Source: an uncultured Poribacteria bacterium
Lineage (GTDB): Bacteria > Poribacteria > WGA-4E > PCPOR2b
DNA: 64,000 nucleotides
Reading direction: 5' to 3'
NCBI GenBank assembly: GCA_958296125.1
Contig: OY282444.1
Span: 1,353,176-1,417,175, forward strand
The translations under genes and the position numbers were made by a program. Below the pieces are notes generated by a model. The model was not told where the DNA came from. It did no database searches and saw only the letters and a program-made list of their open reading frames with translations. How positions within the stretch are numbered: position 1 is the first letter of the stretch; each line of letters opens with the position of its first letter. Positions 1-64,000 of this stretch are shown here, piece after piece.

Positions 1-1121
1 ACTAGGACAGTCAACCCTTCGCGGGTATTGATGGCTGTCGGTATATCGTCAAACTTATGAATCATTGAGACAACTAAGCCGCGAGAATCGGACGCTAAAA
101 TTTTTCGTAGGTCCTGCTTGCTCCGGGCGACTTTAAGCTCAGTGATGCCGTAGCCGGTGATATTTCTAAATAGCTGGCTCTCTAATTCGTTACGGTCAAT
201 TAGCATTAGGACCGTCGGTTTTTCCGTCTCCCCACCCCCGCGCAATAACCGGGCTGCAATCGTTATCATGGTGAGGGTCTTGCCGCTGCCCTGGGTGTGC
301 CAGATAAGCCCGCGCCGCTTGTTCGGATCGTGGATCCGCTCAACCACCTTCTCCACGGCATGGATCTGGTGCTGACGCAACACAACTTTGGTCAGCGCGT
401 CGTCTTTGCTCTGAAAAATAATTGACTCTCGCAACACTTTCAGGAAGCGGTCACGGTCAAAGAAGGCCTTGACCTTCTCCTCGTAGGTTGTGGGTTCGTC
501 GGTCTTATAGTTAAACAGGTTTTTGCGGCTGACATTCCATGTCACACCGTAGAAAAAGTCCAGCATCTGTGTGATACCGAATAGTTGTGCGGTGGTAAAC
601 ATCTCCGGCGTTTCGCGGTGGTAGCGGCGGATCTGTTCCACACCTTCCGCCAATCCATCCCGTTTATTGGCAGCTTTGGTCTCCACCACCCCTACCGGAA
701 TCCCGTTAATCAGGAACACGACATCGGCGCGGTTACGGTGAACTGCCCCTTTCTGCGTCCACTCATCGGTTACATGAAACTGGTTATTGTCAGGAGTGTC
801 AAAATCAATCAGGTTGATATTCCGCTCGCGGTTCTCCATCGGGACAAAAACCGATCGCTCTCCGCGCAACCAAGAGAGAGCGTCTTCGTTTCCTTCAAGC
901 GTCGGATTGAGCAAACGCAACTGTCGCAAAATATCTTGACAGCGAGATTGGTCCAGTATGCTCCTATTGAGTTTCATCAGTTGCGCTTGTAGTATGTCGG
1001 TGAAGTAAAGCTCGGTATCACCGCGGCGCATCTGCATAGCTCCTGATTGAGAAACAGACTTCCAACCAATTTCATCGGCGTATTTGAGCATTGGGTTCTG
1101 GACAGCGGAACGTTCAGACAT
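1..1121 (-). CDS. hsdR: Type I restriction endonuclease subunit R, N-terminal part (runs off the left edge)
   Basis: Motor and nuclease subunit of a type I restriction enzyme, which cuts unmodified DNA after ATP-driven translocation. Translating the minus strand from the ATG at 1121 gives about 373 residues with no stop. It begins MSERSAVQNPMLKYADEIGW. The nuclease core is visible as RADVVFLINGIPVGVVETK (Asp, then Glu-x-Lys), followed by an RRYH segment and a Walker A HTQGSGKT of the SF2 motor. A full HsdR is usually about 1000 residues, so most of the helicase domains lie outside the window. It is the last gene of the hsdM-hsdS-hsdR operon, 38 bases after hsdS. The call is firm; only the length is unknown. 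Confidence 0.93.
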   Translation of the reverse strand, partial: MSERSAVQNPMLKYADEIGWKSVSQSGAMQMRRGDTELYFTDILQAQLMKLNRSILDQSRCQDILRQLRLLNPTLEGNEDALSWLRGERSVFVPMENRERNINLIDFDTPDNNQFHVTDEWTQKGAVHRNRADVVFLINGIPVGVVETKAANKRDGLAEGVEQIRRYHRETPEMFTTAQLFGITQMLDFFYGVTWNVSRKNLFNYKTDEPTTYEEKVKAFFDRDRFLKVLRESIIFQSKDDALTKVVLRQHQIHAVEKVVERIHDPNKRRGLIWHTQGSGKTLTMITIAARLLRGGGETEKPTVLMLIDRNELESQLFRNITGYGITELKVARSKQDLRKILASDSRGLVVSMIHKFDDIPTAINTREGLTVL

Positions 1122-1159
1122 AATTTTCTATAAAAAAGAGTAGGCGATAGTGGTAGATC

Positions 1160-2455
1160 CTATTGAGAGGTGTTTGAAAGTTTCATAGTAAATGCGAAAT
1201 TCAGTGGCACGGCAGACCTTTTCCCTGTCATCAGTTCGTCGAGCATGGCGTGGAATAGTTCGTCTAGATATTCCGCTTCCTGTTCAAGGGCTGCGATTTT
1301 GGTGTCACAAGCAGTCAGACTGATTGCTATTTCCCGTTGTTCAGGTAGACAAGGCAAGGGTACTTGAACTTGCTGAAAATTTTTTGACGAAATCCCTTTT
1401 GCTGTTGAACCAGTAGCTCGTCCCAGATACTCTTTCCTCACTTGTTCACTATAAAGTACATATAACAGATATGAAGAATCCAAAACCGTCTTATCTGCTC
1501 GCAAGAGAACCATTCTCTGAGCCAGTGAAAAACGGAAATTTGGTGGAACCATAGCAGATTCGCCAAGAGGACCTTCAGTGGTAAATATAATGTCACCAGC
1601 TTTAGGAAAGCCCCTTGTCATAAATGACTTATAAGTTTCGCCAGTCACATAAGTTATTTTATCGCTCTTTAAGGTCAAACGCCCTTCTTTAACATTTGAA
1701 CTACGGAGATGAACTATTCCGGATTCTGAAAATTTTGGAGTTCTTCCCCTATAGTCTATAATGCGTTCACAGATCTCGCCTATAGTTCCTAAGTCCCAGC
1801 TTTCAGGAATCTCTCCAATCTCCGTCTGCTTGCGGGGTTCGCCTTTCGTGCCATAAGAAAAGAGGTAATCCATCAACGCTGCTTTGCGTTCGCGCTCTAA
1901 GGCAAGCTCGCGTTGCCGTGCGGCTTTCGCCGCTTGGATTGTCTGTAAAATGTGGGCGATGGCGCGTTGTTCGGGAAGTGGGGGAAGCGGGATTTCCAAG
2001 TTAACAAGTGTTTCTTTGCCTAATCGCTGTCGTCCAGTCGTCCCTTGCATTCTCCCTGCAAGCAAAATGCGAACATCAGACAGCAACAAGTAATAGAACA
2101 GATAGAATTTATCACTAGCACCTACAACTTCACGAATCGGAATTACTTCAGTCGTTGCAATACCAAATGGAGTCGGTAAATCTTCAATAATACACTGTTT
2201 CCCATTTTCAAAAGATGGCGTAATTTTAGCGAGCAGAATGTCACTGGGTTCAAAATAAGTTCCACTACTTAGTTCCTCCCTCGTTTTGATTATAAATTCT
2301 TCCGAAAAGAGTTTGGCAATTGGAATCAAGTCCATTGGTACGAACGGAATTTCATGGTATTCTGCATATTGCAAATCCCTCGGTTTCTTTGTAAATGTAG
2401 CAACTTCCCCAAAACGCACAATCTTCCAATGTTCTGGAAAATTCATCATACTCAT
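1160..2455 (-). CDS. hsdS: Type I restriction enzyme specificity subunit S
   Basis: DNA-recognition subunit of the type I enzyme, 431 residues. It shows the usual two-fold plan: a target-recognition domain starting with PEHWKIVRFGEV, a central conserved helix around LPPLPEQRAIAHILQTIQAA (residues about 155-175), a second recognition domain starting IPESWDLGTIGEIC, and a second conserved helix around LPEQREIAISLTACDTKIAALE. The two half-sites imply a bipartite target, which cannot be read from sequence alone. Its ATG overlaps the hsdM stop as ATGA (2452-2455), so translation is probably coupled. HsdS recognition domains are the most variable part of such systems, so the neighbours are better conserved than this gene. 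Confidence 0.95.
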   Translation of the reverse strand: MSMMNFPEHWKIVRFGEVATFTKKPRDLQYAEYHEIPFVPMDLIPIAKLFSEEFIIKTREELSSGTYFEPSDILLAKITPSFENGKQCIIEDLPTPFGIATTEVIPIREVVGASDKFYLFYYLLLSDVRILLAGRMQGTTGRQRLGKETLVNLEIPLPPLPEQRAIAHILQTIQAAKAARQRELALERERKAALMDYLFSYGTKGEPRKQTEIGEIPESWDLGTIGEICERIIDYRGRTPKFSESGIVHLRSSNVKEGRLTLKSDKITYVTGETYKSFMTRGFPKAGDIIFTTEGPLGESAMVPPNFRFSLAQRMVLLRADKTVLDSSYLLYVLYSEQVRKEYLGRATGSTAKGISSKNFQQVQVPLPCLPEQREIAISLTACDTKIAALEQEAEYLDELFHAMLDELMTGKRSAVPLNFAFTMKLSNTSQ

Positions 2456-4095
2456 TGCAGCCCCTCCCCGTTGAGCCCAAGTCTAATCAACACATCTTCC
2501 AACGCCTGATCTGCCTTCTCGCGAGTGATACGCGCTTCCGTCAAATCCGCTAGAATCTCAGAGACAGGACGGTGCTCTACTTTATCTTCTACGTCTACGA
2601 ACTGGGAAGGACTCAGGTTATAATCGGTTTTTTGGGCATCTTTTAGTGTGATAACCGCGCTCAATTTCTCGCGGGTTTCCCACGCCTGATATACTTCAGC
2701 TGCGAGATTAATTCCCTCATCGGTCAGGACATTTTTCGGTTTCTGGTTGACAAAATAGGTGGAAAGGTTGACAAGCAGGATTTGTGATTTGCGTTCTGCT
2801 GGCTTGCTGCGGTTCAACAGTAAAATAATCCCCGGTGCGCTGGTGTTGTAAAACAGGTTTTCGGGCAAAAGTATCACACCTTCAATCAGGTCGTTCTCCA
2901 CAAACCCTTTGCGAATATCGCGTTCCCGACTGGTCTGTTTACTGCCAGACCCCCGAGACACTGCGCCGGTATCGAGGACAATCGCTGCGTGTCCGGTCTC
3001 TTTTAAGGATGCGAGAATATGTTGCACCCACGCCCAATCCGCGGAGGAACTCGGCGGAACGCCATAGGTGAAACGCCCCCAACGGTCGTTGACGTAGAAG
3101 CTCTCGTTATACTCCTTCTGATTCCACATCGGATTGGCAAGCACATAGTCAAAGCGTTGCAACCCTGAACCATCTGCAACAAAGCCCGGATTGCGGAAGG
3201 TGTCGCCAATGTGCAAATCGGCACCGATAAAATCGTGCAGAAAGGCGTTCATCTTCGCCATGGCGTAGGTGGTGGGAGTCAGTTCCTGCCCATAGATTTT
3301 TGGAGCTGCGCTCTTTTCAGCTGGGTGCATTATCTCAAATAGGAGGCGGGGTTTGATAAGTAAGCCGCCTGAACCGCACGCTGGATCGTAAATAGTGGTG
3401 TGCGGTTCGGGGTTAATGATGCGCGCCATTAACGAACCGACCTCTTTTGGCGTGTAGAACTCGCCTGCACTCTGTCCCTGTCCTTCGGCAAATTTCCGTA
3501 GCAGATATTCGTAGGCACGCCCTAGGATATCCGGCTCTGTGTCTTGAAGCCCTAGCTGATGCTGACTTATGACCTCGATCAGTGCCGCGAGTCGGTCATC
3601 GCCAAGGGTCCGCTGCCCGCTCTGTTGCTCGTTAAAGTCCTCCACGTCAAGAACGCCCCGCAACAGTGGGTTCAGACGGGCAACTTCGCGCATTGCTTCG
3701 GTGACAAACTCGCCCAAGCGACCATCTGCGGGTTGGTCGCGAAGTGCCTCCCAACGATACTGTTGAGGGATGTAGAAACGGACAATCGGGTTGCGTCCCC
3801 CCTTGAATGCGTCCTGATGGTCTTCGTCAATGAGTTCCCGCGTCCCTTCCTCATCCCCACCGTATTCCTCAACCAGATTTGCAACTTCATCATCGAATAC
3901 ATCGGAGAGCCGTTTGTAGAAAATTAGGGGTAGGATAAAATCCTTGAATTTTGGGGCATCGGTCGTCCCACGAATGACACAAGCGGCATCCCATAGCCAT
4001 GTTTCAAGGGTAGAGATGTCTAGTTGTTCATGGTCTGATGCGGAAAAGGGAATTGGGGTTTTTGGGGTGTTTGCATCGGTGTTATTTTTCGGCAA
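2452..4095 (-). CDS. hsdM: Type I restriction-modification system methyltransferase subunit M
   Basis: N6-adenine methyltransferase subunit, 547 residues, which with HsdS forms the methylase and with HsdR the full restriction complex. Visible motifs are GEFYTPKEVGSLMARI, the AdoMet-binding motif I DPACGSGGLLIKP, and a motif IV written ANPMWNQ instead of the common (N/D)PP(F/Y/W). The N-terminal helical domain (residues about 20-150) begins with LETWLWDAACVIRG, typical of HsdM. The ATG at 4095 is the first in frame and starts the operon. The altered second residue of motif IV is the one odd point; I take it as a natural variant rather than a dead enzyme because everything else is intact. Confidence 0.95.
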   Translation of the reverse strand: MPKNNTDANTPKTPIPFSASDHEQLDISTLETWLWDAACVIRGTTDAPKFKDFILPLIFYKRLSDVFDDEVANLVEEYGGDEEGTRELIDEDHQDAFKGGRNPIVRFYIPQQYRWEALRDQPADGRLGEFVTEAMREVARLNPLLRGVLDVEDFNEQQSGQRTLGDDRLAALIEVISQHQLGLQDTEPDILGRAYEYLLRKFAEGQGQSAGEFYTPKEVGSLMARIINPEPHTTIYDPACGSGGLLIKPRLLFEIMHPAEKSAAPKIYGQELTPTTYAMAKMNAFLHDFIGADLHIGDTFRNPGFVADGSGLQRFDYVLANPMWNQKEYNESFYVNDRWGRFTYGVPPSSSADWAWVQHILASLKETGHAAIVLDTGAVSRGSGSKQTSRERDIRKGFVENDLIEGVILLPENLFYNTSAPGIILLLNRSKPAERKSQILLVNLSTYFVNQKPKNVLTDEGINLAAEVYQAWETREKLSAVITLKDAQKTDYNLSPSQFVDVEDKVEHRPVSEILADLTEARITREKADQALEDVLIRLGLNGEGLQ

Positions 4096-4253
4096 TGGTT
4101 ATGCTCCTATGGAAGGTGTTAAATTGGTTCATTGGCTGTGGGTGTTGGGTTTCACGCTCGCTATCTGTGAGAATGTAGTGTTGATAAATAGAAATTCTAC
4201 TGTCATTGGTAGCGATGCCCTTTCAACCGTTCAACCTAACCTACGATGTTGTC

Positions 4254-4298
4254 GAGGTAAGGATACCTCTCCCACAGTTGTTGAGGTAAGGATGCCTC
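4254..4298. repeat. Two tandem short hairpins between hsdM and the PhyH gene
   Basis: Within the 224-base gap 4096-4319 there are two near-copies of GAGGTAAGGATACCTC (4254-4269 and 4283-4298). The first is a perfect 6-bp stem GAGGTA/TACCTC with loop AGGA; the second has one changed base (TGCCTC) leaving a G-T pair. They lie after the stop of the minus-strand dioxygenase gene and before hsdM, so they may end transcription of the former. No T tract follows on either strand, so the terminator role is only a suggestion. Confidence 0.5.
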
Positions 4299-4319
4299 AT
4301 TCATGATTACCTGAGCGAT

Positions 4320-5117
4320 TCAGACTCGTCCCGGAAACTCTTTCCCTCGGATGTGCATGAAACGAAATTTTCCCGGCGGCATCTCGCATTCGGTCCGGAG
4401 GCGTGACTCCTCATCGTGGACACCGAGGTATTTCGTCTCGGCGTGGAGATAGTGTAATGCCAGCCCCCGCCGCCGCTTCGGTGTCGGGTTCGCTCCAGTT
4501 CGGTGGAAGTTCAGACCGTGGTGGAACATACAGTGCCCTGCCTTTAACTCCACAGGGGTCGGCTTGGCGATCTCCGGATCGTCGATGAATCGCTGTTTGT
4601 ATTCACGGGTGACGGGCCCCCACTTGTGACTGCCGGGGATGACGGTCATACAACCGTTTTCGACGGTAGCATCATCCAAGGCAACCCAACAGCTGACATG
4701 GTCCTGCGGGACAAAGAAGGGCCAAGCGGGTGAGTCTTGATGCCAGTCGGTCACTGTCCCGTTATAGCGGGGCTTCATCATCAGTTGGTCGGTGTAGAGC
4801 TTAATGTTGGGACCTAAGAGCGTTTCGATGACATCCACAATTTCAGGTTTCTTGGCAACTGCTTGGAAAAGGTCGTCAAAGTAGCAGAGTTGTGTCATTT
4901 TGCGGACGGTGTCGATGCGGGGTGTGGCCGTATCCTCGCCCTCACGGAACGCCGCCTCAAGCTGGATGTAGCGCGAGGGCACATGCGTCACGCGCCCCTC
5001 AGCGATATCCTCGCTCCGCTGCCGGAGGGATTCCAATTCCTCGGCAGACAACACTTGTGTATAAGGTAGATAACCGTATTTCTCAAAGAACGCGTTCTGA
5101 TCGGTCGTTAAAGCCAT
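4320..5117 (-). CDS. Phytanoyl-CoA dioxygenase (PhyH) family protein
   Basis: Fe(II)/2-oxoglutarate-dependent oxygenase of the PhyH family, 265 residues, substrate unknown. The metal-binding pair is visible as WHQDSPAW (His126-x-Asp128), and the distal His lies in HHGLNFHRTGAN (His200 or His205), followed by the RRRGLALHY segment that normally holds the 2-oxoglutarate-binding Arg. GCMTVIPGSHKWG is the usual core strand region. The ATG at 5117 is preceded by AAAGGAG seven bases upstream. Unlike the second PhyH gene at 31288-32031, the facial triad is complete here. It stands alone, with the hsd operon downstream on the same strand. Confidence 0.88.
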   Translation of the reverse strand: MALTTDQNAFFEKYGYLPYTQVLSAEELESLRQRSEDIAEGRVTHVPSRYIQLEAAFREGEDTATPRIDTVRKMTQLCYFDDLFQAVAKKPEIVDVIETLLGPNIKLYTDQLMMKPRYNGTVTDWHQDSPAWPFFVPQDHVSCWVALDDATVENGCMTVIPGSHKWGPVTREYKQRFIDDPEIAKPTPVELKAGHCMFHHGLNFHRTGANPTPKRRRGLALHYLHAETKYLGVHDEESRLRTECEMPPGKFRFMHIRGKEFPGRV

Positions 5118-5155
5118 ATCGTATCTCCTTTGCTGTGCGGTTAGTTAAGGGCTGA

Positions 5156-5240
5156 GTAGGAAGTCGGGATTCGGAGATCCCGGTTCTCGTGGGCTCCGAT
5201 CGGAGGAGTTTTCAACCTACAGGAGAACTAAACGCCCCTA
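5156..5240. repeat. Dispersed intergenic repeat with a GGGATTYGGARATCC hairpin
   Basis: The stretch starts GTAGGAAGTCGGGATTCGGAG and ends ACAGGAGAACTAAACGCCCC. The same arrangement, GTAGGAGGTCGGGATTTGGAA to GGGAGAACTAAATGACCC, occurs at 21904-21992, and the tail alone (GGAAAACTAAATAGCCC) occurs near 41958-41976. The core forms a hairpin. No ORF is present, so I read it as a non-coding dispersed element. Confidence 0.6.
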
Positions 5241-5259
5241 CAAACCATGTAACTATGGG

Positions 5260-5288
5260 TTGAGATGTATGTCGTTTTGGTGTATAAT
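5260..5288 (+). promoter_or_regulatory. Sigma-70 type promoter of small gene copy 1
   Basis: TTGAGA at 5260-5265, a 17-base spacer and TATAAT at 5283-5288, some 50 bases before the ATG at 5341. The corresponding place in unit 2 has TTGAGA (5652-5657), a 16-base spacer and GACAAT (5674-5679), a weaker -10. Confidence 0.7.
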
Positions 5289-5340
5289 GTTGTTGTTTCG
5301 ACATACGACACAACAATACCTAACTACAAGAGGTTCAGTT

Positions 5341-5592
5341 ATGAAGTGGGAAAATCACCAAACACTTTTGACAGTTCTCATCACGCTGCTTGTCGCTATC
5401 TTCGGCTTTGCACAGGTGTATATCTTATTCGCTGTCAAGCAGGTGGACAATCGAATCACACGACTTGATAATCGGATCACGCGGCTTGATACTCGAATGA
5501 ATGAGCGGCTTAAATTGATAGAAAATAGACTGGATACACTCACTCAGACCCATATTGATCACCTCGCCTATCACAATAGGGAGGGCCGTTAA
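5341..5592 (+). CDS. Small membrane-anchored coiled-coil protein, copy 1
   Basis: Predicted 83-residue protein of unknown function. One membrane helix at about residues 8-33 (TLLTVLITLLVAIFGFAQVY) is followed by a short coiled coil with regular heptads (VDNRITRLDNRIT, RLDTRMNERL, IENRLDTL) and a His-rich tail. I start it at MKWENHQ because this is where the two tandem copies share an ATG after a conserved promoter; longer in-frame starts upstream lie in the promoter. It carries seven residues (one heptad, RLDNRIT) more than copy 2. Proteins of this plan are often called DUF-type coiled-coil membrane proteins; I do not recognise a family with certainty. Confidence 0.7.
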   Translation: MKWENHQTLLTVLITLLVAIFGFAQVYILFAVKQVDNRITRLDNRITRLDTRMNERLKLIENRLDTLTQTHIDHLAYHNREGR

Positions 5593-5630
5593 GCGTTGAG
5601 ATATGATATGAATCCCAACCTACTAACATT

Positions 5631-6000
5631 TACAAACGATGTAACTATGGGTTGAGATGTATGTCGTTTTGGTGACAATGTTGTTGTTTCGACATGCGAT
5701 ACAACAATATCTAACGACAAGGGGTTCAGTTATGAAGTGGGAAAATCACCAAACACTTTTGACAGTTCTCATCACGCTGCTTGTCGCTATCTTCGGCTTT
5801 GCACAAGTGTATATCTTATTCGCTGTCAAGCAGGTGGACAATCGAATCACGCGGCTTGATACTCGCATCAATGAGCGACTTAAATTGATAGAAAATAGAC
5901 TGGATACACTCACTCAGACCCATATTGATCACCTCGCCCATCACAATAGGGAGGGCCGTTAAGCGTCGAGATATGATATGAATCTCAACCTACTAACATT
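5631..6000. repeat. Tandem duplication, unit 2
   Basis: A 370-base second copy of the unit at 5239-5630, nearly identical over the gene and its leader, lacking one heptad block and with a changed -10 box. It abuts unit 1 directly. Confidence 0.9.
5732..5962 (+). CDS. Small membrane-anchored coiled-coil protein, copy 2
   Basis: Predicted 76-residue protein, near-identical to the product of 5341-5592 but with one heptad fewer, Met to Ile at one coil position and Tyr to His near the end. It has the same membrane helix and coil plan, and its function is unknown. The promoter in front of it has a degraded -10 (GACAAT for TATAAT), so it may be expressed less than copy 1 or depend on read-through from it. 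The differing residues keep the reading frame, which argues that both copies are, or were recently, under selection as protein. Confidence 0.7.
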   Translation: MKWENHQTLLTVLITLLVAIFGFAQVYILFAVKQVDNRITRLDTRINERLKLIENRLDTLTQTHIDHLAHHNREGR

Positions 6001-6010
6001 TCTCATCAAG

Positions 6011-6028
6011 GTAGCAACTCGGATGAAT
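6011..6028. repeat. Single copy of the TAGCAACTYGNGTTAA end motif
   Basis: GTAGCAACTCGGATGAATTC matches the right end of the intergenic inverted-repeat elements seen at 19141-19330 and 43941-44230. I found no convincing partner end to its left, so this is a solo or decayed end. Confidence 0.4.
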
Positions 6029-6048
6029 TCACACAAAACGGGGGTGAA

Positions 6049-7518
6049 TTAATCACGTAGTTGATCCTCTTGATCGCTTTTGTTCAGCCAACCGTAAGAT
6101 TCCAGTTTTCGATACAACGTCCGCAAACCGATTCCGAGCATTTCCGCCGCCCGCTTTTTATTGTTCCCGGTCTCTGCCAATGTCTTGCCGATAGCCTCTT
6201 TTTCGATTTCGTCCATTGTCATTCCAACGGTTCCAACCTTTCCATCCTCCGCATCAATGGAAGCTTCCTGATTATCCGGGGTATCGCGGTTCAGAGCCCC
6301 CCCCATTTGGGCATCAGAATCCGAAGGGACCTCCGAATCGGTGAAATTCGCTTGAAATTCGGAGGAAAAAGCATCGAGTTGAAGGGTCTCCGTCCCCGCT
6401 AAAATGATGGCGGTTTCGATGGCGTTGCGTAATTCACGGATGTTTCCAGCCCAATCCGCATTTTTCAGGTAGTTCATCGCCTGGGGAGTAATTCCTGAAA
6501 CGGGACGGTCGTGTTCTTTGCTAAACTCTTTGATGAACGCGCTGGCCAATAGGGGAATATCCTCTCGCCGCTTTCTTAACGGGGGTACCCAAATTGGAAA
6601 TCGGTTGATACGATGATAGAGGTCGTTGCGGAATTTTCCGTTGTTCATCGCTTCTTTGAGGTCTGCATTGGTCGCAGCGATGATACGGACATCGGTTTTG
6701 ATCGGTTTATCCCCGCCGAGGCGCGTGAATTCCTGTCCTTCCAGTACACGGAGGAATTTCACCTGTGTTTCAGGTCCCATTTCCCCAACTTCGTCCAACA
6801 GTAGGGTGCCGCCATTTGCCTGCTCAAACAACCCCAGTTTGCGGGTAGTCGCCCCGGTGAAAGCCCCACGCTCATGTCCGAACAGTTCACTTTCAAGGAG
6901 CTCCCGATAGAGCGCGCCGCAGTTAATTGTCCGATACGGTTTGTCCTTTCGGCGGCTATGGTTGTGGATTGCATTCGCGATTAATTCCTTGCCAACCCCA
7001 CTTTCCCCGCGTATTAGGACCGTTGCATTGGTCGGGGCAACGAGCCGAATCATGCGGAAAAGCTCTCGCATCGGTTTTGACGTGCCGATGATGTTCGCAA
7101 ACCCGAACTTGTCATCAAGTTGTTCTCGCAGATTGACATTTTGGAGGAAGAGGGACCGCTTTTCGAGTGCGTTTTTCGCCGTTTGGCGTAAGATGTTAAT
7201 CTGTATCGGTTTTTCGAGGTAACCGTCCGCTCCCGCTTTCGTGGCTTCAACCGCACTATCAATTGAGCCGTAGCCTGTTAAGATGATAACTTGCGTGTAA
7301 GGGTAGTTGTCCTTTATGTGTTTGAGCAGATCCATCCCACTCAAATCGGGCATCTTTTCATCCGTGATGACGACATCGATGTTTTCAGCGGCTAAAGTCT
7401 CCAATGCTTCGCGTCCACCTGATGCTGCGAATAGGTCGTAGCCTTCGCGTTCAAGCACTTCGATGGCTGCCTCGACGCTTGCTGAATCATCGTCTACAAC
7501 AAGGATTTTGGGGATCAT
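6049..7518 (-). CDS. Sigma-54-dependent response regulator (NtrC family)
   Basis: Transcription activator of 489 residues with three domains in order. The receiver (about 1-120) has Asp9/Asp10, a phospho-acceptor Asp53 in VITDEKMPD, and Lys103 in LEKP. The AAA+ domain (about 140-380) has Walker A GESGVGKE (171-178), the sigma-54 contact loop GAFTGA (218-223) and Walker B GGTLLLDEVGEM. The Fis-type helix-turn-helix (about 448-475) contains KKRAAEMLGIGLRTLYRKLE. It should activate sigma-54 promoters when phosphorylated, most likely by the histidine kinase encoded 92 bases upstream at 7611-8561. Its targets are unknown. An acidic, low-complexity linker (about 395-440) separates the AAA+ and DNA-binding domains. 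Confidence 0.95.
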   Translation of the reverse strand: MIPKILVVDDDSASVEAAIEVLEREGYDLFAASGGREALETLAAENIDVVITDEKMPDLSGMDLLKHIKDNYPYTQVIILTGYGSIDSAVEATKAGADGYLEKPIQINILRQTAKNALEKRSLFLQNVNLREQLDDKFGFANIIGTSKPMRELFRMIRLVAPTNATVLIRGESGVGKELIANAIHNHSRRKDKPYRTINCGALYRELLESELFGHERGAFTGATTRKLGLFEQANGGTLLLDEVGEMGPETQVKFLRVLEGQEFTRLGGDKPIKTDVRIIAATNADLKEAMNNGKFRNDLYHRINRFPIWVPPLRKRREDIPLLASAFIKEFSKEHDRPVSGITPQAMNYLKNADWAGNIRELRNAIETAIILAGTETLQLDAFSSEFQANFTDSEVPSDSDAQMGGALNRDTPDNQEASIDAEDGKVGTVGMTMDEIEKEAIGKTLAETGNNKKRAAEMLGIGLRTLYRKLESYGWLNKSDQEDQLRD

Positions 7519-7584
7519 CTTATCACCTGCTACTACTTAGTCTAACTTGGATATGACGATCCAAGCCGATCGGGGTCAGGGCAC

Positions 7585-7601
7585 GGCATGCGGAGCGTGC
7601 C
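7585..7601. repeat. Hairpin repeat GGCATGCGGAGCGTGCC
   Basis: One of four copies of a palindromic repeat (others at 31157-31173, 40570-40586, 45639-45655). It sits in the 92-base spacer between the kinase and regulator genes. The surrounding bases extend the stem to GGGCACG/CGTGCCC. The stem bases differ between copies while pairing is kept in this one. Confidence 0.6.
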
Positions 7602-7610
7602 CACTACTTT

Positions 7611-8561
7611 TTACTTGGTGGGCAGCAAAATGGAGAATTTTGTGCCTTGACCGGGATGGCTCTCCACATTTACACGCCCACGATGTCCTTCGATAATCTG
7701 TTTTACGATTGTGAGACCGACTCCGGTCCCCTCCTCTTTTGTGGAAATAAACAGATCAAAGATTTTGTCGAGTTGCCCTGGTTCGATTCCTTGGCCTGTA
7801 TCCTCCACATCGATCTGTATCCCCGCATTCAACGGTTTTGCACGCACTGTGAGTGTGCCGCCATCTTCCATCGCCTGAACCCCGTTGATAATAAGATTCA
7901 GTAATGCCTGCTTGAATTGCGCTGGATCGAGTTGAACGGGAGGCAGTGCTTGGATCTCACGGTTGAGCTGAACGTTTTGCCTTTGCGCCTCCGGCTCGTT
8001 GAAGTCCAAAACTTCTTCGATAAGCACAGCGAGGTCGCAGGTTTCAAACGTCAACGGCGACAGATTTGCATAACGACGAAAATCGGTTAATATTCGATCA
8101 AGCCGCTCCACTTCCCTACGGATACGCCGGGCCCGGTGCTGTAAATCCGCCGGGTAGCTACGGTTTTTAGCGGATAGGTCTTCTTCCAAAATTTGGAGGT
8201 TAAGGTTAATGCTATTTAACGGATTGCGGATCTCATGGACTAACTCGCGGGTGAGGATATGTGTCGGTTTAGCGTGCTCATTATTAAGTTTTTGGGCACG
8301 CGGGTATCTCCGCCGCCGGATCGCGACGGTCAAAATGCCAACAGCAAGAATCAGAATGAGCCCACTTGGAACCAACCACCAGGTGACGGTCATACGATTT
8401 AACAGGGGAGATTTTAAGAGAAAGGACGTTGGTCGTCGGACCGCCGCGGCCTCATCAGGGAAATGTCTATGCAACTGCGCCCGAACGACTAACGATAAAA
8501 GTATGCGTGCCAGCCCAGAGGGAGTTCCAAAATCCCTCCGGGCTAACACCGATGGACACAT
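7611..8561 (-). CDS. Membrane-bound sensor histidine kinase
   Basis: Two-component sensor kinase. A single membrane helix (WWLVPSGLILILAVGILTVA, about 61-80) is followed by a HisKA domain with the phospho-acceptor His109 in ELVHEIRNPLNSINL. The HATPase domain then has an N box LLNLIINGVQAM, G1 DTGQGI and G2 GTGVGLTIVKQIIEGHRG. There is no recognisable extracellular sensing domain, so it may sense through the membrane or a partner. The start is uncertain: the ATG at 8561 lies four bases after the secDF stop, suggesting coupling, but Met57 (8393) directly before the membrane helix would give a conventional 260-residue kinase. It forms an operon with secDF upstream and the NtrC-type regulator downstream, its likely partner. 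Confidence 0.9.
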   Translation of the reverse strand: MCPSVLARRDFGTPSGLARILLSLVVRAQLHRHFPDEAAAVRRPTSFLLKSPLLNRMTVTWWLVPSGLILILAVGILTVAIRRRRYPRAQKLNNEHAKPTHILTRELVHEIRNPLNSINLNLQILEEDLSAKNRSYPADLQHRARRIRREVERLDRILTDFRRYANLSPLTFETCDLAVLIEEVLDFNEPEAQRQNVQLNREIQALPPVQLDPAQFKQALLNLIINGVQAMEDGGTLTVRAKPLNAGIQIDVEDTGQGIEPGQLDKIFDLFISTKEEGTGVGLTIVKQIIEGHRGRVNVESHPGQGTKFSILLPTK

Positions 8562-8567
8562 CAGCTG

Positions 8568-11500
8568 CTATGCAGTGCTCTCTTGAACTTGCAGATTTCG
8601 GCTTTTTAAGTGCCAGAGGTATATGATTGGACTGGCGATGAAAACAGAGGAATACGTCCCAACGATGACACCCACAATCAACGCCAATGCAAAGGTGTTG
8701 ATCTCTTGACCTGAAGCTGTTTGGAGGAAGATCACGAGAACAACAAACAGGGTTGTCAAAGAAGTCACCACGGTCCGGCTCAAGGACTGATTGATGCTTC
8801 TGTTGATAATTTCAGCAAAGTCGGTCCCTTTGAGCAACGTGCTGTTCTCACGAATGCGATCAAATACAACAATCGTATCGTTCAAGGAGTAACCGATAAT
8901 TGTCAGAAACGCGGCAACTGTCGGCAGGTTAATTTCCCTTACGAACACCGAAAAGACTCCCAAGGTAATCAGCACATCGTGAATCAGGGCAGCAATCGCA
9001 CCGACCGCGAAACGCAGTTCAAAACGCCACGAGATATAGAAAAGCAGGATAACAATCGACCAAATGACAGACCACAGCGCCGCCCATTTCAGGTCCTTGC
9101 CAACACTGGGTCCCACCTCATTCACACTCACAGCACGCGGCATCGCCTGCCAGTCTCCCTGCCCTTGCAGTAGCGCATCGGTGAGGATCTGTCCGACACT
9201 CGCTTGTATCTGTATCTGCGCTGCCTGTGTTAAATCTGACCCAATTTCGTTCGCGAGTACAAAGGTAATCGTGTCCCCTTCTTCCATAATTTCACGAATC
9301 TCGTTTCTTGACCGATGCTCTCCCTCGATCAACTGAATGGCATCACCGGGTTGGAACACATGTACTCTCTCCTCCGCGGGACTCACCTGAACGCTTGTCG
9401 CCATTGCATCCCCGGGATCGGCAGCCAACGGCACAACGACTCTCTGGCTTTCAAATTCCTCGCGATAGCCGATGTCAATTGATGCTTCCTGATTCGCCGC
9501 ATCCACCTGAACTTTTGCACGCTCATAGCCAAGTTGCGTCAGTTTGGCGGAGAGCTCCGGTTGGGTGACCGCGCGATTAAATTTGGCGTAGGTCTTGACC
9601 CCCCCCCGAAAGTCAATCCCAAAATTCGGTCCATTATGAACGATGAGCGAAACTACACCGATAATAATGAGGATTGCAGATACAAAAAATCCCATTCGAG
9701 CTCTGCTCAGAAAATTAACGGTTGTGTTCGCGATGACCTCCCGCCCGATACTTAATCTCTCGACGTTCCGATTCCCAAGCACCCAGCCGTAAATCTCTCG
9801 TGTGACAACGATGGCAGTAAACATGCTAGCAAAGATACCGATTCCCAATGTGATAGCAAACCCCTTGATGGGACCGGTGCCGAAATGGTAGAGCACCACT
9901 GCAACGGCTAACGTCGTTACGTTGGCATCAAGGATGGTCCAAAAGGCTTTCTGGTAGCCGGTCTGAATTGCAGACCGTACGACTTTGCCGGTGCGTAGCT
10001 CCTCACGGATACGCTCAAAAATAAGCACATTCGCATCCACTGCCATCCCGATGGTCAAAACAAATCCTGCGAGCCCCGGCAGCGTCAGAGCCGCACCAAA
10101 CCCGGCAAGTGCTCCCAGAATGATGAGCATATTAAATGCCAATGCAATAATCGCAACGATACCTGAAAATCGGTAGTAGATTAGCATGAAAATTAGGACG
10201 ACTCCCATGCCAATAATCGCAGCGCGAACGCCGTCATCAATTGCTTCTTGGCCAAGGGTTGGGCCAACGGTGCGCTCTTCTGCGATTTTGACACCGACAG
10301 GGAACGCCCCGGCTTTGAGGATGTTCGCCAGATATTGGGCTTCCTCAAAGGTAAAGTCGCCAGAAATTTGGGCATTCCCCCCAAGAATGGGTTCGTTGAT
10401 TCGCGGTGCCGATTGCACCTTGCCATCAAGCAGGATAGCTAAAAGCTCTCCGACATGGTTGGTGGTCAGTTCACCGAATTTCCGGCTGCCTTGGGAGTCA
10501 AAACCCATAGACACGACAATCTCGAAGCTGGTATTGCCTTGAGTTTCACGCGCACTCCTTATTCGATCACCGCTCAGTAAGACGGGACTCTGCACGACAT
10601 ACCAGCTATTCGCCAGAGAGGTTCCATCATCGTTGTGGTATCGGATTTCGGTGCCTTCGGGAATATCGTCGGGCGGTGGCGTATCCGCTGATCCGGACCA
10701 GGCAATCGCGCCGCCGGGACTTTTTTGGACCAGCTTAAATTCCAACCGTCCCATCGTTTTGACAATCTGAAGAGGTTTTGACGAGTCCTTTGCTCCGGGC
10801 AACTCTACGATGATTCGGGGGCGGTTGGCTTCGCGTCGAATCGACGGTTCGGCAACGCCGAACGCATCAATGCGGTTTCGTAGCACCACCATAACTTGGT
10901 CAATCGCTTGCTCACTGTATTGCTCCATGCCGGACTCATCCAAGCGAATCTGATAGATTACCTCTGTGTCAGTCCTATTAATCTCTTGGGGAGCATCAAA
11001 GAACTCTAACTCTTGAAGATTTTCCTGTGCTTTTTCGAGATATTCCACCTGTTCGCTTGGGTCCGAGAGCCGTTTCGGGATACCCACAACGACGTTCAAC
11101 GCATTTTTCTCAAAGACAGGTTCGGCCTCTCTACAGTGAATTTTATCTGCCCGCAATCGCTCAGGAATCGAGGACGCACGTCCCTGTAGCAATTCAATCT
11201 TTGACTCCTCAAGATCAACTTCGAGAACGAGGTGAACGCCGCCTCTAAGATCGAGACCGAGTTTCAAGCGATTATCCGGTATCAAGCGACGGACGATTGT
11301 CGGAATACTCCCATACAGATGTAGATTCTCCAAAACTCTTTCCAGATCGGCTCTGCTCTTTGGAGATGAGAAATTGACAAGGAAATCTCCTTCTTCCGTT
11401 GCATCAAATTGATAATCCACTACCGCCTCGAATCCATCAGCCTCCAACCTTCGCTCCAAAATTTCCTTGAGTTCCGTTGTTGCATCCTGAAAATTGATGC

Positions 11501-11705
11501 CCTCCGGGTATTCGACTTCTTGCAGACTCACCTTTAACGCATTCTCATCAGTTACTTCAAATTTGGGGAGTTTTTCTTGCATCCAGAGAGAGAGATTTCC
11601 GTATAGGGGATTGTAGAAGCTCTCCGGGGTCGGGATGAGGTACAATGCCGAAAATACGAGGACCGTAAGGATTAAAATTAATTTCCACACACTAACGCTG
11701 TACAT
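8568..11705 (-). CDS. secDF: Fused protein-export membrane protein SecDF
   Basis: A 1045-residue fusion of SecD (about 1-655) and SecF (about 665-1045), RND-type proteins that use the proton gradient to complete Sec-dependent export across the inner membrane. The SecD part has the N-terminal helix, GLDLRGGVHLVLEV and the LAFNMLIILGAL / GMAVDANVLIFERIREE helices. The SecF part has NFGIDFRGGVKTY and GYSLNDTIVVFDRIREN. The periplasmic P1 region carries the usual LPG-containing beta strands near IIVELPGAKD. The ATG at 11705 has AGGAG seven bases before it. It lies 25 bases after tRNA-Arg, so tRNA and secDF may be on one transcript. Confidence 0.95.
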   Translation of the reverse strand: MYSVSVWKLILILTVLVFSALYLIPTPESFYNPLYGNLSLWMQEKLPKFEVTDENALKVSLQEVEYPEGINFQDATTELKEILERRLEADGFEAVVDYQFDATEEGDFLVNFSSPKSRADLERVLENLHLYGSIPTIVRRLIPDNRLKLGLDLRGGVHLVLEVDLEESKIELLQGRASSIPERLRADKIHCREAEPVFEKNALNVVVGIPKRLSDPSEQVEYLEKAQENLQELEFFDAPQEINRTDTEVIYQIRLDESGMEQYSEQAIDQVMVVLRNRIDAFGVAEPSIRREANRPRIIVELPGAKDSSKPLQIVKTMGRLEFKLVQKSPGGAIAWSGSADTPPPDDIPEGTEIRYHNDDGTSLANSWYVVQSPVLLSGDRIRSARETQGNTSFEIVVSMGFDSQGSRKFGELTTNHVGELLAILLDGKVQSAPRINEPILGGNAQISGDFTFEEAQYLANILKAGAFPVGVKIAEERTVGPTLGQEAIDDGVRAAIIGMGVVLIFMLIYYRFSGIVAIIALAFNMLIILGALAGFGAALTLPGLAGFVLTIGMAVDANVLIFERIREELRTGKVVRSAIQTGYQKAFWTILDANVTTLAVAVVLYHFGTGPIKGFAITLGIGIFASMFTAIVVTREIYGWVLGNRNVERLSIGREVIANTTVNFLSRARMGFFVSAILIIIGVVSLIVHNGPNFGIDFRGGVKTYAKFNRAVTQPELSAKLTQLGYERAKVQVDAANQEASIDIGYREEFESQRVVVPLAADPGDAMATSVQVSPAEERVHVFQPGDAIQLIEGEHRSRNEIREIMEEGDTITFVLANEIGSDLTQAAQIQIQASVGQILTDALLQGQGDWQAMPRAVSVNEVGPSVGKDLKWAALWSVIWSIVILLFYISWRFELRFAVGAIAALIHDVLITLGVFSVFVREINLPTVAAFLTIIGYSLNDTIVVFDRIRENSTLLKGTDFAEIINRSINQSLSRTVVTSLTTLFVVLVIFLQTASGQEINTFALALIVGVIVGTYSSVFIASPIIYLWHLKSRNLQVQESTA

Positions 11706-11730
11706 TCATTTCTCCTAAAAAATAAAAAAA

Positions 11731-11806
11731 TGGTGCGCCTGGGAGGATTTGAACCCCCGACACGAGGCTTAGGAAGCCCCTGCTCTATCCCCTGAGCTAC
11801 AGGCGC
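11731..11806 (-). tRNA. tRNA-Arg, anticodon CCT
   Basis: A full cloverleaf on the minus strand: acceptor GCGCCTG/CAGGCGC, D arm GCTC/GAGC, anticodon stem GGGGC/GCCTC with loop TTCCTAA, and T arm GGGGG/CCTCC with loop TTCAAAT. The discriminator is A and the CCA end is encoded (11731-11733). The anticodon CCT is at 11771-11773 and reads AGG. The total is 76 bases. A T-rich run (T7AT6) follows the 3' end before the secDF ribosome site. Confidence 0.96.
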
Positions 11807-11847
11807 GTCTCCGCTAACAACAACCGAATAGTATAGCATATCAAGGG

Positions 11848-12363
11848 TCAAAATTCAATTAGAGAAAAAATATCGTGATCCTGGAATTTTTCGGATCCAT
11901 TGAGGAAGGTCAGTTCAATAAGGACTGCAATGCCGGTAACTTCGCTGCCAAGTTTCTCAACAAGGTTAATAGCAGCGGCGAGTGTCCCCCCTGTTGCAAT
12001 CACATCGTCGCAGATGAGGACACGGCTTCCTGGGGGAAAGGCATCCTGATGAATCGCGAGGCTATCAACCCCATACTCCAAGTCATAACTGGCTTCATGC
12101 GTAAGGTAGGGGAGTTTTCCACTCTTGCGGACGGGAACAAAGCCAACCCCCAAGCGATAGGCAAGTGCGCTGCCGAAAATAAAGCCGCGTGCATCAATTC
12201 CCACTATTACGTCAACATTTTTCGGTTCGTAGTGAGCTACCATGGTATCTATCGCATCGCGGAAGGCCTGCGAATCCTTGAGCAGCGGGGTAATATCCTT
12301 GAAGCTAATTCCCGGCTTTGGAAAATCAGGAATATCCCGAATAAATTTGGAAAAATCGGTCAT
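11848..12363 (-). CDS. apt: Adenine phosphoribosyltransferase
   Basis: Salvage enzyme making AMP from adenine and PRPP, 171 residues. It begins MTDFSKFIRDIPDFPKPGI, continues with the FKDITPLL motif typical of Apt, and has the PRPP-binding motif VLICDDVIATGGTL. I start at the ATG at 12363 rather than 23 codons upstream because this matches the family N-terminus and GGAG lies nine bases before it. It lies 37 bases after the sugar-isomerase-like gene, probably on the same transcript. Confidence 0.95.
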   Translation of the reverse strand: MTDFSKFIRDIPDFPKPGISFKDITPLLKDSQAFRDAIDTMVAHYEPKNVDVIVGIDARGFIFGSALAYRLGVGFVPVRKSGKLPYLTHEASYDLEYGVDSLAIHQDAFPPGSRVLICDDVIATGGTLAAAINLVEKLGSEVTGIAVLIELTFLNGSEKFQDHDIFSLIEF

Positions 12364-12400
12364 ACATTTACTCCAATCTGTAATAAAAAGAGAGACAGTT

Positions 12401-13246
12401 TTAACCCGCCGCTCTTGCCTCAAAATCCGCAAGCTGCGTCAAGTAATCATAGCTCTGCTGTGCGGCCTCCTCCGGCTCCATGATTTCGGTGAATGCCTGA
12501 TGCACCGTCACATAGCTGTCGTAACCAATCTCTGCCAACCCTTGAAACACAAGCGAAAAGTCAATCCCACCTGAATCCTGCAAGCGAATTGGATTATGTG
12601 GGACCTCCCCGCGAACCCACGTCTCGATACTCGACTTTCCATCAGGGCACCGGACATGGTTTTGGAGGTAAACGTTAAACAGATAAGGTGAAAACCGCTT
12701 GAGCGTTTCGACTGTGTAATCCTGTCCGCAGAGGTCTAGGTTCGCTGGCTCATAGATGATGCCGAAGTTGTGTCTCCCCACCCGCTTGAGCACATCAGTT
12801 GAGCCGTCCACCGTTTCAAACAGGCTGAGCGTATGCGACTGATGCGCCAATCGGATGCCCCGCTCGCGGGCTTCGTCCGATGCTCGTTTCGCCCAAATGA
12901 TGTCCTCCTCTTTTTTCATCGCAATCCGAATTAGATCGGCACCCAACAGGTCGGTCAGATCTAGATAAGGCGTGATGTTCCGCAGAGCATCGGGGCCCTG
13001 ATCGTTGTTGATCGGAATCGGAAAATCGCCTGTGACCATCGACACGGCTAGGTTGAGTTGGCGGGTTTTCTGGCGGATAGCGGTGATTTGCTGAAGTGGT
13101 GTCTGTATCCCCGCCTGCGACGCTCGCATGCAAACAGCGTAATAACCGAGCTGATCGGCGAGCGTGGCAATTTCGTCAAAAGATCGGAGGGTCTCTTCTT
13201 TGGATCCGGGTGCCTCTGCAACCCGAACCGAGAGTGAAAGTTTCAT
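12401..13246 (-). CDS. Sugar phosphate isomerase/epimerase-like TIM-barrel protein
   Basis: A 281-residue protein of the xylose-isomerase-like TIM-barrel superfamily (AP endonuclease 2 fold). Supporting features are the repeating strand-helix pattern, GADLIRIAMKKEEDII, RLAHQSHTLSLFETVDGS (metal-ligand type Glu/His region), FGIIYEPANLDLCG (Asp/Glu region), YLQNHVRCPDG and a late strand with IGYDSYVTVHQAF. Members convert sugars, keto acids or inosose compounds; the substrate cannot be inferred. I start at MKLSLSVRV (13246), since AAGGAG sits 12 bases upstream of it but directly abuts the earlier ATG. A second member of the superfamily is at 15193-15984. Confidence 0.8.
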   Translation of the reverse strand: MKLSLSVRVAEAPGSKEETLRSFDEIATLADQLGYYAVCMRASQAGIQTPLQQITAIRQKTRQLNLAVSMVTGDFPIPINNDQGPDALRNITPYLDLTDLLGADLIRIAMKKEEDIIWAKRASDEARERGIRLAHQSHTLSLFETVDGSTDVLKRVGRHNFGIIYEPANLDLCGQDYTVETLKRFSPYLFNVYLQNHVRCPDGKSSIETWVRGEVPHNPIRLQDSGGIDFSLVFQGLAEIGYDSYVTVHQAFTEIMEPEEAAQQSYDYLTQLADFEARAAG

Positions 13247-13282
13247 CTTTTGAAACATCTCCTTTTTAAGTTAAGTGCTGCT

Positions 13283-13810
13283 TCAGAAGTTGTATGGCAA
13301 TCCTCTCAATCGCATTCCAAATTCGTCGTAAGAACGCCTTCTGAGCATCTCCGGCATCCTGAGCTCTGGCAGTTTTATCTCTTCAAATGCAACACGCTGT
13401 TCAGGTGTCAGATCGGCTTTGATTTTGCGGATGAGCCCAGAAATCTCTTTGGCATATTCCCGCCGCTGCATGGTAAAACTTCTGAGTTTGATTCTCAGTT
13501 CATGCCCCTCAAGCCGAACCCCTCGGCCCAAGCGTCCCCCCTCATTTCGGCTCATCCGAGGTAAGCTGGCACGACTTTGGTAGCGGCGATATTCAGCCTC
13601 CACTTCATCTCTTTCAAACTCGTAATCCTCAACGATGTCGCGGATGAGCGCAATCTTGGGCTCAATGCTCTCCTGTTGTGCTTTCGACAGGTTAAGTGCG
13701 CTGCTGCTTTGGGGCAGATTAATCAGTTTAACCCCTCCGCCACAGCTAAGAAGTAGCAGACTGAGGATAAGCAATGCGATCCGTGTGCAGCGTGAAAACC
13801 CTTTTTTCAT
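13283..13810 (-). CDS. Spy/CpxP-like (LTxxQ) lipoprotein
   Basis: Exported lipoprotein of 175 residues. A signal peptide MKKGFSRCTRIALLILSLLL ends in a lipobox LLSC before a Gly triplet. The mature part is mostly charged helix with two LTxxQ-like elements, LSKAQQESIEPKI and LTPEQRVAFEEIK, which resemble the repeats of Spy/CpxP periplasmic chaperones. These proteins bind unfolded or stressed envelope proteins. The similarity is at motif level only, so the function is tentative. The start at 13810 is chosen because it gives a clean signal peptide; the longer reading frame adds 22 residues without an export signal. Confidence 0.65.
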   Translation of the reverse strand: MKKGFSRCTRIALLILSLLLLSCGGGVKLINLPQSSSALNLSKAQQESIEPKIALIRDIVEDYEFERDEVEAEYRRYQSRASLPRMSRNEGGRLGRGVRLEGHELRIKLRSFTMQRREYAKEISGLIRKIKADLTPEQRVAFEEIKLPELRMPEMLRRRSYDEFGMRLRGLPYNF

Positions 13811-13897
13811 TACATGAGGTGTTATTAAAACACGATATAACAATTCGACTCCTAAAGGAATAAGTGAGAATCCCAATCCTTTAGGTTTGGGAGTATG

Positions 13898-14899
13898 TCA
13901 AACACGGCAGTTATCTAGAAGGTCCTCATCGAGTTCAATTCCCAACCCCGGCGTATCGGGTACGGTTGCGTAACCATTTTCCATCTGGCCTGCCGGCGTG
14001 ACGAGGTCAAACGCTCGCAGGCAATTCAGCGTAATCGACGACATGGTGGCGTTGGGCATGGTGGCAGCGAGATGAATCAGATAGGTGGTCGTTATTCCCA
14101 TCCCGACAATCTGAATCCAGAGCGGCAAATGTGCAGACTCAGAAATAGCCGCTTCACGCTTGGCGTTTGCAGCGCGTGAGTCCGGGTAGGCAATGATGAA
14201 GGAGTCGTTCATACCCGCCTTGATCGCTTCAACGGGGTCGGGATTACCGAAGTGTATCGTAATTGGCATATCACAGCCGCGTTGAATCTCCAAGTATCCG
14301 TCGATATCGCTTTGGGGGATTGGCGTTTCAAACGCCTCAATGTTGTAGTCTCGAAGCTGCTTCGCCACCTCAATAGACCTCGCAGGTGTCTCAAATGAGT
14401 CGTTGGGGTCAATTCGCAGCTTGTAATCGGACGGAACAACTTCAGTGATTGCTTGCACCTGCTCGATGATATCATGCCATGGACGCGCCTTGATTTTGTG
14501 AAGTCGGTATCCGAGTGAATAGGCGCGTTTGGCTTCCTCCGCCCACTCTGCCGGCGGCATATCGATCGACCAGTATCCAATTGCCACTCTATCTTGAACC
14601 TTTTTGCCGATAAGTTGATGGGCCGGCACTCCAAGTGCTTTTCCCATGATGTCGTAGACCGCCTGCTGAAACGGTGTCGGCATCAGCCCGTTCACGAATT
14701 CAAACGGGTCCCTGCCGATGTACTGTTGAAATTCCTCGTTAGGCTGCCCTTCAGCTTCACCGATACCAACGATTCCCGCGTCAGTGTGGACCTTATAGAC
14801 GGTGTTCCCCTGGTACAGATTCCGATCGACCATCATTTCGTTGATGCCCTCATGATATGGCACCTTGACCGGTATCGCTTCGATTTGGGTAATCTTCAT
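13898..14899 (-). CDS. Enolase-superfamily (mandelate racemase/muconate lactonizing) enzyme
   Basis: A 333-residue enolase-superfamily enzyme, which would abstract a proton alpha to a carboxylate in a sugar acid or related compound. The N-terminal cap begins KITQIEAIPVKVPY. In the barrel the KxK motif is LHKIKARPW (Lys135, Lys137) and likely metal ligands are in LRIDPNDSFE (Asp164) and IEAFETPIP (Glu191). The third metal position, normally an acidic residue in a GE or GD motif, reads MPITIHFGNP with His216 instead, so catalysis may differ. The ATG at 14899 follows AGGAG. The substrate is unknown. Confidence 0.82.
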   Translation of the reverse strand: MKITQIEAIPVKVPYHEGINEMMVDRNLYQGNTVYKVHTDAGIVGIGEAEGQPNEEFQQYIGRDPFEFVNGLMPTPFQQAVYDIMGKALGVPAHQLIGKKVQDRVAIGYWSIDMPPAEWAEEAKRAYSLGYRLHKIKARPWHDIIEQVQAITEVVPSDYKLRIDPNDSFETPARSIEVAKQLRDYNIEAFETPIPQSDIDGYLEIQRGCDMPITIHFGNPDPVEAIKAGMNDSFIIAYPDSRAANAKREAAISESAHLPLWIQIVGMGITTTYLIHLAATMPNATMSSITLNCLRAFDLVTPAGQMENGYATVPDTPGLGIELDEDLLDNCRV

Positions 14900-14974
14900 T
14901 GCGTTATGTCTCCTCTCATGGTTTATCGATTTTGGCTCATGTCATAAGAAAGTGGAAAACCCCAAAAGCGTAAG

Positions 14975-15015
14975 ACGTGATGCGTGAAACGTGAAAACAA
15001 CTCGTTCATGGATTA
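14975..15015. repeat. Dispersed GTGAAACGTGA repeat
   Basis: ACGTGATGCGTGAAACGTGA continues into AAACAACTCGTTCATGGATTA. A very similar stretch is at 59029-59073 (GCGTGAAACGTGAAAACAAC, then TTGTTCATGGGCTCATTA), and shorter copies of GTGAAACGTGATGCG occur near 40486, 51122-51151 and 52813. It lies in the 293-base gap 14900-15192, which has no other feature I can support. Confidence 0.6.
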
Positions 15016-15192
15016 TTCTACATTTCTATCTCGTTGAGAATAATCGAGAGATACCTGACAGCTAAAGCGGTCAGCAAGACGCTCGCGGATCTGTATCATT
15101 TCTCTTGACCCTTACCCATCCCGTTAATTTACTCTAAATGCAGTTGCCACCCATCACCCCGCCAAGGCAATAGATGGCAACTTAGATTAGAC

Positions 15193-15984
15193 CTAATACC
15201 CCAACTGCTGGAGATATTCCCGATTCACTCTCATCCGATCTTGATCAGATCGATCTTCGATTTGACCGGGGCAGGCTGTTACCCAGCGATCATATCCAAT
15301 CTCTTCCAAGGTTTTCATAATTTTTGGAAAGTCCATCACGGTCCCACTACCGACATCAACCCAACTGACATCATAGGACTCGCCCTCGCCGCCGGAGTAG
15401 CTCGCATAGTCTTGGAGATGAACGTAGATTAACTGATCTTTGTAGCGTTTTATTGATTCGACAGGATCATACCCCCACAGCGCAGAGTGCGAGACATCTA
15501 TACACAGCTTGCACTTTCTGAGCAGACTCATATATTTCGCCCAATCTTCGATCGAGTCAATCGTCGTGTTAGTATGAATGTGGTAGCATATCTCCAGATC
15601 GTACTGTCCGGCGTATTCCGCCCATTCCTCCGAAACATCTGCCAGTGCGGCGATGTCGTCGTCATTGACAGGACGGTCTGGCGGTTTGCCCGCTCCCATG
15701 AACATGAAACAATCCGCACCGACTTCAGCGGCAAAGTCCATCCGTCGTTTGTTCATCTCCATCTGCTCCCAATCCTTGTCAATCGGGAGGCCCCGTGCAG
15801 TGACCACAACGACAGGCAAACCGACATTATCACAGACCTGTCGGACCCGCTTCGGCGTTCCTACCCAATCGAAGGATTGGCGCATCTCCCATCCATCCCA
15901 CCCAGCTTCCTTGAGTTCTACCAGAAGCGATTCGAGGTCAGGTGTCTGCCAACGTAACGTGCTATAACCAAGTTTGAAACCCAT
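15193..15984 (-). CDS. Sugar phosphate isomerase/epimerase-like TIM-barrel protein
   Basis: A 263-residue xylose-isomerase-like TIM-barrel protein. Typical elements are MGFKLGYSTLRWQTPDLESL at the N-terminus, LEICYHIHTNTTIDSIEDW (metal-ligand region with His residues), KLCIDVSHSALWGYDP (Asp/His ligand region), LIYVHLQDYA and WVDVGSGTVMDFPKIMKTL with a late EEIGYDRWVTACPG. This pattern is common in inosose dehydratase or 3-dehydroshikimate-dehydratase-like enzymes, but the exact substrate cannot be called. The ATG at 15984 has GGAGG ten bases upstream. It is separated from the enolase-family gene by a repeat-bearing gap, so the two need not be one operon. Confidence 0.82.
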   Translation of the reverse strand: MGFKLGYSTLRWQTPDLESLLVELKEAGWDGWEMRQSFDWVGTPKRVRQVCDNVGLPVVVVTARGLPIDKDWEQMEMNKRRMDFAAEVGADCFMFMGAGKPPDRPVNDDDIAALADVSEEWAEYAGQYDLEICYHIHTNTTIDSIEDWAKYMSLLRKCKLCIDVSHSALWGYDPVESIKRYKDQLIYVHLQDYASYSGGEGESYDVSWVDVGSGTVMDFPKIMKTLEEIGYDRWVTACPGQIEDRSDQDRMRVNREYLQQLGY

Positions 15985-16114
15985 AATCTAGCCTCCATAA
16001 TAAAATTTGCAAACGAGCAAATCGGCATGAGGGATTGGACCACTTGCCGTGGAAATCTCTACGTAACCGTTCAGATGAAGAGTCAATTTTTTTCACATAA
16101 TGGTTCTTAATAGG

Positions 16115-16257
16115 ATAGGACTTACGCACTTCAGTTTGTCCCGACTGGAGTTGCCCGATCTTATCGGGGCGGCAATAAATCGCCGAACTCCCCCCCTCTT
16201 ATCAGAGGGGTTGGGGGCCGGGGGTGAGCTTTGAGCGTTCAACTGCGTAAGTCCTAT
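16115..16257. mobile_element. MITE-like element with ATAGGACTTACGCA ends
   Basis: A 143-base non-coding element with perfect 14-base terminal inverted repeats, ATAGGACTTACGCA at 16115-16128 and TGCGTAAGTCCTAT at 16244-16257. Read as GGACTTACGCA bounded by TA on each side it fits Tc1/IS630-type target duplication. Inside are the palindrome CCCGATCTTATCGGG (16154-16168) and a C/G-rich inverted repeat. No transposase gene is present, so movement would need one elsewhere in the genome. Confidence 0.75.
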
Positions 16258-16357
16258 AGGAGCAAAAAAATTGGCTCTCGGATTGTATCTGGATACTGTT
16301 AATCAACCCCTCCGTCTTGGCTCTGAACAGCCGCTTTTTTAAGGTCCAGCGAAAAGA

Positions 16358-16385
16358 TTGACAAATCAACGAACAAGGGTATAAT
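16358..16385 (+). promoter_or_regulatory. Sigma-70 promoter of the D-aminopeptidase gene
   Basis: Consensus TTGACA (16358-16363), a 16-base spacer and TATAAT (16380-16385), giving a leader of about 130 bases to the ATG at 16521. Confidence 0.75.
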
Positions 16386-16520
16386 AGCCAACTGCACATT
16401 TACCGTAACGCCTTACACACTTGTAATCACCCAGCTCTCTTTGTGGGCTTTTCACGAATCTATTATGAAACAGATGCGGTCAGTTGTCAAGGAATTTCTG
16501 AAGATTAAAAGGAGGGTGAC

Positions 16521-17303
16521 ATGCGAATATTTATACTCGGTGACTTGGAAGGTGCCGCTGGTGTTGTCGACTTTCACCAGCAGACCTATAGTGATGCAAA
16601 ATACTATGAGCAAGCGAAACGACTCGCAACATTGGAGGTGAATGCGCTCGTTGAAGGCTTATTGGAAGGTGGGGCGCAGGAGGTCTGGTTTTTAGATGGT
16701 CACGGCCCAGGGGGAATCGATTATGAACTGATACACGCGGAGGTGCAGATGATCATTGGTCGACCAATTTTGGCACCTTGGGGGTTGGATGAATCGTTTG
16801 ACGCGTTTTTGCTTTACGGACATCACGCAATGGAAAATACAGAACGCGGTGTCCTCTGTCATAGCTGGAGTTCACGCACAATTGCCAACTGCTGGCTTAA
16901 CGGCGAAGTGATTGGGGAGATTGGGTTTAACGCCGCAATTGCAGGCTCATTCGGTATCCCAACGGTATTCATCAGTGGGGACGATACCGCCATTGCTGAA
17001 ACGCAGCGGTATGTGCCGAACATCGTGTCGGTCATGACGAAGAAGGGGATCTCGCAGACAAGCGCGCTGTCGCTCGCGCCCGTGAAAGCGAGAGAACTGT
17101 TGCAGGTCGGCGGAAAGATCGCAATGAAGAAAATTGGAGAAATTGAACCGTTTACTATCGATCCACCTTACGAATTTATCACAGAGATGCGGGAGGAAAA
17201 AGCGGTTGACACGAAGGCGAAACGGGCAGATGTTGAGCGGCTAGATTCTCATCGCTACAAAATTGCCGGTGACACACTCATCGAAATTGCACACCGCCGA
17301 TAG
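16521..17303 (+). CDS. dppA: M55 family D-aminopeptidase (DppA-like)
   Basis: Zinc-dependent peptidase of 260 residues, related to the Bacillus subtilis D-aminopeptidase DppA, which removes N-terminal D-amino acids and is thought to use peptidoglycan peptides as nutrient. The metal-site residues known from DppA are matched: Asp8 and Glu10 in ILGDLEGAAGVV, His61 in LDGHGPGG, a His in YGHHAMENTERG (101/102) and Glu133 in NGEVIGEIGFNA. A strong AAGGAGG precedes the ATG at 16521. It is transcribed alone from a consensus promoter and converges with the prenyltransferase gene. Members of the family also include lysine-sensing and unrelated hydrolases, so exact specificity is inferred. Confidence 0.88.
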   Translation: MRIFILGDLEGAAGVVDFHQQTYSDAKYYEQAKRLATLEVNALVEGLLEGGAQEVWFLDGHGPGGIDYELIHAEVQMIIGRPILAPWGLDESFDAFLLYGHHAMENTERGVLCHSWSSRTIANCWLNGEVIGEIGFNAAIAGSFGIPTVFISGDDTAIAETQRYVPNIVSVMTKKGISQTSALSLAPVKARELLQVGGKIAMKKIGEIEPFTIDPPYEFITEMREEKAVDTKAKRADVERLDSHRYKIAGDTLIEIAHRR

Positions 17304-17330
17304 TGCCCTTAACGCGGCAGCTCGCGTATC

Positions 17331-18146
17331 CTATCTTCCGAATCGCCGCTCCCGATGGCTATAATCACGGATTGCTCGGAGAAAGTCGATTTTTCTGAAG
17401 CCGGGCCAATAGGTGTCGCAAAAGTAGTATTCCGAATACGCACTCTGCCAGAGCATGAAGCCACTGAGCCGAATCTCTCCGCTGGTTCGGATAATCAGAT
17501 CTGGGTCTGGCAGATTGGAGGTGTAGAGATGCGTGGTAATCTTATCTACATTCAGTTCCGCTGCTATTTGGTCAGGTGCTTTACCCTCCCCCAATTCCGA
17601 TTTTAGGTAATGACGGAACGCCTCAACGATTTCCTCACGTCCACCATAAGCCACAGCGACGTTGAGGATAAATTTATCGTAGTTCTTTGTCGCCTCCTCT
17701 ACACCGCGAATGGCTTCCTGAAGGCTCGGCGGCAGCAACTCGATTTTTCCCATGGGCCGAACCTTAATTTGATTGGTGTGGAGCCCTTCAATGGTGAGCA
17801 GCGATCGCATCTTTGTCTCAATGACATTGAAAATCTCTGCCACTTCATCCTCTTCGCGATTGACGAAGTTATCAAGAGAACAGATCCAGATTGAAACAAT
17901 TTTGACACCTAATTCGTCGCACCAATGGAGGACCTCCTCTAGCTTATCTCCGCCTTCGGAGTGTCCATACTGCCGCTTAACGGCATCAAAAAAGCCTTCC
18001 GTTTTCGCGTATCGACGGTTACCGTCAAGGATAACTCCGATATGATAAGGAATCTGCCACTGGCTGGCTTTCCGCTCAAGATGCTTCTGATAAAGGACGT
18101 AGAATAATTGCTTAATCTTCTTTTTAATAAATTGTAATGGCCGCAT
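17331..18146 (-). CDS. uppS: cis-prenyltransferase (undecaprenyl diphosphate synthase family)
   Basis: Adds isopentenyl units in cis to an allylic diphosphate, normally to make the undecaprenyl carrier for cell-wall sugars; 271 residues. The N-terminal helix is followed by HIGVILDGNRRYAK with the catalytic Asp41, FILNVAVAYGGREEIVEA, IIRTSGEIRLSGFMLWQSAY and a YWPGFRKIDFLRAI end with the final RERRFGR. The DGNRR form and the WICSLDNF segment (in place of YAFSSENW) are unlike the E. coli enzyme and closer to variants with other chain lengths, so the product length is not certain. The start at 18146 is favoured because the upstream gene ends at 18163; the longer frame overlaps it. Confidence 0.9.
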   Translation of the reverse strand: MRPLQFIKKKIKQLFYVLYQKHLERKASQWQIPYHIGVILDGNRRYAKTEGFFDAVKRQYGHSEGGDKLEEVLHWCDELGVKIVSIWICSLDNFVNREEDEVAEIFNVIETKMRSLLTIEGLHTNQIKVRPMGKIELLPPSLQEAIRGVEEATKNYDKFILNVAVAYGGREEIVEAFRHYLKSELGEGKAPDQIAAELNVDKITTHLYTSNLPDPDLIIRTSGEIRLSGFMLWQSAYSEYYFCDTYWPGFRKIDFLRAIRDYSHRERRFGR

Positions 18147-18162
18147 AATGGATAAATGTAGA

Positions 18163-19110
18163 TTAACGTGAGTTGTCGTCGGGGAGTTCAAACTCATTCA
18201 ACTCAAAATCCCCAGAAAACAGTAGATTGACGACTGATCCATTCGCTAATGTCCTATCGGTCAACAGATAGGTATACTGATATTTAACAACGCCGATATT
18301 CGGAACCACCCAATACTTCGCAGGTTCGTAGTTGGCCTCCTCCAGCGTTTGGAAATCATCAGATAATTTTAACGCTGGCAGTTGTGATAAACCGACAATT
18401 TCCTCCTCAACCAAGTAAGCATTATTGTAACTCCCGGCGGGCACTGTTACCGAGACATTTGTATTGATAACACGGCGGATTACCCGATTCGCTGGTGACG
18501 TTTTAGTCTCAAAGACAGCCCACTCTTTTCCAATCTGCAACGGAAAATCCCATAGAAGGCGTGGTGGGAAATGTTTCTGATGTAGCACAGGGTTATCAAG
18601 AAAGGAGACGAAAACATCAAACGCGGATTCGGTATAGGCTTGCGGCGTTTTCAAGAAGTAGGTTGAAAAAATAGGCAAATCGAACTCCAGAAAATCGGAG
18701 TCAATGCGATAATAGCGCGCATTTGCAGAAAGATGATCGACCGCTGCTCGGAAGAATCTTTCCTCCTCGCTCTGCTCTGTGAGAACGATTGCTCTGATTT
18801 CGCTGACGGTTGCCTGACGGTGGGTGAACCCGCTAATATCTCGTGTGCCTTCAATCCTGATTGTAAACGTCTCTTCTCGTAGGTCTAGGATGGTTTCTTC
18901 TTGCCCAGGGTCATACAATCCAAGTCCCACATTAAGATAGGTCCAGGCGGAGCCGTTGTTTGTGGGGAAGTCGGCGGCTTGAAATCCTTCGCTGGCAAGG
19001 GGCGACAGTTCGACTGCGCCGTGTGGGTCGATCAAACCCTCCTCACCACAACTGAAGATGGAAAGTAGGGCCAAAGAGAAAATAGATACAATAATCGTAT
19101 TTTTTATCAT
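18163..19110 (-). CDS. Predicted lipoprotein of unknown function
   Basis: A 315-residue exported protein with signal peptide MIKNTIIVSIFSLALLSIFS and a Cys right after it (IFSC-GEE), a weak but acceptable lipobox. The mature part is beta-rich with no catalytic motif I recognise; FPTNNGSAWTYLNVG near residue 50 resembles the start of a domain found in many secreted proteins of uncultured bacteria. It ends 16 bases before the prenyltransferase start, so the two are probably co-transcribed. I do not assign a function. Confidence 0.6.
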   Translation of the reverse strand: MIKNTIIVSIFSLALLSIFSCGEEGLIDPHGAVELSPLASEGFQAADFPTNNGSAWTYLNVGLGLYDPGQEETILDLREETFTIRIEGTRDISGFTHRQATVSEIRAIVLTEQSEEERFFRAAVDHLSANARYYRIDSDFLEFDLPIFSTYFLKTPQAYTESAFDVFVSFLDNPVLHQKHFPPRLLWDFPLQIGKEWAVFETKTSPANRVIRRVINTNVSVTVPAGSYNNAYLVEEEIVGLSQLPALKLSDDFQTLEEANYEPAKYWVVPNIGVVKYQYTYLLTDRTLANGSVVNLLFSGDFELNEFELPDDNSR

Positions 19111-19140
19111 CTTAAACAGATTCTCTAGGGTAAAGGAACG

Positions 19141-19330
19141 TAATTCACTCAAGTTGCCCCTTATAGGGCAGACCAACTTGGGTGAATGGCCCTAAAGCGA
19201 GCAAATCACCGCTCGCAGTCGATTGACAAATCTACTGCACACGCGCACGGTTGGCTTGGATATGTCTATCCAAACCGATCAGGACTGATAAATACCCTAA
19301 TTTCTAATAGGTAGCAACTCGGGTTAATTA
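19141..19330. mobile_element. Intergenic inverted-repeat element (TTAACTCAAGTTGCTA family)
   Basis: Left end TAATTCACTCAAGTTGC (from 19141) and right end GCAACTCGGGTTAATTA (to 19330) are imperfect inverted repeats of each other, about 24 bases with a few mismatches. Inside is a hairpin TTGGATATGTCTATCCAA (19253-19271 area), which has a near copy TTGGATATGACGATCCAA at about 7548-7566. The 190-base unit is non-coding and fills most of the gap between two minus-strand genes. Confidence 0.65.
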
Positions 19331-19342
19331 GGTTTCACGACT

Positions 19343-21724
19343 CTACTTCAGAATTGCCATCTTCTGCATGGAAACATAATCGCCAGCTTTCAGCACATAG
19401 AAGTAGACACCGCTAGCAGCCCGCTCTCCCGATTGGGTATGTCCATCCCAGTAGACTGCCTTTTCCTTAGTGATGTACTGTCCACGCTTTTTCATACCGA
19501 TGGGCAATGTCCTTACCAACTGTCCTGATATATTGTAGATTTCAACCGATACGGGGGAATCCTCCCCTAATTCGTAAGGGATCCAAACGTCCGGATTGAA
19601 CGGATTCGGGTAACTTTGCAGCAGCCGAGTCTGCATTGGCGCAGCGGCGGTATTCGGTGGATTAAAGACAGGGGTAATACCGTTTGGATCGATGCTTGGG
19701 GTGCCCATAATGCCAACTGCATCAACAGGCACAACGGCATAAAAGTAACGGGTGTCCTGCGGCTCAAAACGGGCATTGTCTACATCGATATCTTGAAATA
19801 TCGTCGTATCCTCAAAGTGCGTATCCGTTGCATTGACCCATCCGACGATGTTAATGTCAGCGTTGGGAATGCCGTTACCATTTCGATCGGCGGCATTCAG
19901 CACTTCCACAGCAGTCTGGAATGGCTGCGGGTCATCGGTTTCAATCAACGATGTATATCGCTTTCGGACAATGACCACTTCGCGAATATCCGTCAAATCT
20001 TCGAGCTGCCATTGCACACGCACGCTCGTGTCCCTCTCTTGCGAGACGATAGGTGTCGAAAGAGCACCGGCGGGCGGACGGCCCGCCATATAGCTCACAG
20101 CACCGCCAAAATAGTCACCGCCGGGGATAATGACCTGCTCGACATCTGGACGTACATTAATCAGGATGAGTGTAATCTTCTTAATATCACCCCCAAAGTC
20201 GTTAAATGTGATCTGTCCCTCCTGAGAACGCTGGTAAGTGAATGCCTCTCGAATCTCGTGCGTTCCATCCCGATTTTCAACGATAAACTTTGCGCCCCAA
20301 CCGCGCAAGCCATAGATATCGAGTCGATCCAATTCCCCCTGAATTTCAGCATGGTCTGTAAGGCTGAGGGAACTCATGTCAGTTGGGGCAATGTCGGCAC
20401 CATCAACCTTAATAGCAAATTCGTTCATCACAACGCCGGGGGTGGGTTCAAAAACAATATAGCGTGCCGAGAAGGGTTCCGGCATCGCCTCTGAATCCCA
20501 ATCAACGCGGACGGGATAGGTGTCGTGCACATCGTGCGGGTGAATGAGAACCGGTGGGAATCGGTGTCCATTGAAATAGTGCTTCCCATCATCACGGTCG
20601 TGGGTAAAATAGTTCCACTCGGTAAACGTCTTAAAGGCCTCAACCAGCGTTGTGCCATGGTCGGCAAAGACCTGCAAAAAGTTACCAAATTCGCGGTAAG
20701 AGCCACGCGTTGCCTCTCCATAAAACTGCCGAACAATATCAACATCGAATCGCTCCGCCATGTAAAACACCCAGATTACAGCCGCATATTCGTGCAAACC
20801 GACGCGGCTGTCGAGAGCGATGTCAGGCTGATCTAAAAAAATCCCAAGCTGTCTAGGGTAATAGTCATAAGCATCGGTCTCGCCAAGTTCATCAGGGTCG
20901 GGGATATCGTCGCGATCGTCAATCCGTCCGCCATCATACACTTTTGACTCAATCCATGTTGCTGAAGCCTCCATAAACCAGCCCGGCATACGTGCATTGT
21001 AGGCGAACTGAATTCCGTGCAGGAATTCATGTGCAGTGGTCGTTTCGATGAATCGGATGCCCTCTAACTTCCCGAAATAGTCGTATAGGCGGGAATTTAT
21101 TGCGAAATAGGGACCGAAGGTCACGACGGTGGGTAGTATCCGCCCGTTGTACCAATCTGTCGTTGTAAAACCGAGTGCCGGAAACTGAAACAGGTACACA
21201 TCATATTTATGGTTGCCGCCGTTTTCCGCAGCCCAAAAATCGTCAAAAGGCCTCTTAAACCCCATCAGATCAACCTCGACACGGAAAGATCGCTCGTGTG
21301 CCTCAGCACAAATATCAACGTAATCCGGCACACCGTTCATCGGATTCACATCTTCGAGCGGTGGCGCATGCGGACCGACAGTGGTATAGTGGAATCGGAA
21401 GTGAAGGGTATCAAACTTCTTTGGTAGATTAACGGAACTGTAGGGGCTGCCGGGCTGCCCCGGTCGCAGGAAAATCCCCTGAAACTCGCGCTGATAGACC
21501 GCTGGCAGGCGATTCCAGTTTTGGGCGAGGGTGTTGAAGGTGTCTGTAAAACACTCCTCAATTTCGCTGGGGACGTAACTCAACTTGGGATTGATATATT
21601 TTCGGGCAGTCCGAATGGTGCTATGCAACCCTGGATCGGGTGGGCGTGCATCGACAGATACGGACGTGGCAGCGAGAATTCCGAGGATCAATGACAGGAC
21701 TAGGAAAAATCTCAAATGGTTCAC
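19343..21724 (-). CDS. Secreted metallopeptidase-like protein with C-terminal NPFNP sorting-type domain
   Basis: A 793-residue exported protein. It has a signal peptide (about 1-26, ending SVDARPP) and a catalytic region with TTAHEFLHGIQFAYNAR, an HExxH zinc motif, followed by PGWFMEASATWIES with a candidate third-ligand Glu as in gluzincins. Next come beta-sandwich domains with a fibronectin-like stretch (VRVQWQLEDLTDIREVVIVR) and a C-terminal FlgD-like tail LLQSYPNPFNPDVWIPYEL to GVYFYVLKAGDY. The plan resembles the MXAN_6640 group of putative metalloproteases; the activity is inferred. The C-terminal tail is the kind that Poribacteria and relatives use on surface or secreted proteins and is shared with the product of 22236-24581. 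Confidence 0.8.
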   Translation of the reverse strand: MNHLRFFLVLSLILGILAATSVSVDARPPDPGLHSTIRTARKYINPKLSYVPSEIEECFTDTFNTLAQNWNRLPAVYQREFQGIFLRPGQPGSPYSSVNLPKKFDTLHFRFHYTTVGPHAPPLEDVNPMNGVPDYVDICAEAHERSFRVEVDLMGFKRPFDDFWAAENGGNHKYDVYLFQFPALGFTTTDWYNGRILPTVVTFGPYFAINSRLYDYFGKLEGIRFIETTTAHEFLHGIQFAYNARMPGWFMEASATWIESKVYDGGRIDDRDDIPDPDELGETDAYDYYPRQLGIFLDQPDIALDSRVGLHEYAAVIWVFYMAERFDVDIVRQFYGEATRGSYREFGNFLQVFADHGTTLVEAFKTFTEWNYFTHDRDDGKHYFNGHRFPPVLIHPHDVHDTYPVRVDWDSEAMPEPFSARYIVFEPTPGVVMNEFAIKVDGADIAPTDMSSLSLTDHAEIQGELDRLDIYGLRGWGAKFIVENRDGTHEIREAFTYQRSQEGQITFNDFGGDIKKITLILINVRPDVEQVIIPGGDYFGGAVSYMAGRPPAGALSTPIVSQERDTSVRVQWQLEDLTDIREVVIVRKRYTSLIETDDPQPFQTAVEVLNAADRNGNGIPNADINIVGWVNATDTHFEDTTIFQDIDVDNARFEPQDTRYFYAVVPVDAVGIMGTPSIDPNGITPVFNPPNTAAAPMQTRLLQSYPNPFNPDVWIPYELGEDSPVSVEIYNISGQLVRTLPIGMKKRGQYITKEKAVYWDGHTQSGERAASGVYFYVLKAGDYVSMQKMAILK

Positions 21725-21782
21725 TTACATTCCTCTAAATCACATTATTTTGGGGTGCGCCGATCATATCTATAGCTTGACA

Positions 21783-21812
21783 ATAATAACATCTTGTCCC
21801 TCTTTTTGTCAA
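21783..21812 (-). promoter_or_regulatory. Promoter of the metallopeptidase gene
   Basis: On the minus strand TTGACA (21807-21812), an 18-base spacer and TATTAT (21783-21788), about 60 bases before the ATG at 21724. Confidence 0.55.
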
Positions 21813-21903
21813 CAACTTTGGGGCACAGGTATAGGGGAATTGCATCTGTTATAGAAATTAGGCAGTTGAGCAATCTGAACGTTGGGTAAAATCCCCGCGT
21901 GGC

Positions 21904-21992
21904 GTAGGAGGTCGGGATTTGGAAATCCCTCCCACGGCGATGTGTGTCGGGATTCGGAAATCCATCCTACGGGAGAACTAAATGACCCTAGG
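21904..21992. repeat. Dispersed GGGATTTGGAAATCCC repeat, two units
   Basis: Unit one is GTAGGAGGTCGGGATTTGGA and on to AATCCCTCCCAC, a perfect hairpin GGGATTTGGAAATCCC. Unit two is TGTCGGGATTCGGAAATCC and on to CCTACGGGAGAACTAAATGA. The outer parts match the repeat at 5156-5240. Confidence 0.65.
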
Positions 21993-22056
21993 GCATAGGT
22001 TAGGACAATCAGATTAAGGTTTTCGCTTTTCCCTGCTTTTCCCTATTTGCCTCCTA

Positions 22057-22065
22057 TGTTATAAT
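22057..22065 (+). promoter_or_regulatory. Extended -10 promoter before the propeller/IPT gene
   Basis: TGTTATAAT gives the extended -10 form TGnTATAAT. No good -35 is visible at the normal distance. The ATG follows about 170 bases later. Confidence 0.45.
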
Positions 22066-22235
22066 GAGATGCTCCATCGTTCAAAAAATGAACATCACTG
22101 TTCGCTATCAGCACAGCCGCTTGGACCGGCATCACACCGCTACAGATTATACAGGCATCGTGATTCGGCATGAAAATTGCTCTCCGTTATAGCGATTGAA
22201 ATTACTCTTCGCAAATAACATGAACATGGAGGGAA

Positions 22236-24581
22236 ATGATGCAAACTCGATGTTTAATCAAAGTTGCTGTTGCAGTGCTTGTTATGGGAACGTTTACGGG
22301 ACTGAAACCCGCGTGGGGAGCGAACAACTGGATACAGCTCGATGATGGACTAGCAATGGGAGGGGCTTACGCACTTGCAGCCCACGAACCTAGACTTTAC
22401 GCCGGAGGCGATAACGGTGTCTTCGTTTCTGAGGACGGTGGAAACAGCTGGTTGCCAACTTCGTTCAATAATCCAGTTAGCACACTGACGGTTGATAGGG
22501 ACACTGTCTATGCGGGCACATGGGGCTCAGGTGTTTTCCGATCCGATGATGCTGGGATGACTTGGAAACCGATTCGGAACGGATTGCGCTTTCATGAACA
22601 CAAAGACGGAACACGCTATTACAGCACCGTGCGTCATATCCTTATCACGGACAACAATATTATCAATGTGATGTACCATAATGGCACCTATACATCAACG
22701 GACCGTGGGGAGACATGGCACGACATTTCAGCGGAGTGGTTGAAGGGTAATAGTATCTACTCTATGACGGAGTTTGGCGGCTATCTTTGGAGTGCAGTGT
22801 CGATCGGTATGCTTCGTTCACCTGACAGTGGCAAGACATGGGAAGGGATCCACCCTTTTGATTATGGTCGTGTAGACGACTGGGCAGTACTCAACGGACG
22901 GTTGTACGTTGTCGGTCAAGCTGGTGTTGGATTCTGGAACGAGACCGCGCGGACTTGGGAATACCCAATGGTTGGGCTTCCAACTGATCGCTTTGAAAAC
23001 CCAAATGAGTTGTCGTATGTTTTCACCTACGCTGTTCACGGTGGTCAATTGTTCGCCGGATTGGACTCACACGGCGTTTATGTCTTTGATTTGCAGTCAG
23101 AGACTTGGTCGTCCGTCGGTCTGGAAGGACACTCTATTTCTTCTCTCCTATCGCACGGGTCGGTACTCTATGCGAGCGCAAGTGACGGTATCTACTACTT
23201 AGCCAGAGTCACAACAATCTCCCCTCAAGTGGGACACGTCGAAGGCGGCGAACCCATCGCGATTTTTGGAAGAGATTTTCCATCTGGAACAACTGTTGCG
23301 ATTGACGGACGGTCATTGACGGACCTAGAGGTGACCCATACGTTGATAACGGGGCTCACACCACCGGGAGTCGTTGGTGAAGCAGATATTGAGGTTCGCT
23401 TTCCAGATAGTAGCAACTTGCTCGCTGAAAGGCAGAAATTTCTTTACACGAACACCCCATTGATAACGCTGACAATGGCCCCAACAAACGGACCTCTGAT
23501 GGGAGGAGAGACAGGCATTGTAACTGGCAGCGCTTTCGCCCCTGATGCAGTGGTAAAAATTGGGGCTAACCCGGCAACAGATATCGTCGTCACGCCAACG
23601 TTGATTCATTTCACAATTCCACCTAGCGCGGTCGGAACGGTAGATGTCACCATAACGAACCCGGATGGAAGGGAGTGGATTTTAGAGAAAGGGTACACCT
23701 ACAATCCATTACCTCCGCCGGTCATTCACGCGATTTACCCCATCGAAGGGTCTAATGCCGGAGGCACGGAGCTAACCATCAAAGGGAATAACTTCCGCGA
23801 TGGAGCCGTAGTCATCGTCGGTGAGATACAAGTCAAACAGTTGGACAACCTCTCGCTAACCAAAATTCGCTTAAAGACACCGTCATCGCCCCTTGGTAAC
23901 AAAGACGTTCGTGTGGTCAATCCCGATGGTCAACAGGTCGTGCAAAAACGAGCATTTACCTATAAGGTGCCTCTAACCATTACCAGCATTACCCCCAATG
24001 TGGGACCTATGAAAGGTGGAACGCTGGTGACTATCGTTGGAACAGGGTTTCGCGTCAGCCCCTGGAGCACTGAGGTCACCATTGGCGGCAGCCCTGTCTC
24101 AGCTGTCACCGACACGGCATTGACAGAATTGAGGGTCAGGACACCGGAGGCATTGACCCCTGGAGCGAAGGATGTTGTCGTAAGGAACACCAACGGGGAT
24201 GAAGCTACACTTAAAGGGGGGTTCACCTATGATGATTTATTGGTAGTTGAAACGCAAGGGAAGTTGTTGACCACCCTGGGTTACGTGAAACAGACCCGTT
24301 TACTGCAAAATTATCCCAACCCGTTCAACCCCGAAACTTGGATACCTTACCAACTGGCAACGGAAACCGATGTTACCGTCGTCATCTACGACAGCGGAGG
24401 CCAACGGGTGCACACACTTAAATTGGGAACTCAGTCACCGGGTTTATACCTCACCCAAGAGAAAGCAGCATATTGGGATGGGCGGAGTGATACCGGGGAA
24501 TGGGTTTCCAGCGGCACGTATTTCTACCGCTTGCAAGCGGGGGGTTACTCGGCAGCGAAGAAAATGATTATACTGAAGTAG
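22236..24581 (+). CDS. Secreted propeller/IPT-repeat protein with C-terminal NPFNP tail
   Basis: A 781-residue exported protein. The signal peptide (about 1-29, ending LKPAWG) is followed by a seven-blade-like propeller of sialidase/YCF48 type, with Asp-box motifs such as SEDGGNSW, SDDAGMTW, STDRGETW and SPDSGKTW. Four IPT/TIG immunoglobulin-like repeats follow, each with a P-x-x-G-x-x-x-GG signature (GHVEGGEPIAIFGRDF, GPLMGG, GSNAGGTELTIKG, GPMKGGTLVTIVG). It ends in LLQNYPNPFNPETWIPYQLA, an FlgD-like region and a final KKMIILK. This is an adhesin or surface-binding architecture, with no enzyme residues identified. GGAGG is 4 bases before the ATG at 22236 and 7 before the ATG at 22239, so the latter may be the true start. 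Confidence 0.82.
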   Translation: MMQTRCLIKVAVAVLVMGTFTGLKPAWGANNWIQLDDGLAMGGAYALAAHEPRLYAGGDNGVFVSEDGGNSWLPTSFNNPVSTLTVDRDTVYAGTWGSGVFRSDDAGMTWKPIRNGLRFHEHKDGTRYYSTVRHILITDNNIINVMYHNGTYTSTDRGETWHDISAEWLKGNSIYSMTEFGGYLWSAVSIGMLRSPDSGKTWEGIHPFDYGRVDDWAVLNGRLYVVGQAGVGFWNETARTWEYPMVGLPTDRFENPNELSYVFTYAVHGGQLFAGLDSHGVYVFDLQSETWSSVGLEGHSISSLLSHGSVLYASASDGIYYLARVTTISPQVGHVEGGEPIAIFGRDFPSGTTVAIDGRSLTDLEVTHTLITGLTPPGVVGEADIEVRFPDSSNLLAERQKFLYTNTPLITLTMAPTNGPLMGGETGIVTGSAFAPDAVVKIGANPATDIVVTPTLIHFTIPPSAVGTVDVTITNPDGREWILEKGYTYNPLPPPVIHAIYPIEGSNAGGTELTIKGNNFRDGAVVIVGEIQVKQLDNLSLTKIRLKTPSSPLGNKDVRVVNPDGQQVVQKRAFTYKVPLTITSITPNVGPMKGGTLVTIVGTGFRVSPWSTEVTIGGSPVSAVTDTALTELRVRTPEALTPGAKDVVVRNTNGDEATLKGGFTYDDLLVVETQGKLLTTLGYVKQTRLLQNYPNPFNPETWIPYQLATETDVTVVIYDSGGQRVHTLKLGTQSPGLYLTQEKAAYWDGRSDTGEWVSSGTYFYRLQAGGYSAAKKMIILK

Positions 24582-24683
24582 GATACTCGGAGGAGCCATC
24601 CCTTAACTCACTCACAACGTAAGTTTCCAGCTGTCATCCCAAAGGGTTTTGGATCGGGCTAGGCAGTTCCGCCCCCACGGTTA

Positions 24684-24733
24684 GGGTGTAGTGTGTTTTG
24701 ATACACATATCGTCCTGCCCCGATAAGATCGGG
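24684..24733. repeat. Dispersed repeat GGTGTAGTGTGTTTTGATAC plus CCCGATAAGATCGGG hairpin
   Basis: Bases 24684-24715 match 31074-31105 at 27 of 32 positions and end in ACACATATCGTCC. They are followed at 24719-24733 by the perfect palindrome CCCGATAAGATCGGG, also at 16154-16168 and 39510-39524. It lies just after the selenoprotein gene stop on the minus strand, so the hairpin may also help end that transcript. Confidence 0.6.
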
Positions 24734-24744
24734 ATTCAAAGCAA

Positions 24745-25482
24745 CTAGGGGGTGAACGTTTCAAGAAGGGGAAGGGGTTGGTTATCCTGTAAAAGAGCGA
24801 GCGCAGCTGAGATAATCTTATGGTGTAGGGCGGGGTTGTTCGGCTCGCCAAGGGGATAGCCGAAGCAATATGGCACAGCCAAGGCTCGGGGCGGCTTGAC
24901 CTGCTCAGTAATACTCCGAACCAAAGTAATCGAAACGGTTGAGATACCAACCGCCTCGATTGCACGCTGGATCAGCCCAACGGACTGATTACACAGCGGT
25001 CAGACGGGGGTCAGAAAGGCGACATCAACGCCATCCGATTTGAGGTGCCCCCCAACCTCCGGGGCGGTGCGTTTAATTAAACGTCCCGGAGCAGTTTGTG
25101 ACCCCATAAAGCTGAAATGTCGATCGTTGAGCTGCCCGATTTTGCCTGTCTGTTCTAGCTCTCGAAAGCGGTCGATCGGAAACACCAGATTCCGATCTGT
25201 AAAGCTGCCGGTCTGATCGTATGCTGTGCTTCTGTGTGCAACTGTCAATGCCTGCACATTAACTGTGTTGGGGATTTCACGATAGGAGTAATCGCCGCCT
25301 TTGAAGTGATCATCGAACGGCTCCTGAGACGCTGTATACAAACCAGCGGTCGTGACTAAGGCAACTCGACACTCCGCTAATGGTCGCTGTAATGGGGTGT
25401 GCGGCGTTGTGTCGTAACGCCGATAGCGATAGAGTTTCATGAAGGTGCGAAGTTTGAAATCGAGTTCGTCAAAAGATGCCAT
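24745..25482 (-). CDS. Selenoprotein of the PrdB/GrdB (D-proline/glycine reductase selenoprotein) type, in-frame UGA read as Sec
   Basis: Reading the UGA at 25000-25002 as selenocysteine gives a 245-residue protein with Sec161. Before it: an N-terminal region with ALVTTAGLYTASQEPFD, GGDYSYREIPNTVN, FPIDRFRELEQTGKIG and HLKSDGVDVAFLTPV. After it: UPLCNQSVGLIQRAIEAVGI, then RALAVPYCFGYPLGEPNNPA and a normal TAG at 24745-24747. This follows the D-proline reductase PrdB and glycine reductase GrdB family, including the UxxC redox motif, the IQRAIEAAGI helix and the GEPNNP end. The reductase partner (PrdA-type) is not nearby, so the substrate is unknown. The start at 25482 has AAGGAG eight bases upstream. 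Ordinary calling would truncate the protein at its active site. Confidence 0.88.
24965..24998 (-). promoter_or_regulatory. Candidate bacterial SECIS hairpin for the PrdB-like gene
   Basis: Directly after the UGA the minus-strand RNA can fold as lower stem CGCUG/CAGCG, asymmetric bulge UGUA against C, upper stem AUCAG/CUGAU plus U-G, C-G, C-G, and an apical GUU loop. The loop lies about 18 bases past the UGA, in the range of known bacterial SECIS elements, and is read as codons at the same time. Drawn by eye. Confidence 0.6.
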
Positions 25483-25551
25483 GATTGGTTCTCCTTCTGC
25501 ATCGCCCAAGCCATACGCAGGTTAATACTTTCAGCCAGATCCCTTATGTCA

Positions 25552-25587
25552 ATTATAGCATTAATCGAGTTGATGAGAAGTCAACTC
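25552..25587 (-). promoter_or_regulatory. Promoter and operator-like palindrome of the selenoprotein gene
   Basis: On the minus strand there is an extended -10, TGCTATAAT (TATAAT at 25552-25557). Overlapping the -35 area is a perfect 7-base inverted repeat GAGTTGA-n7-TCAACTC (25567-25587), which could bind a regulator and would lie between the selenoprotein gene and the divergent Ldh-family gene. Confidence 0.5.
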
Positions 25588-25633
25588 TTTTTCATTTGAA
25601 CACGGATTATTTCCCAAGTCGAGGTATTCGATA

Positions 25634-26686
25634 ATGGTAGATTCAAAGCGAATCGAGCATCCTGAACTGATTCAATTTTTCAAACAGACCCTGATGGCTG
25701 TTGGTGCGCCATCACATGTAGCAGAAGTAGAGGCAGAGATTGGGGCAGAGGTCGATCTGTGTGGCGTGCATTCACACGGGGTTCGACTGTTGCCGGTGAT
25801 GGTTGAGAACATCCAAACCGGATTGACGAACCCGGATCCGGAAGTGAAAGTTCTTGGAGAGTATCCGGCTTCGGTACTCGCGGAGACAGACCGGGGCATT
25901 GGGCGGTATGTCTCTGCCATCGGGATGGATATGGCAATAGAACGGGCAGCAGCCTATGGTATCGGTGCGGCTACTATCCGCGGGGTGGCACATTGGGGGC
26001 GTGGATACAGCTATGCAGCACGGGCGGCGCGCGCCGGCATGATTGGCTTGGCGTTCACAAACGCGATCATCAACTTTCCAGCGTGGGGGACTTCTGCGCT
26101 GTCTCTGGGAAATAACCCAATGGCTATCGGTGTACCCGTGGAGGATGGCGGCGAGCCGGTCGTGTTGGACATCGCGATGACGCAGACTGCCATCGGTCGA
26201 GTCCGTGAAGCCGTCGAAGCGGGACAGCGTGTGCCTCTTGGATGGGGTTTAGACACCGAGGGAAAGCCGACAACAGATCCAGAAGCGATTGTCGAGTCCC
26301 AACGTTTTCTGCCGATGGGTGAACACAAGGGTTCCGGTCTAGCGTTCATGGTTGAACTCCTGACTGCGGGGTTGGCAGGTGGCTTGCTCTGCTATGAACT
26401 GGGAACGGAGGGACGACCGACGGACACATCGGGAGGCTCCTCAAAGCTTTTCATCGCTATCCGCCCTCACGAGAATTGGCTAAGTGAAAGAACTGAATCG
26501 CTTAAAGCCCACTTAAAATCCGCACCGGCAGCGGAAGAGCAGGGCGAGGCGCAGTGGCCCGGCGAGGGCAGTTATCGCCGCCGAACTGAGTATCTCAGGG
26601 ATGGCATCCCAATTTCTCTCAAGTTGGCAGCGGACTTAGATGGGCTTGCACAAGAATTGTCCGTGCCGTTGAGCTGGAAGGTTTGA
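25634..26686 (+). CDS. Ldh-family NAD(P)-dependent dehydrogenase (malate/L-lactate/ureidoglycolate type)
   Basis: A 350-residue oxidoreductase of the type-2 malate/L-lactate dehydrogenase family, unrelated in fold to the classical enzymes. Visible family motifs are GVHSHGVRLLP with the conserved catalytic-site His, GAATIRGVAHWGRGYSYA, FTNAIINFPAWGTSALSLGN, PMAIGVP, PVVLDIAMTQTAIGRV, PLGWGLDTEGKPTTDP and LPMGEHKGSGLAFMVELL. It would oxidise a 2-hydroxy acid with NAD(P)+, substrate unknown. It is divergent from the PrdB-like selenoprotein gene across a 151-base shared promoter region, which might mean joint regulation. Confidence 0.92.
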   Translation: MVDSKRIEHPELIQFFKQTLMAVGAPSHVAEVEAEIGAEVDLCGVHSHGVRLLPVMVENIQTGLTNPDPEVKVLGEYPASVLAETDRGIGRYVSAIGMDMAIERAAAYGIGAATIRGVAHWGRGYSYAARAARAGMIGLAFTNAIINFPAWGTSALSLGNNPMAIGVPVEDGGEPVVLDIAMTQTAIGRVREAVEAGQRVPLGWGLDTEGKPTTDPEAIVESQRFLPMGEHKGSGLAFMVELLTAGLAGGLLCYELGTEGRPTDTSGGSSKLFIAIRPHENWLSERTESLKAHLKSAPAAEEQGEAQWPGEGSYRRRTEYLRDGIPISLKLAADLDGLAQELSVPLSWKV

Positions 26687-26723
26687 TGGTATCAACGGAA
26701 GAAAATCAGTCCGAAGATGCGTG

Positions 26724-27965
26724 TCATGCGCTGTCGAATTGACGTAAAGCTGCGATGCGCTGAAGGATCGGCGGATGACTGTAGTTGAGAAAGACAGTCA
26801 GAGGGTGGGGTGTCAAATTGCCAAGGTTGGAAACTGATAGGTTTTTCAAGGCGGAGATGATCGGTTCCGGGGCGGCGATCGTCTCGGCGGCAAAGGTGTC
26901 GGCTTCATACTCATGCTTCCGAGACATATAGTTCAAACCAATAGAGAGGATCAGTTCTATTGGAGCGTAGAGAATAGAGAAGAAAACAATCCCCGCATAG
27001 ATCGAGGTTTGCTCCATCTGAAAAGCCTCGAAGAGTGCTCGGTTGTCAACAAAGCGTGAGAGTAGAAAAAGCAACAGCCCTGAATGGAGAACCGATAATA
27101 CCGTGCCCTTTAGAACATGCTTTTTCTTGTGATGTCCGACCTCGTGAGCGATGACCGAGACGAGCTCCCCAACGGAATGCTTCTCAATCAAGGTATCAAA
27201 AAGTGCGATCCGCTTTTTCGCCCCGAAACCGCTTAAATATGCGTTAGAGTGCGTTGAACGTTTAGAGCCATCCATGACAGAAATCTCTGTGATCGGGAAC
27301 TTTACTTTTCCTGTATATCGTTGAATCGCATCCTTAAGCTCGCCCTCCGCTAACGGCGTGAATTTGTTAAACATCGGCGCGATTAGTGTGGTAAAAAGCG
27401 GCGGTGCAATGACGATGAAAAAGGCTATTAGCCCCCACGCATAAATCCAAGCGTAGGTGCCAGTTTTTTCAAAGAAGTACAGCACCCCGCCAAGTAGAGG
27501 CACACCTAAAATGATTGCCAGTGCGTAAGTTTTGATCTGGTCCAACACAAACGTTTTGACCGTCATCTTATTGAAGCCAAATTTTTCTTCAATGATAAAA
27601 TTACTGTAGAGTGCAAAGGGGATAGAAATAATATCCCTCGCAAAATAGAGGATTGCGAAGAAAATTAAGCCGGTCAGGATCGGCACCAGATTCAACCCGC
27701 GGACGAAAGTATCCACAACGTTGAACCCGCCTAGCAGGATGAAAGCCAAAATTAGGCACAGATCGAATGTAGAGGAAACATAGGCAAACTTTGCGCCGGC
27801 TCTGGTGTATTCTTGGGATTGGCGGTATTTATCCCCATCGTAAAACCCCTCAAATTCAGCGGGGAGCTTTGGGTCCAGTGCTTTTAAGTTCAGATAGCGC
27901 GCCATGCTACGAAGGGCAAATTCGCCAATCAGCGCGGTCAGTATAATGACAAGGTATATGTTCAT
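26724..27965 (-). CDS. M48 family CAAX-prenyl-protease-like membrane metallopeptidase (Ste24 type)
   Basis: A 413-residue integral membrane zinc peptidase. The N-terminal CAAX-protease 1 region has several membrane helices (for example FDLCLILAFILLGG and PILTGLIFFAILYFARDI). The zinc motif is SVIAHEVGHHKKKH (HExxH), with the third ligand Glu in the EYEADTFAAE helix, preceded by the family segment SNAYLSGFGAKKRIALFDTL. Bacterial members are thought to act in membrane-protein quality control; CAAX processing is a eukaryotic role. It converges with the Ldh-family gene and lies 40 bases after the M16 peptidase gene, so it may be co-transcribed with it. Confidence 0.92.
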   Translation of the reverse strand: MNIYLVIILTALIGEFALRSMARYLNLKALDPKLPAEFEGFYDGDKYRQSQEYTRAGAKFAYVSSTFDLCLILAFILLGGFNVVDTFVRGLNLVPILTGLIFFAILYFARDIISIPFALYSNFIIEEKFGFNKMTVKTFVLDQIKTYALAIILGVPLLGGVLYFFEKTGTYAWIYAWGLIAFFIVIAPPLFTTLIAPMFNKFTPLAEGELKDAIQRYTGKVKFPITEISVMDGSKRSTHSNAYLSGFGAKKRIALFDTLIEKHSVGELVSVIAHEVGHHKKKHVLKGTVLSVLHSGLLLFLLSRFVDNRALFEAFQMEQTSIYAGIVFFSILYAPIELILSIGLNYMSRKHEYEADTFAAETIAAPEPIISALKNLSVSNLGNLTPHPLTVFLNYSHPPILQRIAALRQFDSA

Positions 27966-28005
27966 AGCATCAAGGTATTCGTTCTAGAGATCCAACCAGT
28001 AAGGC

Positions 28006-30924
28006 TCAATCAACGAAGATATCCTCCAAGCCGATTTCTATCACTTGACCAACCGCCGCTAACCTTTCCATGTCCATCTTATTCCGATCTCCAACAATTG
28101 AAATGAGCTTTGGATAGCCTTGGACATGCGCTTTATGGAATTGGAGCATTAGGTCCATATTCGACACCCGGATCGATTCATAGCGCGCTTTTCGCGGATC
28201 GACTGGGACTTCCAAGCGTTCCCACGAGCGCACGGCACCAATGACCTCTCGGAAACCAATCTTTGCCGTGCGATACCGATTGATTCTGGATTGACGCGCC
28301 TCATCAAATCGTTCAGGCGATTCCGGCAGGTTATCAATCAGGTCAATGAGGGCTTCCACCGCCTCCGGCGTTTTGTCCGTTTGACAGGCGATATATCCCC
28401 ACATCAGATTTTGCTCTCCCTTGCGGGTGCCCGTCGTATATCTGGCAAATGTGGAATAGGCAAGGGCGCGGGCCTCGCGGAGCTCCTGAAAGATGATGCC
28501 GGACATCCCCCCCGCAAAGTAAGCGTTATAGAGTTGGATGGCAGGATTGTTCGCTTCGTTGTAATCTTCGCCGCCAAACTCAATGTCCACCTGCGATTGC
28601 GCCAGTTCCTTGTGGCAAAACAGTATCTCGGTCTTTTCAGGGACGCGCGTTTTGAGGAAATAGTAAGGGGGCGGTGCACCCAAAACCTCCGAGATGGGAT
28701 GATGCGCTTTAAGGGTCGCTCGCATTTCATCGAGCGGGATTGAACCTGTATAGCTGATAGTGTATCTGTAGCCCAAAAGCCCTCGAATCACTTCGTGGAG
28801 TTCATCCACCGTTAGCTGCTGAACCGCTTCGCTGGGTAACAAACGCAGATACCGCGAATCTTCTCCGTGACGGTTGTAATTGACCAAGGCACCTCGAATA
28901 CTGCGGTAATTTTTCTTGGCATCCTCCCGATTAGCGAGGATGATTTTAATCAGCTCCTCAAGCGTTGCAGCATCGGCGGTCGGATGCTTCAAGTAATCCA
29001 TAAGCAACGCCAAAGATGCGCCGAAGTTTTCGTCAAGCCCCGAAATGGAAATAGTTGTTTCATTGTTTCCAGCGGTGAGGTTGCAATCGGTCCCCAGTTT
29101 ATACCACTCCTTCTTCAAATCTTCGCTGCTGTATTTCGGCGTGCCGGATTTGTCGAGCAGTTGCGCGGCGATAGCCAGCTTATTATTGTGGCGGCTGCCG
29201 ACATCAATGGAAATCGTAAAGGCAAAAAGGTCGTTGATTGGGTTTTGGGCGTAATAGAGTTTGACACCTTCGTGATAGTCGATAATCTGGTAGTCTTTAG
29301 CCACATCAACAAAGACAGGTTCAATCTCTTCCACAGGCATTTCCAAGACCCCTTTAGCGAAAGCGGATTGCCGTGTGGCATCAATCTCAATTGTATCGAG
29401 GGCAGGCTTTTCAATAGAGGGGACTTCGTGTTGCTCATCTATACGGTAGCCTGCCACATAGTTTTCACCAAAATATCGGTTAGCCACAGCAACAATGTCC
29501 TGTTTGGTCAACTTCTCCATGCGCGAGATTTCCTCCACGGTGGCATCCCAATCCTGATAGGCTAAGAACGAATCGCGCATGATGCTAACCCGTGCACGAT
29601 TGGACTCCAAATCCGCCTTCTGAGATTTCTTAAAGTCGGTCACAACCGCTGGAATAATCCATTCTTCAAAGGCACCTTTTTTGATGAGCTCGATCTGTTC
29701 TAGGAGGAGCCCTTCAACTTCTGCGAGGGATTGTCCATCCTTAGGAATACCCCACAGATATTGCGCCCCATAATCGTTGTCCAGATAGGGATAGGAACCC
29801 GCCTGCCGAACTTTTTGCCCCTGATTGAGGTTCAGGTTAATCAACCCAGCAGTCGCATTATCTAAGGTCATGTCGAGAAGTTTCAAGGCTTCCGCATCAC
29901 GATGATTGCGGCTCGCTGTCCGAAACGCAAGCAGGACATACTCCTCGCCCTGATATTTGACCGTTACACGCTCGGCACCCTGAAGCGGTTCTTCTTGCCA
30001 CGTATTGGCTTCGGGGAGTTCTTTCGGTTGCCACCGGGAGAAGTATTCGTCGATAATACGAATAGCCTCCGCGCTATTGATGTCGCCTGAGATGTGGATT
30101 GCCATGTTATTGGGCACATAATAGGTATGGTAGAATTGGTACATCTGCTTCAGAGACGGATTTTTCAGATGTTCGACTGAACCGAGCGTCGTCTGTTGCC
30201 CATACGGATGATTCTTATAAAGTAGATTCCTGACAGCTTCACTGATGATACGACCCTTGCTGTCCATCGATCGGTTCTTTTCTTCATAGACGGTTTCAAG
30301 TTCAGTCTGGAAGAGGCGGAAAACCGGGTCAATGAAGCGATCTGATTCAATAACCCCCCACTGTTTCATGCGGTTAGCGGGCAGGTTGACTTTATAAACG
30401 GTTTCCTCCACCCACGTATGTGCATTCACCCCGCGCCCCCCCATCGCTTTGTATAGCTTGTCGAGTTCATTGGGGATGCCGTATTGGGTGGCGAGTTGTG
30501 CCGTTTCGTTAATCGCGGCGTAGATCTCTTTCCGCTTTTCTGGATCCGTTTCGTGGAAATGTTGTTCATAGAGAGCTGTAATCTTATCCAAATGTGGCTG
30601 CTCTTTTTCGTAGTCGAGCGTGCCGAAATTCTGGGTACCCTTAAAAAGCATGTGCTCCAGATAGTGAGCGATGCCGGTTGAGTCTGAGGGGTCATGTTTA
30701 CTGCCGGCACGGACCGAGATCTCCGCGTAGAATCGTGGTTCTTCATGGTTTTCGGTGAGGTAGACGGTTAAGCCGTTGTCCAACTGATAAATTTCGACTG
30801 CCATCGGGTCAGCTGGGTTCGGTTCGTTGATACGTTTATAGGCAGCCCAACCGGTGGAAGCAATTGAGCTGAAAATTAAGACGTAAATAGAGAGTTGGGA
30901 TAAAATTTGTTTGCTTCGCGACAT
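28006..30924 (-). CDS. Exported M16 family zinc peptidase (pitrilysin type), double-domain
   Basis: A 972-residue secreted metallopeptidase. The signal peptide (MSRSKQILSQLSIYVLIFSS, cut near TGWA) is followed by the inverted zinc motif HYLEHMLFKGTQNFG (HxxEH) with the downstream ligand Glu in ETVYEEKNRSMDSKGR, and family segments NAHTWVEETVYKVNLP and NNMAIHISGDINSAEA. The second half is an M16 C-terminal repeat without a zinc site, with RYTISYTGSIPLDE and EARALAYSTFARYTTGTRKG. These two halves form a clam shell that degrades short peptides. The start at 30924 is chosen for the clean signal peptide and the AAGGA box ten bases upstream. Confidence 0.92.
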   Translation of the reverse strand: MSRSKQILSQLSIYVLIFSSIASTGWAAYKRINEPNPADPMAVEIYQLDNGLTVYLTENHEEPRFYAEISVRAGSKHDPSDSTGIAHYLEHMLFKGTQNFGTLDYEKEQPHLDKITALYEQHFHETDPEKRKEIYAAINETAQLATQYGIPNELDKLYKAMGGRGVNAHTWVEETVYKVNLPANRMKQWGVIESDRFIDPVFRLFQTELETVYEEKNRSMDSKGRIISEAVRNLLYKNHPYGQQTTLGSVEHLKNPSLKQMYQFYHTYYVPNNMAIHISGDINSAEAIRIIDEYFSRWQPKELPEANTWQEEPLQGAERVTVKYQGEEYVLLAFRTASRNHRDAEALKLLDMTLDNATAGLINLNLNQGQKVRQAGSYPYLDNDYGAQYLWGIPKDGQSLAEVEGLLLEQIELIKKGAFEEWIIPAVVTDFKKSQKADLESNRARVSIMRDSFLAYQDWDATVEEISRMEKLTKQDIVAVANRYFGENYVAGYRIDEQHEVPSIEKPALDTIEIDATRQSAFAKGVLEMPVEEIEPVFVDVAKDYQIIDYHEGVKLYYAQNPINDLFAFTISIDVGSRHNNKLAIAAQLLDKSGTPKYSSEDLKKEWYKLGTDCNLTAGNNETTISISGLDENFGASLALLMDYLKHPTADAATLEELIKIILANREDAKKNYRSIRGALVNYNRHGEDSRYLRLLPSEAVQQLTVDELHEVIRGLLGYRYTISYTGSIPLDEMRATLKAHHPISEVLGAPPPYYFLKTRVPEKTEILFCHKELAQSQVDIEFGGEDYNEANNPAIQLYNAYFAGGMSGIIFQELREARALAYSTFARYTTGTRKGEQNLMWGYIACQTDKTPEAVEALIDLIDNLPESPERFDEARQSRINRYRTAKIGFREVIGAVRSWERLEVPVDPRKARYESIRVSNMDLMLQFHKAHVQGYPKLISIVGDRNKMDMERLAAVGQVIEIGLEDIFVD

Positions 30925-31287
30925 GTTGAGAATCCTTCCTTTAAGAAAAAACGCCTTCACAGAAATATCTTTTTGTGTTAAACTCATCAAATGCTATACA
31001 CATTGCGCTCCCGATGAAGCATCGAGGATTCAAAGCAATTTGGATCCCGATTTATCGGGGATGCCCGAACTACGGGTGTGGTGCGTTTGAGTACACATAT
31101 CGTCCCACTAGGGCTATGTTGGTGCATTAGGACGATTAATGCACTTTTGAGGTTACGGCATACGGAGTCTGCCTACTACTCGCAACTTGGTTATTATACC
31201 ATAACCGCCCTTTACAATACACACTGCAACCCTAAAAAATCCGTGTGTTAGTATTGACACACCACATTTTGCATAAGGAGTTACACT
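30925..31287. other. Intergenic region with dispersed repeats
   Basis: The 363 bases between divergent genes contain TTCAAAGCAA with the imperfect palindrome ATCCCGATTTATCGGGGAT (about 31044-31062), the GGTGTGGTGCGTTTGAGTAC repeat (31074-31105), the hairpin GGCATACGGAGTCTGCC (31157-31173) and an end motif CGCAACTTGGTTATT (31181-31195). No gene was found. The TTGACA at 31254 is too close to the ATG at 31288 to be its promoter. Confidence 0.55.
31157..31173. repeat. Hairpin repeat GGCATACGGAGTCTGCC
   Basis: Second of four copies in the window; it is preceded by GAGGTTAC and followed by TACTACTCGCAACTTGG, the end motif of the inverted-repeat elements. The same context is seen at 40562-40610. 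Confidence 0.6.
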
Positions 31288-32031
31288 ATGACCGGTGAAG
31301 AAAAATTTAGATTCGATCTCGAAGGCTATCTAATCATTAAGAATGTGTTGTCCGCCAACGAAGTTGCGGAGATGAATGAAATCGCCAATCGCGCCTTTCC
31401 ACCCGAAGGTGACATCCGTTACCGCCGCGCAAGTCAAGTTTCGCGTTGGGGGGAGCCATTCAAAAAGCTGATAGATCACCCCAAAGTGCTGTCCTACCTC
31501 ATTGAGTTAATGGGTCCCAAAGTTCGACTCGATCACGACTACTGCATCTTCATGACCGAAGGGGGCCAAAGCGGTCGGCTGCACGGGGGACCGGAAGTTG
31601 TCGGAGATCACTGGTACAAATACTGGGACGGGGTGATGCGTAATGGGTTGAGCGTGATTACATACTTCCTAACAGATGCGGCAGAAGGCGATGGCGGATT
31701 TGCATGTGTTCCGGGCAGCCATAAAACCAATTTTCTGTCAAGCCTGCCCGACGATATCCGCAGTTTTGAACGTCCCACACACTATGTCGTCCAACCGGCA
31801 GTCGAGGCGGGTGATGCGTTGTTCTTCACGGAGGCACTCATTCACGGGACGATGCCGTGGCGCGCTAAACATGAGCGGCGATCGTTACTTTATAAGTATA
31901 GCCCTGGACACTCAGCGTGGTCCGGAAACTACTACGATTTGGACGAATACGGCGACTTGACGGAGCAGCAGAAACGGATGTTGATGCCGCCTTCCATTGG
32001 TCAAAGACCCGACGTTATTCAAGAAGAGTAA
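31288..32031 (+). CDS. PhyH-like Fe/2-oxoglutarate oxygenase with HxG in place of HxD
   Basis: A 247-residue protein of the phytanoyl-CoA dioxygenase family. The general plan is clear: FRFDLEGYLIIKNVLSANEV at the start, FACVPGSHKTNF, and the distal His186 in ALIHGTMPW with ERRSLLYKYSPGH after it. The proximal iron motif reads RLHGGPE (His99-Gly-Gly101) where the family has His-x-Asp. In 2-oxoglutarate halogenases such as SyrB2 this Asp is also replaced by a small residue, leaving room for a halide, but the same change occurs in some non-halogenating PhyH relatives. The function is therefore open. The ATG at 31288 has AAGGAG seven bases upstream. Confidence 0.8.
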   Translation: MTGEEKFRFDLEGYLIIKNVLSANEVAEMNEIANRAFPPEGDIRYRRASQVSRWGEPFKKLIDHPKVLSYLIELMGPKVRLDHDYCIFMTEGGQSGRLHGGPEVVGDHWYKYWDGVMRNGLSVITYFLTDAAEGDGGFACVPGSHKTNFLSSLPDDIRSFERPTHYVVQPAVEAGDALFFTEALIHGTMPWRAKHERRSLLYKYSPGHSAWSGNYYDLDEYGDLTEQQKRMLMPPSIGQRPDVIQEE

Positions 32032-32042
32032 GCGTTCAAGAA

Positions 32043-35000
32043 TCAAGCACCGCGTTTGAGTGCTGGCAGCAACGGTCTTCGCAGGGCAAAGTAAACAGCG
32101 ATAGCACTGGCAATCATGCCAACCAGAAAGACTGAAACCAACGTCATCATCAGTGAGAGCCAAGGCACCTGAGCCCCTGGGGTGGTCAGGTGCGGTGTCA
32201 CCGCGATGAGCGCGGAAACGGTGCCAATCAGAATCCCGGTCAAGAGGAGAAATCCGTTTTCCGACAGGAGCATCAGCGATAGCGTTGCTCGCCGAAAACC
32301 GAAGGCGCGTAGGGTCGCTAACTCCCCACTTCGCTCGATGACGTTTCTCAGCAAAACAATTCCTAGACCGAGTGTGCCGAGAAGCAGTCCGAGTCCGCCG
32401 AGCGTCTGGAAAGTAGAGAGATAGGTATTCTCAACGGCTCGGTAACTGGCTAATTTTTCGGTCGTTGACGTGACATCCAAGCCGTAATCTTCTAACGCAC
32501 TTTCCAGCGTGTGCCCAATGCGTTCTGCGCTTTCGGAAAATGTCCCTGGATTGGGAGCTGAAGGTGTCTGAATTAAGAAATACGCGTACCCGCTTTGGCT
32601 TGGGAAGTGTTTCTTGAAATTGGCTTCGGAAATCAACAGCTCGCTCTGAAAGATACTGCGCTGTAGAACCCCGACCAAGCGAAGCCTTAATCGTTCTCCC
32701 GATTCGTCTTGGATACTCAGTTCATCGCCAAGTCCAAGGTGCAAAATCCACTGGGCTGAGTTGTAATCCCCAATGGCGGGGATGATGCCCGGTTCCAGTT
32801 CGTCTTCCAATAACTCCCACGGATTCTCTTTCGCTACGGTTGTCCCCTGAAATTGGAATCCACCCCGTTCGATAAAATCCGTTGAAGCCCCTAAAATTCG
32901 AGGTTTTTGGGGGCGATACAGATTGAGGCAGCTCGCATCTTCCCCCGGAAGGCGGCGGAACGAGAAGATCTGAGCCTTAGCCGTGGTGCCCGGGGCCGAT
33001 TCGGAAAACCCCAACTCAAATCGCCCTTCTTGAGAATTGAGGTCATGATGTAACGGGATGTCGGACTCTGCTACCAAAGCAAACCCACCGGTGCCTGACT
33101 CCTTTTGTAAGACAACTCCTTGTCCCCGCTCAACATGACGGTTTGCACCCACTGCAACGATGACAAAGCAGGCGCAGCCAACCAATGCTGCACAAAGCAT
33201 ACTGCGGCTTGGATGCCGTCCACTATTTTTAATTCCCATCTGCGCCGTTACGGCGACCCTCGGTTGACTCGTCACTCCTCTCCCTAACTGCAAATAGATG
33301 AAGAAGAAAGCCAGACCCGCGATCAGCAACAACACCCCACTGCCGAAAAAGAGTCCAACCGAAGCGGTAGTGCCAGAAACAAGGGCGAATATCGTCAAAG
33401 CAAGGGCAAACCCTAAACTGACAAATGCAAGGATTCGGTTCCGAATGCGGCCCCCTGCACTTCGATTGGAAAAGCCATCAGTCCCTAATCCGCCCGCAAT
33501 CAGCGTCGGGATGGGGACCTTGCCGAACTGTCGAACAGTCCAACCGATCGAAAGTAAGACCACGCCAAGGGCAATCAGATACCCTAGAACTAGACTTAAT
33601 GGGTTGATGTGCAAAGACAGGAAAAGCGTTCCCACCGCCGCCAACCACCAAGTTCGTAACCCAGCCATCAGCAACCATGCGTAAATGATGCCACCTCCCA
33701 ACCCGATCAAGCCGCCAATTCCGGCGATTAACCCACCTTCCTTCATAAAACGCAGGCGCAGGGTCGAAATGGAATATCCCGCAGTTAGTAAAATACCGAT
33801 TTCGCTCGCCCGTTGTTCGATGCCGAGTCTGAAAAGTAACCCCACCAAAAGGGCGGCGGATACGATGAGAAATAGGCTGAACCCGATAAAGAGGACGCTA
33901 AAATCTGTTGCTCCAGTAGCAGCTTCTAAACCATCCGCTTTGACGGGTTGAAACACCAAACCGACCTGTTCTGGACGGATTTTTTCCAGCAACCGCCTTT
34001 GAAAGTTGGTTTGGGTTGTTTGAAGGTCAGCACCCAAGACTGTTCTGATCTGAACAGCAGTTAAATCTCCGAACCGGCTACGCCACAACTGTCGCGCCGC
34101 TCCGTCTGACACGAACGCTTTAGGGGTCGCACGGAAGAGATCCCAGTACACCTCATCTTTGGGACGAATCTGGCTAAGATCTATCGGAAAGGGGGCGTTC
34201 CACTCGGACATATCACCCGCTTCATGGATCCCCGGAAATTTTGGTGTCAGTCCCCGATCGGCGGCTAACCCTTCTATCGCAAGAACCCCCTTCAAGCGGA
34301 ATTGCGCGCCTCGTGTCAACAACTTTTCTCTGGGATCCACAACATAGTAACTCACATCAATTTGATCGCCAACCTGTGCGCCCAAATCTATGGCAGCCCA
34401 TTCGTTGAGGAGAATTTCGTCATCGGTGAGTGGGGGCGCGGGTGAGCCGTCGGTCAAGTCAAGGGAAAATGCACGCCGCGTATCTAATCCCGTAATTGTT
34501 GAATACGGAATCGTTCGCCCATTGGCGGTAATGGTGTTGGCTAAGTAGGTCAGAATCGGCAGAAACAGCGTCCGCCGCTCAATCGCAACCGCTTTGGCAA
34601 CCTCAATGATATCCGGCTTGAGCAGAAATTGCGTGCTTTCAAGGGAAAGATAACCCACTCCCCTGATGGATTCGGAAGAGACATAACGCAGCCTCAAGCC
34701 GAGGTCTTCTAATTTCAAAACCTGATGCAATCTATTTTGTAAGGCGGGAAGAGCATCAGTTGTAGTAAGATCGGATGGGTTAGGAGATGCAGCAGATGCG
34801 AAAATTGTGTTGACCTTCGCTCCACTTCCGAGGACTTTTTGCAGGACAGCAAGCGAAACATAAGCGTTTAGCGGGCGGCTTTGGTTGGGACGCAAGCTAA
34901 AGCTGCCCATACCACGGTCTGGAAGGATTTTCGTGACGGTGAGTCGGATGGTTTGAAGGACATCCGATGAATCCCGGTGACCGAGTAAAAATTCGCGATG

Positions 35001-35504
35001 AACCTCGCTCTGTTTTTCAAAGGAGAGGAGAATCTGCTCGCCAACTTTTATATCTAATTCATTTTGAAGGGATTGGTTGATATGGACTGACGGAAAGAGC
35101 TGCCCCGGCTGTCTTTCCAAAGAGAGAGCGGACTGACCGGAAGCCTCCTCCCAGCAACTTGTAAATCGTTCATCGATTCCCTGGATCTGGACACGAGAGG
35201 CGCGAGCCCTAGTCGTGGCATTGACCGCAGGGCCGCTCAATAGAATCGCCGGCACCGTTTCCTGATGAAATTGTGTTTCACCCTCCAATTTGCGCGATAG
35301 ATCGGTCGCTAAGTCTTCGCGAAAAAATCGATCTGATACGAGCGCGTAATCGATTCGCCCCAATCGATCTAAGGTGAGATCGCGCAAGCTTCCCCGGACC
35401 GAGTCACCGACGAGCAGCGCGCCAGTCAGCACCGCCGTTGCTACCGCGGCACCAAGCAACACGGCGAGTTGAATTCGCCAAAAATAGCTTAAACTTCGGC
35501 GCAT
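32043..35504 (-). CDS. ABC transporter permease, FtsX/MacB type, long form
   Basis: An inner-membrane permease of 1153 residues with a first helix (IQLAVLLGAAVATAVLTGAL) followed by a large extracytoplasmic domain. A central group of helices (about 555-760, for example FLIVSAALLVGLLFRLGI and LAGLAFFFIYL) is followed by another helix and a second large extracytoplasmic domain. The end is an FtsX-type core (about 1020-1145) with LLLGTLGLGIVLLRNVIERSGELATLRAFGF. It works with the ATPase encoded just upstream (start overlaps its stop by 16 bases). Such pairs export lipoproteins, peptides or drive mechanical work at the envelope; the role here is not known. Confidence 0.9.
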   Translation of the reverse strand: MRRSLSYFWRIQLAVLLGAAVATAVLTGALLVGDSVRGSLRDLTLDRLGRIDYALVSDRFFREDLATDLSRKLEGETQFHQETVPAILLSGPAVNATTRARASRVQIQGIDERFTSCWEEASGQSALSLERQPGQLFPSVHINQSLQNELDIKVGEQILLSFEKQSEVHREFLLGHRDSSDVLQTIRLTVTKILPDRGMGSFSLRPNQSRPLNAYVSLAVLQKVLGSGAKVNTIFASAASPNPSDLTTTDALPALQNRLHQVLKLEDLGLRLRYVSSESIRGVGYLSLESTQFLLKPDIIEVAKAVAIERRTLFLPILTYLANTITANGRTIPYSTITGLDTRRAFSLDLTDGSPAPPLTDDEILLNEWAAIDLGAQVGDQIDVSYYVVDPREKLLTRGAQFRLKGVLAIEGLAADRGLTPKFPGIHEAGDMSEWNAPFPIDLSQIRPKDEVYWDLFRATPKAFVSDGAARQLWRSRFGDLTAVQIRTVLGADLQTTQTNFQRRLLEKIRPEQVGLVFQPVKADGLEAATGATDFSVLFIGFSLFLIVSAALLVGLLFRLGIEQRASEIGILLTAGYSISTLRLRFMKEGGLIAGIGGLIGLGGGIIYAWLLMAGLRTWWLAAVGTLFLSLHINPLSLVLGYLIALGVVLLSIGWTVRQFGKVPIPTLIAGGLGTDGFSNRSAGGRIRNRILAFVSLGFALALTIFALVSGTTASVGLFFGSGVLLLIAGLAFFFIYLQLGRGVTSQPRVAVTAQMGIKNSGRHPSRSMLCAALVGCACFVIVAVGANRHVERGQGVVLQKESGTGGFALVAESDIPLHHDLNSQEGRFELGFSESAPGTTAKAQIFSFRRLPGEDASCLNLYRPQKPRILGASTDFIERGGFQFQGTTVAKENPWELLEDELEPGIIPAIGDYNSAQWILHLGLGDELSIQDESGERLRLRLVGVLQRSIFQSELLISEANFKKHFPSQSGYAYFLIQTPSAPNPGTFSESAERIGHTLESALEDYGLDVTSTTEKLASYRAVENTYLSTFQTLGGLGLLLGTLGLGIVLLRNVIERSGELATLRAFGFRRATLSLMLLSENGFLLLTGILIGTVSALIAVTPHLTTPGAQVPWLSLMMTLVSVFLVGMIASAIAVYFALRRPLLPALKRGA

Positions 35505-36163
35505 CTGCCCGCCTCCAGTTCAAAACGCCGTTCAAAGCGAGATGCGAGTTCTAGGTTGTGAGTCACCACAATCAGAATGTTCTGCTCGGCTTGGTGTAGT
35601 TCAAATAACAAGGCAGATACCCCATCTGCGGTAGCGCGATCGAGGTTACCTGTAGGTTCATCACAGAGGATGAGACTGGGCTGGTTGATAAGGGCACGCG
35701 CCACTGCCACTCGCTGCCGCTCGCCGCCGGCGAGCTCGGCGGGCCGATGACTCAAACGGTGGGCAAGCCCGACCCGTTCAAGGAGTTCGCGCGCGCGTTT
35801 TTCGGCATCCCCATCGTAGCTTTTGAAAGCCATCGTGGGGATTAGTACGTTTTCCCAGACCGAATACTGCGGCAACAGATGGTGATCTTGAAAGACAAAG
35901 CCGATGCCCCGATTCCGAAATCTGGCAAGCTGTGGCTCTGTCAACCCGAACGGATCCGCGCCGTTAATCTCAATCTGTCCCGACGAGGGTCGCTCTAATG
36001 TACCGATCAGGTGCAGCAGCGTACTTTTCCCAGATCCAGAGGGGCCGGTGATCGCAAGGGATTCGCCCTGCGCCATTTCAAACGAAACACCACGAAGCAC
36101 TTCAACCGGTTGCGTTTCCGCACCAAAGTTTTTATAGATGTCGGATACTTTGAGGGAGTTCAT
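35489..36163 (-). CDS. ABC transporter ATP-binding protein (LolD/MacB type)
   Basis: A 224-residue ATPase that powers the FtsX-type permease encoded downstream. It shows Walker [14 protein letters not shown], the Q loop [12 protein letters not shown], signature [15 protein letters not shown], Walker [13 protein letters not shown] and the H loop VVTHN. LolD-like ATPases of this size energise lipoprotein release or macrolide/peptide efflux. The stop lies within the permease gene (35489-35504), so the two are translationally coupled. The signature reads LAGGE in place of the usual LSGGQ, as is common in this subfamily. Confidence 0.95.
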
Positions 36164-36197
36164 TGGTCCATTAGTTCATTAATGAAACAAATGTGTT

Positions 36198-36683
36198 TTA
36201 GGTTTCATGGTCTGCGGCTTCGATCTGATCCGCGATAAAATCCGGTATCGGGATGGCTCTCAGTTTTTCGCCGGGGTTGCAGACGCAACACGCCGCTGTC
36301 AACTGACCGTGAGCAATTTCCACATCGTCTTTCATAAAAACAAATTGATAGGTGAGGGATTTGGTGCCTTTTCTAGCAACCGTCAGGTGGATTTCCAACT
36401 CATCTTCAAATTTGACAGGTTTGATATACTCACACGAGGCTGCCAGTCGGGGCCAACCAATTTTGTTTCCCTCCCATTCTGTGGCGACACTTGTTCCCAA
36501 TGAACGCAGAAATTCGTGTTCGGCAGATTCCATGAAAACGAAGAACCGTGTGAAGTGAACGATGCCCGCCATGTCGGTATCGGAAAATTCTATTCGGCGT
36601 TTTGTGTGATATTCGTGTGGCATGGTGTTGTGAAATGTGAGGTAACATCTAAGTTCAATACCGCTTCTAGCTGTTTCATTCAC
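36198..36683 (-). CDS. Acyl-CoA thioesterase of the 4-hydroxybenzoyl-CoA/YbgC hot-dog family
   Basis: Hydrolyses an acyl-CoA to acid and CoA, substrate unknown. The family motif is clear: RRIEFSDTDMAGIVHFTRFFVFMESAEHEFL, with the catalytic Asp in FSDTD, then CEYIKPVKFEDELEIHL. The length of 161 residues assumes the GTG at 36683, which has GGAG four bases upstream inside the end of the TPR gene; the ATG at 36623 (MPHEYHTKRR) would give the usual family size of about 141 and cannot be excluded. It overlaps the TPR gene by 8 bases at its 5' end and lies 34 bases before the ABC ATPase gene. Confidence 0.88.
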   Translation of the reverse strand: MNETARSGIELRCYLTFHNTMPHEYHTKRRIEFSDTDMAGIVHFTRFFVFMESAEHEFLRSLGTSVATEWEGNKIGWPRLAASCEYIKPVKFEDELEIHLTVARKGTKSLTYQFVFMKDDVEIAHGQLTAACCVCNPGEKLRAIPIPDFIADQIEAADHET

Positions 36684-37581
36684 TCAACTCCAGATTCAAT
36701 TTCCCCATTGCTTCCTGTGCAATCTTCGAGCCCGGCTGAAGTGCGATGACCTTTTCGTAATCGGCGTGGGCTTCGTCGTAGTGTCCCAATCGTTGATATG
36801 CAGATGCCCTGCGGAAGTAGATCGGTGCCAACGTCGGATGCTCTTCTCCCCAACCCTGAATCTCATCGGTTGAAAACTGAACGACTTTGTGATAGTCAGA
36901 TTTCGCTGCCTCTGGTTGATTTAATCGGAGATAGGTATCGCCCCGGCGAAGATACGCCTCCGCAAACACAGGCTCAATTTCGATTGCCTTGTCAAGGTCC
37001 GCGAGGGTCAGTTGATCTTCGCCCATCCGCGCGTAGGCACTCCCCCGGTAATAGTAGGCTGCGGCACCGGGTTTGCGTTTAATGACCGCCCCATAATCTA
37101 CAAGCGCGCGCTGCGTATCTCCCATCTCCAAATAGGTTTCTGCTCGCTTCCATGTCACAAATCCTGCCCATCTTTTTTCTAAAGATGCCGTGTAATCTGT
37201 GATCGCGTGCTGATAATCGCCCAAGGCGCGCTGGGCATCCCCGCGACTGTAGTAGGCATCGGCTGCATATCGATTCAGGCTCAGTGTCTGCGTATAATCC
37301 TCAATCGCTTTTGGATATTCACCCAAGCGATAGTAAGCGAGTCCACGTTTGATGTAAGCTTCTGCGTATTTCGGGTTGATTTCAATCGCACGGGTGAAGG
37401 CGGAGGCCGCGCTGCGGTTATCACGGTTTGTTTGTCGTCCTAGGAGTTCTGTCCCTGTGACAACGAACTGGAGTGCCTTCGGGTCTTCCCTTTTCAGCCT
37501 ATCCCAACTCACGAATCGGGAGGCGATGAGGGTGCAGGCAATGAGCAGCGGTAACATGACGTAGAGTAATAAACGCGACAT
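36676..37581 (-). CDS. Membrane-anchored TPR-repeat protein
   Basis: A 301-residue protein with an N-terminal membrane or signal helix (LLLYVMLPLLIACTLIASRF) and then at least six tetratricopeptide repeats. The repeats have the usual A-x-x-x-R-x-x-A-Y and P-x-A-x-x-D-Y spacing, for example YAEAYIKRGLAYYRLGEYPK, YADAYYSRGDAQRALGDYQH and YFRRASAYQRLGHYDEAHAD. TPR arrays bind partner proteins, so a scaffold role at the envelope is likely; no enzyme domain is seen. The open frame also has an earlier TTG start at 37599; I prefer the ATG at 37581. Confidence 0.85.
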   Translation of the reverse strand: MSRLLLYVMLPLLIACTLIASRFVSWDRLKREDPKALQFVVTGTELLGRQTNRDNRSAASAFTRAIEINPKYAEAYIKRGLAYYRLGEYPKAIEDYTQTLSLNRYAADAYYSRGDAQRALGDYQHAITDYTASLEKRWAGFVTWKRAETYLEMGDTQRALVDYGAVIKRKPGAAAYYYRGSAYARMGEDQLTLADLDKAIEIEPVFAEAYLRRGDTYLRLNQPEAAKSDYHKVVQFSTDEIQGWGEEHPTLAPIYFRRASAYQRLGHYDEAHADYEKVIALQPGSKIAQEAMGKLNLELSE

Positions 37582-37623
37582 AGACAGTCTGTTAATCAAC
37601 CTTTGTGAAACGGAATCAAGCGT

Positions 37624-38604
37624 TCAGGGACGCAATGGATGAATCTCCGCATCGTATCGCAGCTCGGTGACAGTGCTGTAGCGTTTGGAGAGATCGATGG
37701 CAAGATAGGAGCGTGCCCCCGGCGGTGCACCGTAGCCGGTTGAGAAGATGAGTTGATGCCTACCGAGTCGTGCGACACCATCCCCGATCCCTTCCTTAGG
37801 GAAAGAACCCAACGGCGTGTGTCCCACAACCAACAACCTGCCCCCAATTCTTTCAAGGAATTCAGTCGTTTGAGACGGGGTGTATCCGCTCCGCAGCACG
37901 ATTACAGGACGCCCCCAGAGCAATTCTTCAAATACCTTTTTGCTTGGGCGAACGAGGTCAGCGAGATTTTTGGCAGAACGCGATGTTCCCGCGTGGACAC
38001 CAACGAATCCATTTTTACCGACAGCGATCGTTGGGAGGTTGTTCAGGTAATCGTAATGCTCATCTGTCATCCGCTCAATGAAATTGAACTGCTTGAAGTA
38101 AGCACCGTGGACAGTCTGATAAAGTTGATCAATCATATCCCGGCGGTTGTCCGCATTCATACCGGCTTCTTTGAGCATGGCATACGCATCAGCGGACGCA
38201 AGTTCGTGATTCCCTTTGAGATAGATGAAACGTTCTTCGCCCAACTGCTGCTGCAGTTGCATGATTCGGTCGACAATTTTCACATCCCCGTAAGGCTCAA
38301 AGATTGGATCACCCGGTTTGTGATCGACCACATCGCCGAGAATCAAACCGTAGACATCTTCCCCAGCCGCAACCCGATCCACCAGTTTTGTCTGCGTCAG
38401 CCAACGATTAAAATTGCTCCACTGTGCATGAAAGTCCGTTGCAACATACACGGTGCCGCTGTCAGGTAGGACAACGAGCTCGCCATCCCGCGTGACTCGA
38501 TTCGGATAATCGGGGAGCGATTTGGCTTCTGCCGCCGCTAGGAGACTGCGACAAAGGATGGAACAATTGAACAGAATAAAAAAAAGAAATCTTAGCATCC
38601 TCAT
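37624..38604 (-). CDS. Exported metallophosphoesterase (PPP-type phosphatase)
   Basis: A 326-residue calcineurin-like phosphoesterase with an export signal (MRMLRFLFFILFNCSILCRS, ending LLAAAEA). The metal-site motifs are in order: VYVATDFHAQWSNF (D-x-H), YGLILGDVVDHKPGD (GD-x-x-D), FIYLKGNHELASA (GNHE), GVHAGTS and LLVVGHTPLGS. Together these match bacterial Shewanella-like phosphatases, which dephosphorylate proteins or small phosphoesters; the substrate is not known. Because of the signal it should act outside the cytoplasm. It lies 42 bases upstream of the TPR gene on the same strand. Confidence 0.88.
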   Translation of the reverse strand: MRMLRFLFFILFNCSILCRSLLAAAEAKSLPDYPNRVTRDGELVVLPDSGTVYVATDFHAQWSNFNRWLTQTKLVDRVAAGEDVYGLILGDVVDHKPGDPIFEPYGDVKIVDRIMQLQQQLGEERFIYLKGNHELASADAYAMLKEAGMNADNRRDMIDQLYQTVHGAYFKQFNFIERMTDEHYDYLNNLPTIAVGKNGFVGVHAGTSRSAKNLADLVRPSKKVFEELLWGRPVIVLRSGYTPSQTTEFLERIGGRLLVVGHTPLGSFPKEGIGDGVARLGRHQLIFSTGYGAPPGARSYLAIDLSKRYSTVTELRYDAEIHPLRP

Positions 38605-38612
38605 TGATTCAG

Positions 38613-39431
38613 CTACCGCGTCGTTAAATCATCTCCGAAGTTGGTGGCATCGGTCTTGCCGCGTTCAAGACATACAGCGACCACAAGCATCTCAAGGTCT
38701 TCCTGCGTATGGTTATAGATCCCGTGAGACCCTCCCAGCCGATTGGGAATCGCCGCACCTTCGTAGACCTCCTCTGTTTCATCATCGACGGTCATCCGAC
38801 CGCTGCCGTTCAGGATGATATAAGCCTCCTCGATTCGATCATGTCGATGGTAGCCGACGGAGGTGCCGGGCGGTAAGGTGGCATGACTGACGAAGCCCCA
38901 GTTGTTGCGGAAGTCCTGATGTTCCCATAGCATCCGAGCACCGATTTCGCCTCTACCCTCGTGGGACCGGCTATAGGTCAGCAGATTGCAATCAAGTCTA
39001 GCAACAGGCAGGCGATCTATCGACTCCAAGGGGGCGTTGGCACGATCATCGCCGAAATCGGTCGAATCCGGGGGGACACCGATCGCCCCAACATTGAAAT
39101 TAAACCATCGCGTCTCCGTGTCGGTGTGGTTGTAGATGGCATGAGATTCCCCTTGACGCAACGGAACGGCTGCGCCGCCGACAATCTCCGCCGTGCGACC
39201 GTTGTGCGTAAATTGGGCTGCGTTGTCAACTGTGACGAAAACTTCCTCAGAGGTGTCGTGCCGATGATGGCCGATACCGCCGCCGGGCAAAAGAACCGCG
39301 CTATGGATAAACCGCCACGGGGTTCCAAAATCATCACTTCCAAAAAGGCTCTTGAATAGGATTGACTTCGCCCCACCATGGACGCTGCTGATTTCTTCCA
39401 TCTCTTCACGTCGAGCATAAGCAATTTTCAT
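38613..39431 (-). CDS. Two-domain cupin protein
   Basis: A 272-residue protein with two cupin domains. The first has GGGIGHHRHDTSEEVFVTVDN and VPLRQGESHAIYNHTD; the second has PGTSVGYHRHDRIEEAYIIL and IPNRLGGSHGIYNHTQ. Each holds the G(X)5HXH(X)3-4E and late G(X)5-H metal-binding motifs, so both sites look able to bind a metal. Bicupins cover many roles (dioxygenases, isomerases, storage proteins) and this one cannot be narrowed. GGAG is seven bases before the ATG at 39431. It ends 9 bases before the phosphatase gene start, so they probably share a transcript. Confidence 0.85.
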   Translation of the reverse strand: MKIAYARREEMEEISSVHGGAKSILFKSLFGSDDFGTPWRFIHSAVLLPGGGIGHHRHDTSEEVFVTVDNAAQFTHNGRTAEIVGGAAVPLRQGESHAIYNHTDTETRWFNFNVGAIGVPPDSTDFGDDRANAPLESIDRLPVARLDCNLLTYSRSHEGRGEIGARMLWEHQDFRNNWGFVSHATLPPGTSVGYHRHDRIEEAYIILNGSGRMTVDDETEEVYEGAAIPNRLGGSHGIYNHTQEDLEMLVVAVCLERGKTDATNFGDDLTTR

Positions 39432-39509
39432 TTTCAGATCTCCTATCAAAAATTAGCCAGTTAAGACATAACCGTTTATCTTAACTCAAGTTGCCACCTG
39501 TCGCTCCGC

Positions 39510-39524
39510 CCCGATAAGATCGGG
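39510..39524. repeat. CCCGATAAGATCGGG palindrome with inverted-repeat element end
   Basis: A perfect 6-bp stem with an AAG loop, in the 254-base gap 39432-39685. It is preceded at 39479-39502 by TTAACTCAAGTTGCCACC, a left end of the inverted-repeat element family, and followed by ACTATAGACATATCGCTCC, which is also found inside the element at 43941-44230. This region may be a decayed member of that family. Confidence 0.5.
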
Positions 39525-39685
39525 TCCGTTCCAAGACCAGGGATTTAAAACTGGCGCGCGGGGATTGGACACATCGGGATACTATAGACATATCGCTCCG
39601 TATGACCCGGCATGATGAAAGCCCATTGCTAGGTCATTGCGAAAGGTTGAACATTTGACGGGCGAGGAACCCCCGACCCTACAAG

Positions 39686-40396
39686 TTAATCCAGAGTTTC
39701 GCCCGGCTGGAGCGCGACGATTTCAACCGCTTGATCTTTGGTTAACTCGCGTAGTGCGTCCGGCGTTCCAGTCAGGAGCGGGAATGTCGCGTAATGTATG
39801 GGAACAATCGCAGGTATATTGAGCAACTGTGCCGCATAGGCAGCCTCACGTGGGCCCATCGTGAAGTGGTCGCCTATTGGCAAGAGGGCGAGATCCGGCT
39901 GATAGATTTCACCGATAATTCGCATATCGCCAAACACATTCGTATCACCCGCGTGGTAAATTTTATACCCATTTGAAAACTCAAGGATATACCCCGCAGG
40001 TTCACCGAGATAGACGATTGTGCCATCCTCCTCCGTGAAACTGCTGCTATGGTTGGCTGTTACCATAGTTGCGCGTTGCCCACTGATCGAAACGGTGCCC
40101 CCTTTGTTCATCCCAATTACGTTTTCGACACCTTTACTACCGAGCCAATTACTGATTTCGACGATCGCCACGACAGTCGGTGAATGCTGCTTCGCAAGGT
40201 CAACAGCGTCGCCGATGTGGTCGGCGTGCCCGTGTGTGATGAGTATAGCATCGAGTTTGTCAAACGTTTTAAGGGCATCTGGGCATGACGGATTATTGGT
40301 TACCCACGGATCTATTAAAAGCGTCTGTCCCTCAAATTCAATCTTAAAGGTTGAATGTCCGAGCCATGTCAGTTGAATTTCGTTATTCAGCTTCAT
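39686..40396 (-). CDS. UPF0173 metal-dependent hydrolase (metallo-beta-lactamase fold)
   Basis: A 236-residue protein of the UPF0173 (YtkL-like) group of the metallo-beta-lactamase superfamily. The metal motif ILITHGHADHIGD matches HxHxDH, with further ligands expected in VTANHSSSF, HAGDTNVFGDM and IPIHYATFPLL. LTWLGHSTFKIEFEGQTLLI is the family N-terminus. The fold supports a zinc-dependent hydrolase, natural substrate unknown. GGGAGG lies six bases before the ATG at 40396. Confidence 0.92.
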   Translation of the reverse strand: MKLNNEIQLTWLGHSTFKIEFEGQTLLIDPWVTNNPSCPDALKTFDKLDAILITHGHADHIGDAVDLAKQHSPTVVAIVEISNWLGSKGVENVIGMNKGGTVSISGQRATMVTANHSSSFTEEDGTIVYLGEPAGYILEFSNGYKIYHAGDTNVFGDMRIIGEIYQPDLALLPIGDHFTMGPREAAYAAQLLNIPAIVPIHYATFPLLTGTPDALRELTKDQAVEIVALQPGETLD

Positions 40397-40439
40397 CTGC
40401 TTCCTCCCTGTATGATATGGGCTTATAGTTAGGTGAGCC

Positions 40440-40616
40440 TATTATAATTTGAGTTGTTACCTGTTGCCTAGGTGCCTATTTGAATTGTGAAACGTAATGC
40501 GTAAGCCTTCCATTCTCAATGCACAGTAGGAGGCGCGCTCTACCATGCTGCAATTTGCACAAAGGTTACAGCATACGGAGTAGGCCTACTGCTAGCAACT
40601 TGAGCTTATTATACAA
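40440..40616. mobile_element. Intergenic inverted-repeat element with GCATACGGAGTAGGC hairpin
   Basis: Left end TATAATTTGAGTTGTTACC (from about 40443) and right end GCTAGCAACTTGAGCTTATT (40591-40610) are imperfect inverted repeats. The hairpin copy at 40570-40586 (AGCATACGGAGTAGGCC) lies just inside the right end, and a GTGAAACGTAATGCG repeat lies in the middle (about 40486-40500). It is non-coding. Confidence 0.6.
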
Positions 40617-40647
40617 AAGCCGCCCTTTCTTTGCAAGCATATTGTCG

Positions 40648-40676
40648 TTGACTTGAATTAACATATCTGCTATAAT
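40648..40676 (+). promoter_or_regulatory. Consensus-like promoter before the FAH-family gene
   Basis: TTGACT (40648-40653), a 17-base spacer and TATAAT (40671-40676). Transcription would start near 40683, leaving a long leader before the ATG at 40881. Confidence 0.75.
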
Positions 40677-40792
40677 TCCCTTGTCATAATAACGCAAATT
40701 GCCAGCTAATGCCACAACGCGCTGTCGTGGACTTCACAGTTGATTGGCTTGAGGAGAATAGAGGGAAGAGAACCGAATTTTAACCGATCTAC

Positions 40793-40823
40793 ACGCACCT
40801 CTGCTGCAAAGGTGCGTTTTGGC
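40793..40823 (+). terminator. Terminator-like hairpin in the FAH leader
   Basis: An 8-bp stem ACGCACCT/AGGTGCGT (40793-40800 with 40810-40817) with loop CTGCTGCAA, followed by TTTTGGCTTT. Placed between promoter and gene it could act as an attenuator or end a short RNA. Confidence 0.5.
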
Positions 40824-40880
40824 TTTGTAGTTTAGATTTGTAGCTGACTTCAATCCGCAAAAATGATCAAAGGAGATCCT

Positions 40881-41807
40881 ATGAAATTAGTAAGTTTCCA
40901 GAGTTCCGATGGGCCTAAGCTGGGTGCTTCAATCAATGATAAGGTCTTAGACCTGCAAGCCACCTATCAAGCGGCAGTCATAGATGACGCATTGCCTGCG
41001 CTCTTGAGTGGTATGGTTCCGTTTCTCGAAGGCGGCGGGAGAGCATTTGATGCCGCTACACATGCAATCAATGTGGCGGCGGAAAATCCGGAGAAAGCGG
41101 TTTGGAGCACAGATCCGCTCCTGTCACCGATTCCCAATCCTAAAAAACTATTGCTGCTCGCCGGGAACTACGCCTCGCATATTGAGGAAGGTGGCGGGAC
41201 CGCCTTGAGCCGGTTGGAAACAACGCCGCGCGTTTTCATGAAACCGCCGACCACAACCATAGTCGCCCATGAACAACCGATTATCATTCCCCCCAACGGT
41301 GTTTTTACCGACTGGGAAGCGGAGATTGGCATTGTCATCGGTAAACGCGGGAAATTCATCTCCGCTGATGACGCTTACGATTATGTAGCGGGATACACCG
41401 CGGTCAACGATGTTTCGGAGCGTGAGCTGAAAGTGAAGGATAGTCGCGTAGATCGTGACGGCGACGAATGGTTTGATTGGCTCAATGGGAAGTGGTTCGA
41501 TACGTTTGCGCCAGTCGGTCCATGTCTGACAACAAAGGATGACATCCCGGATCCGCACAATTTGCGTATCGCCTGTCGCGTCAACGGCGAAACCAAGCAG
41601 GATGCCAATACGGGACACATGATCTTTAACTGCGCGGAAATCGTGGAATTCACTTCAACGCTGGTCACACTTGAACCGGGCGATATTATCTCAACAGGTA
41701 CACCCGCAGGCGTTGGACACCCCGATCAGAAACTGGTTGATGGGGATGTCGTTGAAGTCGAAATTGAGAAGATCGGTGTTTTGAGAAATCCCGTTGTTCA
41801 GGGATGA
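40881..41807 (+). CDS. Fumarylacetoacetate hydrolase (FAH) family protein
   Basis: A 308-residue protein of the FAH superfamily, which cleaves or isomerises diketo acids in aromatic or sugar-acid catabolism. Visible are KKLLLLAGNYASHIEEGG, MKPPTTTIVAHEQPIIIPP and the metal site DWEAEIGIVIGKRGKFIS (Glu-x-Glu). These are followed by GYTAVNDVSERELK, FDTFAPVGPCLTT, and a C-terminal LEPGDIISTGTPAGVGH with VDGDVVEVEIEKIG. The ATG at 40881 has AAAGGAG five bases upstream; an earlier in-frame ATG at 40863 has none. Likely a hydratase/hydrolase or decarboxylase/isomerase of HpaG/2-keto-3-deoxy type; the substrate is not determined. Confidence 0.92.
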   Translation: MKLVSFQSSDGPKLGASINDKVLDLQATYQAAVIDDALPALLSGMVPFLEGGGRAFDAATHAINVAAENPEKAVWSTDPLLSPIPNPKKLLLLAGNYASHIEEGGGTALSRLETTPRVFMKPPTTTIVAHEQPIIIPPNGVFTDWEAEIGIVIGKRGKFISADDAYDYVAGYTAVNDVSERELKVKDSRVDRDGDEWFDWLNGKWFDTFAPVGPCLTTKDDIPDPHNLRIACRVNGETKQDANTGHMIFNCAEIVEFTSTLVTLEPGDIISTGTPAGVGHPDQKLVDGDVVEVEIEKIGVLRNPVVQG

Positions 41808-41844
41808 CAGGAGCGTTTCTGCTCATATTAAGAAATCGTGCAAC

Positions 41845-41877
41845 AGAAGCCGAGTTTCTGCCAAAAACTCGGCTTCT
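41845..41877 (+). terminator. Strong hairpin after the FAH-family gene
   Basis: A perfect 13-bp stem AGAAGCCGAGTTT/AAACTCGGCTTCT with a 7-base loop, 38 bases after the stop. No T tract follows, but its strength and place suggest a transcript end. The sequence is of a kind that recurs widely in some genomes, so it may also be a repeat. Confidence 0.55.
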
Positions 41878-42010
41878 CTCCATGCAAATCAATCTAGTCA
41901 ACGAAGCGGATGGTGATTCGGAAGTAGATTAATCATCTTTCTCTGAATCGGTCAAAAAACGGAAAACTAAATAGCCCTAACATTTCACTTTTGAATGAAG
42001 GGGGACTGTA

Positions 42011-43207
42011 ATGTCCGAGCGCAAGAAGATAGCAGCCATCATTACTACATACTTTCCACTGTCTCACGCAGATGTAATCGCCACAAAGTATATGAAGGGA
42101 TTTCCAACCGATGAGGGGCTGCGGCAGCCACGTGTCGATTTGGTTTCGATCTATCTGGATCAAGTCGATCCACGGGACATCGGACGTGAACTTGCCGAAT
42201 CACACGGCATCCCGATCTATCCGAGTATCCGTCAGGCGTTGACGCTTGGGGGAAATGAACTCGCTGTTGACGGTGTCCTCCTGATTGGCGAGCACGGCGA
42301 TTATCCATACAATGAACTTGAGCAACACATGTATCCGCGCCGTTATCTGTTCGAGCAGATCTGCGGTGGCTTCGCATCAAGGGGGCGTTCAGTCCCCGTT
42401 TTCTGCGACAAACATCTCTCGTATAATTGGACGGATGCCAAATGGATGTATGACCGCGCCAAGGGGCTGAATGTCCCTTTTATGGCGGGTTCATCCCTGC
42501 CGACCTGCTGGCGGAATCCGTTTCTTGAGTACGACCTTGACACCCCGCTAGAGACCGCAATCGGAATAGGCTATGGCGGCATCGAGTCCTACGGTTTCCA
42601 TGCCTTGGAAACGCTACAGTGCATGATCGAGCGACGCACCGGTGGAGAGTCCGGTGTAATTGCTGTCCAATGTTTGGAAGGGGATGTGGTCTGGCAGGCG
42701 GGAGCAGAAGGGCATTGGTCCCCCGAATTGGCGAGTGCGGCGTGTGCGCCAATCCCTGATAAGCCAGAGGGGAAGCCGGAAGACCATTGCGAAAATCCTG
42801 CCGTTTTTCTACTCGAGCACAGCGATGGGTTCAGGTCAGCGGTGTTGATGTTGAATGGCTACACCAGCGACTTCGCCTATGCAGGACAGACTAACGGCGA
42901 GATTCAAGGTGTCCAGTTTTGTCTACAAGGCGGGGGTCCCCATGCACATTTTAGCTATCTCAGTCTCAACATCGAAGAGATGTTCCTCACAGGGGTTCCC
43001 CAATATCCCGTTGAGCGGACGCTGCTGACGACCGGTGTTTTGGACGCGGCGATGCGCTCAAGGTATCAGGGACATATCCGCATAGAAACGCCACACTTGG
43101 CAAATCTCTCTTATCGTTCTTACGAACAGCTGCCGATTCGACCGACGGGGCCGCGCCCTAGCGGATCGACACTAGACCCTTGGCCCCCGGATGCGCTGGA
43201 TAGCTAA
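42011..43207 (+). CDS. Conserved protein of unknown function
   Basis: A 398-residue cytoplasmic protein beginning KKIAAIITTYFPLSHADVIA. No signal peptide, membrane helix or catalytic motif of a family I can name is visible. Notable segments are DGVLLIGEHGDYPYNELEQH (an acidic, His-containing loop), RSVPVFCDKHLSYNWTDAKW, PFMAGSSLPTCWRNP and GGIESYGFHALETLQCM. Their spacing resembles the N-terminal part of Gfo/Idh/MocA-like dehydrogenases in some uncultured bacteria and Planctomycetes, but the dinucleotide motif is not convincing. GGGGG lies upstream of the ATG. It is preceded by a repeat tail and followed convergently by the MIP channel gene. Confidence 0.65.
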   Translation: MSERKKIAAIITTYFPLSHADVIATKYMKGFPTDEGLRQPRVDLVSIYLDQVDPRDIGRELAESHGIPIYPSIRQALTLGGNELAVDGVLLIGEHGDYPYNELEQHMYPRRYLFEQICGGFASRGRSVPVFCDKHLSYNWTDAKWMYDRAKGLNVPFMAGSSLPTCWRNPFLEYDLDTPLETAIGIGYGGIESYGFHALETLQCMIERRTGGESGVIAVQCLEGDVVWQAGAEGHWSPELASAACAPIPDKPEGKPEDHCENPAVFLLEHSDGFRSAVLMLNGYTSDFAYAGQTNGEIQGVQFCLQGGGPHAHFSYLSLNIEEMFLTGVPQYPVERTLLTTGVLDAAMRSRYQGHIRIETPHLANLSYRSYEQLPIRPTGPRPSGSTLDPWPPDALDS

Positions 43208-43222
43208 AGCGATAGAAATCTA

Positions 43223-43915
43223 TCAACCTTCACCACGCTTCGCTGTCACCGCTTTGAAGGCCAGCACGGCGAGCACCGCACCGATAATCTGCATCAGGAT
43301 AAACACCGCGCCATCCAAAGGAGTTACACCCGCCGCTGCGTAGGTGAACATCCGTGCAAAGGTGACTTGCGGATTGGCGAACATGGTGCTTGATGTCGCA
43401 ATCAACTGTCCTCCAACCAACATGCCAACCACTAAGGATATCTTATCCGATTGACTATGCACTAAAAGGAGAATTGCAAGAACGAGAATAAAGGTGCATA
43501 GAATCTCCGAAAAATAGTTCCCTCCCGTGCGTGTTACCTCAGAAACAGCGATCAGTTTGGGAATTTTATGATAGAACATCAGATGCGAAAAGACTGTTCC
43601 TGTCAATCCACCGGCGACCTGCGTTAAAATATAGATTAACGCCCGTTTCCAACTTATTTTACCTCCAAGCACCATTGCAAGGCTTACTGCGGGATTGAAA
43701 TGGGCACCGCTGATGGGACCAAATATCTCAACGAGGGTGAAAAGAATAAACCCAATGGCAATGCCACCAGCCAGGATCGTCAGACCGATTCCGGCTTCTA
43801 GTGCTTGATGGAAAAGGATAATCGGCGAGATCGCCGCCATAACGAGGAACAGTGATCCCAAATACTCACTCAGAATTTGAGAACCAATTGTATATTCTGT
43901 TTGTTTTGATGCCAT
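43223..43915 (-). CDS. MIP family channel (aquaporin/glycerol facilitator) with NPA/NPQ motifs
   Basis: A 230-residue six-helix membrane channel for water, glycerol or other small neutral solutes. The first pore half-helix reads GAHFNPAVSLAM (Asn74-Pro-Ala). The second reads MFANPQVTFARMFT (Asn181-Pro-Gln), so the second NPA box is NPQ, while the Arg of the selectivity filter (Arg188) is kept. Altered second boxes are known in several bacterial and plant MIPs and can change selectivity. AAGGAGG lies seven bases before the ATG at 43915. It does not sit with a glycerol kinase here, so the solute is open. Confidence 0.9.
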   Translation of the reverse strand: MASKQTEYTIGSQILSEYLGSLFLVMAAISPIILFHQALEAGIGLTILAGGIAIGFILFTLVEIFGPISGAHFNPAVSLAMVLGGKISWKRALIYILTQVAGGLTGTVFSHLMFYHKIPKLIAVSEVTRTGGNYFSEILCTFILVLAILLLVHSQSDKISLVVGMLVGGQLIATSSTMFANPQVTFARMFTYAAAGVTPLDGAVFILMQIIGAVLAVLAFKAVTAKRGEG

Positions 43916-43940
43916 TTGATACCTCCTTCTGTCTTTATTG

Positions 43941-44230
43941 TTAATTTTAACTCAAATTGCTACCGGTCTTATAATGCTATACATCTGGCGCAGATACCCA
44001 GAAACTCATCAGACGATTCGAGTACTCCGTCAGATAAATGTTAATGTCCCCGCTTGCTGCCGTTCAGCTCAACCTACACCTATACATATAGTGCTCCTCT
44101 GGAGCGCGGAGATTCAACCTATTGCCCTTCTATAGACCTATCGCTCCTCTGGAACAATAGGTAGAGCCCTTCAGCTTTAACAGAAAACCGATAGCATTTC
44201 AATAACTAGCAACTTGCGTTAATCTTAATC
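43941..44230. mobile_element. Intergenic inverted-repeat element, 290 bases
   Basis: Left end TTAATTTTAACTCAAATTGC (43941-43960) and right end GCAACTTGCGTTAATCTTAA (about 44210-44228) pair as imperfect inverted repeats over about 22 bases. The interior has two short related units, CTATACATATAGTGCTCCTC and CTATAGACCTATCGCTCCTC. There is no ORF. The left end overlaps the upstream leader of the MIP gene. Confidence 0.65.
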
Positions 44231-44317
44231 TGATTCCAATCGTCTCATTTATAGAGCAGTTTTCCTATTATACTGAGTTCTGGAAAAATTGTCAAAGTAA
44301 AAGATTGGCACGGTCTA

Positions 44318-44383
44318 TTAATTTAACCTAAGTTGTTATCTGTCGAAAGACTTTCAATACGCTAGTAGCTTGCGTTAATTTTG
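44318..44383. mobile_element. Short inverted-repeat element, 66 bases
   Basis: Left end TTAATTTAACCTAAGTTGTT and right end TAGTAGCTTGCGTTAATTTT face each other as inverted repeats with only about 25 bases between, so it is a minimal member of the same element family, directly before the galactonate-dehydratase-like gene. Confidence 0.55.
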
Positions 44384-44413
44384 CGGATAGGACATCCAAA
44401 GGATTGAAACGAT

Positions 44414-45553
44414 ATGAAAATTACGCAACTCGAAATTCTTCCTGCGCCATTTCAGGGGCGGGCGTATATCTACGTCAAACTGCATACCGATGAAGGTATT
44501 ATCGGTATCGGTGAAGCGTCCTGTTCAGGGAAAGAGGGTGCATTAGTGGGCGCATTGCGGGATATTGAGCATGTGCTGATTGGCGAAGCCCCGTTTCAGG
44601 TCGAAAAACTTTGGCAGATGATTTATCGCAACGCTTTCTGGCGGGGCGGTCCTGTGCTCATCGGTGCACTGTCTGGCATTGAGCACGCGCTCTGGGACAT
44701 CAAAGGCAAAGCCTTGAACGTCCCGGTGTATGAATTGATAGGCGGAATGTACCGACACAAGGTAAAAGTATACTGCTGGATTGGCGGGAGTACGCCAGAA
44801 TCCTGGGCGGAGGCAGCTGCACAACGCATTCAAGATGGTTGGGGTGGGTTGAAATTCACGCCATTTAATCCGACGGGGCCCGCCTTTAATCTCGCTCACG
44901 GTAAGAGAGTCGAAGCAATAGTCAAAGCGGTCCGCGAAGCAGTCGGCGACGAGGTGCCGATCGCAATTGATGGCCATGGCCGCCTGAACCCCGTCAACGC
45001 AATGGAGATGGCGAAACGGATTGAACCTTACGGCATCCTCTTTTTCGAGGAGGCGGTGCTCCCAGAATCGGTCGATGCAATGGCGGATCTACGGCGGAAT
45101 GCGGGTGTTCCAATCGCCACCGGCGAGCGACTTTATACACGCTATCCCTTCCGAGAGTATCTTGTCAAGGGTGCTGTGGATGTCGTCCAACCAGATATCT
45201 GCACCTGTGGCGGCATCATGGAAGCGTTCAAGATCGCGGCGATGGCAGATGCCTTTTTCGCTACGATCGCGCCGCACAATCCGCTGAGTCCGCTATCAAC
45301 AGTGATTTGTCTGCACTTGGATACCGTTGTGCCAAACTTTCTTATCCAAGAAGTTCCCAACGGGAACAATCCAGAACGGAAGAACCTCTTGGTTGGATTT
45401 GAAGAAAAGCCGGTTGATGGACATCTAAAAGTGCCACAGGGACCAGGGTGGGGCGTTTCACTGAACGAAGATTATATCCGATCGCTTTCAGGAGATTCAT
45501 CACGTGGGAAATGGGACGCTTTCGATGTCGATGGTTCCATCCTTGATCTCTGA
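44414..45553 (+). CDS. Enolase-superfamily sugar-acid dehydratase (galactonate dehydratase-like)
   Basis: A 379-residue enolase-superfamily protein close in pattern to D-galactonate/mannonate-type dehydratases, which remove water from sugar acids to give 2-keto-3-deoxy acids. The barrel residues are IAIDGHGRLNP (Asp and His), LFFEEAVLPES (Glu), PIATGERLYTRYPF (Glu) and the catalytic-acid region ATIAPHNPLSPLS (His), with QPDICTCGGIMEAFKIA in between. This set fits the dehydratase subgroup better than the first enolase-family gene (13898-14899), where the third metal ligand is missing. The exact sugar acid is not determined. Confidence 0.87.
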   Translation: MKITQLEILPAPFQGRAYIYVKLHTDEGIIGIGEASCSGKEGALVGALRDIEHVLIGEAPFQVEKLWQMIYRNAFWRGGPVLIGALSGIEHALWDIKGKALNVPVYELIGGMYRHKVKVYCWIGGSTPESWAEAAAQRIQDGWGGLKFTPFNPTGPAFNLAHGKRVEAIVKAVREAVGDEVPIAIDGHGRLNPVNAMEMAKRIEPYGILFFEEAVLPESVDAMADLRRNAGVPIATGERLYTRYPFREYLVKGAVDVVQPDICTCGGIMEAFKIAAMADAFFATIAPHNPLSPLSTVICLHLDTVVPNFLIQEVPNGNNPERKNLLVGFEEKPVDGHLKVPQGPGWGVSLNEDYIRSLSGDSSRGKWDAFDVDGSILDL

Positions 45554-45638
45554 GGATTCAATAGAAAGAAAATGAGAAAACTTCCCCATAGTATATTGTT
45601 GGGTTTCACTAGCGTTCAACCAAACCTAAAAGGGTTAC

Positions 45639-45655
45639 GGCATGCGGAGTATGCC
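45639..45655. repeat. Hairpin repeat GGCATGCGGAGTATGCC
   Basis: Fourth copy of the hairpin family, preceded by AGGGTTAC and followed by TACTCTCTT. It lies in the 147-base gap before the YyaL-like gene. Confidence 0.6.
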
Positions 45656-45700
45656 TACTCTCTTAAAGCCTACCACTAACCAACATAAGGGAACGTTGGT

Positions 45701-48190
45701 ATGCAACTGAACTTAATTTTCTCACTGGCGTGTCTCTGCATTGTTGCGAGCGGTTTTGGTCTCCTCGTCCATGCCGCGGAGGATGCACACCCCCACGAAG
45801 CAGCCCTCAAGAACCCTGATGGGACATGGAAGTGGACGAATGCACTTATCCGCGAAACAAGTCCTTACCTGCTTTTGCACGCCCATAATCCGGTCGATTG
45901 GTATCCGTGGGGTCCTGAGGCATTGGAACAGGCAAAGGCTGAAAACAAACCGATTTTCCTTTCTGTGGGTTACTCCACCTGCTACTGGTGTCACGTCATG
46001 GAGCGGAAGGTGTTCTCAAATCCAGAGATAGCCGATCTGATGAATACGTCATTTATTAACATCAAAGTAGACCGGGAAGAACGCCCGGATCTGGATGAGA
46101 TTTACATGACCGCCACCCAAATCATGACGGGATCTGGTGGTTGGCCCAACTCTGTTTTTTTAACGCCTGACCTCCTCCCTTTTTTCGGAGGCACTTATTT
46201 TCCACCAGAGGATAGCCGTGGCCGCCCCGGTTTTCCGAGAGTCTTGAGCGCACTTAATGAGGTGTGGATAAATCAACAGCCGGAGGTCATTGCACAGGCA
46301 GAGAAGATAACGGAAGTTATCAAACAGGCAACGGCTGCCACCCCGGCTTCCATCGGCGAAGCACCGCTGGATCGGAAGCTGATCTCGGCGGCGGTGAAAG
46401 CACTCCAATCGAGGTACGACGCTACATACGGCGGCTTTGGTGGCGCGCCAAAGTTTCCTAGTCCCACGAATCTGGAACTGTTGTTGAGTGAATATCAACG
46501 CGAGCCTTCCAAACCGACGCTTGAGATAGTCACCAACACCCTTGACAAGATGGCGTATGGTGGGATGTATGATCAGATTGGGGGCGGTTTTCACCGTTAC
46601 TCGGTTGATGCCAAATGGCTCGTGCCACACTTTGAGAAGATGTTGTATGACAACGCCCAACTTGCGAAAATCTACCTGCAAGCCTATCAACTGAGGAAAA
46701 ATCCGCTCTACCGACGGGTAGCTGAGGAGATTTTTACGTTCGTTTCGCGAGAGATGACATCTGCACAGGGAGGCTTCTACTCGGCACTTGATGCGGAAGT
46801 AGATGCGGAGGAGGGCAAATCCTACCTCTGGACCAAAGAGCAGATTCAAAAGACTCTTGAGAAAAAGGATGCCAAACTGTTCATGCAGGTTTACGGGGTG
46901 GACAAGGGTCCCAACTTTGAAGGCGGGACCAATATCCCCTACCTTCCCGTCCCAATTTCAAATGTCGCAAAATCGCTTAAAAAATCGGAGGACGACCTCC
47001 ACAGCCAACTTGAACCGCTCAAGGCGAAACTACTCGCGGCGCGGGAGCAACGGAAACAACCCCTGCTCGATACGAAAGTGATCACGAGTTGGAACGGCTT
47101 AATGATTGATGCATTTGCCTACGGCTACGAAGTGCTCGGCGATAAACAGTATCGTGAGGTAGCGGAGAAAGCTGCACGATTTAACCTGAAACACCTCCGG
47201 ACATCCGATGGACAACTGATGCGGACCTACAGGGATGGTATCCCCAAATATAACGGCTACCTTGATGATTATGCCTTCCTCGTTCGTGGTTTGCTAAGTC
47301 TGCATCAGGCAACGGGCGAAACGACTTGGTTGGATGAAGCAAAATCCCTGACCGATACAATGAACCGGCTGTTTTGGGATAATAAAAACGGGGGTTTCTA
47401 CTTCACCCTTGCCAACCAAGAACATCTGGTTGTGCGTACCAAGAATCCTTACGATTCCGCCCTCCCATCGGGGAATGCTGTAGCGGCTAACAACCTGCTC
47501 ACCCTCGCACAGCTCATTGGTGAGAAGGGTTATCTGGATAAAGCGGAAAAAACGCTTCAGAATTTCGCGGGCATGATGAAACAGTCCCCCCGTGCTTTTA
47601 TGCACATGCTTTTCGCTACCAATCGTTATCTTTCAACAGACTGGACGAAAGTTGGAGCGGCACCCCAAGAAGGGGCATCTCAATTTGGCTTGAACAGGGA
47701 GGGAATGAGCGAGATCAACCTCTTTGCACCGCCTAAAGCCCAATCGGTTTTACCTTCAGCGGATGAACTCTTGACGCTTTCGGTGTCCATACTCTCGAAA
47801 GGGGGCATCTCCCCTGAAAGCCCCTTTGATGTGGAGGTGCAACTTGCACTTGCTGAAGGGTGGCATATCAACGCCAATCCCCCTTCGTTGGATCTGTTGA
47901 TTCCGACGACCGTGTCTGTCAGTCCTGATGGGCCCGTCGAAATTTTGTCGGTGACATACCCCAAGGGGAAGCCGTTTTACGCAGATTTCAGCGAGGGACC
48001 AATCTCCATCTATGAAGGAAACATCACGGTCAAGCTGAAACTGAAGTTGAAGCCGGGCGAAACAATCGAAAAAGCGTTTCCGCTGAACGTGGATGTCCGC
48101 TATCAGGCGTGTGATGTACATCGGTGCTTGCCGCCAGCAATTGCAACGATTCCGCTCTGGGCTAACATTTACGAGAAAAGTCACAATTGA
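45701..48190 (+). CDS. Exported YyaL/spermatogenesis-associated-20-like protein fused to a DsbD N-terminal-type domain
   Basis: An 829-residue exported protein. The signal peptide (about 1-26) precedes a thioredoxin-like domain with the redox motif [12 protein letters not shown] (Cys94, Cys97), flanked by [18 protein letters not shown] and [14 protein letters not shown] as in the DUF255 family. Then comes an alpha/alpha-barrel with the segment [20 protein letters not shown] and [20 protein letters not shown], typical of the YyaL N-acylglucosamine-epimerase-like part. The last about 135 residues are a beta-sandwich like the N-terminal domain of the thiol reductase DsbD ([12 protein letters not shown] near the end holds its Cys pair). 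The fusion suggests an envelope thiol-redox role. The partners are unknown. Confidence 0.85.
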
Positions 48191-48275
48191 CATACTTCTG
48201 ACATACTTCGGGGTGAGCGCACGTAAATCGGACGATTTGCCAAGCGGGCCCCTAACCCAATCACAGGAGGTTACC

Positions 48276-49058
48276 ATGGATCTAGGATTAGCAGGAAAGG
48301 TTGCTGTCATCACAGGTGGCAGTGAAGGGATTGGCAAAGGCATCGCCCAACGGCTCTGCGAAGAGGGCGCAAAGGTCGCGATCTGCGCCCGTCGTGAGGA
48401 GGTTTTACAAGAGGCAGCGCAAGAGATTCGTGACGCAACAGGTGGCGAGGTGCTCACTGTCACCGCTGACGTGACAGTTCCTGCAACACTCGAAAACTTT
48501 ATCAACCAAACAGTTGATAAGTTCGGACAGATCGATATTTTGGTCAACAATGCCGGGCGGTCTGCGGGCGGAGATTTTGAACAGGTAACTGATGCGGAAT
48601 GGTACGAAGATCTCGATCTCAAGCTGATGGGAGCCGTGCGCTGTGCGCGGTTGGCTATCCCTCATATGAGGCCAACGGGTGGAGGACGCATCATCAATAT
48701 CACTCACCCCGGCGGCAAACAACCGGGCGCGGGCTCCGTCCCAACTTCCGTCAGTCGAGCGGCAGGCATTGCGATGACAAAAGCGCTCTCCAAAGAATTG
48801 CTCGCTGACAATATCCTTGTCAACACCGTTTGCTTGACCTCAATTAAGAGTGCACAGGGTGAACGCTCTTGGAAGGCGGACGGTTCGCTCGGCACCCTTG
48901 AGGAGTATTGGGAGGCAAGGGGAGCCGAGCACCCGCTTGGCCGCTTGGGTGAGCCCACTGAGGTCGGCGATCTCGTTGCTTTCCTCGTTTCGGATCGGGC
49001 TTCGTACATTACGGGGACAGCGATTAATATCGATGGAGGATTATCAGCAGTTGTTTAG
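48276..49058 (+). CDS. SDR family oxidoreductase lacking the catalytic Tyr and Lys
   Basis: A 260-residue protein of the short-chain dehydrogenase/reductase family. The dinucleotide motif is VAVITGGSEGIGKGIA, with ILVNNAGRSAG for the NNAG box and a C-terminal ITGTAINIDGG. The catalytic YxxxK, which should lie in the helix after the IINITH strand, reads PTSVSRAAGIAMTKALSKEL with Thr and Arg at the Tyr and Lys places. Related SDRs with this change are seen in other bacteria, so it is probably a subfamily feature and the reaction may differ. AGGAGG lies five bases before the ATG at 48276; the longer frame to 48093 overlaps the previous gene and is not used. Confidence 0.9.
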   Translation: MDLGLAGKVAVITGGSEGIGKGIAQRLCEEGAKVAICARREEVLQEAAQEIRDATGGEVLTVTADVTVPATLENFINQTVDKFGQIDILVNNAGRSAGGDFEQVTDAEWYEDLDLKLMGAVRCARLAIPHMRPTGGGRIINITHPGGKQPGAGSVPTSVSRAAGIAMTKALSKELLADNILVNTVCLTSIKSAQGERSWKADGSLGTLEEYWEARGAEHPLGRLGEPTEVGDLVAFLVSDRASYITGTAINIDGGLSAVV

Positions 49059-49214
49059 TAACTTTTGGTGCTAGTTGGTGAGGGTGTTGCTGCCACATCG
49101 TTCAAGAGTTCGTTGGTGCATTGGTTTATTAATGCACTAATGAACCAAATACGTTTTACGTTTCATGTTTCATAGCTATACAGTTCGCTTCAGCTAAGAT
49201 AAGTTTGTCGTCCC

Positions 49215-51188
49215 CTAATCATCAACGACATACCGCAACATCACCCCGAGATCGCCGACAATCCAGCCATTTTTAGCATCTGCCATATAAATCGAGTTCA
49301 GGTTATAGTGGCTCTCGCACCATTGTGGACGCCAATTAGCCCCACCATCAAGGGTACGGATAACCGTGCCTTCGCCACCGACCGCCCAACCCAAGTTCGC
49401 ATTGAGGAAGAAGACACTATTCAGGAAACTTTCCACGTAACTCTTTTGACGTTTCCATGTGTGCCCGCCATCGGTTGTGTGGATAACGAATCCATCAATC
49501 CCAACAACCCAGCCATTTAGTCGGTCTGTAAAGTAAACCCCCGATAACCAGACCTCGCCGAGTTGGGCTTGCAAATCCCATGTTTGACCGCCGTCCCGGG
49601 TGTGAAGAATCACACCACCTTGCCCTACAACCCACCCGGTTTGGGTATCAACGAAGTGGACATCAAAGAGGTGACGGTTGACACTGCTGCGCTGTTTCTG
49701 CCACGTTTTGCCCCCGTTCGCGGTGTGCAAAATCTCTCCGCTGTGACCAATTGCCCATCCATACCGTGAATCAACGAAGGAGACACCGAGGAGGTCATTT
49801 TCCGTATCCGCCTCTTGCTGCGCCCACGTTTTGCCACCATCGGTAGTATGGACAATCGTTCCCCATTCCGCAACGCTCCAGCCAACCTTGTCGTTGATAA
49901 AATGCGTTGACCCAAAACACTCCATCGTTCCGCTATCTTGCGACTGCCAGCGTAACCCACCGTCGTTTGTGCGAAGGACTTCCCCCCGATCGCCCACTGC
50001 ATATCCAATCTTATTGCTGATAAAATGGAGGTCTGTGAGCAGATAGCTGGGTGAGGATTGAAGTCCCCACGTTTTTCCACCGTTTTTCGTATGCCAGATC
50101 GTCCCAAACTCACCGACAGCCCACCCAAGCTGAGGATTGACAAAATGAACACCCAATAAAACGACATCCGCCCCGACCAACTGTGTCGCCCCACCCCGCT
50201 GATGCTTCCACGTCCTTCCACCATCGCCGGTGTGCAAGATGGCACCTAAGTCCCCAACAATCCAGCCATTCTGAGCATCGGCGAAATGGAGCGCATACAG
50301 GAGGAAGGTGTGTAGCGGTTCATCCCCGGTTCTCACCTGCTGACCGTAGTGCTGTTCATGGCGTTTATTTGAGCCTCGCGTTAAATACTCCCAATTCCTG
50401 CCGCCATCTTGTGTGGTAAGCACTGTCCGCTTATCACCGACGATCCAGCCACGATTTTCATCGACAAAGTGGACATCGGACAACTCGTAGCGGACATTCG
50501 TTCTCTGATAAGTCCAGTACCTTCCCCCATCGCGTGTATAATAAGCGTTACCCTGATGGCTAACAGTCCAACCTTGTCGGGAATTGAGAAAATATACACC
50601 TCGCAGTGAATTGTCGCCAATCCCTTCCGACCGATTTTCCCAAGTTTGTCCGCCATTCTGTGTGTACAATACCGTCCCGAAATCGCCGACGACCCAACCT
50701 TCCTGCGTTGAGACAAAGTGAAGATCGAACAGGTTATTATGCGTATTCCCTGATTGCTGTTCCCACCTCTGCCCGCCATTTTCTGTGTACAGGATGACAC
50801 CATTTTCACCGACGATCCACCCGGTGTGGTTGTCGGCAAATCGCACCGCTCGCAGCAGATGGTAAACGCCACTCTGCTGTGGGTGCCATGTAATCCCGCC
50901 ATCCGTTGTGTGGGCAATCACGCTGTCGAACTCCTCTGCGAATGTGCTTCCCGCGTTATTGCCGACTGTCCACCCGGTCTGCTTGTCAATGAAGAATACA
51001 TCGTAGAACCGTGCTTCCCAGTCGGCACGCCGAACAATTTCCCAGCGACCGGGCTTGGGATTTTGATCCCTTGAACACCCAATGACTCCACCGACAAGCA
51101 TCACAATGAGAAATATGAGACCTAGTGTGTGAAACGTGATGTGTGAAACGTGATCAGCTGAGTTTTCGGTCTGCTGATTTGTTATCAA
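49215..51188 (-). CDS. Lipoprotein with 14 YCF48/BNR-type propeller motifs
   Basis: A 657-residue exported lipoprotein (LIFLIVMLVGGVIGC lipobox near residue 38) made of about 14 repeats of the YCF48 photosystem-assembly type. Each has a G-W-x-V-G strand followed by a D/N-G-G-x-x-W box, as in GWIVGENGVILYTENGG and GWVVGDFGTVLYTQNGG. The count was made on the GW-x-VG motifs. Such proteins fold as beta-propellers and act as assembly or binding factors; YCF48 itself helps assemble photosystem II, but this organism shows no sign of photosynthesis here. The start is a TTG at 51188 with AAAGGAGGG eight bases upstream. Residues about 13-20 (HVSHITFH) are encoded by the GTGAAACGTGATGCG-type repeat. 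Confidence 0.85.
   Translation of the reverse strand: MITNQQTENSADHVSHITFHTLGLIFLIVMLVGGVIGCSRDQNPKPGRWEIVRRADWEARFYDVFFIDKQTGWTVGNNAGSTFAEEFDSVIAHTTDGGITWHPQQSGVYHLLRAVRFADNHTGWIVGENGVILYTENGGQRWEQQSGNTHNNLFDLHFVSTQEGWVVGDFGTVLYTQNGGQTWENRSEGIGDNSLRGVYFLNSRQGWTVSHQGNAYYTRDGGRYWTYQRTNVRYELSDVHFVDENRGWIVGDKRTVLTTQDGGRNWEYLTRGSNKRHEQHYGQQVRTGDEPLHTFLLYALHFADAQNGWIVGDLGAILHTGDGGRTWKHQRGGATQLVGADVVLLGVHFVNPQLGWAVGEFGTIWHTKNGGKTWGLQSSPSYLLTDLHFISNKIGYAVGDRGEVLRTNDGGLRWQSQDSGTMECFGSTHFINDKVGWSVAEWGTIVHTTDGGKTWAQQEADTENDLLGVSFVDSRYGWAIGHSGEILHTANGGKTWQKQRSSVNRHLFDVHFVDTQTGWVVGQGGVILHTRDGGQTWDLQAQLGEVWLSGVYFTDRLNGWVVGIDGFVIHTTDGGHTWKRQKSYVESFLNSVFFLNANLGWAVGGEGTVIRTLDGGANWRPQWCESHYNLNSIYMADAKNGWIVGDLGVMLRYVVDD
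51122..51151. repeat. GTGAAACGTGATGTG repeat inside the coding start of the YCF48-like lipoprotein
   Basis: Plus-strand GTGTGTGAAACGTGATGTG and then TGAAACGTGA is an intergenic-type repeat, here in frame and translated on the minus strand as HVSHITFH in the leader of the lipoprotein. Confidence 0.65.
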
Positions 51189-51366
51189 ATTAAAGCCCTC
51201 CTTTGCAAAATAACCTGACAGATTGATGCTAAGCCATCATTTTTCTGCGACGATGCGCCTATCCCATAGGTTTATCCGAGGCGATTGGTTTTCGTGTGAT
51301 TGTTGCGGGGAGAAAATTTCCGATCTCTTTGTGAACGATTTTGTCCGTCAGTTCGTCTTATAAAAT

Positions 51367-52815
51367 ATGCGACATGCAATACAAAATCTCCCTGAACAAA
51401 TTATCCACAATAAGCTATCTAGTATCCAACGTCGAATGCGGATTGACAGCATCTTCCAGAATCTAGCTACATTTAACTTCTGGGGGCTTCTCATCGTTGG
51501 GATATGGCTCACAGTCAACCGATTTTTCCCGTTACCGATACCGGTTGGATTTGTAGTTTCCCTGCCGCTCATCGCCGCGAGCGTTATTGCCGTTGGCTTG
51601 AATCTACTAAGGAAAACAGACCCGTTTGTCGTAGCGCACCTTGTAGATCAACGTCTCAATCTGAAGGAACGCCTCGGCACTGCCCTTGAAGCAATTCGGC
51701 GGAGGGCTACGGACGATTTCGCCATTTTGCAGATTCATGATGCTGCGAGGGTGGCACAAGGGTTGGTCCCCGATGCCGCTGTCTCCTACACGACCCCGCC
51801 AGCCCTCAAATGGCTTCCCATCCCTATGTTACTAATTGGGCTTTCATTTTTCATCCCGCGCATGTATGAAGTCCCCCCGCCCCCAACTATCTCGGAACAT
51901 GCGGCTATTCATGATGCCGCAGCAACGCTTGAACAAGCGGTTAGCGGTCTCGACAACGCAGAACTCTCCAAGCAAGTTGAAGAAACCGTCAAAGCATTAC
52001 AAAACAAGCGTATCGGTGTGCAAGCCGCCCAGACAGAACTCAGCAAGCTCCGTGAAGATGTTGAGGCCCGAAAAAGCCAACTGTCGGAAAATGCAATAGA
52101 TCAGGCGGTTGCAGCCATTTCCACAGTGGGAGAAAACTCCAAACTTCTCAGTGGTGCGGACGCAGGGGAGATTGCGTTAGAACTACAGAAACTGACGGAT
52201 CAGATGGACGAACTGACTGCGGTGCAGCGGGCGGAATTGGATGCGCTACTCAGACAGCTCGCTGAACGGCTTGGGGGCAACCCCGCCGCCAAGAACCTTG
52301 TGGACCAACTAAACGAGATTGAAACAGAGGGAGTCAGTCCTGAGATGCTAGCGAAAATTGCGCGTTCACTGTTAGAGATCGACCGGCAGGCAAAAGACAT
52401 TGCACAGTTGGAAGGGATTTTGGAGGAGATCCGGGCAAGCCGAAAAAATATCGGATTAGCGGGTATCGAAATGGCGCGTAAAACGGGAGGGGTGGCAGGT
52501 AGTGATGGAGGACCGGGCGAGGAATCCGGGACAGGGGAGGCGCGAGGAACGCAGGTTGACGCTATGACTTCAGAGGCGCGCCCCACAGAGGAGCTACGGT
52601 TGAGAGGGGGCACATCGGATTCGCAGGAATTCTCCATAGGCACCACACAAGAGAATCCAAGCGGTGAAGAGGAGCCGGTTTATACGCAATACCAAGAAGT
52701 CTATCTCAACGCGAAACAGGCTTACGCGGAGGCAATGGAAAGGGATGGGATTCCTATGCGGTATCGACAACGGGTTAAGGATTATCTAGATGCCATCGCG
52801 AATACGGGGAAATGA
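51367..52815 (+). CDS. Membrane protein with long coiled-coil region (DUF4175-like)
   Basis: A 482-residue protein with two membrane helices near residues 38-75 (FNFWGLLIVGIWLTV and SLPLIAASVIAVGL) and a third at about 143-160 (WLPIPMLLIGLSFFIP), then a long charged helical region (about 185-380) and a Gly/Thr/Glu-rich tail. The segment AHLVDQRLNLKERLGTALEA resembles the start of DUF4175-type membrane proteins found near MoxR ATPases and VWA proteins. No such neighbours are present here. The function is unknown. No clear ribosome site is seen before the ATG; MRIDSIFQNL at 51436 is a possible later start. Confidence 0.65.
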   Translation: MRHAIQNLPEQIIHNKLSSIQRRMRIDSIFQNLATFNFWGLLIVGIWLTVNRFFPLPIPVGFVVSLPLIAASVIAVGLNLLRKTDPFVVAHLVDQRLNLKERLGTALEAIRRRATDDFAILQIHDAARVAQGLVPDAAVSYTTPPALKWLPIPMLLIGLSFFIPRMYEVPPPPTISEHAAIHDAAATLEQAVSGLDNAELSKQVEETVKALQNKRIGVQAAQTELSKLREDVEARKSQLSENAIDQAVAAISTVGENSKLLSGADAGEIALELQKLTDQMDELTAVQRAELDALLRQLAERLGGNPAAKNLVDQLNEIETEGVSPEMLAKIARSLLEIDRQAKDIAQLEGILEEIRASRKNIGLAGIEMARKTGGVAGSDGGPGEESGTGEARGTQVDAMTSEARPTEELRLRGGTSDSQEFSIGTTQENPSGEEEPVYTQYQEVYLNAKQAYAEAMERDGIPMRYRQRVKDYLDAIANTGK

Positions 52816-52851
52816 AACGTGATGCGTAATGTGTAAAGGGGCAGCGATTTG

Positions 52852-53901
52852 TTAGGCGGACTGGGCGAGGTCGTACAATGTCGCAATAATCAAGGTGATT
52901 GAGTGTTTGCCGCGTCCTTTGTTTCTAGCGGGCACTGTTTTCACAGAAACGCTACCTCGGACATCCGGCAGTGGAATATGTATACCAGCGGCACTTTTGA
53001 TAAAGCGGGGACGTTGCAGGGTGGACAGCCACTCGCCCGGCACATAATAGTTCTCGATAGCTTTGAGTCTTTCGTTAATGGTTGCGTCATCTAAGCCAAA
53101 TTCTTCGAGGGTGACGGGGTGCACCCCCGCGCTGTTGAAAGTCACCGCCGGTCGATTCGCTACGATTGCCGCGGCAGCTGCCAGACCGCCGCCCATGGAA
53201 TGACCTGTAAACGTCACCTTATCTCCATACACTTCCGCAACAGCTTTGGCAAGTTTGATGGCTTGTTGATATGCCGCTGCTCCAAATCCCAACCCCTGCG
53301 AAAGGCATGTCTGACTATCCCGGATAAGATTGGATTTTCTTACCCCCCGATAAACAACGACAATCTCCTGTGTATCCCTTGATTGGTATAACATGGCACG
53401 AAAGCCCGTGTTACAATCCTCAAATTTTGCGTCCTTTAGCCCTTCCGGGAGTTGATGCCGACGTGAACGGGCAGAGAGCTGCATCCAGTCCGGCGGCTCT
53501 GCTACTTCAGAGAAATAGATATCGCTATCACCTTCTGGCATCATAAAGATTTTGAATCTACCTGTCTCTGTGGAGATGTGAACTTCCTCTTTCAATTCGT
53601 AAATCGCTAAACACAACACAGCGTAATCAAATGGTGCCCGCCCGTTCATCTGCTTTGTGCCACCTTTGAGATCTTTATTCCGGCAGTTTCTCAGACAAGC
53701 GAAACCGATAATGAGAACCGCAGCTCCAGCAACACCGGTGGCAATCGTCGAAAGCATCAGCAAGCTATATCGCCAACCGCTCGGTGGGTAATGCCGATGC
53801 TCAAAACAGTATGGACTGTTTTCAACGGCGTTTCTGAAACATCGAAAAATAAAAGGGGTTCGGGCTTTACATCTCATCTTAGAGGCTACATCAGATTTCA
53901 T
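52852..53901 (-). CDS. Membrane-attached class-3-lipase-like hydrolase with an N-terminal Cys/His knuckle
   Basis: A 349-residue alpha/beta hydrolase. The nucleophile elbow is VTFTGHSMGGGLAAAAAIV (Gly-His-Ser-Met-Gly) preceded by YRGVRKSN, and a later Asp/His pair is likely near GEWLSTLQRPRF and GKHSITLI, as in class 3 (triacylglycerol) lipases. A membrane helix (LLMLSTIATGVAGAAVLIIG) precedes it. The N-terminus has a putative zinc knuckle MRCKARTPFIFRCFRN then YCFEHRH (Cys-x-x-R, Cys, Cys-x-x-H), as in DUF5763-like proteins. I start at the ATG at 53901, which overlaps the DUF6414-like gene by 11 bases; the longer frame would need a TTG. Last gene of the four-gene accessory string. Confidence 0.78.
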   Translation of the reverse strand: MKSDVASKMRCKARTPFIFRCFRNAVENSPYCFEHRHYPPSGWRYSLLMLSTIATGVAGAAVLIIGFACLRNCRNKDLKGGTKQMNGRAPFDYAVLCLAIYELKEEVHISTETGRFKIFMMPEGDSDIYFSEVAEPPDWMQLSARSRRHQLPEGLKDAKFEDCNTGFRAMLYQSRDTQEIVVVYRGVRKSNLIRDSQTCLSQGLGFGAAAYQQAIKLAKAVAEVYGDKVTFTGHSMGGGLAAAAAIVANRPAVTFNSAGVHPVTLEEFGLDDATINERLKAIENYYVPGEWLSTLQRPRFIKSAAGIHIPLPDVRGSVSVKTVPARNKGRGKHSITLIIATLYDLAQSA

Positions 53902-54838
53902 GATATAGGGCAACTGGGTCAACAACAATTTCGTTCGCTAATTTTCCTGAGAATGTAGATTCCATTATCCCAAGCAGTTCGACAAGATACATAATCCTTT
54001 CTTTGAGATGCTCAAATTGGTCATCGCCTTCGCCGCCTGCTTCATAATCAGTGGGTTTGCTTGAACTTTGTGCGATAGTACCAACAAGAACAAATTCTTT
54101 TTCAGGAAGTCTGGAGTATTTTCTTACCAGCAAATGTTCATCTTCCCGAAGATACTCCCTGTTAAAATTTGAGGAAAATACATAAGGCTCTATAGGCATC
54201 CGAACTTCAAACTGATCTTGAAATCCATAATCTATAACAAAAGCTAATTTTTTCAGCAAAACAGGATCTTGATGCAGACCTTGATCTTTCGCTAATTTTT
54301 CTATATTTTCTAACCCTTTAAGTTGTTGTCTAAGTCGTGATTTTTGATTTCTGTCTTTGATAGGCTGCGCCGCTGTTGCCAGTTGTTGGCGGACTTCATC
54401 TATTTTTTCAAAGTTAGTGATGTATGCCAATGCTTGACCCAATTCATTGAATTGCTCTATAGTGACTTTAAGAGTATTCATATCATTGAATACAGCCTTA
54501 GCCCTCACTTCAACAAAGCCTACATTGTCAACACGCTTGATATTTTCATCAATGTTCTCTACCGAGAGACTAAGGATTTTTCCTGATTCCTTCAGATAAT
54601 CTTCAAAGAGCTTGTAGGAATAATCATGAAGATACTTCTTTTCTCGAGTGCCTGATTCGGATTTCAAGATATCTGCCATGATCCGCCCACTACCAATGGG
54701 GCCTTTCTGCGCCTCGTTTTCTTGCGTTGTAGTCTCTCGATAGTCTATTAAATACTCTGTAATTCCCTCAAAAATCTGAGATGAGATAGAATACATTTTA
54801 TACTCATCTAGATAGATAAAGCTTTTAATCGTCTGCAC
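53891..54838 (-). CDS. DUF6414-like protein
   Basis: A 315-residue protein with no signal or membrane helix. The N-terminus KSFIYLDEYKMYSISSQIFE and GITEYLI resembles the DUF6414 family, tentatively. The middle is helical (KIDEVRQQLATAAQPIKDRN); the end has mixed strand segments (EFVLVGTIAQSSS) and a final helix. GTG at 54838 is the start, with AGGAGG seven bases upstream, inside the small membrane gene. The DNA is AT-richer than the neighbours: the 60-base lines at 54301 and 54421 hold 18 and 21 G/C, against 32 at 42121. Function unknown. Confidence 0.6.
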   Translation of the reverse strand: MQTIKSFIYLDEYKMYSISSQIFEGITEYLIDYRETTTQENEAQKGPIGSGRIMADILKSESGTREKKYLHDYSYKLFEDYLKESGKILSLSVENIDENIKRVDNVGFVEVRAKAVFNDMNTLKVTIEQFNELGQALAYITNFEKIDEVRQQLATAAQPIKDRNQKSRLRQQLKGLENIEKLAKDQGLHQDPVLLKKLAFVIDYGFQDQFEVRMPIEPYVFSSNFNREYLREDEHLLVRKYSRLPEKEFVLVGTIAQSSSKPTDYEAGGEGDDQFEHLKERIMYLVELLGIMESTFSGKLANEIVVDPVALYHEI

Positions 54839-54959
54839 GGCGTTTCCTCCTCATATACTCCTCATAATACCGTTTTCTTGTGTCTATGAAAGACCAAATA
54901 GAAACACCAATACCTACTATAGCAAGGATTGAACCTGTGATGACAATTATTTCAGTCAT
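54825..54959 (-). CDS. 44-residue membrane peptide
   Basis: A small gene missed by length cut-offs. The ATG at 54959 overlaps the stop of the four-helix gene by eight bases; it codes MTEIIVITGSILAIVGIGVS followed by IWSFIDTRKRYYEEYM and a basic RRKRRADD end, with TAA at 54825-54827. It has one membrane helix (residues about 4-25) and a basic cytoplasmic tail, a typical single-pass regulator or effector peptide. It overlaps the DUF6414-like gene start by 14 bases, so all three seem translationally coupled, which supports it being real. Confidence 0.7.
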   Translation of the reverse strand: MTEIIVITGSILAIVGIGVSIWSFIDTRKRYYEEYMRRKRRADD

Positions 54960-55365
54960 TTGATCGCTCCTTAACTAGTTTCGAGATTCTGTGATATACA
55001 GATAAGCTGATCCCCAATGAGGCAAGACTTAAGCCCATAGAGACATATTTCATAGATTTTACATCAATTAACCCAGGGTTTGATTGACCGAATAAGTCAG
55101 CCGCGAATAAAACACTATAGAATGATATAAAAGCAATTGAAAGTCCGTTCTGAATTGTCTTCCATGACCTTTCTCGATCATCGAAATGCTCTATCTCGTT
55201 TATATTGGATATATGTAAGATCAATCCAAACGCCACAAAGTCTGAGGCGTTTAAGATATCCATGGTTCGATCCTGTAATATAAACCATATTAACATTCGT
55301 GAAAGAACCGGTATTAGCCCCACGAGGACCGTGTATATGAGCCACTTAATTTTTATATTCGTCAT
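54952..55365 (-). CDS. Four-helix membrane protein, unknown
   Basis: A 137-residue hydrophobic protein with about four membrane helices (WLIYTVLVGLIPVLSRMLIW, DFVAFGLILHI, GLSIAFISFYSVLFAADLF, YVSMGLSLASLGISLSVY) and a short DDRERSW loop. No family is recognised. It is the first gene of the accessory string and lies 160 bases after the restriction-modification gene on the same strand; no clear promoter is seen in the gap. Its AT-rich codon use fits transfer together with the next two genes. Confidence 0.65.
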   Translation of the reverse strand: MTNIKIKWLIYTVLVGLIPVLSRMLIWFILQDRTMDILNASDFVAFGLILHISNINEIEHFDDRERSWKTIQNGLSIAFISFYSVLFAADLFGQSNPGLIDVKSMKYVSMGLSLASLGISLSVYHRISKLVKERSND

Positions 55366-55525
55366 GTTGGGCTTGCCAACCCCCTCAGGGTATCTAATAT
55401 GGTTGCCCTCTAATGATTGAATTCAGTGGCATGAGTTCACAAACGTCCGCGTGTATGTGCTTTGTTAGCCCTTGGAGTGAAGGGTGATAAATACTTTGGT
55501 TGAGACGTTTCCTTATGTCTTAGGT

Positions 55526-58500
55526 TTAATGAGAAGGCACCCCCAGATCGGGCAAGTCCTCCACAATCTCCGCGGTCTCCAAGCTAACCGCAATCACCTT
55601 CCCGATAAGTTTAACGATGTACCGCGGGTCATCCTCACGGTTCGGATCGCTGACGAGGCCGCTCCGTTTGTCCGTCTTAATGCGATACTGATCTATCACC
55701 CACTCCAACGCCGATCTATTCCCAAGCCGATAGTCAAACGTCTTTGCGGGTATCCCCTCCAGTGTCAGGAAATCGTTGTATACCAGCTGCGTTTTGTCTT
55801 TGGATAGCTTCATCTTCTCCACGTGCCATAACCCCCTGCCCCGCAAGTGGGGAGAAAGATTGATCGGCACTTCACGGTTTTCGATGAAATGTAGGGGATA
55901 TTCGGATACTTCTTCATAGCCGATGTGGATTTCTCCCAACCGTTGACCCGCTCTAGCAAAGTCCCAAAAATGGGGTGTGTATGGCAGGTGCGGCAGGTCC
56001 CGCTTGAGGTTCGCTTGATACCGCTCTCGATAATCGGGGTGATGTAAGAGGGCATAGACGTAATGGAAGATATCCCACTTAGTGATGGCGTTGTCTCGGT
56101 AATGCGCCCGGAATTGTGCTAATGCCCAATCGGTGACGTTTTCGCGGCGGTTTCCCCCGTCCTCGTCATAGGTGTAGAAGGGGAAGCATTGGGAACCGCT
56201 TTGCGGCAATGTATCAGGAATTTTGTTAATCATTAACGCAAACATCGGCCAAGCAGCACCGACCTTGACCCATATCACCCGATTTTCCGCTTCTGTTTCA
56301 GGCGTAGGGAAGATGGACGGGAGAACAAAAACTCTCTGGTTCATAACGCGGTCAAAGAATAAGTTTGATTTTGCGAAGGGGCGGTAAAGAGATTGTCGGA
56401 TTTTTGTGTCTGCAAATTCTGCAACCTGCCCGTTTCTCAGTTTTTGTTTTAAGGCGGAACTCCAACTGATTTTCAGGTCATCATAAACCACAAAATCATC
56501 AACATTTGCATCCCTATCTCCCCGATGTTTCCACTTAAACACCTGCTCATTGTAGGAGTCAATTGTCCGCTTCATGTTCTCGGCAAGTGCGTTTCGGTTA
56601 AAATTGTAAACCCACGCATCACGGCTAGTCGCGACCCCGCTACTAAATATCTTAAAAATCACATCTGCTGCCTCACCCTTCGCCGCCTTCGCTTTCTTAG
56701 TTCCCATGGGGATAAAAGTCTCAAATTCGGCGTGGAGCCCTTCTGTCAGCCATGTGTAGCGTGTGTCAGGACGAATGGCCCGCCAATCTATATTGCCGAT
56801 ATGTCCGCATTCATTTAGAAAATCGAATTTCTGTTTTTTGTTCCACAAGTCGTCAGTGCGATAGTAAAATATACGGGGCGGGACAGAATTTTCCCCATTA
56901 GTAGTTGGATGATTTATCGCCCGTCCAGTTTTCACAAATAGGTTAATACTCACGCCGACCCGTATCCCGAATACATTGGCATCCGAGACCTTCCCTGGTC
57001 TCGGCACGGACAATCCCTTCCGGGCGTTCCCACCCAAGTCCAGAATGTAAATTATGTCGAAATCGTCTGCGAGATGTTTCCGCATCCCATCAAACGCCAC
57101 AGCGTCAAGAAAACTGTTATTTGTTACGAAAGCGACTATTCCTTGATCCCCTATACGGTCGGAGGCCCATCGAATCGCCTTCACATACGGGTCGGAGAGG
57201 GCCTTTTTATTTGTCGCTTTGGAGTCTTTCGCATAGGTCTCCTTAACTCGTGCATCCATCGTTGGATATTTCCGATTTTTGTTATTGTCGTTTTCGTTGA
57301 CCTGACCGACATTATAGGGCGGATTGCCGATAACCACAAACATCGGTGTCTCCTTCTGGTCCTCAACGCGGCGGGTATTCTCCGGCGCGAACAGCGGCAA
57401 TTGTCGGTTTTCCGCAAGGTCAAACGTATCGACAAGACAGATCCCCTCAAACGGTTGATAGTCTCCGGTTGCCTCGTAAAACTCATGCTCGATGTTCATT
57501 GAGGCGATGTAGTAAGGGAGCAGCATCACCTCGTTGCAGTGGAGTTCGGACTGATACTTATCCTCAAGGGCGGTTGGGCGAATTTCGCGCATTGCCCGCA
57601 CAATGAAATTACCCGTCCCTACAAACGGGTCGATGATGTGAACATCCGGAGAAGATAAGGAACGCAGCCCCCCGTTCCCTACACGCTCAAATTCCGTCTT
57701 TAATAGCTGATCAACACTTCTCACCATGAAATCGACAATCGGTTGCGGTGTGTAAACCACTCCGTGCGTATCGGCAATCTCCACCGAAAAACCTTGAAAA
57801 AACTGCTCGTAAACCGTGTTGAGGAAACTCTGTTTTTGGGAGAAGTCGTCAATGGCTGCAGCGGTGCGCTCAACTGCGACGTAAAAAGGGTCAAGGCTAC
57901 GCAGAAAATCTTCGCGGCTGAAAGCGTGAGACATCAGCGCGGTGATGACGGTCTCAATTTCGCGGGCGATAACATTGCGGCGGGTAAATTCGGAGTTGCT
58001 AAACACGGTTCGGAAAATCCGCTCGGTCAAGAGGTGTTGAATGAGCATCTCCTCGACAGCGGCTTCGGTGAGGTTGGGGTTGATCGATTGACGGCATTTC
58101 TCATGGAAGGCTGTAAAGGCGGTGGCAAACTGACGGTTCGTCCCCCGTTCCGTTTCGATCAATTCTGCCAAGCCGTTCCCAAGCGCGGGCACTCTGTCTT
58201 TGAACTGCGAAACCGCCGCCTCCCATTCCGTGTATTCTTGCGGACGGTGAGAAAAGAAGGTTTCGAGGGTATGTATCAGTTGGGTCGGGTCGGTCAGGTC
58301 GGCATCGAGCGTCTGCTGATTGTTTTGCCAAAGGATGGCGCGGTGTGGGGTTTGGAAAAGGAGGTTGTCGCGGGGGTAGCCTGCTGCAAACTTGCGGAGC
58401 ATTTCGGCTGGCAGGTCGTCGTGGATATCCTTTGCCTCCCAATAGCCGTGGGGTAACCGGAAATTGTCGATCAATGCACCATCAACGACAATCCGCTTGT

Positions 58501-58705
58501 TTCGACTGGCCCCCTTATCAAGGGGGATTATTGAATGTTCGGGCACCAGGATCCAGTTAAATTGCTTCCCACAGTGTTCAAGCAGGGTTTGGAATGCCGA
58601 GCGGACAGCGGTTTCGTGGGAGACACCGATTGACTCGAAACGTTGTAGGGATTCGTAGTAGGCTTTGACTGGTTTGTGGGTTGATTTGAGATTGAGGGTT
58701 TTCAT
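55526..58705 (-). CDS. Single-chain restriction-modification enzyme (type IIG/ISP-like nuclease-methylase)
   Basis: A 1059-residue enzyme. The N-terminal nuclease-like part has DGALIDNFRLPHGYWEAKD, an Asp then Glu-Ala-Lys PD-(D/E)xK pattern. The central N6-adenine methylase has VHIIDPFVGTGNFIVRAM (motif I) and VVIGNPPYNVGQV (motif IV NPPY). The rest is a target-recognition region to the end (with DWALAQFRAHYRDNAIT near the last part). Both cut and methylate functions would be in one chain, as in type IIG and the methylase-nuclease core of ISP enzymes; no helicase domain is present. The start at 58705 matches the family segment MKTLNLKSTHKPV. It sits on a promoter that once served a sulfatase gene. 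Confidence 0.85.
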   Translation of the reverse strand: MKTLNLKSTHKPVKAYYESLQRFESIGVSHETAVRSAFQTLLEHCGKQFNWILVPEHSIIPLDKGASRNKRIVVDGALIDNFRLPHGYWEAKDIHDDLPAEMLRKFAAGYPRDNLLFQTPHRAILWQNNQQTLDADLTDPTQLIHTLETFFSHRPQEYTEWEAAVSQFKDRVPALGNGLAELIETERGTNRQFATAFTAFHEKCRQSINPNLTEAAVEEMLIQHLLTERIFRTVFSNSEFTRRNVIAREIETVITALMSHAFSREDFLRSLDPFYVAVERTAAAIDDFSQKQSFLNTVYEQFFQGFSVEIADTHGVVYTPQPIVDFMVRSVDQLLKTEFERVGNGGLRSLSSPDVHIIDPFVGTGNFIVRAMREIRPTALEDKYQSELHCNEVMLLPYYIASMNIEHEFYEATGDYQPFEGICLVDTFDLAENRQLPLFAPENTRRVEDQKETPMFVVIGNPPYNVGQVNENDNNKNRKYPTMDARVKETYAKDSKATNKKALSDPYVKAIRWASDRIGDQGIVAFVTNNSFLDAVAFDGMRKHLADDFDIIYILDLGGNARKGLSVPRPGKVSDANVFGIRVGVSINLFVKTGRAINHPTTNGENSVPPRIFYYRTDDLWNKKQKFDFLNECGHIGNIDWRAIRPDTRYTWLTEGLHAEFETFIPMGTKKAKAAKGEAADVIFKIFSSGVATSRDAWVYNFNRNALAENMKRTIDSYNEQVFKWKHRGDRDANVDDFVVYDDLKISWSSALKQKLRNGQVAEFADTKIRQSLYRPFAKSNLFFDRVMNQRVFVLPSIFPTPETEAENRVIWVKVGAAWPMFALMINKIPDTLPQSGSQCFPFYTYDEDGGNRRENVTDWALAQFRAHYRDNAITKWDIFHYVYALLHHPDYRERYQANLKRDLPHLPYTPHFWDFARAGQRLGEIHIGYEEVSEYPLHFIENREVPINLSPHLRGRGLWHVEKMKLSKDKTQLVYNDFLTLEGIPAKTFDYRLGNRSALEWVIDQYRIKTDKRSGLVSDPNREDDPRYIVKLIGKVIAVSLETAEIVEDLPDLGVPSH

Positions 58706-58733
58706 GTGAAATATTGTCGAAATATAATAAATT

Positions 58734-58886
58734 CGGGATGGTTGGCTCACCTTCTCCCCAAGCATTAGTGAACACCGTGCTATTTTTCCGCAATTGATCC
58801 AGGTGGGGGGTATCAACATAATCTTCCCAAGTGTGATCTACCACATCTGCTCGAAGCGTATCGCAGCAGATGACAATCGTGTTCAT
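58734..58886 (-). pseudogene. Truncated sulfatase (N-terminal 51 codons)
   Basis: The frame starts MNTIVICCDTLRADVVDHTW with a ribosome site AAGGAG and reads like an arylsulfatase start: metal-binding CCDTLRAD, YVDTPHLDQLRKNSTVFTNA and GEPTIP. The similarity ends at about 58734, where the sequence turns into the leader of the restriction-modification gene; the catalytic Cys-x-Pro-x-Arg site is missing. I therefore read it as a remnant cut by insertion or deletion at the island edge. Confidence 0.7.
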
Positions 58887-58964
58887 TTGGCAAACTCCTT
58901 GTTGAGATGGGCGGATTGCTTAAAGCGTGCCGATCTTGTCATACAGCACGCGCGAGATGTTAAG

Positions 58965-58993
58965 ATTATAGCGATGGTGGGCAGACAAGTCAA
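58965..58993 (-). promoter_or_regulatory. Consensus-like promoter reading into the sulfatase remnant and restriction-modification gene
   Basis: On the minus strand TTGACT (58988-58993), a 17-base spacer and TATAAT (58965-58970). It would have driven the intact sulfatase and now reads into the nuclease-methylase gene. Confidence 0.7.
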
Positions 58994-59028
58994 GGAAATC
59001 TTGGAGTGCGATTGACTGTATGCGAAGA

Positions 59029-59073
59029 GCGTGAGGCGTGAAACGTGAAAACAACTTGTTCATGGGCTCATTA
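59029..59073. repeat. Dispersed GTGAAACGTGA repeat
   Basis: GCGTGAGGCGTGAAACGTGA continues into AAACAACTTGTTCATGGGCTCATTA; a near copy is at 14975-15015. Confidence 0.6.
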
Positions 59074-59141
59074 GTGTGGTCGGGCAAGATGCCCAACTTC
59101 CGGGACTCATAAAAAAAGAAAGTCGAGTCTACATTTTCTCA

Positions 59142-59169
59142 TTGACATTATGCACCGAATGGGTATAAT
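59142..59169 (+). promoter_or_regulatory. Consensus promoter of the SnoaL-selenoprotein gene
   Basis: TTGACA (59142-59147), a 16-base spacer and TATAAT (59164-59169), with the start of transcription near 59176 and the ATG at 59209. Confidence 0.75.
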
Positions 59170-59208
59170 TGGGGAACCTGATATTAAAATTAAGATAGGA
59201 GCTAAACT

Positions 59209-60318
59209 ATGAAACAACCGCTAACAGTAACAAAACTGACCTACCTCTTGATAGTGGGAGCACTCCTGATCGGAATTTGCCCGCTGATTGGTGTGTCAGC
59301 TGCAGAGGCAGAGGATGCCGGAACAGCAGCAGACCGAGCAGCTGTCACTCGCATCTACGAGGAGGTCTTTAATACGGGAGAGCTGGGGCAAGTAGACACG
59401 CTAATTGCCGCCGAATATATTGACCATAATCCAATAGGCCCAGGGGGTAAATCTGGCATAGAAGGATTTAAACAGACTGTAAGAGCGTTACGCTTTGCCT
59501 TTCCCGACCTGCGCTTCACCGTTGAGGAGATGATTGTCAACGGGGATAAGGTAGTGACTCGTACCACAATGCAAGGTACTCATCAGAATAACTTTATGCA
59601 GGTTGATCCGACTGATAAGCAAGTAACAGTGACAGGATTTGACATCTATCGGATTGCCGATGGGGTCGTTGCGGAACGCTGGGGTACACTCGATGGGCTA
59701 ACGCTCATGCAACAGATGGCTGTCGTCGATCCGATGGCGTGGCAATATACGCTGCTTGGTGCGCTAAACCAAGCGGAACGTAAACCGTTGATTAACCAGA
59801 TGAGCAAGACTGCCCAAAAGAAGAGAGATGTTTTAAGGGGCGATCGACGACCCGTAACGGAGCTCGTTCATCTGGATCAATTGATGCATCAGTTCCAAGC
59901 GGACGGGGGTAGTGTTCGCGTGGTGGCTCTGCTTTCCCCTGGCTGACCGAAATGTCGTCGGGGGGTCTCCGAAATAATAAAGATGTTTGAAAGAGTTCCG
60001 GATGATCGGCTGCGTGCTTACCTCATCTGGCAACCGATTCTTAATAGTGATAATCGGGTTTCCGCAGAGAGACGCGCTAGGGAATTTACCCATGAAAAAT
60101 TTACGCATTTCTGGGATAGTACTAGTGCCACCGGTAACCTTTGGAAGGACGTGCTCCGCCTAAACGACACCGCATGGGATGTCTATCTATTGTATAGCGG
60201 GTCTGCCGAGTGGACAACCCATCCACCCTCGCCGGATCTCTGGTTTCCCCAACTGCACCATGCGACACGCGCACGATTTGAGGTGAAAACCAAACAACTC
60301 CTCCGAGAGATTCCGTAG
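59209..60318 (+). CDS. Exported SnoaL-like and thioredoxin-like fusion selenoprotein, in-frame UGA read as Sec
   Basis: Reading the UGA at 59944-59946 as selenocysteine gives a 369-residue protein with Sec246. It has a signal peptide (about 1-34), then a SnoaL-like/ester-cyclase-type domain (about 40-165) with VFNTGELGQVDTLIAAEYID, ALRFAFPDLRFTVEEMIVNG and VTGFDIYRIADGVVAERWG. A linker follows, then a thioredoxin-like domain: VRVVALLSPGUPKCRRGV (UxxC), DDRLRAYLIWQPILNSD, HFWDSTSATG, AWDVYLLYSGSAEW and a final helix, TAG stop. The strand before UxxC and the LIW strand after it fit a thioredoxin fold. The promoter and AGGAG before the ATG are clear, and the next gene starts 16 bases later. The substrate and partner are unknown. 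Confidence 0.85.
59958..59972 (+). promoter_or_regulatory. Candidate SECIS hairpin of the SnoaL-Trx gene
   Basis: Twelve bases after the UGA the sequence can fold CGGGG/CUCCG (with one G-U pair) around an apical GGU loop at 59964-59966, plus one U-A pair below. A GG-U apical loop is typical of bacterial SECIS. The lower stem is weak when drawn by eye. Confidence 0.45.
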
Positions 60319-60334
60319 GCAAATCCATGTAACG

Positions 60335-62842
60335 ATGAATCCCTATTTTCTTTCTGTTGCTCTGCTAGCCGGTTCGATCATCGCTTATGAGATTACGCTG
60401 GTACGCTTATTTTCAATAGCGCAATGGCATCATTTCGCGCACATGATTATCAGTCTAGCGTTGCTTGGGTTCGGTGCCAGTGGGACGGCGATTTCGCTGA
60501 CGCAACGTTGGCTGATGGGGAGTCGGTCAAAATCCGACGGAGTCGGGCAACGCTTCCGCAATATCTATACGACTTGTGGACTTCTCTATTCGATCAGCGT
60601 CGTTGGGTGTTTTGCGCTGAACCAATATGTGCCGTTCAATCCGCTGATGTTGGTCTGGCAGCCGAGTCAGGTGCTATCGCTTTTCGCGTTGTATCTCATT
60701 TTATCGCTCCCGTTTTTCTTCGGTGCAGTCTGCATTGGTCTGGCACTACTCCAATTCGCGGGAAACGTCAACCGTCTCTATTTTTTTGATCTCTTTGGTT
60801 CTGGTATCGGGGCGTTAGGCATCATTGTTACGATGTATCTGATTCCCCCGGCACAAAACCTGACTCTCGTCTCAGCAGTCGGGTTTTGTGCTGTCCTAAT
60901 CGCTAATTGGGGGAGTTGGAGAACGCGGCCTTGGCGGCGAGTTGTCCTGATAACTGGATTCGCCGCTACGTTTATCGGCTATCTTTTATTCAACCCCGTA
61001 ACAATAAGGATCTCACCCTACAAAGGGTTGAGCAGTGTACTGAATTTTCCGGATGCACAAATCCTGAATAAGCGACATAGTCCCCTCGGCATGTTGCATG
61101 TGGTTCACAGTGAGTTAATCCGTGCGGTGCCGGGGTTGAGCCTAAAGGCGCAGCACCCGGTGCAGCCACAGTTGGGCTTATTCACCGATGCCGACGCAAT
61201 GACAGCGATAACCGATTTCGGAGGCGACCTATCAAAACTGGGGTATCTTGGAGATACAACGTCGGCGGTGGCATATCACCTCATTGAACCGCCCCGCGTG
61301 CTGGTCTTGGGTGCCGGCGGCGGTGGGGATGTCCTCAACGCGCTCTACCATGGCGCGGTATCGGTTGATGCAGTGGAGTTAAATCCACAAGTGCTTGAAC
61401 TGGTGGCGAGAGAACACAAGGATTTTGCCGGGCAGATTTACGCGCCAGATTCAACCTATCCGGTACAGGTTTATGTCGCAGAAGCCCGTGGATTTGTGAG
61501 ATCGACAACGAAGCGGTATGATCTCATCCAGATTGCACTGCTTGATTCCGTAAGCGCGTCCGCTGCGGGCACCCACGCCCTGAGTGAAAGTTACCTCTAT
61601 ACCGTTGAGTCGATCGCAGACCTGTATCAACACTTGATGCCTGGGGGGATTGTTTCGATCACGCGTTGGCTGAAAACCCCGCCGCGTGACATGATTCGGT
61701 TATTTGCAACAACAGTTGAGGTATTAGAACAGATTGACGGCGCACTCCCCGCTCAACAGTTGGCGATGATCCGCGGCTGGCGGACCGGCACGTTGTTGAT
61801 AAAGAAAGGGGCCTTCCACGCAGCGGACCGAGCCGCGATTCAGGACTTTTGCCGCGAACGTTCTTTCGATGTGGCGTACTACCCCCAAATGCCGGAGGAG
61901 AAAGCCAATCGTTACAATCAGTTGGCGGAGCCGATCTACTTTCGGGCTGCACAAGCGATTCTGTCCAACGATCGGAAACAATTTTATGAAGGGTATCCCT
62001 TCAATATCCGCCCCACGACCGATAATCGCCCGTATTTCTTTCAATTCTTGCGTTTTGATTCGCTCATTCAGATGGTTCGGACGGTTGGCAGAAGTGCCAT
62101 CCCGTTCATCGAGTGGGGCTATCTACTCCTGATCGTAACACTAATCCAAGCGGTTTTGGCGGGGCTGGTCTTGATCCTGATCCCGCTCTTTTTCCTGAAG
62201 CGGGAAGCTACCTCACCTACCGCTCACAACTCGCGTTTCACCATTTGGCGGGTGTTCAGTTACTTTTTGAGCTTAGGGGTTGGTTTTATGTTCATCGAGA
62301 TGTCATTCATCCAGAAGTTTCTCCTGTTACTTGCGAACCCAACGTATGCGGTCGCGGTTGTGCTGTGTGCGTTCCTTCTCTTTGCGGGATTGGGCAGCCT
62401 TTTCTCGCTGAGATTGAGGAGGATCCGGAGGCTACAACGACATCCAACGCTCGTTGCTATCGGTATGTTATCGGGCCTCGCACTGATTGACCTACAACTG
62501 CTTCCCCCGATTTTTCACTACTTTCTCGCGAGCTCCGACATTCTGAAGATTGCCGTATCAGTTGGACTGATTGCACCTTTAGCGTTTTTCATGGGAATGC
62601 CCTTCCCATTGGGGATAGATTGGTTGCAAAGACACCATCCAAATCTGATCGCTTGGGCGTGGGGCATCAACGGATATGCATCAGTCGTGAGTGCGATTCT
62701 GGCGACCTGTCTCGCTATTGCGTTTGGATTTAACATCGTGATTCTTCTGGCGATCGGGATCTACCTCATCGGTGGGTATGTCCACTTCCGAATGGATCGG
62801 GAGACCGCACCCTATCGCCCTAGTCTCTCTGATAAAAGTTGA
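60335..62842 (+). CDS. Polytopic membrane protein with spermidine-synthase-like methyltransferase-fold domain
   Basis: An 835-residue fusion. About seven N-terminal membrane helices (for example SVALLAGSIIAYEITLVRLF, ILSLPFFFGAVCIGLALLQF) are followed by a spermine/spermidine-synthase-like domain with the nucleotide-type loop VLVLGAGGGGDVLNALYHGA, VDAVELNPQVLELV, RYDLIQIALLDSVS and LYQHLMPGGIVSITRW. Then come several further membrane helices (LLLIVTLIQAVLAGLVLIL, FMFIEMSFIQKFLLLLANPT). Such membrane-bound synthase-like proteins are common in uncultured bacteria and their substrate is unknown. The acidic decarboxylated-AdoMet-binding residues of true spermidine synthases are not convincing here. 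It follows the selenoprotein gene by 16 bases, so both share a transcript. Confidence 0.85.
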   Translation: MNPYFLSVALLAGSIIAYEITLVRLFSIAQWHHFAHMIISLALLGFGASGTAISLTQRWLMGSRSKSDGVGQRFRNIYTTCGLLYSISVVGCFALNQYVPFNPLMLVWQPSQVLSLFALYLILSLPFFFGAVCIGLALLQFAGNVNRLYFFDLFGSGIGALGIIVTMYLIPPAQNLTLVSAVGFCAVLIANWGSWRTRPWRRVVLITGFAATFIGYLLFNPVTIRISPYKGLSSVLNFPDAQILNKRHSPLGMLHVVHSELIRAVPGLSLKAQHPVQPQLGLFTDADAMTAITDFGGDLSKLGYLGDTTSAVAYHLIEPPRVLVLGAGGGGDVLNALYHGAVSVDAVELNPQVLELVAREHKDFAGQIYAPDSTYPVQVYVAEARGFVRSTTKRYDLIQIALLDSVSASAAGTHALSESYLYTVESIADLYQHLMPGGIVSITRWLKTPPRDMIRLFATTVEVLEQIDGALPAQQLAMIRGWRTGTLLIKKGAFHAADRAAIQDFCRERSFDVAYYPQMPEEKANRYNQLAEPIYFRAAQAILSNDRKQFYEGYPFNIRPTTDNRPYFFQFLRFDSLIQMVRTVGRSAIPFIEWGYLLLIVTLIQAVLAGLVLILIPLFFLKREATSPTAHNSRFTIWRVFSYFLSLGVGFMFIEMSFIQKFLLLLANPTYAVAVVLCAFLLFAGLGSLFSLRLRRIRRLQRHPTLVAIGMLSGLALIDLQLLPPIFHYFLASSDILKIAVSVGLIAPLAFFMGMPFPLGIDWLQRHHPNLIAWAWGINGYASVVSAILATCLAIAFGFNIVILLAIGIYLIGGYVHFRMDRETAPYRPSLSDKS

Positions 62843-62878
62843 CAAAGTACACACTTTTAACAAACAAGGAGGCACATC

Positions 62879-63601
62879 ATGAAACAGGGTTTTTTCATTC
62901 TCGCTACATTTCTCTTGTTAATCGCTATACCCCCCTACAGCGTCGGTGATTTGGACAGCGACCGCGAGTGGATGGTCAAAACCCAGATTGACGCACGAGG
63001 CATCACGGATGGTCGGATCGGTGTCAAGAACAAGTCCGTTTTGGAAGCGATGCGGCGGGTACCCCGCCATGAATTTGTCCCGGACCGCCTGAAATCCCGC
63101 GCATATATCGATATACCCCTGCCGATTGGGTATGACCAGAGCATTTCGCAACCGTATATCGTTGCATATATGACGGAACTGCTCGACCCTCAAAAAGAGC
63201 ACAAGGTGCTCGAAGTGGGCACCGGGTCGGGGTATCAAGCGGCGGTTTTAGCGGAGTTGGTCGATCACGTCTATACGATTGAAATTATCAAGGAGCTTGG
63301 CGAAAGTGCCGAAAAGCGGCTGAAGCGGCTTGACTATAAAAACGTGACAGTGAAAATCGGTGATGGTTACTTCGGTTGGGAGGAACATGCGCCTTATGAC
63401 GCTATCATTGTCACGGCTGCGCCGGATCATATTCCACCGCTGTTGCTGCATCAACTCAAGCCCGGTGGCAGCTTGTGTATTCCGGTTGGTGGGCGTTTCC
63501 GGGTGCAGAATCTGACACTTGTCCAAAAAACAGAAGCGGGTTCGATTATGACGAGGCAGGTGATGCCGGTCCGTTTTGTCCCGTTGACCGGGAAGCATTG
63601 A
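62879..63601 (+). CDS. pcm: Exported protein-L-isoaspartate O-methyltransferase
   Basis: A 240-residue methyltransferase of the Pcm family, which repairs isoaspartyl residues in aged proteins using AdoMet. The N-terminus MKQGFFILATFLLLIAIPPY is a likely signal peptide, unusual but known for some Pcm copies, so repair would be in the envelope. Motifs: MRRVPRHEFVPDRL, IPLPIGYDQSISQPYIVAYM, the AdoMet loop VLEVGTGSGYQAAVLAELV, VKIGDGYFGWEEHAPYDAII and LKPGGSLCIPVGG. AAGGAGG lies six bases before the ATG at 62879. AdoMet in the periplasm would have to be supplied or the signal may instead be a membrane anchor. Confidence 0.93.
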   Translation: MKQGFFILATFLLLIAIPPYSVGDLDSDREWMVKTQIDARGITDGRIGVKNKSVLEAMRRVPRHEFVPDRLKSRAYIDIPLPIGYDQSISQPYIVAYMTELLDPQKEHKVLEVGTGSGYQAAVLAELVDHVYTIEIIKELGESAEKRLKRLDYKNVTVKIGDGYFGWEEHAPYDAIIVTAAPDHIPPLLLHQLKPGGSLCIPVGGRFRVQNLTLVQKTEAGSIMTRQVMPVRFVPLTGKH

Positions 63602-63645
63602 ATCCATTCTGAGTGAAATAGCACTGCACTATTGAGGAGAATATT

Positions 63646-64000
63646 GTGAGTAATGGAAATACAAACGGTTTGCCGACATGGGATTTGTCGGATCTTTACG
63701 ATGGCGTTGATGATTCGCGGTTAGACACTGACCTAAATTCGATGGTCGATCAAGCAGCAAAGTTTGAGGAGAAGTACAAAAGCCGCATCGCCTCAGCAGA
63801 TGTGACCGCTGGCCTGTTAGCCAACGCACTCAACGATTATGAAATCTTGATGACAGCACAGTACAAGCCAGGGTCTTATGCCAATCTGCTGTTTTCGACT
63901 GACACCGCGGATGCCCGACGAGGTGCACTGTTACAAAGAACGCGGGAGATCGGGTCAGCAGCGGCGACCCATCTGATTTTCTTTGACCTTGAAATCGGTA
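63646..64000 (+). CDS. M3 family oligoendopeptidase F-like protein, N-terminal part (runs off the right edge)
   Basis: Zinc oligopeptidase of the M3 family, 118 residues visible. The start is the GTG at 63646 with GAGGAG six bases upstream. It reads LPTWDLSDLYDGVDDSRLDT, the typical PepF-like start, and has the SYANLLFSTDTADARRGALL segment. The HExxH zinc site would lie outside the window. It follows the pcm gene by 44 bases. Confidence 0.85.
   Translation, partial: MSNGNTNGLPTWDLSDLYDGVDDSRLDTDLNSMVDQAAKFEEKYKSRIASADVTAGLLANALNDYEILMTAQYKPGSYANLLFSTDTADARRGALLQRTREIGSAAATHLIFFDLEIG

Follow-up and report, generated by a model that had tools for sequence, protein, structure and literature searches.

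D-proline and glycine reductases require a pyruvoyl subunit (PrdA/GrdE) in addition to their selenocysteine (Sec) subunit (PMC10298544). Selenoproteins of the PrdB type, which carry a UxxC motif, are also known as an abundant marine-metagenome family described in 2005 and 2008; the Sargasso Sea data contained 42 of them and the GOS data 235 (PMC1088965, PMC2398784). PrdB-type proteins are among the most abundant marine selenoproteins. The window considered here (the whole analysed stretch of 64,000 nucleotides) comes from a member of Candidatus Poribacteria, a sponge-symbiont-type bacterium, and contains a gene which, judging from its sequence, almost certainly encodes a selenoprotein of 245 residues that falls in the PrdB branch of PF07355 and whose active-site motif is Sec161-Pro-Leu-Cys164 (UPLC). 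The features of the locus are collected in Table 1.

Table 1. Features of the selenoprotein locus, in window coordinates
Feature	Position	Strand	Evidence
PrdB-like selenoprotein gene, complete, 245 aa, predicted Sec161 (U) and Cys164	24745..25482	-	TIGR04483 1.6e-45, PF07355 6.8e-13
In-frame UGA, codon 161, predicted to be read as selenocysteine	25000..25002	-	TGA column common to 39 distinct homologues
84 codons C-terminal of the UGA, then TAG stop	24745..24999	-	dN/dS, own PrdB match
SECIS-like hairpin	24965..24998	-	-18.1 kcal/mol, z -2.47; synonymous-codon shuffle z -3.2
Shine-Dalgarno AAGGAG	25491..25496	-	8 nt upstream of ATG, read from sequence
Promoter-like site, extended -10 TGCTATAAT	25552..25579	-	-10 kept in genus relatives
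Divergent Ldh_2-family dehydrogenase	25634..26686	+	PF02615 3.6e-93, genus synteny

The gene runs on the minus strand from an ATG at 25482 through 245 codons to a TAG ending at 24745. The sequence-only reading had proposed a single frame interrupted by the UGA at 25002-25000, and this has been borne out by profile searches in which both halves match PrdB: the joined protein reaches 155.4 bits against TIGR04483, the part before the UGA alone 100 bits, and the 84 residues after it alone 39 bits (4.7e-10). Such independent matches indicate far more than a chance frame. The extended -10 upstream of the gene is kept in the genus relatives apart from one substitution in one of the four, and a promoter-like site of this kind, taken alone, occurs no more often than expected by chance. 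Between the two divergent genes, a perfect 8-bp hairpin with a T-run after it (25567-25587) was considered as an operator-like element and rejected, as it is not kept in the genus relatives.

Gene calling with table 11 yields only a truncated product of 160-169 residues, as would be expected if the UGA were a true stop or a sequencing error and the downstream part were dead. Homologues tell against this. They were found in 67 of 84 Poribacteria genomes, and wherever the match reaches the Sec site TGA is present (the match in genome G017 is a fragment ending short of it). A base-by-base check of 39 distinct Poribacteria homologues, a set that leaves out locus L073, revealed TGA followed by xxC at the same position in every one, down to about 42% identity, almost always in the context UPxCNQSVG. 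Furthermore, against four genus relatives dN/dS is 0.075-0.091 after the UGA and 0.112-0.121 before it; this strong purifying selection indicates that the C-terminal part, on whose conservation the sequence-only reading depended, is translated and under selection. On these comparative sequence data, the pseudogene or error reading can be regarded as already refuted by conservation. Annotation with the ordinary code breaks the gene off at the active site, and the protein can then easily be mistaken for a truncated fragment.

The assignment of the UGA to the UxxC Sec site of the PrdB/GrdB family has likewise held up. When the protein is aligned with PrdB and with Sec- and Cys-containing homologues, the Sec columns coincide: this column is occupied by Sec in PrdB of Peptoclostridium, Terrisporobacter and Ligilactobacillus, and by Cys in PrdB of Enterococcus gilvus and Paraclostridium and in alphaproteobacterial homologues. 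In a 19-sequence tree, the Poribacteria proteins stand apart from PrdB with modest support (79/82 and 94/94). Membership of the superfamily is indicated by a PF07355 (GRDB) match of 49.1 bits, compared with a Pfam cut-off of 22; the match is confined to profile positions 202-345, the C-terminal half of the model, and is the single occurrence of PF07355 in this genome. Sequence searches of the PDB gave no significant match, a scan of viral contigs found no relative, and AlphaFold, applied to the protein and four relatives, returned a mean pLDDT of 31, too low for a usable model.

Directly 3' of the UGA, where a bacterial selenoprotein mRNA is expected to form a hairpin, such a structure is predicted from the 45 nt starting at the UGA. 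It had been described as a two-part stem with perfect 5-bp lower and upper helices beginning two bases after the UGA. The perfect 5-bp lower helix stands (24998-24994 paired with 24969-24965) but starts one base after the UGA, and the upper helix comprises 8 bp rather than 5 (24989-24982 paired with 24978-24971), closed by a GUU triloop in this genome and by GUN across homologues. Across 20 aligned sequences, 96% of the upper-helix cells are paired, with changes on both sides at three pairs; the lower helix is paired in 68% of cells across homologues, is perfect in this genome only and is weak in the relatives. None of 500 shuffles reached the covariation score of the whole structure, and pairing, at 85% in the original register, fell to at most 36% once the partners were slid. 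The synonymous-codon shuffle gives a strong signal in this genome (z -3.2) but only a modest one when applied to the homologues, where the mean z was -1.3, with 6 of 39 falling below p 0.05. An Rfam scan at gathering scores returned tRNA only and no SECIS match. Taken together, the evidence for a SECIS element appears good, its strength being partly limited because the protein sequence encoded there is conserved. A separate 15-pair hairpin lies about 40 nt past the UGA (24928-24961, minus strand) and has a terminator-like pattern inside the coding frame.

The proposal also depended on the presence of Sec machinery in the genome, and all of its components were found: tRNA-Sec (76.6 bits) directly adjoins selB (370 bits) and selA (601 bits), and the CGUAAK site of selD (370 bits) contains a TGA in frame. 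The locus thus combines a UGA conserved at a Sec/Cys site with a genome that encodes SelA, SelB, SelD and tRNA-Sec. The selD gene at L054:1501-2421 is itself a Sec-containing gene (CGUAAK). Enrichment of SelA/SelB has been reported for sponge symbionts (PMC5649159).

It could be supposed that the protein is a true D-proline reductase PrdB whose PrdA is unlinked or highly diverged, since TIGR04483 is its best family match and both its length and its Sec column are those of PrdB. This is nevertheless highly improbable. The score of 155.4 bits lies well below the curated equivalog cut-off of 300 bits, and the motif is UPxCNQ and not UGTCHR. Moreover, profile searches detected no PrdA (TIGR04480) in this genome or in eight further Poribacteria genomes, and no PF09338 in this genome or in fourteen further ones. 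Three plasmids encoding PrdA or PF09338 subunits, used as positive controls, did give matches, strong ones where PrdA is known. The absence of the pyruvoyl subunit (PrdA/GrdE) from the genome makes D-proline or glycine reduction unlikely, in agreement with the earlier suggestion that the role is not classical Stickland fermentation. Marine PrdB-type selenoproteins have been read as D-proline reductase, and the lack of PrdA indicates that for at least this lineage such a reading is mistaken. Two side observations concern plasmids. At L078:5001-5660, on plasmid pDA100 of Photobacterium sp. DA100, a GrdB-like gene that contains a TGA in frame (UGTCTRCG) is unannotated in the plasmid table, and a Cys-type PrdB without a listed annotation is found at L080:5001-5666 on a Paraclostridium bifermentans plasmid, with no PrdA listed in the 10-kb stretch.

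The gene had been described as standing alone beside a divergent Ldh-family dehydrogenase, with no reductase partner. Within this genus the description is correct: the Ldh_2 gene adjoins the selenoprotein gene divergently across the genus genomes examined, and neither PrdA nor PF09338 is found in this genome or the other Poribacteria searched. It does not hold generally. In most sister lineages sampled, the selenoprotein gene shares its operon with a Gfo/Idh/MocA dehydrogenase gene or with two of them; at most loci of sister family f4, it lies 6-14 bp downstream of a Gfo/Idh/MocA gene or overlaps it, and a second such gene usually follows downstream on the same strand. Outside this genus, the Ldh_2 neighbour is not conserved. 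Its orthologues in genomes G007, G008, G017 and G023 are on contigs other than those with the selenoprotein match, and none was found in family f4 at E 1e-60. Ldh_2 was therefore rejected as a universal functional partner, the linkage being restricted to one genus.

Other genes were noted around these loci. At three Poribacteria loci (L064:5911-9528, L065:6364-9567 and L066:10191-13490), a protein of 1067-1205 aa belonging to one family is encoded directly upstream of the selenoprotein gene. The L065 copy carries a type ISP restriction-modification specificity domain together with an N6-methylase, and its gene is preceded by the upstream Gfo/Idh/MocA gene and followed by that of the selenoprotein. 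In the window, the flanking region (22236-24581 and 19343-21724) encodes large proteins of secreted type that end in FlgD_ig / Por_Secre_tail sorting domains.

The protein is most likely a stand-alone selenol/thiol reductase. SelB and tRNA-Sec, guided by the hairpin just past the UGA, would insert Sec, whose selenolate may attack a small substrate at an activated carbon; Cys164 would then resolve the intermediate as a selenenylsulfide, with thioredoxin or a cellular dithiol as the reductant. In D-proline and glycine reductase, it is the pyruvoyl subunit that activates the amino group, and the selenoprotein described here probably works without such a partner. Its substrate would probably be handled, before or after this step, by NAD(P)-dependent sugar/polyol-type dehydrogenases, i.e., Gfo/Idh/MocA in the sister lineages and perhaps Ldh_2 here. 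The whole chain, including partner-free substrate reduction by Sec161/Cys164, seems somewhat probable. The pathway link to Gfo/Idh/MocA may not hold in this genome, where neither gene has an orthologue: for the first, the best match reaches 34% identity over most of the length, and for the second, a search at E 1e-60 gave none.

A general thiol-redox selenoprotein, active for example in disulfide or peroxide reduction and with no role on carbon substrates, is a possible if rather doubtful alternative. It would fit the UxxC motif, which resembles that of thioredoxin-like selenoproteins, the lack of a conserved metabolic partner in this genus, and the interpretation of marine-metagenome UxxC families as redox proteins in one report (PMC2398784). 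The Gfo/Idh/MocA operon of the sister lineages, on the other hand, suggests a specific metabolic step, and PF07355 relatives of known function act on carbon substrates (PMC10298544). Returning to the substrate reductase, one might tentatively go further and suppose that the Poribacteria PrdB fold is a pyruvoyl-independent selenoenzyme which, in an operon with two Gfo/Idh/MocA dehydrogenases, performs a reductive selenium-dependent step in the breakdown of sugars/polyols or osmolytes that has no known counterpart; this is at present rather unlikely. The conserved sister-lineage operon is nonetheless a concrete and testable lead to the real substrate.

Among known systems, D-proline reductase PrdB (TIGR04483) is alike in length, best profile match, Sec column and the conserved C-terminal G(A/E)PNN region. 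The Poribacteria protein differs in its sub-equivalog score and in having UPxCNQ where clostridial PrdB has UGTCHR, and its gene lies outside any prd operon, without a PrdA or PF09338 subunit. GrdB, GrdF and GrdH of glycine, sarcosine and betaine reductase share the UxxC motif and PF07355 homology over the C-terminal half, whereas the approximately 200-residue N-terminal half of full-length GrdB, the second Cys of its UxxCxxC motif and its GrdE-type (PF09338) partner are all missing here. Alphaproteobacterial proteins annotated as "glycine/sarcosine/betaine reductase selenoprotein B family" (WP_035710215.1, WP_207415257.1) are homologous over most of the length, have CPxCHQ at the Sec column and are likewise without prd neighbours; they differ in having Cys instead of Sec, a longer C-terminus, only 32-34% identity and a different neighbourhood. 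No account of PrdB in Poribacteria was found in the literature. The marine PrdB-type selenoproteins (pfam07355), compared by their description in excerpts of the two reports (PMC1088965, PMC2398784), which mention neither an operon context nor a lack of PrdA, share the Pfam family, the UxxC motif, the likeness to PrdB and the marine setting, and the Poribacteria selenoprotein is an added member of this known marine family and not the founder of a new one.

Follow-up and report, generated by a model that had tools for sequence, protein, structure and literature searches.

The window analysed here is a stretch of 64,000 nucleotides from a Candidatus Poribacteria genome that is 98.85% complete, with 5.16 Mb on one contig. 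Candidatus Poribacteria are sponge-associated bacteria. Two open frames of the window (59209-59946 and 59983-60318) lie in the same frame with a single in-frame TGA between them (59944-59946), and the coordinates, frame and codon given in an initial annotation of this DNA were all confirmed. Read-through translation joins the two frames into one gene and places the UGA at codon 246 in the context RVVALLSPG-U-PKC-RRGVSEI, within the LLSPG-U-PKC segment previously proposed. The gene ends in a normal TAG (60316-60318), 16 bases ahead of the ATG of the next gene at 60335. The consensus promoter and ribosome site that had been claimed upstream are also present, and are kept within the genus. The features of the locus are as follows.

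59142..59169, + strand: sigma-70-type promoter, TTGACA-16 nt-TATAAT (12 of 12 consensus positions; both hexamers kept in 6 of 6 congeneric genomes)
59197..59201, + strand: ribosome-binding site AGGAG, 7 nt 5′ of the ATG (from the sequence; conserved in 6 of 6 congeneric genomes)
59209..60318, + strand: predicted selenoprotein gene, 369 residues including Sec246, stop TAG (read-through translation; same TGA in 8 homologs)
59209..59310, + strand: hydrophobic N-terminus resembling a signal peptide, residues 1 to ~34 (by eye; similar in all homologs)
59341..59715, + strand: SnoaL-like domain, residues 45-169 (Pfam PF07366, E 2.5e-37; PF12680, E 6.1e-22; PDB relatives)
59866..60315, + strand: putative thioredoxin-like domain carrying the UPKC motif, residues ~220-369 (no family in Pfam or NCBIfam; beta-alpha-beta-alpha-beta; weak Foldseek matches)
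59944..59946, + strand: UGA codon for selenocysteine 246 (TGA in 8 of 8 homologs)
59947..59979, + strand: stretch without synonymous change, coding plus SECIS, codons +1 to +11 (9 of 9 versus 6 of 82 columns)
59958..59972, + strand: SECIS hairpin UCGGGG-GGU-CUCCGA with a 6-bp stem and a GGU loop, 17 nt after the UGA (fold)

A homolog search covering 85 genomes of the phylum recovered eight homologs, six from the genus of the window and two from another family of the same order, the latter 44-45% identical across the C-terminal domain. Each of the eight contains exactly one internal TGA, always in the same column, together with the full SnoaL and C-terminal architecture. The earlier proposal that homologs should show Cys or Sec at position 246 is thus answered by UGA in all eight, and the fusion of the C-terminal domain to SnoaL, about which the initial annotation had also asked, recurs in every one of them. 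Among these homologs from the 85 genomes there is neither a Cys form nor a copy ending at the UGA. Conservation of an in-frame UGA as Sec or Cys, a mark of bacterial selenoproteins, is found here as TGA in 8/8. Four additional loci (L010-L013) are not independent of four of the eight homologs, as the lengths of their contigs are identical.

The distribution of the fusion is patchy, as it occurs in 2 of 22 genera. A looser profile search across the phylum returned chance-level fragments only, and the same genome encodes no second gene with a UPxCRxxG motif. Beyond the phylum, genome contigs were scanned once for exact peptide patterns, and viral contigs and plasmids were searched as well; viral contigs gave no homologs and plasmids gave only sub-threshold DsbA-like fragments. 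With the reach outside the phylum limited in this way, distant or Cys-containing relatives may exist elsewhere. Related UxxC domains with a WDxYLLY-like segment may occur in other phyla.

The sequence 3′ of the TGA evolves as coding sequence. Within the genus, dN/dS of the window gene in this part is about 0.05-0.17, indicating purifying selection, and between genera it is 0.21-0.30, where dS is near saturation. An in-frame stop is all that would favor a pseudogene or a sequencing error, in the form of a nonsense mutation or a miscalled base; this explanation was rejected and is extremely improbable, given that eight genomes of two genera carry the same TGA and remain under purifying selection downstream of it. 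The locus could also encode two products, with a SnoaL protein terminating at the UGA and a second, small one initiating at 59983, where the window does have an ATG. No other codons of the gene are as conserved as those between the UGA and this ATG, which leaves next to no room for such an arrangement. The ATG at 59983 was rejected as a second start since other homologs have CTG, CTA, ATC or GTC in its place, and an independent second frame was rejected since two homologs lack any ATG, GTG or TTG in the 40 codons after the UGA.

Conservation immediately downstream of the UGA extends to synonymous positions. In codons +1 to +11, all nine invariant columns with a degenerate residue use a single codon in all eight genomes, while elsewhere in the gene only 6 of 82 invariant-residue columns do so (Fisher p = 6.4e-9, an indicative value as the eight genomes are related). 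The frozen stretch reads UGACCGxxAUGUCGUCGGGGGGUCUCCGAAAUAA. Taken together, the TGA column shared by 8/8 homologs, a dN/dS well below 1 and the synonymous freeze form a pattern that is more than chance.

The initial annotation had suggested looking for a bacterial SECIS just 3′ of the UGA, and a conserved hairpin is indeed located there. Its energy is -8.1 kcal/mol for 43 nt and its loop starts at +21 from the U of the UGA, a position matching that of the hairpin in selD. The published bSECIS model specifies a stem of 4-16 bp, a loop of 3-9 nt with G in its first two bases, a spacing of 16-37 nt and an MFE of at most -7.5, and the hairpin lies within each of these limits as given in the available part of the source (6 bp, GGU, 17 nt, -8.1 kcal/mol; PMC13188914). 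The same geometry, with a stem of at least 6 bp, is nevertheless found at 15% of all TGAs of the window, and the hairpin energy is no better than that of shuffled sequence (z about 0). An Rfam search of the region matched no known element, and covariation offers no test because the stretch is nearly invariant. Taken alone, the hairpin is weak evidence. Since neither its energy nor its geometry is discriminating, the case for the SECIS relies on synonymous conservation, and the comparison across genomes establishes that the frozen stretch holds a conserved SECIS.

The host genome encodes the complete selenocysteine machinery, all four genes of which had been named as worth seeking. A tRNA-Sec gene (selC, 47917-48006; 76.6 bits, anticodon TCA) adjoins selB (48137-50029; 370 bits), which is followed by selA (50108-51463; 601 bits) to give a selC-selB-selA cluster. 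The selD gene is located elsewhere in the genome (370 bits) and carries its own in-frame TGA. In selD (L025 1522-1565; genome 1302552-1303472) this UGA is followed by a hairpin of 7 bp whose loop starts at the same distance from the UGA as in the gene studied here, so SelD is itself a selenoprotein. Across the phylum selB is nearly universal, scoring above cut-off in 76 of 85 genomes, and a 2017 sponge metagenome paper reports that most bins of symbionts have SelA and SelB (PMC5649159).

These data also bear on the identity of the inserted residue. UGA could be read as Trp or another residue, or be passed by unspecific read-through, a reading to which the lack of a Cys homolog that would anchor the column among the eight found lends some room. 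It is very improbable in a genome that has the whole Sec system and a selD with a UGA of its own, when the synonymous freeze falls exactly where the SECIS must be and the UGA occupies position 1 of a UxxC motif. The case that this gene encodes a selenoprotein, as judged from the sequences compared, is very strong. The findings named beforehand as speaking against it, including homologs that stop at the UGA and a genome lacking selB and tRNA-Sec, were all looked for, and none was encountered.

The N-terminal segment resembles an export signal. By eye, it combines a positive residue, a hydrophobic core and an A-x-A near VSA-AEA, has no lipobox, and is common to the homologs; the protein is thus probably exported. 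Past this hydrophobic leader, Sec246 and Cys249 are the sole selenol or thiol residues of the mature protein in 8/8 proteins.

The domain that follows the leader had been described as SnoaL-like, and at the level of sequence this identity is certain. The match to PF07366 (SnoaL-like polyketide cyclase / ester cyclase) scores 127.9 bits against a cut-off of 28.4 and covers profile positions 2-125 of 126, so that the domain corresponds to this family over the full profile length. Its solved relatives in the PDB include IdmH (6hnn), TsrD and others. These are stand-alone domains, whereas here SnoaL sits between an export-type leader and the Sec redox domain to which it is fused. Relatives of the SnoaL fold are often without cyclase activity. 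Elsewhere in the phylum SnoaL is arranged differently, as repeats or combined with an esterase, and the redox domain is missing from the loci that could be read. For example, in distant Poribacteria (L057, L058, L072), tandem SnoaL repeats are found in large secreted-type proteins of about 830-1055 residues with a sorting-like tail at the C-terminus, and in some of them the repeats are joined to an esterase-like domain.

The thioredoxin-like fold that had been proposed for the C-terminal domain is borne out in part. The UPKC motif follows a predicted strand as expected; no profile scores above cut-off, and the structural model is of low confidence. A search of NCBIfam with the C-terminal ~150 residues found no family even at E 10, and the best Pfam match, Thioredoxin_4, reaches 12.2 bits against a cut-off of 23.2, leaving no thioredoxin-fold family above cut-off. 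A profile of the eight homologs matches the DsbA-like protein 3gyk, a 27 kDa outer membrane protein, with E 0.005 over the strand-CxxC-helix segment; 3gyk differs in that only about 50 residues align, it has no SnoaL, and it contains Cys instead of Sec. The AlphaFold model of the domain (pLDDT 54, pTM 0.52) suggests a strand-helix-strand-helix-strand order and puts Sec at the N-terminal end of its first helix. In this low-confidence model, strand 235-242, UPKC 246-249 and helix 247-262 would place UxxC as in the thioredoxin superfamily, and the full-length model is too poor to be used beyond secondary structure. The Foldseek matches listed all belong to the thioredoxin superfamily (glutathione peroxidases, thioredoxins, DsbE/TlpA), with TM about 0.4 for the pLDDT 54 model and none reaching E 0.001. 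After the motif, WQPxLxSDxR and WDVYxLY are invariant across both genera and matched by no library family. The residue before WDVY is no clear candidate for the thioredoxin cis-proline, being Pro in only one of the two genera and Ala in the second.

A thioredoxin-like redox role, in which Sec would be the nucleophile and Cys249 would resolve, is likely on the basis of this motif and model. DsbA-like, DsbG-like and thiol:disulfide interchange selenoproteins share the UxxC after a beta strand, as listed in Table 1 of the available part of a recent review (PMC13188914). A thioredoxin-type fold pattern and export would probably be common to these proteins and the present one, which differs by the absence of an above-cut-off Pfam or NCBIfam match and by its N-terminal SnoaL. 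It is distinctly unlikely that the C-terminal domain of the selenoprotein is mainly a peroxidase or a metal or metalloid binder with SnoaL as an accessory. Such a role would agree with the presence of glutathione peroxidases among the best Foldseek hits to this low-confidence model, and many UxxC selenoproteins in the part of the review available have no tested function (PMC13188914); a UxxC whose resolving Cys lies three residues further along typifies disulfide exchange, however, and the quality of the model is too low for thioredoxin subfamilies to be told apart.

The most probable reading, to which a probability of roughly 0.8 is assigned, is that the gene encodes an exported selenoprotein whose thioredoxin-like domain is a selenol-based thiol oxidoreductase, with SnoaL most likely serving as a pocket or dimer interface. 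The hairpin 17 nt 3′ of the UGA would recruit SelB with Sec-tRNA(Sec), allowing translation to pass codon 246, and the N-terminus would then direct the protein out of the cytoplasm. Outside, the C-terminal domain would act as the oxidoreductase through the Sec246 nucleophile and the resolving Cys249. The SnoaL domain would constitute the rest of the enzyme; most likely it would offer a pocket for binding, or an interface for dimerization, through which a small hydrophobic substrate or partner comes close to the active site. A further proposal, tentative and rather unlikely, is a Sec-only family whose exported SnoaL domain captures a small molecule for reduction or oxidation by the Sec domain fused to it, making a bifunctional enzyme with chemistry new to either fold.

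The initial annotation had called the protein likely undescribed, which holds for the sources consulted, namely Pfam, NCBIfam, the PDB and open-access papers, and the claim extends as far as these sources. No open-access paper that brings together SnoaL and selenoprotein was found, nor did the literature search find a selenoproteome study of the Poribacteria phylum. A SnoaL-Sec family is absent from the available part of the 2026 review of prokaryotic selenoproteins (PMC13188914), and the part available of the 2017 sponge metagenome paper mentions no protein of this type (PMC5649159). Standard annotation would cut the protein to SnoaL and drop the redox half, making the fusion invisible in databases. 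The gene represents a selenoprotein family and a domain architecture that are both new, neither being present in the curated lists searched; it uses known machinery and involves no new mechanism. It is also a clear-cut example with which to ask why Sec, with no Cys variant, persists in a probably exported redox enzyme.

Downstream of the selenoprotein gene, beginning 16 bases 3′ of it, 60335-62842 (+) encodes an 835-residue membrane protein with a sub-threshold spermidine-synthase-like domain. This neighbor is kept in the genus (L010-L013) and is replaced by a different one in the other genus, so no operon partner points to a substrate. It is followed by a Protein-L-isoaspartate O-methyltransferase (PF01135; 62879-63601, +) with an export-like leader, which is unusual for this repair enzyme. 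On the other side of the selenoprotein gene, a sulfatase gene cut down to its first 51 codons (58734-58886, -) adjoins a Type ISP restriction-modification gene (55526-58733, -). The sulfatase is complete (468 codons) in four congeneric genomes, in two of which (L010, L013) the Type ISP homolog then follows. From these sequences, it looks as if a deletion of about 1.25 kb joined the sulfatase remnant to the Type ISP gene.
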